Positions 1 to 64,000 of a DNA stretch of 64,000 nt are shown piece by piece; the stretch's first letter is position 1, and every line of letters begins with the position of its first letter. Below the pieces are notes generated by a model, which saw nothing but the letters and a program-made list of their open reading frames with translations, did no database searches and was not told where the DNA came from. The stretch lies in assembly GCA_963921795.1 (NCBI GenBank), contig OY997640.1, forward strand, positions 49,936,404 through 50,000,403, given 5' to 3'. Position numbers and translations under genes: made by a program. Source of the stretch: Nannobrachium achirus. Lineage: Eukaryota; Chordata; Actinopteri; Myctophiformes; Myctophidae.

Positions 1-1421
1 TAACTTGTATGGACTCCTCATTATCGCCTGCAAGAGAAGGGGCGCTCGCTCATAAAACACACATTTGAACCGAGCAGCAGCCGACATGAATCGGCTAGAG
101 CGCAGAGTCACCTGCCGCTGATCTGCGGCTCCATGCCCAATCCTGTTCTTAATCCGTACTATCTCATGACTCAGGTAATCCCTCAAACGAGCACCGTCAG
201 ACCTCTCTCGGTCAGCTCCATTGACACCGCTGCTTCAGAAATTCTTTAGGCTGAACACTTTCGTTGCATTATCACAGTTTTTGAGAGGCCTTTTTGTTTT
301 TTCCACGGCCGCCAAGTACCCCTCTGTCTTCTTATCCCTTTGGTCTCACAGGGCTTGTGACCTCTGACCTTTTGTGCGAATGGCCAAGGCTCAGTGGGTT
401 CTTTAAGTTTAGGCCGATTAGACTTCATGGGGCTGTTTCTCCTTGGCTGTGCATGGCTGGCCACAGAAACGGAGGACATGTTGACCTCACACACTGCTTC
501 AGATGTGTTCAGCGGGATAAAGAGGGTCGGACAGAGTTTGTCTAAACTTGCCCTTTCTTTCCAATTCACAAATTATAATCCAACATCGGGTGAAACCAGC
601 CGGCTGAATCTGTCAGTTCTTTCCTGTACCACGCAGCCCCGCAGGCGCAAACCTAGTTCTTAATTGTGTTGGCTTCCCTGTGTTATCTAATGAAACAGGA
701 AATGCTTCAAAAAATATTAAACAAATTCTTATAGGCATAGGTTGAGGTCGAGACTCGGTGGTGAACCGGACACCTTGCCTGTCAGAAGAGGAGTAGGAAA
801 AACAAACACCTCACTCTACAGAGGACAATAGCAAGGGGCTTGCGCTTCCCTGCACAATGAGCCGGCATGGATTTGGGATTTGCCTCAGTGACGGAGAAAG
901 GCACTGTGGTCTTTCTGCTATGTGACCGGGGAGAATGACAACACTTTGGGGTGTTCGGGTGCGGGGAGGTATGATCTGTGGGTATTCATTTAGGAAGATG
1001 GGATGGGACCACTTCCTCCAACCCACATGACAACATGAAGACTCATAGTCACGCCAAGACATAACAGATTGAATACTTTATGAGGAATAAGAGTCAATAG
1101 TAAGTCGATTTTCCAGGACATTGACTGTGTTGGATAATTTCTCTCCTGCTTGAATTAATTACCTGAGAGATGTTATGATGAGTTAGCATATTCAATTCAA
1201 TAAGACACATACCAGGACATTTTGATTTGTTATGTACTTCTTTCTTGTTCTTATTGTACCACCTATGGTTTAATTAAGAGAGAATGAGTACTAGAATATC
1301 ATAATTAAGTGTAAGTACTGTTAATTGACTTAAGTATTACTCAAGTAGAAGTAAGAGTACTTATTGAAAAGTACTGTACTTTTAAAACTACAAAAATAGC
1401 TCTTCTCTGGGTAACATTTAC
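1..1421. other. Intronic sequence, no gene seen
   Basis: No supportable exon, RNA gene or intact repeat was seen on either strand. If frem2 continues on the minus strand beyond exon 2, this is part of its second intron. A degraded piece of the teleost repeat rich in AAGTACTTTTACTC-like runs is visible at about 1305-1385. Confidence 0.5.
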
Positions 1422-1744
1422 TTAAAGGAGTAGTTCACCCCCAAAATGACTTTTTTTCTATTGATTAGTCACGCCATGGAGACTAGAGTTCAATAATATT
1501 TTTTGTTTTTTGTCGCATTCCTAACAACAAAAATGTGCTAACAATACATTTACCCCCATTCGTTCCGGATGGTGACCCGTTTCGAAACGGGTCACCATCC
1601 GGAATCAATGGGGGTAAATTTACTCAAATCAAATTTTTGTCTTAGGAATGTGACAAAAACCAAAAAATATTATTGAACTCTAGTCTCCATGGCGTGACTA
1701 ATCAATAGAAAAAAAGTCATTTTGGGGGTGAACTACTCCTTTAA
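1422..1744. mobile_element. Palindromic MITE with TTAA target (Kolobok-like)
   Basis: The element is one long, nearly perfect palindrome with arms of about 150 bases meeting near 1583. It begins AAAGGAGTAGTTCACCCCCA and ends with the complement, and both sides carry TTAA (1422-1425 and 1741-1744). The terminal sequence resembles abundant teleost MITEs that insert at TTAA (Kolobok or piggyBac type). It has no coding capacity. A second, more diverged copy lies in frem2 intron 1. Confidence 0.8.
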
Positions 1745-1894
1745 TTTACATATGGACACACGTGAAAGAGCCAATATGGCTTCCTAAATATGAATATTCC
1801 CAACACCTACAATACCAACCAATCCCTTTCCAATTCAGTGATGCTCTACAAATACACACACGCGCGCAAGTACGCACACAAGCACAAGCACACG

Positions 1895-2045
<151 letters not shown>

Positions 2046-2099
2046 GTGCCTTTGCTTCAAGTTGGAGACACAGAGCTTCAACTTTCACAGTAGCCCAGC

Positions 2100-3230
2100 A
2101 GGACGGCTAACCTTCACCATGCTCATGTTTCTGACAGTCAAAGCTAAAAATACAAGGAAACATGTATCATGTCGGTCTTTGCCTGCCCCACATTCTTCAG
2201 CGGTTCATACTGTAGGTACAACACTCATGATCAATGTAGAAGTCAGACAGCCCTCTTTGAACTGCTTCCTCACATGTGACTTAGGTGTCTTATCCATGTT
2301 CCTTTACAGTGGTATAAACCCTGCATGCACGCATGCATTCTGCTAAATGACACGATTGTATCAATCAAACCTGACCTAATGGAAAGGAACCAAGTGGAGC
2401 CTAGTGGAACGTAAACATTAATCAACCTTAGAGAGGCACTTGTTCTAGTCTGACATAGAATACATCTCATTTTCAAAACTCTGGCAGACCATGAATGACA
2501 AACTGTTGGGGTCTTTTTTTTTGTGATGTGGAAAGTGTGCCTTGGCGGCAGGCCTGCTTTGGGGCTGATATACAGTACAGAGAAGCTTAGTGGAGTGGTT
2601 ATCATCTAGGATTATCAAGTGTACACAGCACAGACAAAGACACCTCTCTGTTTCAGCATCCAGAATATATACCGTTGTTGTCGGGTGGAAACCAAAACCA
2701 TTCTGTATGTATTGTATTTGTATGTATTGTATTTATCATTTTAAAAATTATTTAAAATTGTGAAAATAGCTGATCTACAAGCACACAACGCCTCGCACCA
2801 CAAGGAGTTGTATGCTTGTAGATCTTTCACTAGTTTTGTGCGACAGTCTTGTATGATTAAGCAGGGCTTTACTTTGGAAAAAAAACATAGACATTTTAAA
2901 CTTGGAGATACAAGGTTTTGTCTGGATGGATGCAGAATGTATTTCTGCCACAAGTTACTGGGCGATATTCCCTTGACTAATGACAGTGACAAATACATTA
3001 AATTCAATTAAAAATCCCAGAAAATAAATTGGATTATAATCATTTGAAATAATCTGATACAGGTAAACGTACACTGTACTAGAGATAAACGATCACATTT
3101 TCACAGGGACACCAGAAGGCATCTTCTAACGAGAAGTATCAGACATGTCTTTCTTCCCTTTGTGTCATCCTTATCTATATTTACCTGTTTACTTCATAAT
3201 AGTTGCTTTCTAATGGAGCATCCGCCTTGC
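2100..3230. other. Intronic sequence, no gene seen
   Basis: No exon or RNA gene is supportable. The only structured feature is the small palindrome at 2760-2830, listed separately. Confidence 0.5.
2760..2830. repeat. Mini-palindrome copy 1
   Basis: Left arm GTGAAAATAGCTGATCTACA; the right arm returns through GTTGTATGCTTGTAGATC and ends TTTCAC, having lost the CTAT portion. It belongs to the dispersed mini-palindrome family described under findings. No surrounding host element is recognised. Confidence 0.75.
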
Positions 3231-3236
3231 TGCCTG

Positions 3237-3237
<1 letters not shown>

Positions 3238-3315
<78 letters not shown>
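3238..3315. repeat. (TC)n microsatellite
   Basis: Near-pure TC repeat of about 39 units. It lies about 110 bases from a (CA)n tract. Confidence 0.97.
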
Positions 3316-3318
<3 letters not shown>

Positions 3319-3418
3319 CCTCTTTTGCTCTTGCACCCGCACATTCTCCCACAGGAAACATTTCAATTTCTTTGTGCCAGAACTGCAGATTATGGGCAGA
3401 TTGACAGCTGTAACCCCC

Positions 3419-6596
<3,178 letters not shown>

Positions 6597-6648
6597 TGGA
6601 GGGAGGGAGGGAGGAGGGGGGGAGGGAGGGAGGAGGGGGGGGGGGGCG
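6597..6648. repeat. Purine-rich G-run tract (GGGA)n
   Basis: Repeated GGGA blocks ending in a run of about 13 G. Several tracts of three or more G in close succession would allow G-quadruplex folding on the plus strand. Confidence 0.9.
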
Positions 6649-6921
6649 TGAGATTCCCCAGCTTCTTCTACAGTCAGAGTGCTCACCCCAAAACAGTGGC
6701 ACCACAAGGCCATAAATCGTTTGCTGGCTGTTGACACAGCAGACAGCTCAAGTGCAAAGACACAGCTAGGAAACAGGGGTGTAACATGACTGTGACCTAT
6801 ACTGTATGAGCTGCTCAGTAAGCACACATGCAGCTTACTGTAATATTGTAAAGAAAGACACTTGACCATGTCAGGTGATTTGGAAAAAATCAAACCTCGG
6901 TTCGAAGTGGAGCGGTGAATC

Positions 6922-6994
6922 TGAGCGTGCGTGCGTGCGTGTGAGTGCGCGTGCGTGCGTGCGTGCGTGCGTGCGTGTGTGTGTGTGTGTGTCT
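6922..6994. repeat. (GCGT)n/(GT)n microsatellite
   Basis: Impure GCGT units grading into GT. Short CCAGCCAG and CCCACCCA repeats follow at about 7098-7126. Confidence 0.93.
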
Positions 6995-7255
6995 GTGTGA
7001 GTGAGTGGTGAGTGTGCCTGGCCTGCACAAAACAGCGCCCCTCCTTTAACTAGTGTGTTGTGTGTGGCCACTCAAGGTATTGCCAGGCTACGGACACGGC
7101 CAGCCAGCCAGCCAGCCACCCACCCACGGACATACCCACGGACATACCTGTCTATTGGGAGCGCTTTCACCGCTCCAAAAAATGCATGTGCGCAGATGCA
7201 GTGATACTCAGGTGCATAAACACAGCTGCACACACGCACATGATTCCATCCCACC

Positions 7256-7272
7256 ACCCCCCCCCCCCCCCC
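7256..7272. repeat. Poly-C run
   Basis: A run of about 17 C. Length is likely to be unreliable in the assembly. Confidence 0.9.
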
Positions 7273-7435
7273 AGGCCCATTCCGGCCATTCTGTTGAAGA
7301 GGCACCACCACTGCAGACGGAATCTATGGGTTATCAGCCTATCAGAGATCAGTTTGGATTTCTGGGGGAGCCAGGAAAGCAAAGGGGAAAAGGGGGTCTT
7401 TGAAAGGAGATCCTCCTGGTGCCCTCCCTTCCTCA

Positions 7436-7585
<150 letters not shown>

Positions 7586-8176
7586 TGCACACCTGTCTGC
7601 TATGTCGCCCCACTTCATTACTAGGGCCTGTTCTGTCTGTGGCCCCTGGAGTCTGGAGTCTCCAATGAAGTGCATTCCTACTCCCGAATGATCACATAAC
7701 ACCCATGGGCCTATGATCTCCCTCCAGAGCTGGAAAAGAATATTATCTCTATTAAAAAAAAAAAAAAACACTACAGAGACTGATTCAGCTTGACTGGGTA
7801 CATAGAGGTAGTGTTCTTTGTCTGTCTTGTGTCAATCAGTGCATCAGTATAGTTTAATTGCAATTCTAGTGAAACCTTACACAAGCATTTCATGAAAACT
7901 GGTCGGCTAACATCGCTAACTGTTTGAGATACACATTCCCATATCTGTAGTGTAGTTCTTCTGCTGTCTATCTTGGTGCATTTCAAACATAATATGGACG
8001 CACTGTTCTCTCTTATGCTTTTTTGATCCCTTGATCGCGACATTTCATGAATTTTTTGTCTGTGTTTTCCGCCTATCCATGGACAGGCTCTGGATTCATA
8101 AGGACCAGTAAGCATGTATTGAACATCTGACAGTTTCCCATACTGTATCTCTCCCACTGTCCATCTTGGGCTATTT

Positions 8177-8203
8177 AAAAAATCACACCCGTGTGAAGTG
8201 GAG

Positions 8204-8297
<94 letters not shown>

Positions 8298-8943
8298 ATC
8301 ATGTGTACCGATTTTTGTGACATTTGAAGAAAATATGTAGGAAAAGTAGCAAAAAGTGTGTTTTGGAGAAAATGCAAGATGGCGGAAAATCTATCATGGC
8401 GCAAATGGGCGTGGCCTATATGGGGAGATGCGTCATGACCCAAGGAATCCAGGGAAAAAATATTTTTAATTTTCCGACCTACGGTTCAACAGTTATAGGC
8501 CAAAACGTAAACTGGGCTGTTATGGCGCCACCATGCGGCCAAATGACACAATTATTTTTTATTTAATCCTTGAAATCATTATGAACCTCCTCTCCAAGTC
8601 TTGAAACTCTAGCCCCTATGGTTTGCGAGAGACAAATAATTGAATGTGAGTTTTTGCGATTCCCATTATAAGTCAATGGGGAAAATTAATTCACTAATAA
8701 ATTAATATCAATTAAACTATTGAACCTTTCTCTTAGCAAGTTACTAGCCCACCATTCCCGAGTAAGCCGGTCGATTTGACATATGGCGCGAGTGTGTGGT
8801 GGCAAAACTGTGGGACTAGTAGCGTGCCGAAGTTTAGGAAGTTCAGGCTACATACAGACACACAGACAGACACACAGACAGACACACAGACAGACCCACA
8901 CGGCCACGTATAGGGAGCCTGTGCTTCACACAGCTCCAAAAAG
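8177..8943 (+). repeat. Dispersed repeat R1, copy A
   Basis: This 767-base unit recurs at 37110-37916 in the same orientation, with only scattered substitutions and a different microsatellite length. It starts AAAAAATCACACCCGTGTGA, contains a (GT)n tract (8203-8296) and the landmark GGCGTGGCCTATATGGGGAG, has a CAGACA microsatellite near its end, and stops after CACACAGCTCCAAAAAG. A short inverted similarity (TGGAGCTGTGTG) exists near both ends. No protein is encoded and I do not recognise the family. High identity between copies suggests recent spread. Confidence 0.85.
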
Positions 8944-9796
8944 ATGATACAACTGATACAAAGACGAAAGAAACCCCACGACTGTCTGGACAAGTCTGAC
9001 ACTAACTGAGGCCTTCTTCTCGTAGCCTGTGGCTTCCTGGAGCTCATGCCTGATGGACAAGGAGAGGGTATGCTATGTGAGCCATGCACCCACTTGTAAA
9101 AACAAGTATTTACGGCCTTGTTTTCCCACACATTGTGAATGGCTGTAGGGAGTTTGTAACCTGGTCACTGCTTGTTTATTACTTTTGCCATAGAAATTCC
9201 CAGCAGACAGTGGGAATGACCAGTGGATGAGGTCACAACAGGTATGGCAAGACAAGAGAGTTCGGTTTTCTCTTTTAACAAGAAAAACAACATTTGGTTT
9301 GTCAGAGTGAGTGGCCATACATCCTTCAGCAAAGCACCAATCTCCTATAACTATTCACTCGTTTGAAGTTGTTCTAAGAATGTTACAAGAGTTACTATAG
9401 GGCCTACGTTAAATGCCTGAAAATGAAAATACACCATTTAATGACAATTCATCTGTCATTTGTCATTTGTAATGGAAAGTGGACATTTCAGATCTCTTCT
9501 ATAACTTTGCAGGAGATTTTCAAATTACCCTTTTTCAACAAACAAAGCCACACACCTACACCTACCTACAGGACAGGATGACTGCTCACAACTGTTAGGG
9601 ATCCTACTGACCTGTAACAGGAGTGAGAGCAACCCATCACTCATCATAGACAAGAGTATCTGCCGGCAGGTTAGTGATCTGGAGATGAGGTAGTAGAGTT
9701 CCTCAGTTCACCCCATGAATCACTGCTCTTCACTTAAACCGCGGGACAGTTTTCACAGTTATGGTTCTTCCCGGGTTATCAGAGCATCAGTTAATT
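8944..9796. other. Intronic sequence, no gene seen
   Basis: Nothing supportable was seen between repeat R1 copy A and the hAT element at 9805. Confidence 0.5.
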
Positions 9797-9972
9797 ACTG
9801 TTCTCAGTGGAGGAAAAAGTACTTGCATGTCTAAGTAAAAGTATCAAATGCAATGTAGAAATACTGTGTTACAAGTATAAGTCTGGAATTCATAATGTAC
9901 CTGTTGTAAAAGTAAAAAGGTATTGGTGTCAAAATATAGTACCAAAAGTAGTAATCTATTTTTGAAAGGATT

Positions 9973-10031
9973 GCTAACTCACAAGCTCACAATGCGTGAT
10001 GCATTGTGAGCTTGTAGATCTGCTATTTTAA
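9973..10031. repeat. Mini-palindrome copy 2
   Basis: Core stem ACAAGCTCACAATGC pairs with GCATTGTGAGCTTGT around a 5-base loop. The right side continues AGATCTGCTATTTTA. Nested in the hAT MITE at 9805-10289. Confidence 0.8.
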
Positions 10032-10261
10032 AATGATTTAAATGTTTTTAGGTCTCAAGTGGTTAATGTATGTTTTGTATTAATAATCAAAATCTAACTA
10101 GAAACAAATAATTGTAGAGGTGAACAAGTACAATATTTTCCTCTGAGATGTCGTGGAGTAGAAATAAAAGTACAGAAAATTGGAAACACTCAAGTAAAGT
10201 AAAATTACCCCAAAATGTAACTTAAGTACAGTAGTTGAATACATGTACTTAGTTACTTACC

Positions 10262-10282
10262 TAACCCTAACCCTAACCCTAC
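10262..10282. repeat. Interstitial telomere-like CCCTAA run
   Basis: About three and a half units of the vertebrate telomere motif CCCTAA, located within the last 30 bases of a hAT MITE. Confidence 0.8.
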
Positions 10283-10798
10283 ACCACTGACTGTTCTTCA
10301 TCTTACTGTACTGTAAACTGTGGGACACTTCCCACAGGTATGGATTCTCCTGGGTTATCAGAGCATCAGTTAATCACTTTCCCTCACCTTACGCTTAAAT
10401 TGTGCAATTTTTGGAAAGAAAAATGCTTCTGAAATGACACTGTTAGTTCAAGATGCTGGGTGTTTCAGGAAAACAAACATCAGGTCACTTGAGATTGGAT
10501 CTTGAACTTCTCAAACGTCATGCATTTCCAGTCAGTCTCCCAGTCGCTCTCCCTCTCTGTCTATAGTATGTATATGATTGACGTGTCTATTTTGGGGTGT
10601 CTGATCTCACTGACTGATTTACACACCTGAGACACATTCCTGCCATGACACTTCTGTGGAGGGGTGAAAAGTTAAACAGGCACTGCACAGAGTGCCTACC
10701 TGGGTCCTGTGTGGGGGCCTTGGAATCAGGGGTGTCGCACAAAATTCTGGGCCCTGGGTACAAGGATTCACTCACATTTTGTGCTTTAACTATTGACA

Positions 10799-10865
10799 AA
10801 TGCAGATATACAAGCTCATAGCGCAGCACCGAGTGCTGCGCTGCGAGCTTGTATCTGCTATTTTT
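10799..10865. repeat. Mini-palindrome copy 3
   Basis: Left arm TGCAGATATACAAGCTCA, GC-rich centre GCGCAGCACC/GTGCTGCGC, right arm GCGAGCTTGTATCTGCTA. Nested in the CAGGGG-family MITE. Confidence 0.8.
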
Positions 10866-11124
10866 GAAAAAAGTCTTTGAATATTTCAAATCCTTCAAAG
10901 GTTTTTTGAAAAACCTATGTTTCTATTTCAGTGGTGCTCAAACCTTTTCATGTGAAGGACCCCCAAAATGATATGTATTTGGCCACGGACCCCCATCTCA
11001 AAATATTTAGTTCCAGGGACCCCCCAGAAGCAAAATTTGAGTTAAAAATGTTTGCTTAAAACTTTTCAAAAATAGCTAAAGTATAATATAATTAAGGCCC
11101 CTCCACCTTGGGCCCTAGTAACTC

Positions 11125-11451
11125 AAGCCTCGATCAGAGTCGGCTCCGCGGTGGAAGGCTATCCACCGCAGTGTAGTCTTTTTGAGTCATGAAACTACAA
11201 CGTTACGTCATTCCTCGCGGTGAAGAGCTTTCCACCGCGAGTCCCGACACATCTCTCTGTTTTTACTTTCAGACAGACAGGCTCTTCACCCCGTTCACTG
11301 ATTGGTCGAACTGGACCAGTCAGTCACGGTGAATAGGACTCCACCGTGACGGACTATGATGGCCTTCACTTATTTTCTGACTTGAGGTGGAAAGCTTTCC
11401 ACCTCAAATTTGCGGTGGATAGCTCTTCACCGCAGACTCTGATCGAGGCTT
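11125..11451. mobile_element. Multi-hairpin MITE with 17-bp terminal inverted repeats
   Basis: Perfect terminal inverted repeats AAGCCTCGATCAGAGTC (11125-11141) and their complement (11435-11451) bound a 327-base insert. The interior holds a series of hairpins of one pattern, GGTG(G/A)A to TCCACC, at 11148-11169, 11214-11241, 11323-11350, 11382-11407 (a perfect 26-base palindrome) and 11411-11434. It interrupts the CAGGGG MITE, whose uninterrupted copies show the undisturbed target. Superfamily not determined: no clean target duplication could be read. Confidence 0.85.
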
Positions 11452-11461
11452 AAGTCCCACT

Positions 11462-11490
11462 CCCCCCCCCCCCCCCCCCCCCCCCCCCCC
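11462..11490. repeat. Poly-C run
   Basis: About 29 consecutive C between the multi-hairpin MITE and the end of its host element. Other copies have only a few C here, so this is a local expansion. Confidence 0.9.
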
Positions 11491-11701
11491 TTGTGACGCC
11501 CCTGCAGACCACCAAGTCTACTCTGAGACCCCCTGTCTGGAACTGAGTGTCCACTCTGACCTCTGACCTCTCCCTGGGACCTCGCCATGCATACGTTACG
11601 GCGGACACACTTCTGTTACAGAAAAGGCGCCACACACAGGCTGTCCCACAGATGCACACAGCCTTCATTATTAATGTCAGCAAACCCATCAGTATTCAAA
11701 T

Positions 11702-12140
11702 TTAAAGGGGTATTTCACTTTAAAACACATAGGTTCATGGTCACGTCTACGGTGCACACCCGATATATTTTAAGTTGTTTGATTCAATATTTGGATATTT
11801 GATATTAGTTTACTTTGAATAAACACGCAACCCTCCCATATAATATAAGCCCAAATTCTACTTTAAACTCCATGTTAACCATGTTAGATGTTGTGCTTCT
11901 GTTTAATTTTCTATAAAAAATTTAAGTAAAATAAAAGTAAAATACAGTAATAAAAACATGTCTGTTCCCTCTAACCTGGTTAACATGAAGTTGAATGGAC
12001 TAATAATACTGTAGGAGGGTGGTGTGTCTGATGAATATTGAATATCTAAATATTGAATCAAGCAACTTAAAAACTGCCAGGGGTGCACACAAAAGACTGA
12101 GTAGACAATTACAATGTGTTTTAGGGGGAACCCCTATAAG
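11702..12140. mobile_element. MITE-like inverted repeat
   Basis: Left arm AGGGGTATTTCACTTTAAAA, then a segment with AAGTTGTTTGATTCAATATT. Both recur in inverted order on the right (AATATTGAATCAAGCAACTT, then GTGTTTTAGGGGGAACCCCT). Arms are imperfect and the target duplication is unclear, so family assignment is open. Confidence 0.6.
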
Positions 12141-12504
12141 TTATAAACAAAGCTACACAAAGTAGGCCTAACATATCTGAAGCATTGCAAGTGTTGCTAG
12201 GCAAGGGGAGACCAACAGGATGTGCGTGTGAGCGTGCGTGCATACGTGTGCATGTGCACAGCAAACATACTGTAAGTACTGAAATTGTGTATTTCATTAT
12301 CTTTCATTTTCTCTGTTATTATAAGGGCAGTGACCTGTTATTATAAGGACAGTGACCTGGGCAACTCTGCTGAGCAGATATGGTAGATGAACAGCAGGCA
12401 CAAGACATAAGACATCTTACTAGGAAGCGTACATGTGATCGAGAACAATCACAGATCAGATGACTATAGCTATACAGTAGAGTAGAGACACATGCATGAA
12501 TTTT

Positions 12505-12778
12505 GGCATAGCTCAGGGGTAGAGAAACCGTTATTAGAGCACGAAGGGTTCCCGAAGGGTTCCCAGTTCGAATCCGGGCTCCCCCTGAGTTAATGTCGAA
12601 GGGTCCTTGGGCAAGACTCTGAACCCCACATTGCTCCCGGTGAGCTGGTTGGTTCCTTGCATGGTTTCCTCCGCCACCGGTGTATGAATGTGTGCGTGAA
12701 TGGGTGAATGTAATGCACAATCTCTGTAAAGCGCTTTGGATAAAAGCGCTATATAAATGCACCATTTACCATTTACCA
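12505..12778 (+). mobile_element. tRNA-derived SINE
   Basis: The head carries a pol III A box (TAGCTCAGGGG, 12509-12519) and B box (AGTTCGAATCC, 12565-12575). The body has TTGGGCAAGACTCTGAACCC and GTAAAGCGCTTTGGATAAAA, typical of widespread teleost SINEs, and the tail is a short CATTTAC repeat. Minus-strand open frames over this span are shadows of the SINE. Confidence 0.85.
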
Positions 12779-13043
12779 ATTATCAAAAAATTAAATATAC
12801 ATTTTTTTTTTCATGATTTACTTTCTTTAGACAATAAATAAAGTGAATATACCACTTTCAAATAATTACAGTAAACCAAAAGCTTCCTGCTTTAAGTGAC
12901 TAACAAACAGCCCACACACTGGCTGACCATCCTGGTGCTTTCAACATGCCTCGACATGTTGTCCAAGACAACGTTAACCTCAATGATTAGACTATTCTTC
13001 ACTCACTGCCAGGATCACCTTGCTTTTCATGTATTCTTTGTCT

Positions 13044-13044
<1 letters not shown>

Positions 13045-13100
<56 letters not shown>

Positions 13101-13158
13101 CGTGTGCGTGTGCGTGTGCGTGTGTGTGTGTGTGCGTGTGCGTACGTGCGGGTGTGTG
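13045..13158. repeat. (GT)n microsatellite, impure
   Basis: GT repeat with GC interruptions in its second half. Confidence 0.95.
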
Positions 13159-13182
13159 TCTTAAAATTAACAAAAATAATTA

Positions 13183-13758
13183 TTAAAAGGTAGGGTAAGT
13201 GATTTTCTTTGTTTAAAATAATTGTTTATGGGCGCCTGCTGGCCTACCGGTCCAGGCACATACCACAAAGGCTCTGATGCCTGACAGCGCGTCGTGGGTT
13301 CGAATCCTTTGCTGCGTTCTCTCCCCATCTCTCTCTCTGTTTCCTGTCAGTCTACTGTCCTTTCAATAAAGGCATAAAAGCCCCCTCATTGCTATAGAGA
13401 GTTTGCTCGGTAACAGGAGTGTCCATGTCTCTCCAGCTTTTTCCACAGAAAATGCATTTTCAGGTCGGGATACCAATTTCCTCCAATCAGGATAGAGAAC
13501 TCAGACAGGACAAGTGAAAACAAGTGAAATGGAACACTATACAAATTAAGCTGATAAAAGGCTACTCCTGATTGGCAGAAATGATGTCACCTACTGTACC
13601 TGAACATTTATATTTTGTTTATAGAGCTGGAGAGACAGGGAGACTCCTGTTACTGGACAAACGCTCTATAGCAATGATTGATTGACAAAATAGTGCTTTA
13701 AACTTTTAACAATTCTTTTTTTGTTTAACCAAATAATATCACTTACCCTACCTTTTAA
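13183..13758. mobile_element. Long-TIR MITE with TTAA target, split by a SINE
   Basis: Terminal repeats AAGGTAGGGTAAGTGAT and their complement are bounded by TTAA on both sides (13183-13186, 13755-13758). A second pair of matching arms (13389-13439 against 13626-13675, with GTAACAGGAGT and CTCTCCAGCT) shows the palindrome is long. The SINE at 13230-13384 has interrupted and partly replaced the left arm. Confidence 0.75.
13230..13384 (+). mobile_element. tRNA-derived SINE (family S2)
   Basis: The tRNA-like head ends with B box GGGTTCGAATCC (13296-13307). The 3' tail is AATAAAGGCATAAAAGCCCC. The same head and tail recur on the minus strand at 29262-29442, and the head alone at 59096-59170. Confidence 0.8.
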
Positions 13759-13759
13759 A

Positions 13760-14270
13760 GGGGAGCAGTTTGGAATGGAATGCCCCATAGCCAACATCTA
13801 ATTTGAAACCCCAATGTAATTGATCTATAAAGCATTCAGGGCCCTTGGGATCTTCCGAATTGTTTTACACCCCTACTCAGTTCTAGTATGCAAACATGTA
13901 TAGGCCTATTTACTTATATATGGGCCTGCCCTGTACACACAGTTAAGAATATGTTAAGAAGTTAAAATCTGATATGAACCACTGGAAACCTTACTGTAGC
14001 TGTGCTGCCTGCATGTGAATGGGGGTCTGATAAGAAAGAAAGATTTCCAGCTGGATAGGTGGTTTAATTCCTCCAGGCCAGCACCTGGTTAAGCTGAGCT
14101 AGCAGGAAATTGAAGCTAATTGAAACCCTTGTGCTCCCTTCCTGTCATTTAAACACCATTTAACACACAGTGAGTCAAGGCAGCATTGGAGATAAAGAAA
14201 TTACAATGCTTTTGGCAAATTCCAAAGTGGTGTTTGTGGTCCTAAAGATAACATAAAATATACCCTTTGA
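13760..14270. other. Intronic sequence, no gene seen
   Basis: No supportable feature was seen. Confidence 0.5.
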
Positions 14271-14271
14271 T

Positions 14272-14275
<4 letters not shown>

Positions 14276-14346
<71 letters not shown>

Positions 14347-14363
14347 GAGAGAAAGAGAGAGAA

Positions 14364-14439
<76 letters not shown>
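14276..14439. repeat. (GA)n microsatellite
   Basis: GA repeat of about 80 units with AAAT interruptions near the middle. Confidence 0.96.
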
Positions 14440-14442
<3 letters not shown>

Positions 14443-14892
14443 CTGAAAACCTTCCCCTGAAAATCATGCTTACGTATTAAGTCCTCGGCCAGGCTAATAT
14501 AATAATTAACATGTACTGTAGGACTTTGACAGGAATTGGCCCAAAAGCTACAAACCTAAGCTTCCCCTGCCAATGAATGTGTGATGATTATTGCCAATAG
14601 CCTGGTCCTCCTTCCAGCATAATTATAGACCAAACTTTCCCTTCTACATGGATTACATTTCTAAATCCTTGGAGGTTTATTTAGGTTTTACAGCTGAGGT
14701 TAAAATAGCAAAGTGTGCCACACCTGTTGCTTTTTTTTTATTGCTTTGCATTGGCTATATACAGTATGTCATGTAGTTCAAATCTTTTTAACATAGGGCA
14801 GAGAAACTGCAATACAAGCCCCAGCCTTAACATTCAAATGGTACAAATCCCTGTCATCTCTGTATCCTACAAATGTGATTGACACAGTGACA

Positions 14893-14896
14893 CACT

Positions 14897-14927
<31 letters not shown>

Positions 14928-14950
14928 GCACACACACACGCACACACACA

Positions 14951-14993
<43 letters not shown>

Positions 14994-15017
14994 CCACTCG
15001 CTCGCCCAACCCACCGA

Positions 15018-15085
<68 letters not shown>

Positions 15086-15103
15086 CGCACACACGCACAC
15101 GCA
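14893..15103. repeat. (CA)n/(CACG)n compound microsatellite
   Basis: CA blocks flank a run of GCAC units, interrupted by a short unique segment at about 14992-15020. Confidence 0.96.
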
Positions 15104-15109
15104 CCATAA

Positions 15110-16031
15110 ATGACTACAAGATTGTCATGTAAGACATGTAAGACCTGTGGGTATTCATGATATTCAAGAAGCGAGGATCATGTGACCTCAGACCAAAAGT
15201 ACATTTCCATGACATATAAATACACACAGCGACTGAAATCCAAAGCCCTGTGAGCTGAGGATCCCTTGAGAAGGAGAGGAATGATGTTGGTGAAAATGTG
15301 GAGGATGGCCGGATGCTGACGACATATGAAACGTAAAATAGAACATAAACATAAATATTAGAAGCGCTGGAGTCGATTCCACTTCTACAAATACATTCAA
15401 GACCTTGCGCAAGGTAAATAGGCTATGTTGGAATGGAGATGCTGCTAGTGGTTTCATCACCATAGACAAGAATTAAAGTCGGCGTCGCCTGCCGTATGAA
15501 ATCGCAAAACGAAAATGCTAAATGCAAAACGTACAGGTCATACTGTTTTTTTTTAAGGGGACGTACGTTATACGTCAACAGTACCACATAATAGTGTCAT
15601 AATGTCACTTCAAACATATGAAAGCCTGGAGCCAATTGACAACACTGAAAAGGACCCTAAAAAGAAAAGATCCTATTATCCACTAACAATAAAGGTCAGA
15701 GCTTTAGTCCTTGCCTGGTTGTCCCACATCTTATACTTTAACACCCAGTCACCGTTTGGCCCGAGGCCCCTTTGACCTCTGTTCTTTAAACCTGCCATAC
15801 TCTCCAGTGGAACATAACAAGAAAGGGGGGCTCTGTATGTGCCATCAGTCATGACCAACTGCCTTAAGTCTTTGTGATGCAAACACCCAGGAGATTGACA
15901 GAGAGCAGGAAGATGCCCCTAAAAGATGAGTCAAATCAAAGGAATCCCTGCAAGCCAGACGATGATACCTAGTAATGTTCATGTCTAGCATTGTCAATAA
16001 GCACAAGGTTGAAGTATTGAGTGTTTCCTAC
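15110..16031 (-). other. frem2 intron 2, start
   Basis: On the minus strand this follows the exon 2 donor. No further frem2 exon is recognisable between here and position 1, so intron 2 is at least 16 kb. Confidence 0.6.
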
Positions 16032-16121
16032 CGTTGTCTTCAACTGTAAAGTAGAAGATGTCACTGGTGGCGTTGCTCCCATCAAGCAGGACGTAGCAGA
16101 TCTTCATATCGTCAATGTTAG
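16032..16121 (-). CDS. frem2: frem2 exon 2 (last CSPG repeat, continuation)
   Basis: This 90-base exon encodes [18 protein letters not shown] and on to IFYFTVEDN. It matches the vertebrate FREM2 sequence that directly follows the FTQ motif at the end of exon 1. The acceptor reads CTCTGTCAG before 16121 and the donor is GTAGGA from 16031. Exon 1 ends with the first base of an Ala codon (G) and this exon supplies CT, so phases match. It leaves in phase 1. It completes the twelfth CSPG repeat, before the Calx-beta domains encoded by later exons outside the window. The exon is too short to stand out as an open frame. Splicing is inferred from phase and similarity. Confidence 0.9.
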
Positions 16122-16269
16122 CTGACAGAGAGAGAAAGATTGAGAGATGAGTGTGAGGTGAAGAAGCTCAGAAAGTTTTAGTAAATGAGAAGATTAGCCC
16201 ACTTTTTAACTGGGGTTCAGTTACAACCCTCGGGCTACAATTTATTACAAAGTCGGCACATTTATTTTC

Positions 16270-16770
16270 AAAAGGATCCCTGGGTAATAAGCCTTATATG
16301 CCTTGATACATTATAATTTAAACTAAAAACTAAAATAGAAAAATAAGAAACATCTTTCACTCAATAGGGACAACTCCTGCAAGTTGATAATGTACTTTGT
16401 TTATGTGTGGTGCAGAGCCCAATATATGGAATGAATGCATGTATCAATAAAAAGTATTTAAAATATTGCTTTAATGCTCATATTAAACTACTTACGTTTT
16501 AAGTATATTTTATTAGCACATGCATTAAATTAGGGCTGTACAACACATGCCAAGACCTCATCAACTTGCGACAGGAACGGTCCCTATTGAGTGAAAGATG
16601 TACTATTTCTAAAATGAATAATATATTTGTTTTTTTTTATTTCTAATTTTAGTTACATATGGCAATAAATTAAGGCATATAAGGCTAATATAAGCCTTAT
16701 ATGACTTAATTAATTGCCATATGTAACTAAAATTAGAAATTAAAGCAGCGTAAATATTGTATTCATTTTA
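16270..16770. repeat. Inverted-repeat cluster in frem2 intron 1
   Basis: An outer inverted repeat pairs CATCTTTCACTCAATAGGGA (about 16350) with TCCCTATTGAGTGAAAGATG (about 16600). A separate palindrome at about 16637-16742 has arms of about 45 bases containing AATTTTAGTTACATATGGCA. AT-rich, non-coding, probably one or two MITEs. Confidence 0.7.
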
Positions 16771-17052
16771 GAAATGTATTTTGGCTTTTGCAAAATACAC
16801 TTTTATAGATTTATTTTAATCTATAAAAATGACATGACATAATTACCTACAGTAGTATAATGAACACATTTTGTCTCCATGTATCATTTTATCAAGTTCT
16901 ATAAACTGGTTATGAATGCACTGGAAGAATTTCTATTTTATTTGTTATGGTGCCTTTCATAAAGTTAATGGTTGGCTTCCCCTTTCCCCCATTCTATTTC
17001 ACATTTACTCCTTTTAACTTTTAACCAGCATAAGGTGGGGTACGTAGCTCTC

Positions 17053-17345
17053 TTAAAGGAGTAGGTCGCCCCCAAAATGACTTTTTTTCTATCGATTACT
17101 CACCCCACAGAGACTTCAATAATATTATTTTGTTTTTGTCACATTCCGAAGCCAATAATTTGAGGAGACTCTCCATCCGGAATCAATGGGGGTACATTCA
17201 TTATGGAAATTATTGGATTAGGAATGTGACATAATTATTGGATTAGGAATGTGACATAAACAAAAACATATTGTTGAACTCAATTCTACATGGGGTGAGT
17301 AATCGATAAAAAAAAAGTCAGTTTGGGGGTGACCTACTCCTTTAA
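17053..17345. mobile_element. Palindromic TTAA MITE (Kolobok-like), second copy
   Basis: Same family as 1422-1744: begins AAAGGAGTAGGTCGCCCCCA, ends with the imperfect complement, and has TTAA on both sides. It lies in frem2 intron 1 just after the exon 1 donor. The open frame of exon 1 reads through the donor into this element before stopping, which is not coding. Confidence 0.8.
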
Positions 17346-17411
17346 GCACAGCAATACCTTGCTTAATAGTAATGGATATACTGAGAACAAACAAGAGCAA
17401 TGTTAGCTTAC

Positions 17412-20400
17412 CTTGTGTGAAGGTTGTGATGCTATTGTTACCCTGGGCGGTGTTCATGATGAAGCCATGCAGGGGAGCCTCAGCCACGGTGTACTTCAAG
17501 ACTTTGCGGTGGCTGTCTCTGTCTTCAGACTTAAGGGCCTTGCTGGTGATCAGGAATCCCACATGTCCGGTATGGAGCACCCTTAGTGTGGCGGCAGCCT
17601 TGTTCACCACAATCTGAGGGACCCCGTTATCCACTGTGTTAATGTGAATGGTCATCATCTGGGGCTTGCGTGTTTCGTAGATGGTGTCAGGGTAGACGTA
17701 GAAGGAGTTGTGTGTGCCATCTGTGACTGTGAAGGAAAAACTATCCTCATTGGTCTCTGTGCCGTCATGCTTATACGTGATGAGGTTCTCATTCAGGTCT
17801 TGCTTGGTGAATGTGGTGATCGGTTGGGTGTTGTTGAAAAGCAGCTGCCCGTGGACTGGCACTTGGGTGACTACGAAGCGTAGCAGGTTGTCAGGTGTAT
17901 CACGATCCTCTACCGTCAATTCGAATGGCGTGATGAGTTTGGTTTCTCCCTCTCCCACGTATAATTTGCTGATGGTCAAGACAGGTTTTTTATTGTCTAC
18001 ATCAGTGATGGACACTCTGAATGTACGGAAGACTGGATTGTAACCATCAGTAACTTCAAACTCGAAGCTGTCCATCTTCATCTCATCGTCAGAGGTATGG
18101 ATGTAGTAGATCTTGTTGCCAGCGAGCTGCATTTGAGTGAAGGTGGAGATGGGAACACCTGGGAAGTCAGTGCACTCCAGATGACCCCTGCTGGGTGCTC
18201 GTGTGATGCTGAAGGTGAGGTATTCATCAGGACTGTTGATGTCAGTGGTGCTGAGCAGGTCAGTAGTAAGAGTTACTTTTCCTCCTTCTTTGAGAGTCAC
18301 ACCTTTGTTGATGACATCTGGGAAGACCATGTCAATGCTTCCAATGTTGATGTAGAAGTAGCGGTCAATGAGAGGGTTGATGCCGTCTGTGACATCAAAC
18401 TTCAGCAAGTCACGGATTCCCTCTTGACCAGTGTGCACATACTGAATGAGCTGTTTGTCAATATCATCCTGTGTGAAGTTCATCCCAATGGTGATATTGC
18501 CCAAAACATTCCCAAACTTGGAGATGCGCTGAAGGTAGCCTTGGCTTGGGCCATAGCGTACAATGTATGTCGACTCTTTGTCTTCAGAGTCAAGGTCTGT
18601 GGCCTTCAAAACCTTGTTACTGATTATTTTGGTCTCGCCAATCTCAACTTCAAGTCCATCGTTTATTGTCATTCTTGGTGTCTCGTCATCAACAGGAATA
18701 ACCATGATGATAACCTTCTTTTCCACAGTGTGCATCCCATCTGAAAGCTTGATTTCAAAGCTGTCCTCCTTGGTCTCAGAGTCATCATGTTCATACACAA
18801 TGTTAGATGCCTCCTTGATTTGTTCCAGATTGAATTTATCAACTGGGAGTGTGCCAGTGTTGAGCTGCTGTACTATTGTGCCATGCTCAGGGTACTTGAT
18901 GATCTCAAAGTCCAGCTCATCCCCGGGGATATCAGCATCAGCTGCATTCAGGATGGGCGTGTCAATGACCAGACTCATGCCTTCCATCACTACAAACTCG
19001 CGGATGAAAATCTCAGGTTTTTCATCATTAGCTGGAATGATAACAATGGGGAAGAAGTGGCGCTCCGAGAAGTTGATACCATCTGAACAGCGGAAGGTGA
19101 AGCGATCTTCAACAGGTTCCACACCTTTGTGGATGCTCTGGACATAGTAGATATGGCCAAGGCCAATGTCCTTGATGCTAAAGGCAGTGATGGCCGTGCC
19201 TGCCCTGGACTTCTCAGAGCCTGGGGCTGGTGCGATATTCTCCACGTAGCCAGATGTTGGCTGGACGATGATGGTGCACAAAATGTCCTCATTGTCTGTG
19301 TCGATATCCTCAGCCTGGATGTGCTCCGGAGTAATGACATTCTTCTCTCCTTCAATCACCACAAACTGCTCTCCAACACTGACAATTGGTGGGATACTGT
19401 CAAGGGGGAGGATGGTAACGTGAACCCTCACACCTTGAACCTTGTTTCCCCCGACAACCCATTGGTCCGACATATCAGACAGGGTGAGGTTGAAGGAGTC
19501 ATGTTCCTTAATTGGTCCAATTTCACCTGATGTGTGGGCATACACCACCACCCCATTGATAAGGTCCTGCTGAGTGAATCTCTCAGCAGGGGCCCCGTTT
19601 ACTAGGATCTCCCCCAGCCTGGGAGGCTCCTCAACGATGAAAGTGAGCATGAGGTCATCTGTGTCTTCGTCGCGACCCTGAATGACATTGGTCGTAATTT
19701 CTGTTGCTCCATTCTCCAACACATCGATGGCGGACCCTAGCAGGCCAGCCGGAAGCATAAGAGTGGGGGCCTCATCATCGACAGGTTCAATGGCAATCTT
19801 AATAATGATGGGCACCTCATGGAAGCCATCACTTACATCAACCTTGATGGTATCACTGAGGGATTCCTCTCCACTATGAATGTAAGTCAGATGGCCATTT
19901 TCTATGTCTTCCAGCACAAATGTATCACCGTTTGACATGGCAATACCTAAATACTGAATTTGCCCAAAGCGGGGAATCTGGGTCACTGTGAACTCAATAT
20001 TTTGATCCTCAGTATCCTGGTCAGTGGCATGCAGCTCTGTCTTAGTGATGACATAAGAGCTTCTCTCTAGAACAGTGAACCCAGTGTTGGTAATTACGGG
20101 GGGTTTGTTGTCAACAGGCTGTAAAAAAATGGTGAATAGCCCATCTACTGAGTTACCAGCAGTGTCTTCCACAAGGAATGTGAACTGAAGAACTTTTGGA
20201 GTGATGCCCAGTTCCTGGTCAGGGGGCTTGTAAGCCACTTTGTGGTGATTGACCTGGGCCTGTGTGAACTCGGAAATGGCAATGTCAGGGCTGTCAATCA
20301 GAACAATGTCACCCAGAGGGGCTGGGTTGTTCTCATCCGTGTCTGTGGGGGATTTTATGACTGTATACTTCAGGTCTCTGTCATCTGAATCCAGATCGGT

Positions 20401-22432
20401 ATAACGCAACAATTTCTTTTTGAAGTGTGTTAGCTCATACTCCTGCACTGTCATGTGAAGGGTGGTGCCCGGATAGAGCTCTGGGGGGATGTCATCGACA
20501 GGGTGGATTTTGATGGTGAAAACATGTTCACCTGACTGGTTTGGGGGATCATTATCATCTTGCACCCGGAATACAAACTGGTCATTTACAGTAGTGGTGC
20601 TGTGGGGTCCGATGTGACGGTAGAAGAGCTTTCCATCCAGAATATCTTGCTGAAACCACTCGGTCACCACCTGCTCAAACATCTCATCTGTCTCACTGAA
20701 CTTCCAGAGAGAGGGGTCAGAGGGAGGCTCAACTTGCCTGAGAAGCAGCTCACCCACAGTTGAGTAGGGGGCTTCCAGAATGAATTTAATGGTAGAGTCT
20801 TCTGAATCAATATCGGTCGCACTCAGAATAAATGGGGAGAGCTGCATAACCTCATTTTTAAACAGCACCAGGCCAGTGTTGGCATTGATAATGGGGGGCT
20901 CGTCATCTGTGGGGGCAATAGTGATGGGGAACAAAAACTCCACTTCGTTCTTGCCGTCTGTCATTCTGAAAATAATATTGTCACTGTAGGTGTCACTGCC
21001 ATCATGCTGGTACACTACAATGCCAGCATCCAAATCAGCAGGAGTGAAGAATTTCCTACGGCTGCCAAGCACGGTTAGCTCTCCGTGTTTTAAGCCATCT
21101 ACAACAGTAATTTGTACGTCCTCAAGGTTATCCTCATCACTGATCTCTAAATTCTGGGAGCTGGACAGAGCTCTGGACTGCCCTTCAAACAATAGCTGCC
21201 CTGTGTTTTTGGTCGCCACAGGGGCCAAGGTATTCATAGGCTTCACCACTATCATAAAAGCAAAGGGATCAGACACAGCTCCATCGGTGTCTACGATTTC
21301 AAACTCAAGCTGGAAAATCCTCTCCACCTCCGAGTCCTCTGAGGGAGGCTTGTAAGCTATTTTAAGGTCTTTAATGTCTCTCTGATAGAAGGAGGTGATG
21401 GGCAGGTTCTGATCATCTGTGCTGATGATGTAGCCCTGGTTATAGCCCAGAGGTGAAGTAATGTTGAAGATTAAATCATCTGGATCGGATTCAACATCCT
21501 CAGCGGCAAGCATATCACTCGTTATAGCTGTCATCACAAATTGATCAATCTCATCATCATCATAGCTACGAAGCTGGGCTTAGGGGCAGTGTTCTCCGTG
21601 CCCTCTCTTATTCTAACCATCATCTGGAAATGCTCTTGCATTATGTATTGCCCTCATTGTCCTGCAGCTCTACCATCATTGGAACATAGTCTCTATTGGT
21701 GACTTGGTCGTTGCAGTGTGCTTGTAGCGAATGCCCTGCTTAACAAACTCATCACAGTCAATCATCTGGCCATTGGGGGGGTTATTCAAAAGTGTGCCAT
21801 ACCTGGGGAGTCCTCCGGCGCCAACCAGAGTGGTCATCTTACACTGGGTCACACCGTCCTCGTAGGAAAACTCCAGACCTTTTTGTCAATGGGGTTGCTG
21901 TCGCTGTTAAGTTTCTCCACACTGAGTGGCATATTCCTGGTGAGGATCTCGAGCTGCTGGAATACCACCTCCACCTCAAGCATGAAGGGGATGATGACGG
22001 TGTCCGTATGGGAGTCATAGCGCAGCTGGAGCTTTACCCGATCCTTGCTGGGACTCCGGGAGCCAAAGTGAGTGTATTTCACCTCATCAGCTCCGAATGC
22101 ACAGGGGAACTTTTTGGGGCTCAGCATTCCAGGTTGCTGGGCCAGCGGGTCATTGTCCAGAACAGTGATGTGACACCGGTCACCAGGCTGCACCTCGGTC
22201 ACCAGGTCATTGACAGGGTCCAAATACACAGACCTCCCAAAGGGAACCCTAATTCCATTGTTGGCGATGATGATGTTGTCTTCATCAGGTCCAGTCCTAT
22301 GGCGATAAAGAAAGCCGGGTCAAAGGGCTCTGCATCCACTGAAGCAAAGAAGCCCAGAGCAAAAGTAACAAGGAGACATCTGAAAAGCCCCCGTGTTTGA
22401 CAGATCCCTGAGCTTTGCAGACAACCAGCCAT
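17412..22432 (-). CDS. frem2: FRAS1-related extracellular matrix protein 2, giant exon 1
   Basis: FREM2 is a secreted/membrane protein of epithelial basement membranes that acts with FRAS1 and FREM1 in epidermal-dermal adhesion. The start at 22432 has G at -3 and +4 and gives a signal peptide ([19 protein letters not shown], then [15 protein letters not shown]). The N-terminal region contains [15 protein letters not shown] and QPGDRC. About twelve CSPG repeats follow, with motifs such as [14 protein letters not shown] and [27 protein letters not shown] and [18 protein letters not shown] are almost identical to mammalian FREM2. The donor is GTAAGC after 17412. From 21550 to the donor the frame is open without a break. 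In the first 900 bases five single-base shifts occur (near 22288, 21880, 21696, 21642, 21550), each explained by one missing base. Adding five bases gives 1675 codons plus one base, exactly the phase needed for exon 2. The frem2a/frem2b paralogue is not determined. Confidence 0.95.
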
Positions 22433-22521
22433 GTCCGCTGCTAGTTGTCTTGCAATTTGTTTTAGGAGTCAGCAGAAATAGACAGACTCCTCTCCCCAAA
22501 ATAAATAAAATAGTCTCTTGT
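22433..22521 (-). other. frem2 5' flank or 5'UTR
   Basis: This short stretch lies between the frem2 start codon and the assembly gap. The promoter and any further 5'UTR are probably within or beyond the gap. No TATA or other core motif can be claimed. Confidence 0.4.
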
Positions 22522-22721
22522 NNNNNNNNNNNNNNNNNNNNNNNNNNNNNNNNNNNNNNNNNNNNNNNNNNNNNNNNNNNNNNNNNNNNNNNNNNNNNNN
22601 NNNNNNNNNNNNNNNNNNNNNNNNNNNNNNNNNNNNNNNNNNNNNNNNNNNNNNNNNNNNNNNNNNNNNNNNNNNNNNNNNNNNNNNNNNNNNNNNNNNN
22701 NNNNNNNNNNNNNNNNNNNNN
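22522..22721. other. Assembly gap (200 N)
   Basis: Exactly 200 N, the usual placeholder length for a gap of unknown size. GT- and G-rich tracts flank its upper side and frem2 exon 1 its lower side. Confidence 0.99.
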
Positions 22722-22769
22722 GTTAAGGGAGGGGCGCTGTTGTTCAGGCCATGCACAATCACACACAAA

Positions 22770-23158
22770 CCCACACACACACACACACACACACACGGGG
22801 GGGTGGGGTGGGGGGGGGGGGGTGTGTGTGTGTGTGCAGGCGGGCGGGCGGGCGGGGGGGGGGGGGGGGGGGGGGGTTCTGGCCCTGTTAACTGTGAAGT
22901 CCGTTTGTCACTTTCACAAATCGTATGCTGTATATTAGCATTTTTATGGTGTATCTATATCTATTCTGCATCTAGCTTGAGGCGTTTCTCCTCAGTGGCT
23001 GGAGCAATTGATCTGAAATCGCATCACCATTAGCATATGAACACACCTAACATAACTGTGATGCTGTATATTAGCATTTTTATGGTGTATCTATATCTAT
23101 TCTGCATCTAGCTTGAGGCATATCTATTCTGCATCTAGCATGAGGCAACATGTTTAAC

Positions 23159-23240
<82 letters not shown>
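22770..23240. repeat. Duplicated segment with (GT)n and long G runs
   Basis: A unit consisting of a GT/G-run tract, CTGGCCCTGTTA and then GCTGTATATTAGCATTTTTA with TCTGCATCTAGCTTGAGG is present as a partial direct duplication. The shared 57-base part is at about 22927 and again at about 23063. G runs are at 22855-22876 and 23199-23240 (about 42 G). Confidence 0.85.
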
Positions 23241-23242
<2 letters not shown>

Positions 23243-23660
23243 GTCTGGCCCTGTTACAGATTTTGTCCAAAATCATGCAGATCGGTACACAGTATCTCTG
23301 TAGCCATTAAACGAAACGGGTATTTCTTACATTGATGCTCCTACATATTATCATGCAAGCACCAGTTAAAGTTACTTTCCATCCCTCATATACTGTGTGC
23401 ACATGTGCACATCCCATAACCCACACACTGCACATCATTTCAGAGCTCATATCTTTGAACGGGTAAGGACTAGTTTAGAACAAACAATCTGAGTGAAATA
23501 CAACACAATTTGTTTGTCCAGATGATGCTTTAAAGCATCTAATTTAGATAAAGTGAACTGGGTAGCCAGGATGAGACTCTTTCTTTTAAACCACAACTTA
23601 GGCCAATCACCAGCACAGAGAAATGAAACAATAAAGAGTGGCATCTTAATATGTGACCTC
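23241..23660. other. Intergenic sequence, no gene seen
   Basis: No supportable exon or repeat boundary was seen. Confidence 0.5.
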
Positions 23661-23662
23661 CC

Positions 23663-23705
23663 TGACAAGTGCCAATCTCGAACTTGTAGATCTGCTATTT
23701 TTGAA
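23663..23705. repeat. Mini-palindrome copy 4 (right half)
   Basis: Only the right arm GAACTTGTAGATCTGCTATT is intact; the left arm is reduced to a short GACAAGT remnant. Confidence 0.6.
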
Positions 23706-24079
23706 AAATCGTGAAAATGTGTGCAAGTCTTTGAATATTTCAAATCCTTCAAAGTTTTTTTTTTTAAACCTATGTTTCTATGTCAGTGGTGCTCAAACTT
23801 GTTCATGTGAAGGACCCCCAAAATTATATTTGGCCACAGACCCCCCCCATCTCAAATTATTTAGTTCCAGGGACACCCCAAAAGCAAAATTTGAGTTACA
23901 AATGTTTGCTTAAAAATACATAGACCGGTTTCTTGTTTACAAACAATGAGACTAAATGCACAGCTGAATGTATCATGTAATCAATTCCCACCAATCCCCA
24001 AACCTGTTGTTTTGGGGAGCGCTGCATGGTTTCTATTTATTGGCTAATATTCAAAGCTTTGCACACATTTTCACAACTT

Positions 24080-24143
24080 TTCAAAAATAGCAGATCTACA
24101 AGCTGGTGCCGCGCTGTGAGATTGTATATCTGCTATTTTTCAA
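24080..24143. repeat. Mini-palindrome copy 5
   Basis: Left TCAAAAATAGCAGATCTACA, right TTGTATATCTGCTATTTTTC. Outer complement TCAAAAATAG/CTATTTTTCA is specific to this copy group. Confidence 0.75.
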
Positions 24144-24233
24144 TATCTAAAGAATAAAAATAAGTAAGCCCTCCCCTCCACCTTGGGCCCTAGACGTAAC
24201 TCAGTCCCACTTTTCCCCTCTGTGACGCCCCTG

Positions 24234-24669
24234 CAAACAGGTGTAGGCTATGGCGTAGAGAGGAAGAGACACCATTTCGATGTGAAACAGGCTTACCTTT
24301 TTAAGGCTACATTATTATTTAGCATGCTATAGGTATTAGTAATAGTATTACGTTTATTTGCACACAGAAAGTGAGACAATTGATTAAAAAAAAAGTGACA
24401 CAATTATAAAAGTGAAAGGGGAGCATTTTGTGCAGGAAATATCCAACAAAGAGAAAAACATGAAGCAAGGATAAGCATAAAAGCAATGCTTACGGAAAGT
24501 AAAAAGTCCGTTAATTTGTGACAGCTGCGTCCAATGCTCTCGACAGTCGATGGATGATGAATAATGAACTTGAGGTGCTGATTAAACCGGCAAGAATCAA
24601 CATTAATGCGAGTAGCGTACGTTTAAAATGACGTTGTGTTTGTTTACAAAAGCCAGCTCTTCCGAGCAG
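24234..24669. other. Intergenic sequence, no gene seen
   Basis: No exon, RNA gene or bounded repeat is supportable. Confidence 0.5.
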
Positions 24670-25151
24670 CAGTGGTGGAAAAAGTAGCCTAGCAAGTCCT
24701 ACAAGTGGGAATTCAAAATGTATTCTAGCTCCTGGCTACTTGAGTAAGTATTGGCATCAAAAGGTAGGCCTACTTCAATTACCAAAAGTAAATAGAAAGT
24801 AGGCTACTCATTTAGCAGAATGTCCCATTTCAAGTTTTCAAATGTATAAATCTTTTGAAAATAGCAGTAGGCCTACAGCTCACTTTGGCCGAAATGTATA
24901 CTGGGCTGAAGTGGTTAATATATGTTTTGAAATAATCTACAAAGTAGCCTAACTAGTAACTAAATGCTTTCAAATAAATGTGGAGTAAAAGTAAAATATT
25001 TGCATCCAAGATGTAGGCCTAGTGGAGTAGAAGAAGTAAAAGTATTGGAGTAGAAGTAAAAGTATTGGAGTAAGTAAAAGTATTGGAAATTGGAAATGCT
25101 CAAGTATGCTACAGTACTTAAGTAAATGTACTTTGTTACTTTACATCACTG
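24670..25151. mobile_element. AGTACT-rich hAT-type MITE
   Basis: Begins CAGTGGTGGAAAAAGTAGCC and ends TACTTTACATCACTG, with the AAGTAAAAGTATTGGAG motifs of the family at 9805. No convincing target duplication remains. A degraded mini-palindrome (GAAAATAGCAGTAGGCCTAC) sits at about 24853-24895. Confidence 0.7.
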
Positions 25152-25622
25152 GACACTTAATTGGACAGCGGTCTGTGAGCAGTAAATGTAGCCTACTCAC
25201 ATCTAAGTACAAAAAATTGGAAATACTCGAGTAATAGTTTAAAAAAAATCCTCAAAATTGTACAGTACAGTAGCCTACTTGAGATTGAGCACACAGGCGG
25301 TCATTGTGCTGCTTAAAAATAACATACAGATGAATTCAAGGGCAAATATTTACAAATCAGAAACAAGTAACCTTGCTGGGTAATAATCAACTTTATCTTA
25401 ACGAATAAAATGCCATTTTAGACAATTTTATGGTAGAGTAGGCCTATATTGTCTTCTTAATACAATATAAACGTCTGCAGTGGTTGGATCATTACTCTTC
25501 CCTTGAGAAACATAGACTATTGTATAGAACATACTGTACAGCAGTGGTTCTCAACCTTTTCAGGCCGCGACCCCCAAAATAATCAGATTTGAGGCATTAC
25601 ATTTTGTATAACACGGTTCTAT

Positions 25623-25685
25623 TGTGAAAATAGCAGATCTACATGCTCACAACTCCTTGCAACGCGAGGCGTTGTGGCGAGTATT
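25623..25685. repeat. Mini-palindrome copy 6
   Basis: Left arm GTGAAAATAGCAGATCTACA; centre CTCACAACTCC and GGCGTTGTGGCGAG. The right arm is degraded. Nested in the hAT MITE at 25542. Confidence 0.65.
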
Positions 25686-25782
25686 AAAAAGTCCTTAAAT
25701 TGTCACTTTAGAAATGTGCTATCCACGAGTTTCCAACGCCCCATAGTGCATTGCGCAAACGTCTGCATCGAGGTTCCGCCGC

Positions 25783-25845
25783 CGATTTACAAGCTCACAA
25801 CGGGTTGCATCTGCGACGCGACGTGAGCTTGTATGTCTGCTGTTA
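25783..25845. repeat. Mini-palindrome copy 7
   Basis: GATTTACAAGCTCACAACGG on the left, CGACGTGAGCTTGTATGTCT on the right. Second copy within the same hAT MITE. Confidence 0.7.
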
Positions 25846-26050
25846 AACCCGGAAGTTTGGTCCTGATAGTCTCCAGTAAACCCCCGGGGAAACTTGTGGA
25901 TATGCTTAAACGTTATGTTGGTTTGTTTGTTGAGTGAGGAAAACAATGTTGCACATTAAGTTAATCATCTGGGGACCCCCCAAAATAATTTGGGGACCCC
26001 CTGGGGGTCGGGGGGTCCCGACCCACAGGTTGAGAACCACTGCTGTAGAG

Positions 26051-26361
26051 TACTGGTTGACATGTAACCTTGTCTAAGTCAAATATCTCCCTGTTCTGGG
26101 CAGGTCGTCACTTCCACAACTGATGAAGTCAAGTAGAAGACGGCTCAAGGTAGGAACCTTGTTTTTCCTTCGCCGCTGCTGCTTAATGTGTTGTATGCTG
26201 TGTGCTAAAGTGATTCAAGCTGCTGCTGTGCTGTCATTTTCAGACCCAACCGACTGGGTGGTAATGAAACATGTGAGAAACAGTGACTGTTTGTGGATCT
26301 GTGTCTGTTGTCTTGTGGCTGGAGGTTGTGACTGAAGTTGAATGTTGTGACAGGTTGGCTG
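26051..26361. other. Intergenic sequence, no gene seen
   Basis: No supportable exon or RNA gene was seen. Confidence 0.5.
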
Positions 26362-26697
26362 CAGGGACGTGCAGAGAACATTAGAGAGGCAGGGGCTGAC
26401 ATTTCTAAAAGGGCCTTTTGGTGGAAATATCGAAAATAGTCGACCTCCAAGCTCGCAACGCGTCGCGCTGCGACACATTGTGTAGACGTGATTTCTACAC
26501 AGAGGGCAATTCTTTCAGAATAAGATGCTGTGTTCAAGTTCAGGAGAGTTTGCCTTCATGTATGGCATGGAAAGGGGGGCATTTGCATTTCTTTCACTTA
26601 GTAAAAACTGCATTCATGGTCTGGAGAGAGGGCACTTTTTACAGATAAAAGGGCAGGGGCTCAAGCCCCCTTTGATGTCTATGTGTGCACGTGCCTG
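26362..26697. mobile_element. hAT-like MITE (CAGGGACGTGC family)
   Basis: Left end CAGGGACGTGCAGAG, right end TGTGTGCACGTGCCTG, with GGCAGGGGCT and its GGCAGGGGCTCAAGCCCCC partner just inside. It resembles a common teleost hAT MITE. The flanking 8-mers GTTGGCTG and GTTCATGG are too different to call a target duplication. Carries a mini-palindrome at 26430-26492. Confidence 0.6.
26430..26492. repeat. Mini-palindrome copy 8
   Basis: Left CGAAAATAGTCGACCTCCAA, centre GCAACGCGTCGCGCTGCG, right ACATTGTGTAGACGTGATTT. Diverged, but the order of blocks is preserved. Confidence 0.6.
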
Positions 26698-26749
26698 GTT
26701 CATGGCATCTGTGCCATTTTAGATTTTAAGCGTTGGCTACTTAAAAATA

Positions 26750-26790
26750 GCAATATACAAGCTCACAGCGCGTCATTAGCATTTCTTTTT
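26750..26790. repeat. Mini-palindrome copy 9 (left half)
   Basis: TTAAAAATAGCAATATACAA followed by GCTCACAGCGCG; the right arm is missing. Confidence 0.5.
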
Positions 26791-26909
26791 TGAAAAATGT
26801 TTCGAAAATGTTCTTAAATTCTTTAACATAAATCTTCTCTTTGGGGGGAGGGGTGGCACACAAAACATTTTGGGGGTCCTCCTTGGCACTAAAAAGTCTG
26901 AGCACTACA

Positions 26910-29255
26910 GATTTAGAAGGCATTTGTAGAATCAGCCTCGGGTGTTAATGGGTTGAAGCGTAGTATAGAGGGAATATGAGGGATGTCCCTGTGGCAGTCA
27001 TGGTGACAAAGCACAACATGGAGAGAAACTGAGCTGTCATATTTTGGATGTGGTGAATGTGAGAATGTGCACTCAGTGTGGTGCACAAGGTCATGTTAAG
27101 ATAAAAATACTTGGTGGCCTTTTATGGAGCATCATTTGAGATGGGCATCAGACACGGTGCTGTGCAGTATGCATTGCACACACACTCATATTTTCCTCCC
27201 TGTTGCTGTACTGTTTTTTTTTATTTTATTTTATTTTTTAGATTTTTCAAACATTTAAAGTCTGTAATCATAGAGGGATACAGTGAAAGCAGACTGAGTC
27301 CTCTGGAGAATTACGTCACATCAATGGCAAAAATCGAAAAATGTAAACCTGAATTCGATGTACATTTCATTGACCCTTCATTTCTACCCTCATATAAAAT
27401 GTGGCTATGATCGAATACTATAGAGAGACTACACCATGAGACAATCTTTCATATTGCAGGGCAGTATTGAAAATTGTGTCACTGAACAATGAATGGCTCA
27501 CTGCAGGAGCTTGGGACTTCAGTAATGCTAATGAACATAGGAGGATGTGAATGAAAGGATGAGGCACTGTGTGGCACATAGAACCTCCCTGGAATGGACG
27601 TCCCCTTTAGTGTGCACTGAATATCCAGGATGCCACATGCCTTCAAACATTCTACATCAGTCTTTTTCTACCCCCCCTAAATAAGTCTTGCCCTCCTCAC
27701 CCTGCCAGCCTGGAATGAACACGTACTGGAGCGTGCAATTATAGAAACAAACACAGCAAACCTTTTATAAATGGTAACGCACACAGCTTCATTAACTCTG
27801 TTGCTTTGGAGTAACCAGCTATTGTTTATCATTGCAGAATATGATGACCTATACAATATGAGGTTAAAAATGCATACCATACTGTTAAACTAACACAAAA
27901 AAGGTCACTAGTACTTATGTTTAATTTAAGCTCTGTTGTATGACTGTGTCGCACTCAAGAAATATCAGATCTACAAGCTCACAGCATCTTGTCACATCCA
28001 TGAGCCATTGTCTATAGTTCTGGCTTTAGACTACCCGAGGTCTTGCTCAAGGGCACATACCGGTCATTAGTTCCAGATACAGACTTTATTTATGGTTGTA
28101 AACCATTCTTTTAGACACCCTCATTAACCTGTCTGTAGCCTATGCACACTAATTAAGAGGTTTCACCTTCTGTCTTATGTTAATTAGGGTCGGTGGTAAA
28201 GAGACAATGACAGAGAGAGATGAGTTGCATAGTGGTCTGGTCCTGCTGACCAGACTCACCTTCTCTGCTTCATGCAGAACAGCTCGTGAGATAGGAGACC
28301 ATAATGACCTCATAATGGAATGGGAAACAAAGGCTGAGTGGTTCCAGTCATCTATCCCTCAAACTGCCACCCAGGGCAAAACTGGAAATGTCCTAATTGC
28401 CTTCCTGCTGTCATGGAATGTCGGCAGATAATTTACAGATGGATTTGTGGGTCACACTGCCTCATTGGAGAAGTAAAAACAAAAAAGATTGAAACATCCG
28501 CTGTCAGTAAGTTATTCTTTGAGGCCCTGGTTCTCTTGCTTTATTTTATGTCATCATTATTTATTATTATTGACTGGAGTTCAATAAACAGGTGTAAGTC
28601 ACGTATGCAAATAGTGTTTAAAAAAATAGGCCTATAGAATGGCCTGTACATAACTACACAAATATCCAATGAAAAGTGAAACTGTTGTCTTTTTTATGTG
28701 TATCAATATTGTTGTCAGACTTGCATGTTATATTTATTTGTTGTTATATTCCTTTGCTGAAAGGAAAAAGCAAGACTCAAAGAGAGAGTAGTGAGCGTTG
28801 ACAGTGAGGAATTGATCAGCACAGCAACTTCCTCTCAAGGGCTCAAAGTCCCACACCTGTGCTAGAAGTGGCTGTCCAGGATAGAACATGTCCTGCACAC
28901 AGACCTTGGCCAAGAGCATGAACATTTATCTCCATGAATCATAGGAGGACACCATGGCCTTGTACTGTAAAGCCATGGTATGCAGCTTATTGTAAACATG
29001 CAGCTTGCTTGTGACTGGGATCTAAATGATTAACTTAAATTACGATATTTGTATGGAAAGTTATTATTGTAAGTACATAAAATAATATGCTGGAGTATAG
29101 CTATAACCTCTTAGCCTTTGGCCATTTTGTTGCTTACTTACACTACAATACATTTACATTAGTGGATAAACATAGGTTAATACAGTAAAAGGTCATTACA
29201 CTGGACAGTAAGGTCCTACCAAATTTTGCACCTGAACACAAGGGTTGAAATATTT
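26910..29255. other. Intergenic sequence, no gene seen
   Basis: About 2.3 kb without a supportable exon. A left-half mini-palindrome remnant (ATCAGATCTACAAGCTCACA) is at 27960-27985. Confidence 0.5.
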
Positions 29256-29261
29256 TTTTGT

Positions 29262-29442
29262 GTGGCTTTTATGCCTTTATTGATAGGGATAGACAGTAGG
29301 CTGACAGTACATAAGGGAGAGAGATTGAGAGTGACATGCAGCAAAGGCGAGCGGGACTCGAGATCGGGACTCGAACTCGCGACACGCTGTCAGGCTACAC
29401 TGAGCCGAGGTGCCTGGACCGCTGCTCCAGCGCCCCAGGCCT
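29262..29442 (-). mobile_element. tRNA-derived SINE (family S2)
   Basis: Read on the minus strand: head GGGGCGCTGGAGCAGCGGTC, B box GAGTTCGAGTCCC, body CTGCATGTCACTCTCAATCT, tail ATCAATAAAGGCATAAAAGC. Same head and tail as 13230-13384. Confidence 0.82.
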
Positions 29443-29606
29443 AACTTTACCAATTCTGTAAAATAAACAGTCCTGCACGGCATATGTCATTCCTAACATA
29501 TCTGCAAGACTTATCGTTCTTGAACATCTAACAACCCGGCTGCTTTATTCAGGGTGTTGATGAATGGCGTCCAGCTGTGCAGGACATTTGTAACTGTATC
29601 ACTGTC

Positions 29607-30677
<1,071 letters not shown>

Positions 30678-30774
30678 GGCTCCAGCAGGGGCGTCACAAG
30701 AGGAGGGGAAGTGTGACTGAGTTACTAGGGCCCAAGGTGGAGGGGCCTTCATTATTTTATACTTTAGATATTGA

Positions 30775-30822
30775 AAAAAATAGCAGATATACAAGCGCAG
30801 TACCGAGTGCCGCGCGCTTTTT
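30775..30822. repeat. Mini-palindrome copy 10
   Basis: GAAAAAAATAGCAGATATAC then AAGCGCAGTACCGAGTGCCG; the right arm is cut short. Confidence 0.6.
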
Positions 30823-31012
30823 GGCGAACATTTGTAACTCAAATTTTCCTTCTGGGGGGTCCCTGGAACTAGATATTTTGACATTGGGGTCCGTGGCCAA
30901 ATACATATTATTTGGGGGGTCCTTCACATGAAAAGGTTTGAGCCCCACTGACATAGAAACATACGTTTAAAAAAAAACCTTAGAAGGATTTGAAATATTC
31001 AAATTTTCAAGA

Positions 31013-31080
31013 TTTTTCAAAAATAGCATATATACAAGCACGCAGCGCGGCACAGAGCTTGTATATCTGCTATATTTCAA
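31013..31080. repeat. Mini-palindrome copy 11
   Basis: Left CAAAAATAGCATATATACAA, right GAGCTTGTATATCTGCTATA. The usual GATCTAC/GTAGATC has become TATATAC/GTATAT in this copy. Confidence 0.75.
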
Positions 31081-31154
31081 TAGTTAAAGCACAAAATGTG
31101 AGAGGATCCTTGTACCCAGGGCCCAGAATTTGGTGCGACACCCCTGGGCTCCAG

Positions 31155-31700
31155 GCTCCCATTCTAGAAGCGCACTGGTCCAATGCAGTGTTTTATCCAC
31201 CCTTCATGGTGGATTAAAGGAACCCCCTGCTGGTGCATGGATACGGGCTGTGTGGTTAGCGCTCGTCATGGAAGGGAGAATGGAGGCGCATGGAAACAGG
31301 CCCAGATATAGCACCTGGGTCCAACCCAAAATCCAGGCAAAACACCTCACCTCAGATGGAAAATGGAAAAGTATAAAAGGTCTCGTTGTATTTAAAGTGG
31401 ATCTAAATAAATAACAAACCCTTTTGATGAACTCAAAAATATTTTATAAGACTTACCAAAAAGTGCACCGTCTGCAAATTGCAACTGGACCTGACAAGTC
31501 TTTTAGCTTGCCAAAAGTACAAATATATTTGTACTGCTCCTAGTATTGTCGATTTCTTGTATAGTAATAGTATTGTATGTATTATGTCTTGAATACATAG
31601 GTCCACAATAGAAATGGCATTATTGTATAACTGTACCTCTACAAACTGTTAATATAGTAATCAATCAATCAATTAAAAAACCCTCTAAATTACAGTACAA
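31155..31700. other. Intergenic sequence, no gene seen
   Basis: No supportable feature was seen. Confidence 0.5.
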
Positions 31701-31701
31701 T

Positions 31702-31854
<153 letters not shown>

Positions 31855-31859
31855 CGTTT

Positions 31860-33714
31860 AATGACCTCAAGGTCACTAATCAAGGTAATTAATCAGTGTA
31901 AAATACAAAAGGAAGACCTTTATTGATCCCACAGGGAAAATTCTGTTTCAAATGTCTTGATGAACATAACTTACACCAGGCCATCTTATCAAGGTCAAGT
32001 TTATTAATATGTCCAAAACTGGGCAATTTATGCATCAGAAAATAAAAACACAGTAAACTTACATAAACAAGCACGTAGACATAGAAAGGGTCACAAGATC
32101 CAGATAATAATAATATAAGTGTAACTGTAACAACAACATACATACATTATCACCAATAATAATGAGTTTTTCACTGTTAAATGTAGGCTACTTTTAAATG
32201 GAGGAATAGCATACTGGACCCTTCCTCAGCAGAGTGGCAATTGACCCAGGAATGTGTGTGGCACAGTGTCAGGGAATTCCTGTCTTTTAACACAGTCACT
32301 TTGAAGCAAATGTGATTGCACCTGGAGCTCATGTTTGCACTTATGGTAAAATGAGCGAGGGGTGCAAGTGAAGGTAGCAGTTGGCCCAGTTAGAAGCAGA
32401 GAAATAGAACAAACACTAATTACTTGAAAAATTATTTCAAGTCATGCGGTGAAATGAGGAGAAACTGAGGCCTATACAGTTGGAATCTACGGTAAAGGCA
32501 AAAATAAATTGTCATAAATCTTGCAAAGCAGGCTCTGTTTGCTTTGTTCTGCATTGTTTAATTTAAGAATATAAATAACTAATTATGGTAATATCTATAT
32601 TGCATAATCACAGGGTATCAAACATATGTTTCACTCAATTGCTCTTCATTGAACTTACTTATCTGTGCATCAGGGTCTGAGAGCTTTGTATGCCTGATGT
32701 AAGTAAGTAAGGATATTCGCAAGTGTCTCTCAGTTAGGGCACAGGTGCTAGTAGATAACATATCTTGTAAAGGAAGTGATGTGGATATCCTCTGCCCACT
32801 TCACTTTGCTGCTGTCCCACACTACTCCCACCGTCTTTCATTCCTGTCATACTTGTTGGTGTCACTTTCATCATGACCTATGGGTCGTGGCAAACACCAC
32901 TGGCTTCCTATAGGATTACCCATAAAATGGATTCTTCACTCTCACTCATATCACCCAGGCCAAAGGAACCACTGAAGCAATGTCATGTCTCTGGCCTCAT
33001 TCTTTTTCTATTAAAACCAGTTATAATGTCTGCTGTTACTGTGATCAGTTAAATGATGGACGTACTGGAGACACACTAGCTTCTCAGCACAATAATGTAT
33101 GTTTTAAGGGTGTAACAACAAAGTTGAAGTAATTTTTTTGACGTTTTGTTACATATATTGCTTAAGTAGTATAGGAACAAAAATACAATTTTAGTTATGT
33201 TGAGTTGAGTTTATTTGCACAGAAAGATAATATACAATTAAAAGGGAATTACATAGAGCTGCTAGAAATGTGCAGGAGAAGTAAGAAACTATAGAAATAA
33301 AATGTCATATGAAAAATTGTAAACTCAACAAGGAAGAAATATTCAATAAACAATTACATCAATGGGGTAGGGATGAACACAAGCCACACATGGTGACTTC
33401 AAAAGCATGTACTGTACATTCTATACACCAGTAAGACTCCCTAATCGGGAGATAAGCGACCGTCAGGTTAATGGCTTTGCTTGATGTTAATTTTGAAGCC
33501 TTATCTTTAACAATTTAATAAATGTTTTTGAAGGATGTGCAATTAAACAATACAGTAGCCTATAGACCACAAAAAAACAACTAAACAAAAACACAGCCTA
33601 AGATGACCATTATTGTATGAAATGTCATGAAGCAGACATAATTTCAGAAAAAAGTGAATTACAGGATTGGATCTTCAAAACCTAAGTTGCAGGACTAAAA
33701 TGGTAAATTCTCTT
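31860..33714. other. AT-rich intergenic sequence
   Basis: No exon is supportable. AACTTACTTATCTGTGC and TGATGTAAGTAAGTAAGGA suggest weak local repeats only. Confidence 0.5.
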
Positions 33715-34228
33715 TCTAACAGGAATATGAAATACTTTATTTGACGATTCAATATTGCACATTACACATTCTTATCAATATCATCTACCTATACAAAAAC
33801 AATTCACTTTATTAACAAATACTCCTCACATCCGTACCAAGAGTCATGAAGACGTTTACAAAATATTTTTCTTTTCTTATCTCTTTTCCACTTTTCATAC
33901 TTAAAACAGAGCACAACACCATGTACAAAATAAAAGGAGTAGCATGAAGCCTATTTTCCAAATATGGTCTTTTAATTAAAAAGCCATGGTCCATCATCTT
34001 CAATGTTTTATTCAAAGAGAGTTAAAGCTCCATTCCCAATACATCCCAAATCATCCGTCAAAACATTTTCTTTGCATACTTTTCAATTCATCATTATAAT
34101 AGATTTAATTGCCAAAAACGTCATTGCTATGATGCCGTGTAAGCTTTGACAATTTATGTAAATAAAATATGACCTCCAGAGTTGAACGTTGTCAATCCTT
34201 CCACCATTTTCATGAAATATTTCTTAAT
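33715..34228 (-). CDS. Possible terminal exon of gene 2: stop codon and 3'UTR
   Basis: On the minus strand a strong acceptor (CTGTTTTATTTTCTTTCAG) ends at 34229. The exon begins AT TAA, so joined to the phase-1 donor at 51375 it gives Asp then stop, ending the protein ...KTETPD. About 490 bases of AT-rich sequence follow, with AATAAA signals (33808-33813 and 33736-33741 in plus coordinates) suitable for polyadenylation near 33715. Against it: the implied intron is 17 kb, the coding part is one codon, and phase agreement alone has a one-in-three chance. An undetected exon between 34 and 51 kb is possible. Confidence 0.35.
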
Positions 34229-34681
34229 CTGAAAGAAAATAAAACAGAGTGGACAAACATTATTTTCAGTTTTTTGGTGTCCGTTTTATAAAAGCAATAA
34301 GCCATGTAAGGCTGTGGGTTACATTGCTAAGCTATAAAGGGCCATTGTTACTGTAGGCACGCTGCTTCATGTATGGTGCCTAACAACGCCCCTTAGCTGT
34401 TCTAAAATCCCTGTGAACCATGGCCTTTTGGAGCTTATTGCTTTATTGTCTCGTTGTAACATTTGGTTTGGTTTTCAGACACCAGACAGGCTTCAAATTA
34501 CAAAAGCATCACTACAGCGTACTGTAAAGGCACACATCTGTTGATGACCAGAGACACCCAATAAACCTCAAGGTCGTTAATCAGTGTAAAAGACCTTTAG
34601 TGATCCCACAGGGGAAATTCTGGTTCAGCTTCACCCAGCTGAAGGCTGCTCAGATGGTAACGAAGAGTACTTGTGATGGAA

Positions 34682-34686
<5 letters not shown>

Positions 34687-34737
<51 letters not shown>

Positions 34738-34738
34738 A
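34687..34738. repeat. (TC)n microsatellite
   Basis: About 26 TC units with one CG interruption. Confidence 0.95.
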
Positions 34739-34739
34739 T

Positions 34740-36090
34740 ACATGCATGCATGCTTGAACAGAGTGTAACTTGCATCAGCTGATGGTTAATTTAAGAATAT
34801 AACATTAATATAAATCTATCTCTTATATTCTTGGCCTGTGGTGCTGTTACTCAAGTAGGATGTTGTTTGTCACACAGGGCACATGACTGCTAAATCCTTT
34901 GGAACCACTGATCTTGGTCAATCAAGCAATCTCTTTGGAGGTGTAATGAATGAGTGCCCTATGGCTTCTTTGCCTCTCCCTTCACGTTACTCATCCCTAC
35001 AAATTCCTTTCAGCTGTTTCCCTGGAAGTTATGTGTCCTGTCCCACAGTCACATGGGCCCGCCATCAACCATACCTTCTGCTTTGGGCCAAGTTTATGTG
35101 GCCTTTGCCACAACCTTTGACCCCTGCAGAGAAACATCTGTTTGAGTGAAAGGATCCCTGACATAATCCTACTCTACATCTAGCAAATGTGATTTATGAA
35201 TAACCATTATAAGCCTCTTCTGTTGTCTGCCCTCCTTCAGGTGACCTGAATATGGTCTTTGGAGGGTTCATCCCCAAGTCATGGATTAGATGAAGTATCT
35301 GGATGAACATAATATGCTTTGTGGGCTTTGTAAATATCTGGTGTGAAGGCTGTGGTGTAAATTGTTCTATACGCAGTGGTGCGTATAGTACTGTACATAT
35401 CTACTTATGACACCCGATGGAATACAGCTGAAATACGTTGGTGGAGAAACAAATGATTTTGTTTGCATAGATACAACAAGTGTTCTTAGATACTCAAATA
35501 CAAGTCAAGCTTTCAATTGTTGCCGGAAGAAGGTCTAACTGCCAACATCTTTTATTCCGAACCTCTAGTTTGGTATAAAATAAGATTTTCCTTCATTCTG
35601 GTTATTTCATCACATTGTAGAATAATATAAACATAATATACAAATTTGCTCTTTAATTAACTGAGCATACATACTGCTGATAGCATTCCTCAGAATTGAG
35701 GGTCTATATGTTGTACTTTGACATCCATTCAAACTTTGGATGGCTTTGAGTTTCAAAGCCATCCATATGTTTCAAAAAGGGTGGTTTTGTTCCCTAAACT
35801 GACCTCGGGTCTACCCATTACAATCTCAAATGTGACCTGAGTTAATCTCAACTGTGCCCAATAAAGAGGAGGTTCGCTTTGGGACCGGTAATGTGACTAC
35901 ATAGACAGGGGTTGAGTTGCAGGTATACGGCCTCACATGCATACAGCTGAGCCACAGGGATAGATAGAGATCTGTGGAGGCTAGTTGGTCTCTTCAGCGA
36001 GAGCAGAAAAACCTAGCCGCTGAAAGACTGGACATTCCTCAAGGGATTTGGTCCCTTGTTAAAAAAAATAAAAACGCTGAACTGAATCCC
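34740..36090. other. Probable intron of gene 2, no exon seen
   Basis: No supportable feature other than low-complexity AT-rich stretches. Confidence 0.45.
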
Positions 36091-36140
36091 ATGGAAGGAT
36101 GGTTCATCTGTTTCAATCCATTCTGCAAATAGAACAGCAA

Positions 36141-36160
36141 AAAAAAAAAAAAAAAAAAAA
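36141..36160. repeat. Poly-A run
   Basis: About 20 A in a row. No SINE body or pol III boxes are recognised directly upstream. Confidence 0.85.
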
Positions 36161-36589
36161 GGTAAAAAGTAGTGGGTTTTGTTTGTTAGGTTTTTCTCTA
36201 CTGGGGCAGATTGGGTGTCTGTGCGGACATCACATTAAGCCAGAACCATTTCAAGGATTTAGATCTGTTCCATATAAATCCTCCTTTCTTCTATGATATT
36301 CACTTAAAAAAGTACTTGTTTTTGTCTTAACCCATAAAGACCTGAGGATGATTCTACATATGCACGTAAATCAAAGTGTGTGTGTGTATGGCAGTTGTAC
36401 TAGCTCAAGTGACCTGCGCTGTGAGCTTGTATATTGTTTTTAGCCCAAAGTTTCTTTATTTTATTTATCTCAATAAAATAAGAAAACTATTGTTACCAAA
36501 ACTCTCAATGCAGCTGAAAGATACTTCTTTAATTATACACACGAAATATCTGTGCTGTGGGATACTATACTAGTAAGACGCCTAAGTTA

Positions 36590-37090
36590 GGGCGACAAGC
36601 GAGGTCGCGCCATGTCTTGGCCATCTGGCCAGTGATGTATATCGGACCAGTTACCCATATATGGAGACCCCTGGTACCCATATATGGAGATCCTGTATAT
36701 GGAGATATGCTGTGAGAGCCCAAACATGCTTACTCAGTTATTCGTTATGTGAAAGTCCTATGATGTCTATGACATCTGACGACATACCCTTTTATGCCCA
36801 TACATGGAGATCCCCGTCTGTAGAACCAGCCACACAGATATGGGCTGTCTTGGCCATCTGTATTGGTCATGAATGGATTCTGTTAGTGTGCTATGTGGCC
36901 TCCATATATGGGCATTCCCATATGAAGTCCTGTTAGATATGGGCTTAATATTGATGACATCAGGGAACTCCATTTATGGGCATAAAAGCGATTCTGTTAG
37001 CGTGACATCACAGTGAAGGCAGAGCGTGATGTCAGAGCGGCAAACCCATTCTGTTAGAGTGGTTCCCCTGACATCACAGTGATGTCAGAG
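36590..37090. repeat. ATATGGAGAT/ATATGGGCAT repeat cluster
   Basis: Several copies of CCATATATGGAGA and CATATATGGGCATTCCCATA, plus two partial direct copies of a segment with CCTGACATCACAGTGATGTC and AGCAAACCCAT. The ATATGGGCATAAA motif is the same as the one reiterated inside the Helitron at 52107-54075, suggesting a shared origin. It abuts repeat R1 copy B. Confidence 0.7.
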
Positions 37091-37109
37091 CAGCAAACCC
37101 ATAGACTGT

Positions 37110-37916
<807 letters not shown>

Positions 37917-38447
37917 TGCACACGTCCAGACAGAGTCAGCATGTGCCGTTTCACATACTAAACTGCGACCTTCGGTCGCGATAAGGCACATATTTAAGAT
38001 ACTATATGTGCCTTGCCAGAGTATATTATTCTGATGACAACTGGCAAGTGGAAAAATGTACATAAACTAGACAATGTGTTCCTCTGTGGCTCTGCCAAGG
38101 TGGCAGTTTGTCTACAAGGTGTTGAAATCATTGAGCTGCAGTATATGTTTGCAATGGCTGTGGCGCCCACATCCCCTTATGGTCAATAGAACTTCATGAT
38201 GCATCTGACCAGTTAATAATCAGTTCTTCCTGGGCCAGTAATGCATCTTTTTTCAAAGTATTGTGGTGTTATTTAAATCTTTTCAGAAGTTGCGTGTCTT
38301 ATTGTGAGAGACCATACCCTCTGCCAATGCACCCTTTTATCAATTCAGCATGCAAAGTTAATCAGTTCTTCCTTGGCCCAGGAACAACCTGTTCCCGGAG
38401 ACTTGTGCAAATCCATTCATAAGTGCTCATGATGTCCTGACTCCTGC

Positions 38448-38448
<1 letters not shown>

Positions 38449-38544
<96 letters not shown>

Positions 38545-38545
38545 G
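38449..38545. repeat. (CAGA)n microsatellite
   Basis: About 24 pure CAGA units. ACCTCCTTGGTGGAGGT, a short inverted repeat, follows at about 38559-38575. Confidence 0.96.
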
Positions 38546-38579
38546 GGTCAAAAACATTACCTCCTTGGTGGAGGTAATT

Positions 38580-41500
38580 ACATACATGTGAGTGATAAAT
38601 GTGTTTATTGTGGCTATTGCTGAGATAACATCGGGTATGTTATGTAAAAACAGAAGGAGGAACAACTGGATCAGCATCTGATGTGATGGACTAACTGCTC
38701 CAAGGTTAAGTAATCAACAGTCAAATGCAGATGGCACACTTTCCACATAAATTAGAAATGTGATTTACAAGGTCAGCTTAAGTGTAGAAAAGTCCAAAGG
38801 CATGACAACCTTAGAGAGACCTAATCAGTAAATCTGACCTGACCTGACCTTCATTGTCTGTTTCCTATATCACTAAAAACAATTCTACCTTTCTTCTTTG
38901 CAGAAAGGTAGGTGATTTCTTGCTTCTGGAGTCGCTGAGTATTTCTGCATGGGAGCATCAGTCAAATGCCATTAAATCAAATGTCAGCATCCTAGAGAAT
39001 TCCCCAGATGTGTCCCTGTTACAGTGGGTAGTCAAATGTAATGTCATTCATCCTGAAAACTTTCCAGGATACTTCCAAGTCACAAATCACAAAGTCTAGT
39101 CTGCAAAGTACTAAAATACAACCATTAAACATCCAAAGCACTTCATCCTGAGGAGTAGACACTAAACTATTGTCTTAACCAGTGGGTAATGAGTATGACC
39201 CAGGAGTGGGCTATAACGAGAGCTTTCAGGGTCATGCACAAAGAGCAACACTGACTATGTGATGTGGTCGATGAAAAATTCAGATCCCAACATAAAACTG
39301 GTTCATCACCACAGTTCAAAACCCTACACTACACTAGGTGTTTTACAGTACATAATATGCATCCATTTTAAATAGCACTACAGGTTCCATAAGTAATGTG
39401 AAGGGCAAATGCAGGTACTAGAGTGAAAACAGTTGAAAACCACCACACTATATTGTGTATGTATGTATACAGCATAGTTAGCGGTAGAGGTACAATAAAG
39501 TCATCAGTGTGAGCAGTAGTGGCTGTGGAATGCAGAGTCGAGGCCTGAGGGGAATCCAACAGGTGAATGTCCGTCTGTCACCAGGGCTGCTGATCACACC
39601 AGGCCTGTGAAAACCCCACAAAGACCAGACTGGGAATGTTTAAAACAACCAGCTGGGGATGTGTGGTGGTGGGGGAAAGGTACGTCACGTAACCCTTTAC
39701 TTTAAGGATATCAGTGAGTATACTGTGAACACACAGCATTAGCTATAAGGGTGCTTTCAGAGCTCCGTTTTTTATTACTTTTCCCACAGAAAATGTGCCA
39801 GAGTACATCAAAACTAATTCTACAGAACAAAATAATCATCCTGGCCAAGTGAGTCCACTGTAGAAATAATCAGCATTAGACAGCATAGTGCGTAAACTTA
39901 AACCATTAGTCCCAGCAAAGACATTAAGACAATATTCCATACAGCATATTTACAAAAGATCTGCACCAGCTTTCAGGCTTTTTAGCAGTATGTTTCCAAA
40001 ACATATCTTTAATAGGGTTTACTTGGGCTAGAAGGATATGTTATATAATGTATTTCTCCGCCACAAGTTGAACCTAAAGTTAACTACCAAATAACTACAC
40101 GCCTGAATCAAATACGTAATGACACATGCCTTGTGCTCTCGCTGCCATCTCCAACCAGGAAGGACAAAAGATTAAACTAATATAAACTGGAGGTAAAATG
40201 TGTAGTGTTATGTAACTAAATGTGACCAAATAAACTGTTTATTAAATTAAAACTGTTATATGTAACGTATTGCCAAATTAGGAAATTGAAAGTGCTTACA
40301 TATGGACTTCAAAACTGTTGGACAAGTATTCTTAATACATTCTGGGTATTGTAGAATCAGACAAAGGGACAATTATATATTTTTTAAGCTGCACGCTATA
40401 CACAGCATATCAAAACGTTATTGCATTGATCGACAGTTCATGTCATAACTTGACCAATCATAGTCAACAATCTATGTTTGGTCATTTCAGCAAACTATCT
40501 GGATCCCTAATTATCCAATAACTGAAAAGAAGAATTCTAATATATATACCAATGAAGTATCAGATCAAGTGTAGAGAGATATTCACCTGGTTGGGTGGAT
40601 AGGTTAACTGACGAAAATAGCCATAAGCAATTGACAAGAACAGGTCTATACTTCATGTAGTGCATTTTTTATGTTGGTGTTGCAGACAGATAAGCTTTGT
40701 GGGATTCATCATTTTGTCTTATGGTGTTGTGGAATGAAAACAGCTGTCATTGTAGTACCAGTGAGGTTTGATCTGTTTCAAAGGGTAGCAGGTTCTCAAA
40801 GATTCCAATTTCAATGTTGACTTTCACATACACATCCAAATTTTGTCTTCTAAATATACAAACTGCTGCACTGATTCTACAAACAGAAAAAGGTTGAATG
40901 TTCCTGTTAAAGAACACACAAGCCCACAGGTCCACACACAAATATTATATTTATGAAATTGTACAACATGGCTCTTAGAACTGACAGATTCTATTATCTG
41001 TCTAATCGGACGTTTAAGGCACAATCCTCAACGTTTATCTAGTTGACAAATCCTGCCCTTAAGGGTTCAGGTCTGTAAACAAAGCTTAGGAGCTTAGGTT
41101 GACTGATAACTTTCCAAACTACAGGTACAGTGAATTGCTACTACCTCTACTTAGATGTACTTTATGTTGTTAATACAGGTGAATGGTTACTGTTATATTT
41201 ACCTGATGAACTTAATCACTTTTCATATTGATCTGACACAAAGAAGTGGCTAAATCTTCTTCAGACATGGGGAATGACAGCTACCCCACCTTTTATCAGA
41301 GTGCATTGCCCGCACCAATAGTACCAGCTATTCATGAAGTAATGCTATCTAGGTACACTGTACCCAGAGTCCCAGACATTTCCATTTTAAAGGCACTAAT
41401 GTAACTTTATGGTGCAAAAATAGAACAAAAGTCCAGTAGCTTGAAATAGTACCAGCACACAACAATGTACAGACCACAAAATGTCAGAGGATGTGAGTAG

Positions 41501-41882
41501 CCACAACTAAGATTATAGGCCTTCCACAAAGCCTGTGACGAAAGCAATTTTCTATTTAGGGAGAGATGGTGTTTAGTGTCTCTTGACAAGCTCAGAAGGG
41601 GGAATTTCCGTATTATATTCTGCGTAAAATAATCACCACATGCAAGGCAAAGTGAAAGTCAAATGTGTTTTATGCATTACCTTTTGTTTTGCCTTGTGAA
41701 TATTACAGATTATTAAATAAACAAGAATGTCAGCATGCCTGTGTGCACAAATTGTTTCTTTTCTATTTAGCTTCTCTCTCCTCTCGTCTTTCCCTTGCTG
41801 ATAGACAAGTATATGGCCCAATCTAACCTGAGACATGTCTTCCGTAGCACTTTGCAGGCAGCTGCCAAAACATGGACTCAGG
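38580..41882. other. Probable intron of gene 2, no exon seen
   Basis: About 3.3 kb of AT-rich sequence with no supportable exon, RNA gene or bounded repeat. Confidence 0.45.
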
Positions 41883-42680
41883 TAAAGGGCCATTTATAGT
41901 TACGGATGGATGATTTTGTGTACGTTTGGGGTTGAGGAGGAACTTACGGTAATTGCGTCGACATGCATAGTTCCGTCCGTTCTCTGTGTTATATACGGTT
42001 CAATTACATACTGTATCCAATAGATGGCACCCAAATGCATCTTCCCAATGAGCAAACATGTTGATAGGCATCGGCGATTACATGCATTAAGTAAATAGCC
42101 TACAGCCGTGCTGTGCGTTCTTTCAATGGCATCGTACTCTATTTTCACTCCATAGTTGATGTCCCTGCACGCCGTCGGAAAATGCTGTTATTAAGCCTAT
42201 TATTAATATTATTATTTGGATAAAGTAGAACAACTTTCAAAACCAATCATAATCATTTAAAATGGTATCATGATCTGACACTGGCACTTTGCTGCTTCTG
42301 CGTTCTGCCTCTGCTGCTGCTGTGTGCACTGCAGTTGTACAAGTGGCAACAGGTCTGCGTCCTGAACGGCTTGTTCACTGTTCAGCGTTACTTTGTGATT
42401 TATTTATTTTTTACTTCCTCCTACTACGAAATGGATACCAGAAAAAAAGACGAAACATTTCTCCCTCTACTGCCCCCACGGTTGACAAAAGTTCGCCACG
42501 GGTACTTCATGTGTACGTACGTTTTTATCGGTTTTAATCCGTTAGGTTGAGTGTTGTCCGTAACGTTACGGACAGAGACAATTACGTCCGGAGCTACGGA
42601 GAGACCGGATCAAAGTACTCTCCGTCTCCGTTTGTTATGTATCCCCGCGTTGTTTATGTACTACTATGCATGGTACTTAA
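41883..42680 (+). mobile_element. PIF/Harbinger-like non-autonomous element, copy 1
   Basis: The element (41886-42677) starts AGGGCCATTTATAGTTACG and ends CTATGCATGGTACT. The two ends form imperfect inverted repeats (10 of 14 positions). It is flanked by TAA on both sides, a 3-bp target typical of PIF/Harbinger. Subterminal sequence is crowded with CCGT/ACGG motifs. The inverted copy at 61732-62530 confirms both boundaries. Confidence 0.82.
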
Positions 42681-42689
42681 GAGGGAGGA

Positions 42690-44848
42690 GAGGGAGCTCC
42701 AAAACGTGTCTGGGTTAAGCGGCAGCGTATATGGACATCTATCAGAAGATAGAATTGAACTTCTCAATGGGAGTAGTCCAAATGAGAAGAAGTTCAAGAG
42801 GGAACTTCCTTTAAGGCCTGCTTTTAAAACACTTGAATTCCTTATCTTCTAGGTCTTTTAGATGTGCTGCCCTCAGGTGGGGTAAGAAAATGTAACATTC
42901 ACACAGTAAACCCTTATGGGACAACTTTATACATAATAGTGTAGTTGGCTGTGTATATACACAGTAATGTATGTCCTCCGTGTATGTGTGTGCGCATGAA
43001 AGAAGTACAAAGAGTAAACCATATATAAAAGAGAAGGCATCATACAGAAGGCTCATATTCCTCTGCAGAGACTTGCTTTGTGACGGGTAAAGAATGTGCT
43101 TCAGTCGGCTCTCACACCATGGCCACATCACTCTCTTCACAGTCTGTATGGACCCTTTAATTAGGATTGTTTGACCTCTGACCTTTGGCACCGGCTTCAA
43201 CCCAGGAGCCTCTGAAGGTCAAGGAACCCAGAGCAGGAAGAACATACCTTTTTTAAAAAAATATGTGCAGCTGAGGAAGTGTCAAATAAATGTACAGGCA
43301 TGCACTGCAGTTCGTCCATCCTATTAAACATGGATATGTCAGTGACAATTGATTTTAAGAGAGTGTGACTTTTTCTCTCAAGGAGAGGGGACAATCTCCT
43401 TAGGGACAGTGTAGGCCAAACACAAGGGGCAGAGTCTCACAGTAAAATGTGCACTTGATCAGTCCATTCCTGTGATCACAGATGTGTTATTCACCATAAC
43501 ATACTCCCTCTTGAGTTCTATTGCTTAAAGCAACACTATGCCAGCCTATCAGCACACCCATCAAAAACACATGATCAATTGATACATGAACAATTAACCT
43601 TGTCAAAACTGTCTGGAAAGCAATCAAGTTGTCTCTGTCCAATTTTTTCTTTGGTATACAAAGTTTGACAGCAACATGAAAAATAATGACCAGAAATAAT
43701 CTGGAGAAGTCAAAGGAAAAATAGGACAAAATGGTGTACTTTCACATATAATTCAAACTGGTTAATTGGTTAAATTGCTGTTTTTTCTGTAACTTAAAAG
43801 GGGAAGTTTGCAATAATGTCAAGTAAAAGTCTAAATCTACAGCCAGGGACCATGTGGTGTGTTTGAACACTGTACGATGGGTGATGATGAGTGATAATGC
43901 CATCGGGCCAATTGTTTTAGAACAATAGTAATTTGTGTAAACAAATAATATTCACATATTGTAATATTCAATCATTTAAAACCAACTTATGGCTCATTTT
44001 GGAATTTGTTTGGTATATGAGCGATAACAACAATCAAGAACAAGAATAATTTCCATCAAGCAAAACCAATAGTTCCAAACATTGAATCCTAATAATGGAT
44101 GTTGATGAAGCACGCACAATACATGAACCGTTTGATATGTTGTGTTTCTGCCCCCCTTCCGTTTCTCTTTCTATCTCGATGGCTCTGGGTGTGACTACAC
44201 ACCTGTTGAACAGTGAGCTATTTGACACACACAGGATAATCAGCCATCCACACATAGCTCTGGGAGAGCTACTGTCTGGACAGAACATTACATCTATATC
44301 TATACAGACATGGTTTGTAATCCCACCATTAATACCACAGCTTTGCAAGTAGCACAAAGGATATTATCTTGCAATACAAAAGAATATAATCCTCATCTTA
44401 TTTTTATAGCGTTATAACAGGCTGGGTAATAACCAAAGAGGAAATTACTTGAGACCCCTACATTCCTTTCTATAGTGCTAAGACCACTTGATCCTTAATT
44501 AATTTCAGTCAGTTAAAACAGCTTATCTCTATGACTAAAATAGTTTTTTGTTCCATGGTTCAAAATGATTTAATTAAATCATTGTCTCAAATCTTTGTCT
44601 CAGACAAACTAGCAGTTAGGGGTTAAGTAATCTCTCAAGAACAGACAAACTGAGCCCCAGTTAAATGAAAAGGACCTTTTCTTTGACGATGGCTAGCCAG
44701 ATTGGGGGTTAAGTAACACTTTGACACAGAGCGTAACCTGGGGCCCTTCTGTCTCCCAGACAGTCTCTCTAGTACACACACTCATCTATGGCGGCCCCTC
44801 AAAATGAACATACTGGTACTCAATGATGTTGCTTCACCAGTCTATGCT
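42690..44848. other. Probable intron of gene 2, no exon seen
   Basis: No supportable feature was found on either strand. Confidence 0.45.
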
Positions 44849-45117
44849 TTAAGGTCTTTGCACACTGCTGCGTTTTTCGGGCCGAATATCGGAGTGAATT
44901 TCGGAGCGCGTGAATAAAAAAATCAACCTCACGTTATGTCAATCACGTTTGCACACTGCCGCCGGTTTCGTATTTATTTTCGGACCAGGGTTGATTTTTT
45001 CCGATTTTCGCAGCTGTTGCACTGAGTCCCTTGCTCTCTCTCTCTTTCATCTCTCTTTCCGATTTCGGATTTCCAAAACGCAATGAAAACACGCAGTGCA
45101 GTGTGCAACCACCTTTA
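44849..45117. mobile_element. PIF/Harbinger-like MITE
   Basis: Terminal repeats AGGTCTTTGCACACTGC and GCAGTGTGCAACCACCT (15 of 17 pairing) with TTA on both sides (44849-44851, 45115-45117). The internal GATTTCGGATT and TTTTCGGACC motifs are AT/CG structured. No coding capacity. Confidence 0.82.
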
Positions 45118-45462
45118 TACCAGTAATTATCTGCTATCTGCTATAACTGCTATTTGCACTCATTCTCTGATTGGGCAAGGAGCCCCACCTATACAGCCAT
45201 CTATACTTATTAGTTTTATATTGCATCTGATACAGTACATCTGTTTCTCTCATTGACCATTCTACACAGGCTATATGCAATTCTATCAGTCATATAATGA
45301 CTAGAGAATAAAGAGCCTTTAATGGCCTTGTATAATATACATACAATAAACACCAGTGGGTGAGGAGGACAGAACACTTTTAACAGAACCCTTCTAGAAC
45401 TAGTTGAGGGACTATTGTCAAGCCTGCTCTCTACCGGTTTTGCTTGGAATCAGTTGCCATCT

Positions 45463-45597
<135 letters not shown>

Positions 45598-45892
45598 AGG
45601 GAGTGTCTCTCTGCTGTAAAGCTGCCCAGGTGATATACTGTAACTGATTTGACCCACCAGTCTCAACCACATCAAACCCTCACATCCAGGAAGCTTGGCC
45701 CAATCACTGTCATTAGCCAAATAGGGATCCTGCATCCAGCCACACGGTATGTCAACAGGTTCTCACCCCTATTGCGTCATACAACTGACGCGATCTTAAA
45801 TACCGAATGCTTCTCACCATAGACGCGGACGGATTGCCTAATGTCTCAAGGGACAGACGCATTGGGTGGTCTAAGAAGAAAGAAAAAAAAGT

Positions 45893-45977
45893 AGTTCCTG
45901 ATGCGGGATTCGATACCGCTCTGAAGGCTTCTTGGTTTACCAGCCACCCGTCGCTACCGTTCACGCCACTATAAACG
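45893..45977 (-). ncRNA. tRNA-like sequence (decayed), with pol III terminator
   Basis: On the minus strand, TGGCGTGAACGGTAGCG resembles an A box and GGTATCGAATCCC a B box with one extra base. The 3' end GGAACTAC is followed directly by eight T (plus-strand A run 45883-45890), a pol III terminator. Probably not a functional tRNA because the boxes are imperfect. Confidence 0.45.
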
Positions 45978-46244
45978 ACGGAGCGGCGCCGTCTCAGGCG
46001 GCGATGACCCCCGTGAGTCGCCACCGAGGCGAGCGATAGCGAGCCGAGTTGCCGCGACGAGCGGTGGGAACGCCGCATGAGCCGACTCAGCCGCGTTACC
46101 GAATTACGTGCCGTTATGGACAGAATAGTAAATCTTGACCAGGGGACTGCTTCCGCCTCCGAATGTGGCTCAAAGAAGGGACTACGTTAGCATTCCACGT
46201 TTTGTCAAAGGTAAAAGCACAAAAAAAAAGTAACTTCCCAGTCA

Positions 46245-46318
46245 CTCTGGTTAGCTCAGTCGGTAGAGCGTGGAAATACAAATCCAGGGACCGGGGTTCG
46301 ATTCCCCGTGACGGCCGT
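46245..46318 (+). ncRNA. tRNA-like sequence with consensus A and B boxes
   Basis: A box TAGCTCAGTCGG (46252-46263) and B box GGTTCGATTCC (46295-46305) both match consensus. The T arm CGGGG/CCCCG is perfect. The acceptor stem does not pair (CTCTGGT against TGACGGC), and the anticodon arm is weak. This is better called a tRNA pseudogene or SINE head than a tRNA gene. Confidence 0.6.
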
Positions 46319-46562
46319 CAGTGAAAAATATTCCAGTAAACACATGTCGGCGCATGCGTACTAAGACTCTGTCTCGTCCAAAAACTCTCCGTCTCCGTCG
46401 CACCCTAGACGCAATAGTCACTCCCAAAAGGAAAGAAAGACACGGCGTCGGGAGGGTGAAGCAAAGGGGGTGAGAATGGGTTGGGTATGTGCATAGTGGC
46501 TGTTATTCTGTTATTAACAACTTCAGCTCTCTAGCCCAATATATCATCATATATTGCATAGG

Positions 46563-46626
46563 CAAAATATCAGATTTGCAAGCTCACAACACATCATATG
46601 ATGAGCTTCTAGATGATGCTATTTTA
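46563..46626. repeat. Mini-palindrome copy 12
   Basis: Left CAAAATATCAGATTTGCAAG, centre CTCACAACACATCATATGATGAG, given here only in part, right CTTCTAGATGATGCTATTTT. No host element recognised. Confidence 0.6.
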
Positions 46627-46629
46627 GCT

Positions 46630-48280
46630 TTTTCTTAAAACGCACACGTTTGTCTGCTATTTTCCCCCTGACGGTGGGGGATGGTTTCTTCCCCCAGAGT
46701 TGCTCACTTGTCAGAAATGAAGGCCCACATCCTGACTATAAAAGAACAGCCTCAGGTCTAATTATGCTGCTTTATGACCCATCAGACCCTCATGTCCATT
46801 ATCTCTAGCCATAAGATGGTGAGGGGCCTTTCAACTGCAGCTTTCAACATACTCATCTCCACCTGAACCAGGTGGGATGGAGTAAATGGTTGTCTTTTCC
46901 ACTCTTCTTCTTTTTTCCCTTTTTCTTTTTACAACTGCATCACTATTTTACTACATGTGCTCAGCTTTTTTTGTACAAGAACATGTTCTGTAAAAGTAAA
47001 ATACTAAACAAAAAACAACAACATTTAGTTACATTGTTGGTGTGGGTATGTTTGTATATAAGATGCATATAAGCGCACTACCATTATTAGAAACAATGTC
47101 AGGTCAGTAAATGTACAGGGAAAGTGACAGGGAAAGGCATGCCATAACAAAATAACCCTGACAGTATAAAGATGGTGCCACTGTTCTGTTCATAATTTAT
47201 AAATAAATAAATAACTGATGATGTCAACAATTCCCTTTTTTAAACTTTAAATACAAAAATAGAAGATCTACATGACTACACCCAAAATACTGTCTCTTTA
47301 GCGTTTCTTCAGTGGTTCTTTGGGGAGGTTGAGTGGGTTCCCAAACTTTTCCATGGCAAGGACCACCAAATAACCTTAGTCTTTGTTGCGGTTGCGGCCC
47401 CCCTGTGGTGAAATGGCTTGATCATCTATCTTCATTGCATGACACCATCGTATGACAAAGTATAAAATAGAGCTTAAATGGTTAAAGCTATTACACCCCT
47501 CTCCCGAACCCCCTGGCCACCAACACAAAGCTAATCCCTCACACAGTAAACCCTGGAGAAAGAAGGGGGGAAGCCCTATCCATCAGCCACAGGAAAGGCG
47601 CCATGGGTTTGCTGACAAATCTTTACCCCTCTAGCCTGATCTAGGGACTAAATGGGCTGGGGTAGGTGGTAGGCTGGGGGGCTACTACAGGCTATAATAT
47701 TTGAATAATAATCCATTGGAAATTCACAGGGAGGGCAGGTACTAAATAATATGTATAGATTTACAGTGTGTTTTAGGCATTTAGAGGATGCTCTGAGTGA
47801 GTTACAGTAGGCCTACAACAATTGCAACAGCAGAATAAAACAATAAGATGTATCAGCATTCTACTGGATCTCTCTATCAGAAGTTTTATTGTCAGGTGGT
47901 CTTTGGACTTGCTCATGCTAATAACATAAACCTTAGGCATAACGCAAAGAAGATACTGAAGAAACCCTACACAACACAAGAAAATACTTGAGAAAATAAT
48001 TTGCTGACCGGAATACTGAATACAGAATCTGTCCTTTCAGCAGCTTTTCCTAAAGCTGAACGTTTATGTTAGTAGCAATCTTTGATCTACAAACTAAACC
48101 AATCCAAAACAGATACTACATGGCAATCTCTGACCCAGGACAGGAAAAGTCAAAGATAAACTGGTTGGTCTGAGAGAGTGAAAACTGACAAGCCTCTGAT
48201 GACAGGGAGATGCCACATACGGATTGAGAGAGTGAGAACTGACAGCCACTGATGACAGGGAGATGCTACGGATTTTGGAA
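46630..48280. other. Probable intron of gene 2, no exon seen
   Basis: A hAT-like fragment with GGGTTCCCAAACTTTTCCAT is at about 47333-47430, and a mini-palindrome remnant (AAAATAGAAGATCTACATGA) at about 47256. Nothing else is supportable. Confidence 0.45.
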
Positions 48281-48281
48281 G

Positions 48282-48287
<6 letters not shown>

Positions 48288-48346
<59 letters not shown>

Positions 48347-48351
48347 GTGCA
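48288..48351. repeat. (GT)n microsatellite
   Basis: About 28 GT units. Two direct copies of GACAGCC/GATGACAGGGAGATGC lie just upstream at about 48195 and 48252. Confidence 0.95.
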
Positions 48352-48774
48352 TAAAGGGACATGATCCTTGACTGCCAACGCACTACATGTTGGAGCCATG
48401 CAGAGAGCCCTCAGATCTGGGGCTCCTATCATCGGCTGTTAAGTGTGGTGTGAATTCCTCTGGCCTCATGGCCCTGGCCTCTGGGTGCATGGCGGCAAGC
48501 TTCTGAGCAGATAAAGAGAGGGAGAAAGCACAGGTGCGGATGTGGGCCAAACGTCCTCTAGCTTGTGACGATTAGACTGAAAGGGGTGACCCTTTTCAGT
48601 CAGGTGACATTTTTGTGGGTTTTGATTGGCACTGTTTAAAGTATCTTTCACTGTTTAAAGTATCAGGCACAGACTTTAAATTATTTCAGAATTCACAATT
48701 ATTAACGTAGAGCAAACTCACAAATGAGGACTTTTAAATGCAATCGACTGTTTCTGAAGAGAACACTGCATTCT

Positions 48775-48893
<119 letters not shown>

Positions 48894-48899
48894 ATATAT

Positions 48900-49420
48900 A
48901 AAATAAAACTGTAGAACAAATCTCTTTGGCTTGAGTGTCTCTCATCCAGCTAACAACATTATTGTTTGTAAAGCAGTTGGAAATAGAGCAAAACCTGACT
49001 TTCCAAATTGCTCCTTGCAGCCACTATTCAGTACTATATGATTATTGCAGACAACACATGGCCAGTTTTCAAATAGATAGTAATAGCATAAGAACAAAAT
49101 TATGAAATATTCTGCCTTCAACCGATTAAAAGGAATGTTATACTAGCCACCGGCAACAAGGCTCAATTGCGGAATGCAAATAATGACGGTTACAAACATC
49201 TCTCTGCAGGAATAAGCATCCCCAATGCGTCCACAGTGTGTATTTATTTATATACACCACTGTATGTCAAACTTATCAAAGTGATTTACAAGTGTGGGGA
49301 AGCGGAGACATCCGCATGTTAATGTCCTTGTGCTATCAGTAGATTTTGATGGTTATGACTCCTCTATTTATATTATGTTAGCCACATGAACCCCAGTGTC
49401 CCTATTCTGGGGGCGAACAT
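48900..49420. other. Probable intron of gene 2, no exon seen
   Basis: No supportable feature. Confidence 0.45.
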
Positions 49421-49421
49421 T

Positions 49422-49496
49422 CTGTGAAATAGCTGATCTAGAAGCTCACAATGGGTCGTGTTGCAACACATTGTGAGCTTGTAGTTCAGCTATTTC
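49422..49496. repeat. Mini-palindrome copy 13
   Basis: GAAATAGCTGATCTAGAAGC on the left, GCTTGTAGTTCAGCTATTTC on the right; centre CTCACAATGGGTCG against CAACACATTGTGAG. Here the inner pair is CTGA/TCAG, matched on both arms. Confidence 0.8.
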
Positions 49497-49842
49497 TTTG
49501 GCAAATAGATTTGGTGTAGAGGGGGGGAAAGGAAGGAGCCTAGCATAGGCCCATAGCATAGGCTCTGGTCAACTAAGTATATGGGGTTTAAGTGGTTAAT
49601 TCAGGACGGGAGCATGAAACTTGGCACTCCCCAGGAGTGGTTTCTGGGACAGTTGAGGCTCTCCCTTTACCAACACTTGAGCTGCATGAGTGCTACAGCA
49701 GCTGCCACTGGGGGCAGGGTGGAGGGAGCAGGAGGTTGGAGAATGAAAATGACCAATCCCCCTTATTTTGCTAATTACTGGAATTGTATTTATGAATCAA
49801 TACCATTATAATATTTATATAATATCTTGGTTTTTGATATAC

Positions 49843-49899
49843 GTTGTATAATATAAAACATCTGCTGTAAATTATAGCAGATGTTAGATGTTATACAAC
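49843..49899. repeat. Palindrome
   Basis: GTTGTATAATATAAAACATC pairs with GATGTTATACAAC, and ACATCTGCT with AGCAGATGT, around a short loop. Unclassified. Confidence 0.75.
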
Positions 49900-49945
49900 G
49901 AATAAATAAACAATATTCACACAGCTGCCGTTTTTCTCTTACTTG

Positions 49946-50002
49946 CCATTTTGGTCTTACTTCACAAGCCCCCCTGACGGAGATGAAGTAAGACCAAGAT
50001 GG
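49946..50002. repeat. Inverted repeat
   Basis: CCATTTTGGTCTTACTTC and GAAGTAAGACCAAGATGG pair at 17 of 18 positions around a 21-base loop. Confidence 0.75.
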
Positions 50003-50084
50003 TCGGCTTATGTACATATGAATATGGGGCGTTGATGAAAGCTGAGGTTGAAAGGTGTACTTACACTGGTCCAAGAGATGGGGC

Positions 50085-50085
50085 C

Positions 50086-50130
<45 letters not shown>
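50085..50130. repeat. (CTGT)n microsatellite
   Basis: About 11 CTGT units. Confidence 0.95.
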
Positions 50131-50408
50131 CACTCTGGGCTGTCCAGGGGAACCTCAGAGAAGACAACGCCTAGGTGCAGTTCAGGTCAAAAGATGGACA
50201 ACATGAGAATGCATTGTCGATATGGGATTTGTTTTAATTTCAGATGACTTTATTTGTATTGCATATTTTGTTATGAATTAAGGTGAGATACGTTTTATAA
50301 ACCCTGTAGGGGTTTTCAATCTCACCTGCACAATCTGTTTATGTTGTTGCTGAATACGTTGCTATTCTGTGCAAATAAAGTATAAAACTATAAACTAAAA
50401 CTGATTTG

Positions 50409-50745
50409 CAGTGGTGGAAAGTAACTAAAAGTAACTCAAGTGAGGTACTTTTACAGTACTGTACTTCAATTTCTTTATAATGTATAGGCTACTACTAGAT
50501 GTACTAACAGTACATCTCGTGGGCAAATATTGTACTTCTATTTAATCTATTAGTACATCTCGTGGGCAAATATTGTGCTTCTATTTAATCTATAAAAAAG
50601 CACATGATGTGTTGCATCGTGTCGTGGGCTTGTAGATCAGCTTTTTTAACGTTCTGAAAAGTTGTACTTTTGCATTGTGTCTTTTAAGTCTATTGATTTG
50701 ATGCTAATACTTTTGTACTTTTACTTTCTCAAGTAAAATTTGGAA
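50409..50745. mobile_element. AGTACT-rich hAT-type MITE, truncated
   Basis: Starts CAGTGGTGGAAAGTAACTAA and runs through TACTTTTACTTTCTCAAGTA, as in the complete copy at 9805. The right terminus is missing. A 50-base block with AGTACATCTCGTGGGCAAAT is duplicated in tandem. Carries a degraded mini-palindrome at 50592-50650. Confidence 0.65.
50592..50650. repeat. Mini-palindrome copy 14 (degraded)
   Basis: The right arm GTGGGCTTGTAGATCAGCTT is recognisable; the left is reduced to AAAAAAGCACATGATG. Confidence 0.5.
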
Positions 50746-50749
50746 TTTG

Positions 50750-51374
50750 GAACAGTGTTTCTATGGCTGTTTTCACCAATGTACTGTAAAAAAGAAGAAG
50801 AAAAAACAAGTATATGTGAATGGAACATTCCGAGAAAGTGGTGAGAGTTTTACAACTCTTGAATGTAGGTCCTGCATGAATGTCAAGTTGTTCGTTCGGC
50901 TTTCCATCACCCAATTAAAAGAAATTCACTGAAATGTGAGCAGGCGGTATGTTGGACCAAAAAGATGGACATAGCTTGGGAGCTGCCAGTCTCTCACTAT
51001 CCTGCCAACATCAACCCCATACAGAGGCACAGTAGAGAGGCATTTAAACAATTTACAGTACCACAAGCTCAAGAAAGTACTATATAATATAGTAATATGG
51101 CCATAAAAGACTGACACAGAGATCTCCATTAATGGATCATTCAAATGGTAAGACGAAATATATTTGCAAAAGTCGCGTCACAGCAACCACACTTGCAATT
51201 TCCAATTGCATCTTTCTTTTTGAAATGTATCCAGTGTGCTAAGCAATAGCTTTCCCTTTTTATAATACTCTTACTTTTAAATTCCTTAATCCCAATTGTA
51301 TAACCTGGGCACTTAGCTACAGCTCTTAGGTTTGCATAAACATAAAAGGGCAACCTAAACCCAATCACACCAAC
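50750..51374 (-). other. Gene 2 intron sequence after tail exon 5
   Basis: No supportable exon other than the donor at 51374. Confidence 0.45.
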
Positions 51375-51494
51375 CTGGTGTCTCCGTCTTGATCACGTTG
51401 TTGCTGTTGTTCCCATTGAGCAGTTTCAGGGATTCTTCCGAGGTTTGGTTGGAGGTGGTGCCTTCGTCTTCTGTCTTGTCTCCAGGGTTCTCTT
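51375..51494 (-). CDS. Gene 2 tail exon 5 (acidic cytoplasmic tail)
   Basis: This 120-base exon is open in one frame and encodes ENPGDKTEDEGTTSNQTSEE followed by SLKLLNGNNSNNVIKTETP. The acceptor is CTTCCTGTAG and the donor GTTGGT; it enters and leaves in phase 1, matching its neighbours. The product is acidic and rich in Glu, Asp, Thr, Ser and Asn, consistent with the cytoplasmic tail of the membrane protein encoded by this gene. If the upstream hAT element and one target copy are removed, the frame runs directly from tail exon 4 through three extra codons (Leu-Pro-Val) into this exon. Protein family not recognised. Confidence 0.75.
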
Positions 51495-51965
51495 CTACAG
51501 GAAGGGTAGCAGTGTTAATTTAGTACTAAACCTATTCATCTACTATCGTTCTTCACTGACGAAAACGAAATGAAAACTAAGCTATGATGACTAAGACTAA
51601 ATGTTGAGGATTTCTTCAACAAATAAAAACGAGACAAAAACGACTAGTGGAGAAGATATCCAGTAGAACTAAAAGACAAGTCATTTTATGTTTGGTTGCA
51701 AATGTGGTGAAAATAACAGATCTACAAGCTCACGTCACAGCATGGCACGTTGTGAGCTTGTATATTGGCTATTTTCAGCATGCAACCAATTGTAAAATCC
51801 AGCATTACGACGCCATCAAGGCCAAAAATATTTTTTTGTCAACAAAATCAACTGTAGAGTTAGTCGACAAAAACTAAAACATTTCATTGACTAAAATATG
51901 ACTAAAACTTAATTACATTTTATTGAAAAAACTATGAATAAAACGAAATAAAAATGAACACTGAC
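51495..51965 (-). other. Intron formed almost entirely by a hAT MITE
   Basis: The 471-base intron between tail exons 4 and 5 contains the 454-base MITE (51510-51963). At the donor, GT is the last two bases of one target-site copy and the following CAGT is the transposon terminus, giving donor GTCAGT. At the acceptor, the other target copy (CTACCCTT on the minus strand) plus exon-derived CCTGTAG supplies the pyrimidine-rich 3' splice site. Both flanks are in phase 1, and the pre-insertion sequence is open across the junction. Confidence 0.75.
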
Positions 51966-51971
51966 GGGTAG
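51502..51971. mobile_element. hAT-type MITE inside a coding region
   Basis: Termini CAGTGTTAATTT (51510) and AAATGAACACTG (ending 51963) are inverted repeats at 11 of 12 positions. Flanking 8-mers AAGGGTAG (51502-51509) and ACGGGTAG (51964-51971) form a target duplication with one mismatch. The interior (GACGAAAACGAAATGAAAAC, ACTAAAATATGACTAAAAC) matches a common teleost hAT MITE. A mini-palindrome is nested at 51690-51790. Confidence 0.88.
51690..51790. repeat. Mini-palindrome copy 15
   Basis: Core GGTGAAAATAACAGATCTAC to TATTGGCTATTTTCAGC. Further out, TTTGGTTGCA and TGCAACCAAT also pair, extending the complement beyond the usual ends. Confidence 0.8.
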
Positions 51972-52088
51972 CAGCAGGAGCAGGGGTCTCCTCTGGAACT
52001 GGTTTGTCCACAGAATCAGAGTCAGCGGGCAGAGCGGAGGCAGGAGGATCAGTGCTGGTGTCTGCAGCAGGTTTGTCCTCAGTCTCAG
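51966..52088 (-). CDS. Gene 2 tail exon 4 (acidic Pro/Ala/Asp-rich)
   Basis: This 123-base exon encodes AETEDKPAADTSTDPPASAL, then PADSDSVDKPVPEETPAPAAT. The acceptor is CTGTTATTCCCAG, and the donor GTCAGT overlaps a transposon target duplication. It enters and leaves in phase 1. Composition (Glu, Asp, Pro, Ser, Thr) is PEST-like, as in the neighbouring tail exons. A Helitron ends 18 bases before the exon in gene orientation, so the branch point of the upstream intron must lie in or beyond transposon DNA. Gene identity unknown. Confidence 0.72.
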
Positions 52089-52106
52089 CTGGGAATAACA
52101 GAAACA

Positions 52107-54075
52107 TCTATCTATAAATGCGAGAAGTCTCTGCGTGTGTGTTTGTAATCCGTGTATCTCGAGAACCGTTCGTCCCAGCGGCTTCAGATTCGGCACGCGC
52201 GCTCCCCGCCGCGGCACGGAGTGCAGTGCCGGGCCTCGACCCGTCCCGACGCGCGGTTTTCCCTAACCGGCGCGAAACGTTCGGAATCTCCTTATGCGGG
52301 GCTGATTGTTGACATCAGGCTGTTCCGGAGGAAATCGGCGCAAAATCGGTCATTGTGACGTCACTGCAGTGCCGGGCGCAAGCGCTGACTCATTGTGACA
52401 TCACTGCAGTGCCGGGCCTTGCCTCGACCCGACAGATATCTCCGTATATGGGCATAAGACTGAGAACTCCATATATGGGCATATGGGCAGATACAGAGAT
52501 CTCCATACAGTATATGGGCATACATAGACAGATATCTCTGTATATAGGCATAAAAGGGACACAGACCCTAGACCCGACAGATATCTCCGTATACTGAGAA
52601 CTCCATATATGGGCATCTTGCCTCGACCCGACAGATATCTCCGTATATGGGCATAAGACTGAGAACTGAAATCGGTGCAAGCGCTGACTCATTGTGAGAT
52701 TTGTGAAATCACCTCATAAAAGGCTCTGACATCACGTACGCCACATGAGTCAACAAAAAATATCTGTGAGTGTGTATGTATGTATGTAATCCGCGTATCT
52801 CGAGAACCGTTCGTCCCACCGGCACGCGCGTTCTCCATATATGGGATAAAATGAATGCCTGTATGCGGAGCTGATGTCTGACATCAGAGTTTTCCACAAC
52901 CGGTACTGTGTGTCCAGAGATCTTCATATATGGGCATAAGTGGACAAAGACAAACAGATGGTCAAAACGGGTCCTATGACAACAGGTATATTGGGGTTTG
53001 CATTAAAGGATGGGGCATTCATGGGGTTTGCATTAAAGGGTGGGGCATTCATTCCCTATTTCAAATTCGGCACGCGCGTTCCCCACCGCAGCAGGTAGTG
53101 CAGTGCTCGGCCTCGACCCGACCCGATACACGATTTTCTGTAACCAGCACGAAAGGTTCGGATTCTGATGTCTGACATCAGGATTTTCCGGAACTGACAC
53201 TGTGTCTGCATATATCTCCATATATGGGCATAAAATGGATGCAGACAGACAGATACAGATATCTCCATAAATGGGCATAAATGGACACAGGCAAACAGAT
53301 GGTCAAAGATCTCCATATATGGGCATAAAGTGGACGCAGACAGACAGATACAGATATCTCCATATATGGCATAAATGGACACAGGCAAACAGATGGTCAA
53401 AACGGGTCCTATGACAACAGGTATAATGGGGTTTGCATTAAGTTTGTCTCCTCCTCCATCTGTTTGTCTGTGTCCCTTTATTCCCATTATGGAGATCTCT
53501 GTATCTGTCTGTGCCTCCGACTGTGTTGCAGACACAGTGCCGGTTCCCCCTTTAATGCAAACCCCATTATACCTATTGTCATAGGACCCGTTTTGACCAT
53601 CTGTTTGAAAAAGCGACAGAGATCTCATATATGGGCATAAAATGGACGCAGATAAACAGATATCTCCATATATGGCATATATGGGCATACAATGGACGCA
53701 GAATCACAAAGTTCTCCATATACGGGCATAAAAGGGACACAGACAGACAGATACAGAGATCTCCATATATGGGCATAAAATGGACGCAGATAGACAGATA
53801 TCTCCATATATGGGCATATAATGGACCCAGAACTATAACTGCAGTGATCTCTATATGGACATAAAATGGACGCCGACAGACAGACAGATACAGATATCTC
53901 CATATATGGGCATAAATGGACACAGGCAGACAGATGGTCAAAACAGGTCCTATGAAAACAGGTATAATGGGGTTTGCATTAAAGGGCGGGGCATTCATTC
54001 CCTATTTACATTGTTCCGAGTTGGCCAGGTCGCCGACTAGACGCTGGGCCGCCCGAAGGGCGGCCCAGCTTCTAG
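52107..54075 (+). mobile_element. Non-autonomous Helitron
   Basis: Starts TCTATCTATAAATGCGAGAA directly after A (52106) and ends CTAG directly before T (54076), the A^T insertion typical of Helitrons. Two bases before CTAG is a hairpin with a perfect 12-bp stem (GCTGGGCCGCCC/GGGCGGCCCAGC, 54043-54069) and a 3-base loop. No Rep/helicase frame is present. The head motif ATCTCGAGAACCGTTCGTCC recurs at about 52799, and TTCGGCACGCGCG recurs at about 53067, indicating head reiteration. The rest is a degenerate repeat of ATATGGGCATAAA with GGACGCAGACAGACAGATAC. Confidence 0.9.
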
Positions 54076-54079
54076 TTAA

Positions 54080-54959
54080 ATAAAAATGAGTGGTGGCTGA
54101 GAACACCAAGGACTATTCTATTCCCTTTGGTGGGTTTTAGTGTTGGTGAATTTTCTGGAGCTGAGACAGATTCTTCTGTTGGAGTCATTATGATATATCC
54201 TCAGCCTTGGCTGTGAAGACGGCATAAACAAATCTGTTTCTATTTGCATATTTCTATTTGCACTTCTTATTGTTATCACTGATGACAATCAGACCTGCCA
54301 GTTTGTGCATTTTTCTCTCCAATCTATATTTTCTGTTAATTAAATGAAATCCTTATTGGCTAAATTAGAAATGAACAAATGCTGTAATCCATTTCAAATG
54401 ATCCTATAAAATCTCTAGCTACATTGCTATAATAATTGAACAGAAGTATCACAACACAATTCATACAATTTGCTCTATGTGTTGCAAAAATAAATAAATT
54501 GTGCAATAATGTCAATACATCTCCCTCCAAGTATTTACGCCTATGTCTATAAAGATGGCAGATTGACTGTCAGCACTGCTGTGTCTTGTAATTACCTGCT
54601 GCATAAGAACAGCAGTTCAAATCACGTGGCCTCAAGTGGTTCTGCCCACAGTTTAGGGGGGAGGGTTTTCTCTGGTCTGACCCACCTGACGAGGGCCATT
54701 AAAATAGGTTGATTACTGACCAGGACTGAATGAGCCACAGCCATACAGCTGTTGATGGCTGTGGGAAAGTATGCCAACCCCCATCATTACCTGACCCCGA
54801 GCTGAGGGGAAAGAGTATCACTGAGACAAGGGGTGGAATTAGAATAGATGGTGACTGGTGTTCCAGACAGCTATGTTCCATGACCCAGGGCCCATTCATA
54901 TATATATAAAACTAAATGTGAGACGCCAGAGGGTTATTTCTCTTTGGACAAAGAACACA
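54080..54959 (-). other. Gene 2 intron, no exon seen
   Basis: No supportable exon or repeat boundary. Confidence 0.45.
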
Positions 54960-55466
54960 GAAAATAAGGTCCCATCCTCTTTTACAGTACACTTTAAGAC
55001 ATAAGACATAATAAGACAGAATAAAGCCATAATAAGAAATAATGTGTTGGTAATTAGAGCTAATATATTTTATTAGACAGAAACAAAGACAGAATAGTAG
55101 AAAGAGCGAATACATTCTCTGGCACCATCACCTGCCGCGGAACTGCAGCGGCAGACACTGCCCCACGACCGCTAGTTCGACCAGCAGTCGCACTGCATCG
55201 CCGGCGATAGGACCAGCAGTCCCGCCAGTAGGACCGGCAGGTCCCGTAGCGGTAAACTGCCCGTCCGTGCGGTGGTGGCTGCCACGGCAGTTACCAGCGA
55301 TGCCGGTGCCAGATAATGTATTCGCTTAACTGCTATTCTGTCTCAGCCACCACCGCATATTAGCTCTAATTACCAACACATTATTTCTTATTATGGCTTT
55401 ATTCTGTCTTATTATGTCTTATTATGTCTTAAAGTGTACTGTAAAAGAGGATGGGACCGAAAATAA
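54960..55466. mobile_element. Foldback hAT-like element with GC-rich centre
   Basis: Element 54968-55458 starts GGTCCCATCCTCTTTTACAG and ends with its complement. The arms are about 95 bases and nearly identical. Both sides carry a perfect 8-bp duplication GAAAATAA (54960-54967, 55459-55466). Inside, a second weaker pair (GCGAATACATTCTCTGGCAC / GTGCCAGATAATGTATTCGC) encloses a GC-rich core with repeated GACCAGCAGTC-like units. Confidence 0.88.
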
Positions 55467-55469
55467 TAC

Positions 55470-56560
55470 TTCTGTTTTGTAGAATATCACTTTTGTGACT
55501 ATTCGATTCCATATTTATGACCACAGTGAACAGGTCCATTTTATCCTTCACAGACTTTCTCAAATAAAGATGTTCTCAAATCACCATACAGTAGACTACA
55601 TCCCTACAAAGGCAACAGCAAAAACCTGGTTGTAAAAGGATATTTTCTGTCTTTATGAACTCTTACAGTAATAAACCCTTTGAGAAAATGTATACTTTTC
55701 AGGCATCATGACTCAGAGCTGGTGCTTTCCGTGTACTTTCTCATCTTCCCTGCCTCTGCTCTCCCTCAGGCAAAAAATAAAAACATCCAATCAAATCTAC
55801 GGAAAAGTAAGCGCCAACACTGTCTGGTTTTGGGAAGCGGCCTGGTGCAGTAGCTCCGCTATTAGAGGTACAGTAGTATAAGCCACCCCTTCCTGACTTA
55901 TGCTGAACCTGCCAAACATTCTCGTTCACTGGACCAAGATCGGAAGAGAGATATGTCATTAGAAACTGAACAGGCAGGCAATTCTTGCCTCTAAATGTGA
56001 CAGGGAAATTATCATGTTGGTGGTGGTGTTTTTTTAGACTCCTGTTCCCAGCAGACCTGATGTTAAAGTATAATTACAGTAATAGATAATTCAGTGAGTC
56101 TCTAATTGTCAGTTTTATATAAGTTGAATTTGAAAATGTGTATAAGTATTAAGGGCAATTCAATTTGCAATGAATGGTATGTAGACAAAGTGCTTGGTAT
56201 TCAGCTTTAACTCACAATAACTTGGCTGTGTGTATTGGGGTTTTATTTCTGTCTAAAATCAGCTATTTTACAAGAAGAAATTAAATAAAAGCACATTCAT
56301 TTGTTCAAAAAGACCGCATTCATCATGATTTAATTCTCCAGTTCAACTGCTATGAACCAGTCATCACAAACCTAGTGCTCACACTCACGCCAACCCACAT
56401 GTTTAAAGAAATGCTTCTCTTTACACCTCTTTGATCAAACTGCTAGTGCTAATGACTTGACATTGGCCCATGAAGTGCAGGGTAAAAATGTGCTTGCGTG
56501 CGTGCATGCATGCATGTCTTTGTATACATGTCGATGGATGTATCGGTATGTTTGTGCATT
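55470..56560 (-). other. Gene 2 intron, no exon seen
   Basis: No supportable feature. Confidence 0.45.
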
Positions 56561-56569
56561 GTGTGTATG

Positions 56570-56650
56570 CGTGCGTGTGACACATGCACGCATACACACA
56601 CACACACGCCGTGTGTGTGTGTGTGTGTGTGTGCGCGCGCCTATGCATGT
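56570..56650. repeat. Alternating CA/TG repeat with inversion point
   Basis: A (CA)n block is followed by GCCG and then a (GT)n block, so the tract is itself palindromic around 56610, ending in GCGCGCGC. Confidence 0.85.
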
Positions 56651-56659
56651 GTGTGCCAT

Positions 56660-57430
56660 GCATACATGCGTGCATAATATTATTTTGTTATGGTTACATT
56701 ATTGGTATTCAGAATGCTTAATTATTAGTTGCAGCATGTTACGACTTTTTATTTGGAACATTATTCCTAACTGTGGATTCCACCACCACTTGACAAAGCT
56801 CAGGCATGTTTATTGTTCTGTGCTAACCTTCAGTGTCTGTTCTAGGACTCAGGTGGCCATATGCAAGATTATTTTAGGTGGCTCCCCACTTAAAATAATC
56901 TTGCACGCCCCTATACTCTAGTTTTTTTGTGTGGCCCTATAAGCAACTACTGTATTGCTTATGCCAGGAACCGTCCCTGCTAACCTTAGTAATTGACACA
57001 ATACACAATCATTTAAAAACAATGGACCAGCTGTGGTTTATGTTTCTGTGTCATTGAGCTGTATTAAAACATCTGTTTTGGATGCCAGGTGCACCTGTAT
57101 AGCCCAATTAGCAACCTGGATGTCTGTCTACCTTGAATAGCTGTGTGAAGCCTTCTAAATACAACATTTATGTTCACCCTTTTCCCAGGACAGGAAAAGA
57201 AGCCCATTTGCAAAGTAGTTACTTTTACAAGTGGCAATGAAAATTGCCCATTTGAGTAAAGTGTGTCCCGGGGCATTCAGGCAGGTTCAGACGTGATCGG
57301 GAAGAACTGACTGGGAAGAACTCAAAGGGAAATAAGGACATTTCATTCAATAACAAACAAAAAGCAGTGAGATGGAGAAAGGAATACACGATTGTCTTTT
57401 GAATGTATTTAGCTTTCTTTCAAACTATCT
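56660..57430 (-). other. Gene 2 intron, no exon seen
   Basis: A short inverted pair, AAGATTATTTTAGGTGGC and TTAAAATAATCTTGCACG, at about 56865-56910 is the only structure noticed. Confidence 0.45.
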
Positions 57431-57438
57431 GTCTAAAA

Positions 57439-57880
57439 CAGGGGTCTTCAACGTTTTCAGGCGAAGGACCCCTTAGCGGAGAGAGAGATGAAGCCGGGAC
57501 CCCCACAACCTTTTCAGAGATTCCATATAGTTTCATTGTTTGACAGCACAATCGTCAGTGAAATTTGGATTCATGTCAATTTGTGTTTTCAGATGTTAGT
57601 TTAACCACTTGAACCGTCAATACTTGATACACTTTACCTTGCACTCTGTACTTAGTCTGCTCTTTCCCCCCTCTGCATCAAACCTCTTGGCCGAAAATAA
57701 CCGATCTACAAGCTCACAACGCCTCGCAGCGCGAGGCGTTGTGAGCTTGTAGATCGGCTATTTTCGGCTAAAGTTCTCAGAATATGGACACTAGGGTTCA
57801 GGTGGTTAATATAACAAAGGAGAAGGAGAGAACTCTGAGGACCCCCTAGGGGTCCCGGACCCCCTGTTGAAGACCCATTG
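57439..57880. mobile_element. hAT-like MITE (CAGGGGTCTTCAACG family)
   Basis: Termini CAGGGGTCTTCAACG and TGTTGAAGACCCATTG pair imperfectly, with GACCCC-rich subterminal sequence on both sides. No clear target duplication. Hosts the most perfect mini-palindrome of the window at 57688-57769. Confidence 0.72.
57688..57769. repeat. Mini-palindrome copy 16 (most perfect)
   Basis: Two arms of about 38 bases pair with a single mismatch: GGCCGAAAATAACCGATCTA on the left, TAGATCGGCTATTTTCGGCT on the right, and CAACGCCTCGC against GCGAGGCGTTG at the tip. Both the CCG/CGG pair and the outer GCCG/CGGC pair are specific to this copy yet matched. Confidence 0.9.
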
Positions 57881-57884
57881 TTTA

Positions 57885-59055
57885 ATATGTCTGATTACTA
57901 CACACTAGAACTGAGAAGGACATTGGGTGCAAACTTCCTAAATCAATTGCAACCAACTGGTCTGTGTCAGCTTGGCTTCCATTTCCATCAAGTGGTGGAT
58001 TTCGGCATTGCACCAAACCTTTCAAAAATGTTTTTCTCATATCTCAGCTTTTCACATCTTGAAACTAAAGGATATAATAAAATAATCTGAGCCATTTACA
58101 TACAGATCCATCTACAGAAATTAGTATAGGCCTATTGTGTAAAAGTACATTTTCTTCTGTAATATAATTCAGAAATTGAAACCTTCATATATTCCAGGTA
58201 CATTGCGCATGCAGTGAAATATAATAATAATAATCCAAACCTTTTTTGTTTACATTTTCTATTTTTATGGCATACAGCTCATGAATATAAACAAAATCAT
58301 ATCTCAAAATATTACAATATTACACAAGACCACTCAAAGCAAGGATTTATAATAGAGAAATGTCAACATTCTGAAGTCAGAGTGGCTTTAAGTCCATTTT
58401 GGAAGTTTTATGATTTGGGGTGCTAGGGCATCTGCATGCTTTTATGATATTCTTTTTTTTTTTTAGATGGATCTGTATATGCTTTATATTACAAATAGCT
58501 CATATTGTTCAGTGCTTGAAAGGGCGGTCCACAGGTTTGATCCCTATGTGACTGTTTGCTCGTCGCCTCTCACCTCTTCTCTGTTAACACACGTAACCTA
58601 ATGCTACATCCACTCTTGCCTCTTGGACCCTTACCCAAACAAGTGTTTTTGTATTTAATTGGGCTTAATTCGCCCATTTGAGTTCACCATCACTTGAGTC
58701 TGTATTCCATTCACACCCTCACACATTTATGTTGTATTCTTAATCTGTATGGTGTGCACATTTTGTTTGTATTTCCTGTGAAGGACACTGAACTCCTATG
58801 AGCATGCAATGTGCAAAACCAAACAAAAAAATGCTGATCCTGACTGACTCATCTTGTGTTCTCATTTTGTAATGTTTTTTTTTTTGTGCATAAGGCTATG
58901 TGTGACTGCGTCAACAAGCTGTTTGTCATTCTGAGTTTCCTTCTCGTTTAGAATGGTGACACACTGAATGTGTCTGTGGTGAAAAAACATGTCACAAATA
59001 CAAATAACATGTGTACACTTATGTTTAATGTATACCCTGTCATACACTGCTGTGG
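57885..59055 (-). other. Gene 2 intron, no exon seen
   Basis: No supportable exon. A CAGGTTTGATCCC motif at about 58531 resembles a B box, but no SINE body is recognised. Confidence 0.45.
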
Positions 59056-59061
59056 TGTGCC

Positions 59062-59170
59062 ATAAATAACAGATCTAGAAGCTCTATGTGATGCGATGTG
59101 GTCCAGGCGCATACCACATAGGCTCTGATGCCTGACAGCGTGGCGCGGGTTTGAGTCCCGACCCTGATGA
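59062..59170 (+). mobile_element. SINE S2 head fused to a half mini-palindrome
   Basis: AATAACAGATCTAGAAGCTC (left arm of the mini-palindrome family) is followed within 40 bases by the S2 SINE head GGTCCAGGCGCATACCACAT and GCGCGGGTTTGAGTCCCGAC. The SINE body and tail are absent. Confidence 0.55.
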
Positions 59171-59844
59171 CTGTTGCTGTGTATTTTGGTTCTTGTTTCT
59201 GTTAGCAGAAGTTATGAGAAACTGTTTGGTAACTGAAGTTGTCCGGTTGAGAGACACTGGAGCTTTGTGTCACAATATACAGTACTTTGGCTTTACTGCT
59301 GTGCTATTTTGAAGAAATTATGGTCTGCAACACTACTGCAGGATAGAGGCAGGATAAAAGCACGAAAAGGGACAATTCTACAGGAACTGAACTCTACATG
59401 AACGACGATACGATCATGTTATATAGCCAATGATGTCACTTTTTTATTTTTTACATATACGGCATGAGATGTCTCAGTAATGTGGTGGGCACTTCCGTTT
59501 ATTCAGTTGAACTGTTCTTGCAAAAGAGGAAGCCAGGTGACACTGTGCACAGTGCACTTCAAGGACTATTATTGACAATTCTAGCCACATTAACAAAAAT
59601 GTGATGGTCTCAAATACACCTGTAACCTATACTGATCCTGAACTGGGCATATTATTCTCTGAAATTACCTTGACATAGGTTAAACTGTACTGTACAAGCA
59701 TACTGTACAGACATCTGTATTTGATCACATCTATTATCCTCATCATCTATATTGTTCATTTTACAGTACTTTAATCTACTGTTATTCCAGCTGGGTTTCA
59801 GTTTAAAAACTATCAAAGCTGTTTGTCCAGATAACTATTCTTAC

Positions 59845-59928
59845 CTTTCTGCTCCTCTTGTCCTCCAGCTTTCTCCTCAGAGTCCTTGGCCTCTTTTGCG
59901 TCCCCACTGTCAGAGAATGTCTGCATCC
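59845..59928 (-). CDS. Gene 2 tail exon 3 (acidic Lys/Glu-rich)
   Basis: This 84-base exon encodes MQTFSDSGDAKEAKDSEEKA then GGQEEQK, with donor GTAAGA and an acceptor in CTACAG; phase 1 on both sides. The first bases of the exon and the CAG of the acceptor belong to an 8-bp target duplication (CAGGGATG on the minus strand) made by the hAT MITE directly upstream. A second copy of that acceptor, with a much better pyrimidine tract (CTGTTCTTGCAG), lies on the far side of the MITE. Using the distal site would add MITE sequence and soon meet a stop. Confidence 0.72.
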
Positions 59929-60390
59929 CTGTAGGGCATTCACGAATAGTGATTTTTAGTATTCAAATTATTTGACCTCAAAGTATTCGAATAGTCAAAT
60001 ATTCAACAGGACTGGCCAAACTGTCAAATATTAAGTAAGCAAGAGGCGAACATTGTGAAAATAGCTGATCTACAAGCATGTAGATCTGCTATGTTCACAA
60101 TATTTATCTGCGGAACTGAGTCACATTAAATGTAATACCTACAATTCCAAGTCTTGTCAGGGTGGGGGTCCTCAGTTCAAATATGTTTATTTTGGGGGTC
60201 CACCAGGGGCATTGACAACTCATTCTTATGACTTCCTATCTAGCCAAGCTTTATAAACTATATATTTTTTTAAAGAGAAAACAATAAAAAATAAGCGAAT
60301 ATATTCGACTTCGGTGAATAACGTCGAATAGTGACTTTGATATTCGAACATTCGAATATTTGAATAGTTGGTGAATGCCATACATCCCTG
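59924..60390. mobile_element. hAT-type MITE inserted across a 3' splice site
   Basis: The element (59932-60382) begins TAGGGCATTCACGAA and ends TTGGTGAATGCCATA, pairing at 13 of 15 positions. A perfect 8-bp target duplication CATCCCTG flanks it (59924-59931, 60383-60390). The interior is rich in TATTCGAATA-type motifs and contains a short mini-palindrome (60050-60102). The duplicated target includes the AG and first five exon bases of gene 2 tail exon 3. Confidence 0.9.
60050..60102. repeat. Mini-palindrome copy 17 (tip deleted)
   Basis: ATTGTGAAAATAGCTGATCT, CAAGCATG at the tip, then TAGATCTGCTATGTTCACAAT in part. The usual GC-rich tip is missing. Outer ATTGTGAA/TTCACAAT pairing is copy-specific. 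Confidence 0.8.
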
Positions 60391-60635
60391 CAAGAACAGA
60401 CTGTGCTGTGAGATTAACCTAGTACCATTACATATGATTTTCCCAACATGCGCTGATGTCAGTCAGACACAACAGAAACTGTATCAAATACATAGAGATT
60501 TTCAACATGCACTGGTGCACAGACACAATCATCGGTGTGGTATGGTGACTACCAAATGGCTGAAGTGTAATTAGAGCAGTTATGAAGTGTGTACAGTAAA
60601 GTGCAATGGACAGCAGCTTGACATTGTAATAGTCC

Positions 60636-61074
60636 AGCAATAGTGTGGTTCCCAAACCTTTAAGCTTGAGGCCCAAAAGAAAATTTGCCCGGGACACAAA
60701 CTAGTGAAAATAGCAGATCTACAAGCTCACAAAGTATCGCTTCGCCCTGTGATGCGAGCTTGTAGATAGGCTATTTTCACTGCCTCTTGATTGTTTATTT
60801 TTTGAATATCGGTACGTAATTTCTTAGATTCGTTTTTTGTTTGTTCTAAAATTGATCAAATTCCTCAAAACGTTTTTTTTTTTTTTTTTTTTTTTATCAG
60901 GGGAAAATCTTTTGAAATGAACAAATAAACAAATAAATAATAATAACAAAAAATATATTATATATATTTTATGTAGGAAAAGAAAAGTGTTGTTTACTCG
61001 TGTCATGACCTATAATAGTTGGTCCGTGACCCACACATGGGTCCTGATCCACTGTTTGGGAAACAGTTAGGGCT
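60636..61074. mobile_element. hAT-like MITE (GTGGTTCCCAAAC family)
   Basis: Left AGTGTGGTTCCCAAACCTTT, right CCACTGTTTGGGAAACAG, with subterminal GGCCC and GTGACCCACACATGGGTC. Boundaries are approximate. It carries a mini-palindrome (60703-60781) and a poly-T run (about 60871-60896). Confidence 0.65.
60703..60781. repeat. Mini-palindrome copy 18
   Basis: AGTGAAAATAGCAGATCTAC on the left and GTAGATAGGCTATTTTCACT on the right. Outer AGTGAAAATAGC/GCTATTTTCACT is fully paired. Confidence 0.85.
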
Positions 61075-61475
61075 GTCAAGATTATGACATTTTACATGGC
61101 GATTAATTGTCACTCAAATAATTGCGATTAACGATTTAATTGCGTTTTTGTCGTTGACAATTACATATCTGTTTGGCTTTTAGGCTTTGAAGTTGCACAT
61201 GGCAATCATGACACATAACCTAAATATACAAAGAAATTGCTGACATATTTGACAACTTTATACTGAAAAAAGAACATTGATAGTGGAAATAGCCGATCTA
61301 CAAGCAGATTGTAGATCTGCTATTTCCACTACCTTTTGAAAGTGTTTGTAACTATATTAATATTAACATTTCTCAACATGGAAACGATTTTGACGATTAT
61401 GACAAAATAATCGCGATTACCTCAAATAATTGCGATTAGACGATTATGTAATAATTGTGACAGCCCTAAACAGTG
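61071..61475. mobile_element. hAT-like MITE (AGGGCTGTCA family)
   Basis: Ends TAGGGCTGTC (61078) and GACAGCCCTA (ending 61468), with direct repeats AAACAGTT/AAACAGTG (7 of 8) or, at minimum, a perfect AACAGT on both sides. ATAATTGCGATTA motifs recur inside. A fragment of the same family is at about 63240-63355. Confidence 0.78.
61278..61333. repeat. Mini-palindrome copy 19 (tip deleted)
   Basis: TAGTGGAAATAGCCGATCTA on the left, AGATCTGCTATTTCCACTA on the right, with a short CAAGCAGATTG tip. The outer TAGTGGAAATAG/CTATTTCCACTA is exact and unique to this copy. Confidence 0.85.
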
Positions 61476-61588
61476 GTGTAGAGGTAGTAACCTAGGATTT
61501 TGGTATGACCTACGGATAGGGATAGGGATAGGGCAGAATAGACAGCAGCAGTACAAGTGTTCTTAGTATAACCGTGTGTCAGACATAC

Positions 61589-61691
61589 CGCTCTGTGATG
61601 CTGTGTCAGGTGGTCTCTCATCCATAGCACTCAGGGGGATCTCAGCGTCATCCTGTCTGGAACTGGATCCCCGGTCAAGCATATACTTCTG
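61589..61691 (-). CDS. Gene 2 tail exon 2 (juxtamembrane)
   Basis: This 103-base exon encodes QKYMLDRGSSSRQDDAEIPL then SAMDERPPDTASQS. It enters in phase 0 and leaves in phase 1 through donor GTATGT, matching both neighbours. The acceptor is a tandem CAGCAG (NAGNAG), so an extra Gln may be included or skipped. The first of the two AGs is the terminal sequence of a CAGGGG-family hAT MITE inserted directly upstream; the second AG is the likely original site. Serine- and acid-rich, consistent with a phosphorylated cytoplasmic tail following RRNR of the transmembrane exon. Confidence 0.72.
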
Positions 61692-61728
61692 CTGGGGTGT
61701 CACAAGGGGGGGTAAAAGTGGGACTGAG

Positions 61729-62093
61729 TTAAGTAGGCTACCATGCATAGTAGTACATAAGAACCGCAGGAATACATAAGCAACGGAGCGTGAGAGAAAT
61801 TCCGTCCGGTTGATCCGGTCTGTCTCCCAAGCCTCCGTACTCCGGATGATTTAGATCCGTATACGGACGCTTACGGACAGCACCCAACTGGACGGACTGA
61901 ACGTACAAGATGTATATCCGTAGCAAGAAGTACCCACGGCCACCGTTATAAAACATAGGCGCAGTAGTGATGAAAATTACTTTAACTCTGCTCTACAGCG
62001 GTTCTCAAACTGTGTGTCCCAATAATAAATATATTTTATCAAGAAACGGAAAAAAGGTCGTTACACAACCACTTGAAGAGGACGCCTCGACTC

Positions 62094-62157
<64 letters not shown>

Positions 62158-62533
62158 ATATAATTAGCCTACTCCGGGTCCGCATCCATGTGGTTAAATT
62201 TGTACCCTCGCGGAGTTGCATTTACCGCGATAATGTTGCCGACAGACAGCAGATCCAGTCCAGACTGTTACCACGTATTTATACTGTACCAAACATCACG
62301 GCGGGTCAAAAATCTGTGGTTCTACATATTTTGGCTAAATGCTTCGGTTTTTACACGTGAGAACCACCTTCATGTGGCGCGCGGACCCAAACGGGAGCAG
62401 AATTGGAGCGGAAAGCGGGTCGGCACATAAATAACGTGCATGTCTACTATGCATGGCGACGGAATTACCGTACGTAGTTCCTCACCCAAAACGTACACAA
62501 AATCAACCATACGTAACTATAAATGGCCCTTTA
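61729..62533 (-). mobile_element. PIF/Harbinger-like non-autonomous element, copy 2
   Basis: Inverted copy of 41886-42677: starts AGTAGGCTACCATGCATAGT and ends AACTATAAATGGCCCT, flanked by TTA on both sides (61729-61731, 62531-62533). The empty site is visible in the related hAT copy at 30713-30730. A (CACG)n/(CA)n tract at 62096-62153 lies inside. Confidence 0.82.
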
Positions 62534-62562
62534 CTAGGGCCCAAGGTGGAGGGGCCTTAATT

Positions 62563-62890
62563 AGCCCTATTCACGGCCCGCCCACTCAGCATCCCCCTGG
62601 TGCTGAAGTCACGTTTTGAAGGGTAAAACCCTGCTAAAAGCCCATAGAGTTAACACAGAAATCGCAAATTTAATGCAATTTCCGAATAGTAAAGTATAAA
62701 ATACGGCTAGCATGATCAAGAACACAAGATAGTAAAAGGCACAAAGCATTATAATTTACTTTACCGTTCGAAATAATGATTTGTTGGCTTTAAGTCCAGC
62801 TATTTCTGTTATAGTTTCCCCTTCTAAACTGACGTCAGCACCAGGAAGTTGCTGAGAAATTTGCTGAGTGGGTGGCCCGTGAATAGGGCT
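62563..62890. mobile_element. MITE with 29-bp inverted termini
   Basis: AGCCCTATTCACGGCCCGCC then CACTCAGCA pairs with TGCTGAGTG then GGTGGCCCGTGAATAGGGCT. A second inner pair TGGTGCTGAAGTCACG / TGACGTCAGCACCA lies just inside. It is inserted in the CAGGGG-family MITE; the target duplication (about 3 bases, TTA/TGA) is uncertain. Confidence 0.82.
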
Positions 62891-62910
62891 GATTATTTTA
62901 TGCTTTAACC

Positions 62911-62972
62911 TTTGAAAAATAGCAGATATACAAACTCACAGCGTGAGCTTGTAGATCTGCTATTTTTGGAAA
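62911..62972. repeat. Mini-palindrome copy 20
   Basis: TTTGAAAAATAGCAGATATA, tip CAAACTCACAGCGTGAGCTTG, in part, right TAGATCTGCTATTTTTGGAA. Nested in the CAGGGG-family MITE. Confidence 0.8.
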
Positions 62973-63174
62973 AGTCGTGAAAATGTGTGCAAATCTTTGA
63001 ATAGATGTATTTTTTAAGTGAACATTTGTAACATTTTGCTTCTGGGGGGTCCCTGGAACTAAATATTTTGAGATGGGGGTCCGTGGCCAAGTACATATCA
63101 TTTTGGGGGTCCTTCGAGCACCACTGACATAGAAACATAGGTTTTTCAAAAAACCTTAGAAGGATTTGAAATAT

Positions 63175-63232
63175 TCAAAAATAGCAGATCTACAAGCTCG
63201 CAGCACGGCACTTGGTGCACTATTTTTGAAAA
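63175..63232. repeat. Mini-palindrome copy 21
   Basis: TTCAAAAATAGCAGATCTAC, tip GCAGCACGGCACTTGGTGC, right CACTATTTTTGAA. The right arm lacks the GTAGATC block. Confidence 0.7.
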
Positions 63233-63354
63233 TGTTTGACAATATATGAAACATTTTCAACATGGAATTTCTGGAAACAATTATGGCGATTTTGACAAAA
63301 TAATTGTGATTATGTCAAATAATTGCGATTAGACGATTATGTAATAATTGTGAT

Positions 63355-63715
63355 AGGCCTTTACTTCTACTCCACTACATCTTGGATCAAAATATTGTAC
63401 TTTTACTCCACTACATTTATTTGAAAACTTTAGTTACTTTGTGGATATCAATTATAATATTACAAAACCTACATAAAACTTTAGCCCTATTTTAAACATA
63501 GGCTATTTGAAAATAGACGATCTACAGGCTCACAACGCGTAGCATCGAGAAGCGTTGTGAACTTGTAGATCTGCCATTTTCAAACATTGTTTACTTTTAC
63601 TTTTGGTACTTTAAGTATATTTTGATGCCAATACCTTCGTACTTTTACTCAAGTACATTTTGGAGGGGGTATTTCTATATCGCAGAATTGATACTATTTA
63701 CTTAAGTACATTGCT
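63355..63715 (-). mobile_element. AGTACT-rich hAT-type MITE, fragment
   Basis: TACTTCTACTCCACTACATC and TACTTTTACTCAAGTACATT belong to the family at 9805. Termini are not preserved. Carries a mini-palindrome at 63507-63586. Confidence 0.65.
63507..63586. repeat. Mini-palindrome copy 22
   Basis: TTTGAAAATAGACGATCTAC on the left, GTAGATCTGCCATTTTCAAA on the right, with AGGCTCACAACGC and GCGTTGTGAAC towards the tip. Confidence 0.82.
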
Positions 63716-63746
63716 GCTTGTCATTTGACACATACAGATTACTCAC

Positions 63747-63829
63747 CCTATTTCGCCGCATTAGGAAAATGGATGCAGCTCCCACCCCAACTAGAGCGAT
63801 GCAGAAGAGGATGATTGTGGCTTGAACAC
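63747..63829 (-). CDS. Gene 2 transmembrane exon
   Basis: On the minus strand this exon encodes VQATIILFCIALVGVGAASI then FLMRRNR. That is about 20 hydrophobic residues followed by a basic stop-transfer cluster, the pattern of a single-pass type I membrane helix. The donor is consensus GTGAGT in phase 0, joining tail exon 2 in frame. The chosen acceptor (CAACTGAAG at 63830) puts entry in phase 1, usual before transmembrane exons of immunoglobulin-superfamily and fibronectin-type receptors, but its pyrimidine tract is some distance away. The extracellular part lies beyond the window end. The tail matches no family I can name; ALCAM/MCAM-type adhesion molecules have a similar layout only. Confidence 0.68.
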
Positions 63830-64000
63830 CTTCAGTTGACGACCATTCATGCAAGGGCAAAAAATATTTCAAATCAGTTTACGCTGGAGTTGAAAAAATG
63901 TATAATTAAGTGCTTCTGTAAATAGTAGTTGTGATAATTTTAGTAATAATAGAGAAAAATATAAATTTGTTTTGTAGTAGTATGGCAAACCTATTTGAGG
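63830..64000 (-). other. Gene 2 intron upstream of the transmembrane exon
   Basis: AT-rich, with a TTTTTTGCCCTTGCATG pyrimidine-containing stretch just before the exon. No further exon fits within the window. Confidence 0.45.

Follow-up and report, generated by a model that had tools for sequence, protein, structure and literature searches.

Maize Dissociation (Ds), which is a hAT element, reportedly made an intron, in work by Giroux in 1994. Vertebrates are considered to gain introns only very rarely, and a 2012 review tables introns attributed to transposon insertion in Oryza, Drosophila, Oikopleura and Zea. A 2025 study of the slc26a2 gene of notothenioid fishes described introns that arose from transposon-like elements; intron 3 of that gene contains the element NTE-1 with a nested NTE-2, which later lengthened the intron, and its gt and ag lie in direct and inverted repeats (PMC12357937). 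Ray-finned fish also gained introns in their melanocortin receptor genes, some of them with pieces of repeats, and a medaka MC5R intron holds a short piece of hAT-2_NV (2011 study; PMC3151243). Introners are non-autonomous DNA transposons that make introns, many of them with target duplications or inverted ends (PMC9860276).

We analysed a window of 64,000 nucleotides from Nannobrachium achirus (contig OY997640.1; coordinates below are those of the window), in which a hAT-type MITE interrupts a coding exon on the minus strand and may, together with bases of its target copies, form a new intron. A DNA transposon making an intron is what this locus would share with the maize Ds case, from which it differs in that the Ds host is a plant and that the ends and target of Ds are different. 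With slc26a2 intron 3 it has in common a teleost host, an inverted-repeat element in a coding exon, gt and ag placed in repeats (here those of the proposed intron) and a second, nested element. The architecture is that of slc26a2 with a different type of element: NTE-1 has tgt...aca ends and 4-base direct repeats, whereas the MITE has CAGTG ends and 8-base repeats, and the slc26a2 intron is common to five notothenioids, whereas the MITE case is known from one sequence (PMC12357937). A sequence-only reading of the locus had held that clear vertebrate cases would be rare, a claim that needs toning down now that this teleost case is published. Introners are defined by many similar introns per genome, unlike the proposed MITE intron, which is a single known case (PMC9860276), and in the melanocortin receptor table the repeat pieces lie inside longer introns, whereas here the MITE and its target copies span the proposed intron from edge to edge (PMC3151243).

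The insertion comprises the following features.

51510..51963, minus strand: hAT-type MITE of 454 bases with ends CAGTGTTCATTT and AAATTAACACTG, alike at 11 of 12 end bases.
51964..51971, minus strand: donor-side target copy CTACCCGT, whose last two bases (51965-51964) are the proposed donor GT.
51502..51509, minus strand: acceptor-side target copy CTACCCTT, which contributes to the pyrimidine tract.
About 51707..51779, no strand assigned: 73-base palindromic element that occupies the middle of the MITE and has relatives at other places in the window.

Read along the minus strand, the order around the MITE is ...CCTGCTGCTACCC/GTCAGTGTTCATTT...AAATTAACACTGCTACCCTTCCTGTAG/AAGAGAACC.... The two target copies are alike at 7 of 8 positions, and both abut the CAGTG/CACTG ends of the 454-base element. 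The window holds 191 CAGTG...CACTG pairs that lie 80-1200 bases apart, and in 3 of them the flanks are alike at 7 or 8 of 8 positions. When the same motifs are paired at any distance, 8 of 9,900 pairs have flanks that reach 7 of 8 (the 3 included), a rate at which about 0.15 pairs with flanks alike at 7 of 8 or better would be expected among the 191. On this excess, a chance direct repeat was rejected as the source of the flanks. A chance match is, by these counts, an unlikely explanation for the apparent target duplication of the 51510-51963 element, and the target copies that the sequence-only reading had placed at donor and acceptor hold up as more than coincidence. In 5 of the 191 pairs the ends agree at no fewer than 10 of 12 positions; two of the five, the 51510-51963 element being one, also have flanks alike at 7 of 8.

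An 8-base duplication and CAGTG-type ends are marks of hAT elements. The MITE has the 8-base target duplication, short inverted ends of the CAGTG type and a small size (454 bases), and contains no transposase-sized frame, the longest listed stop-to-stop frame wholly inside it being of 89 aa (51608-51877, plus strand). Its GC content is 32%, compared with 59% and 51% in the two exon halves. No second full copy was found in the window, where the longest match to a part of its ends covers 39 bases (27212-27250, E 0.007). The entry of a transposon into a coding exon is close to certain.

The palindromic module in the centre of the MITE (approximately GAAAATAGCAGATCTACAAGCTCACAA and its reverse) was checked at 16 places, with six end types tried. 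At four of them (9981-10029, 25624-25653, 31020-31079 and 51707-51779) it is hosted by four different hAT-like elements with target copies alike at 7-8 of 8 positions, located at 9805-10289, 25542-26042, 30686-31146 and 51510-51963; the ends of the 9805-10289 element are alike at just 8 of 12. The other 12 places have no enclosing pair at 6 of 8 or better.

The interrupted exon and the proposed intron are laid out as follows, with a slash at each splice junction.

51966..52088, minus strand: 5' half of the split exon, entered and left in phase 1, with an acceptor of 8.9 bits (codon scan).
51495..51965, minus strand: proposed GT-AG intron of 471 bases, divisible by 3, donor CCC/GTCAGT, acceptor CCCTTCCTGTAG/AAG.
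51375..51494, minus strand: 3' half of the split exon, likewise entered and left in phase 1, with the donor CAG/GTTGGT of 6.4 bits (codon scan and donor-filtered scan).

Comparison of these coordinates with those of the MITE bears out the description of the whole 471-base intron as essentially one 454-base MITE plus target bases. Deleting the MITE and one target copy had been said to restore a continuous frame, and the resulting empty site, ...PAPAATLPVEENPGD..., is indeed open for 252 bases, from 52088 to 51375 on the minus strand, with phase 1 at either end. The predicted spliced product, ...PAPAATQENPGD..., is 243 bases long; LPVE is replaced by Q, and the nine bases removed leave the phase intact, in agreement with the same reading. 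A loss-free (precise) intron was rejected, as nine coding bases leave with the insert. The retained form, ...ATRQCSFLFRFIHSFFNKM, reads through Arg and 16 element codons and then meets a stop.

The codon scan, which had the window's FREM gene as its sole training set and penalises stops, and is hence blind to the undivided exon, calls both halves (51966-52088 and 51375-51494) as phase 1-1 exons. It made 13 calls on the minus strand, of which the 5 outside FREM are the two halves, 61589-61723, 59845-59928 and a low-complexity stretch at 22795; 6 of its 7 calls on the plus strand lie opposite FREM and are presumably false. A scan demanding donors above 4 bits listed the 3' half and missed the 5' half. 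Alternatively, the 3' half may be a last exon that runs on to a stop at 51355; AATAAA/ATTAAA signals were looked for after it down to 49500, and the first is at 50589. Directly upstream of the split exon, 52118-54001 is by eye rich in repeats, with units such as gacagatatctccgtatatgggcata. Elsewhere in the window, long runs of the CA/TG type (45431-45619, 48702-48891 and 62039-62158) give artificial open frames.

Splice sites were scored with a generic vertebrate PWM, which does not include the branch point. The acceptor at 51494 scores 8.6 bits, the 98.6th percentile of the 3881 AGs on the strand, and 48% of PWM-drawn acceptors score at or below that value. The proposed donor, with C at -2, -1 and +3, scores 2.9 of 12.6 bits, which places it at the 85.3rd percentile of 4033 GTs; 5.3% of PWM-drawn donors score as low. 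The old donor at 51375, at 6.4 bits, is at the 97.0th percentile of the same GTs, and within the MITE, past the retention stop, there is a GT stronger than the proposed donor (GTGAGC at 51734, 6.5 bits). About 20 bases 5' of the AG, the terminal repeat of the MITE contains a branch-point-like TTAAC, which matches the animal branch-point pattern yUnAy. Fish do use donors with C at +3, GTCT being among those tabled for the MC5R introns of Takifugu and medaka (PMC3151243).

From the insertion, which is legible in the DNA itself, we infer that the spliceosome may treat the 471-base segment as a new GT-AG intron and excise it to give the main product, a reading that we give an even chance of being right. 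A hAT-type MITE would have entered a coding exon of a minus-strand membrane-protein gene and duplicated 8 bases. At the donor, the target copy ends in GT, which the terminus CAGT would complete to GTCAGT; the opposite terminus would provide TTAAC as a branch point, and the second target copy together with former exon (CTACCCTTCCTGTAG) would act as pyrimidine tract and acceptor. These origins of donor and acceptor had been proposed in the sequence-only reading, and the minus-strand sequence agrees with both. The spliced mRNA would be in frame with three codons lost. We count in favour of the intron the AT-rich composition of the MITE within a GC-rich exon and the early stop that follows retention, and against it the weak donor, the internal 6.5-bit GT and three rival RNA outcomes that also keep the frame, namely use of the new acceptor on its own, skipping of the exon and removal of the MITE without the spliceosome. 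As to the earlier proposal of a newborn intron, the sequence supports an insertion into an exon that left no space for a pre-existing intron, as well as the GT-AG pair and the kept frame; the proposal is tempered by the donor and by the frame-keeping alternatives. Because the donor is weak, use of the intron may be partial, with transcripts possibly shared with direct use of the new acceptor.

The splice sites were compared with those of simulated insertions, in which the MITE was placed at 4219 positions of a FREM coding exon in each orientation, with donors allowed from 20 bases before the element to 6 bases into it and acceptors within its last 10 bases or up to 40 bases past it. At least one in-frame GT-AG pair existed at 3742 of the 4219 positions per orientation. 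The observed donor and acceptor, however, sum to 11.5 bits (2.9 + 8.6), and this sum was reached at only 18 positions in one orientation and 17 in the other; an insertion at random would therefore seldom come with sites this good. The corresponding fraction (35 of 8438, or 0.4%) is distinct from a p-value, since the finding was picked from a large scan. The one base by which the target copies differ has a large effect on these scores. If both flanks are CTACCCTT, no in-frame pair in the searched range scores above -10.8 bits, which amounts to none usable; if both are CTACCCGT, the sum is 9.3. On this scoring, the difference favours splicing whichever copy changed, having either created the donor or improved the pyrimidine tract; a single differing base cannot prove selection.

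The chief rival to a spliceosomal intron is use of the new acceptor alone: exon 59845 would be joined straight to 51494, the old 5' half and the MITE would both become intron, and 44 codons would be removed in frame. We regard this outcome as unlikely, if a serious possibility. The acceptor at 51494 nearly equals the old one at 52088 (8.6 and 8.9 bits) and both are in phase 1, but the old acceptor is intact. The donor that closes the 5' half is weak, whereas the 3' half either is flanked by good sites or forms the last exon; vertebrate exon definition favours the 3' half, and this half alone is listed when donors above 4 bits are required. Even so, a donor of 2.9 bits falls within the real range, at about the 5th percentile of those drawn from the PWM.

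We are also doubtful that the exon is skipped, or the insert retained or partly exonised, any of which would give a shortened or truncated tail and make this a disrupted or null allele, perhaps a polymorphic one. The exon is phase 1-1 and the frame would survive its loss, but skipping is impossible if the exon is terminal, with its stop at 51355. Retention would bring in the stop after 16 element codons, and the internal donor GTGAGC at 51734, which lies beyond that stop, outscores the proposed one. A disrupted allele sits less well with the two halves, both still open with coding-like codons, and with the one-base difference between the target copies, by which the insertion need not be brand new.

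Very improbable, in our view, is the excision of the MITE from the mRNA without the spliceosome. RTCB-dependent 'SOS splicing' has been reported in a review to excise DNA transposons from animal mRNAs, but the review, in its excerpted text, gives no sequence rule against which the element could be tested (PMC13247085). The MITE RNA has a predicted fold of -112.7 kcal/mol (z -4.4; none of 100 shuffles as good) in which the two ends are paired, as would suit this route; set against it are GT-AG sites that score high for a random insertion. An older intron into which the MITE landed, for which no support was found beyond the resemblance of the two halves to separate exons that it too predicts, is rejected and in practice ruled out, because removal of the MITE and a single target copy would leave just 9 bases of intron, which read in frame and are too short for the spliceosome to act on as an intron.

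Returning to the spliceosomal intron, it is conceivable, and in our judgement highly unlikely, that the MITE family is an incipient vertebrate introner. Its CAGT ends would complete a donor wherever the target ends in GT, and the branch-point-like TTAAC would stand at a fitting distance, such that copies landing in one orientation in exons that have a pyrimidine-AG close by could make introns; at this locus a later change of a single base in either target copy (from T to G giving the donor, or from G to T giving a better tract) would have completed the process. The simulation counts against this, as few sites yield good introns and neither orientation is better by the PWM, which leaves out the branch point.

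The host gene was followed upstream of the split exon, and the neighbouring gene downstream of it.

59845..59928, minus strand: predicted upstream exon of the host gene, phase 1-1, MQTFSDSGDAKEAKDSEEKAGGQEEQK.
61589..61691, minus strand: predicted upstream exon, phase 0-1, QKYMLDRGSSSRQDDAEIPLSAMDERPPDTASQS (the codon scan starts it at 61723; 61691 is from the donor-filtered scan).
63747..63830, minus strand: membrane-spanning segment GVQATIILFCIALVGVGAASIFLMRRNR, from hydrophobicity, followed by donor-like AGG/GTGAGT, with a provisional exon start.
17221..22319, minus strand: large 5' exon region of a FREM-family gene with Frem_N and Cadherin_3 repeats, the downstream neighbour on the same strand.

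The FREM region is open in two stretches (17221-21579 and 21852-22319), and Frem_N is divided between two frames. A 459-aa FREM piece has a library match at 90% identity over 87% of the piece, and 2 of its 44 protein-library hits carry fish names (Mugilogobius and Larimichthys). The host gene, upstream of FREM, appears to encode a membrane-protein tail and is tentatively glycophorin-A-like; this likeness is a lead, of which the insertion and intron findings are independent. The tail inside the membrane, DAEIPLSAMDERPPDTASQ, gave a score of 45 against DTDVPLSSVEIENPETSDQ, which we take to be the end of human glycophorin A (GYPA), the one candidate tried and tried after the likeness had been noticed. 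That score was matched by none of 2000 shuffles of the tail only and by 18 of 2000 shuffles of the membrane segment plus tail. Human FREM3 adjoins the GYPA/B/E cluster on chromosome 4 (PMC6693204). A search of the open-licence literature for glycophorin, FREM3 and SMARCA5 together found no paper.

Database searches with the host gene returned little. Against Pfam, the joined exon peptides matched no family at E up to 10, glycophorin A being absent, and against PDB their sole matches at E up to 10 were three levansucrase sequences (E 1.6). In the protein library, an 85-aa piece had 5 candidates, none at E 0.001, in a search whose length limit would hide full-length relatives, and the 175-aa host peptide had 281 candidates, none at E 10; the library has fish proteins, and the miss is weak evidence only. 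A Pfam scan of the three minus-strand frames (stops as X, the N run at 22522-22721 excluded) gave no match above the curated cut-offs outside FREM, the matches below them being to DUF3915, Zip and Atrophin-1. Pattern scans of viral contigs and genome contigs gave 0 matches.

A transposon-born intron is in itself no first, maize Ds and notothenioid slc26a2 having come before. Among the matches listed from the open-licence literature, the MITE intron would be the first vertebrate hAT element found to span a new intron from edge to edge, and if the reading is true, it would add a hAT case to the published teleost case of a transposon-derived intron. The steps of intron gain are seldom visible. 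At this locus the target copies, the transposon ends and the former exon are all still legible, and each splice signal can therefore be traced to target, transposon or exon.
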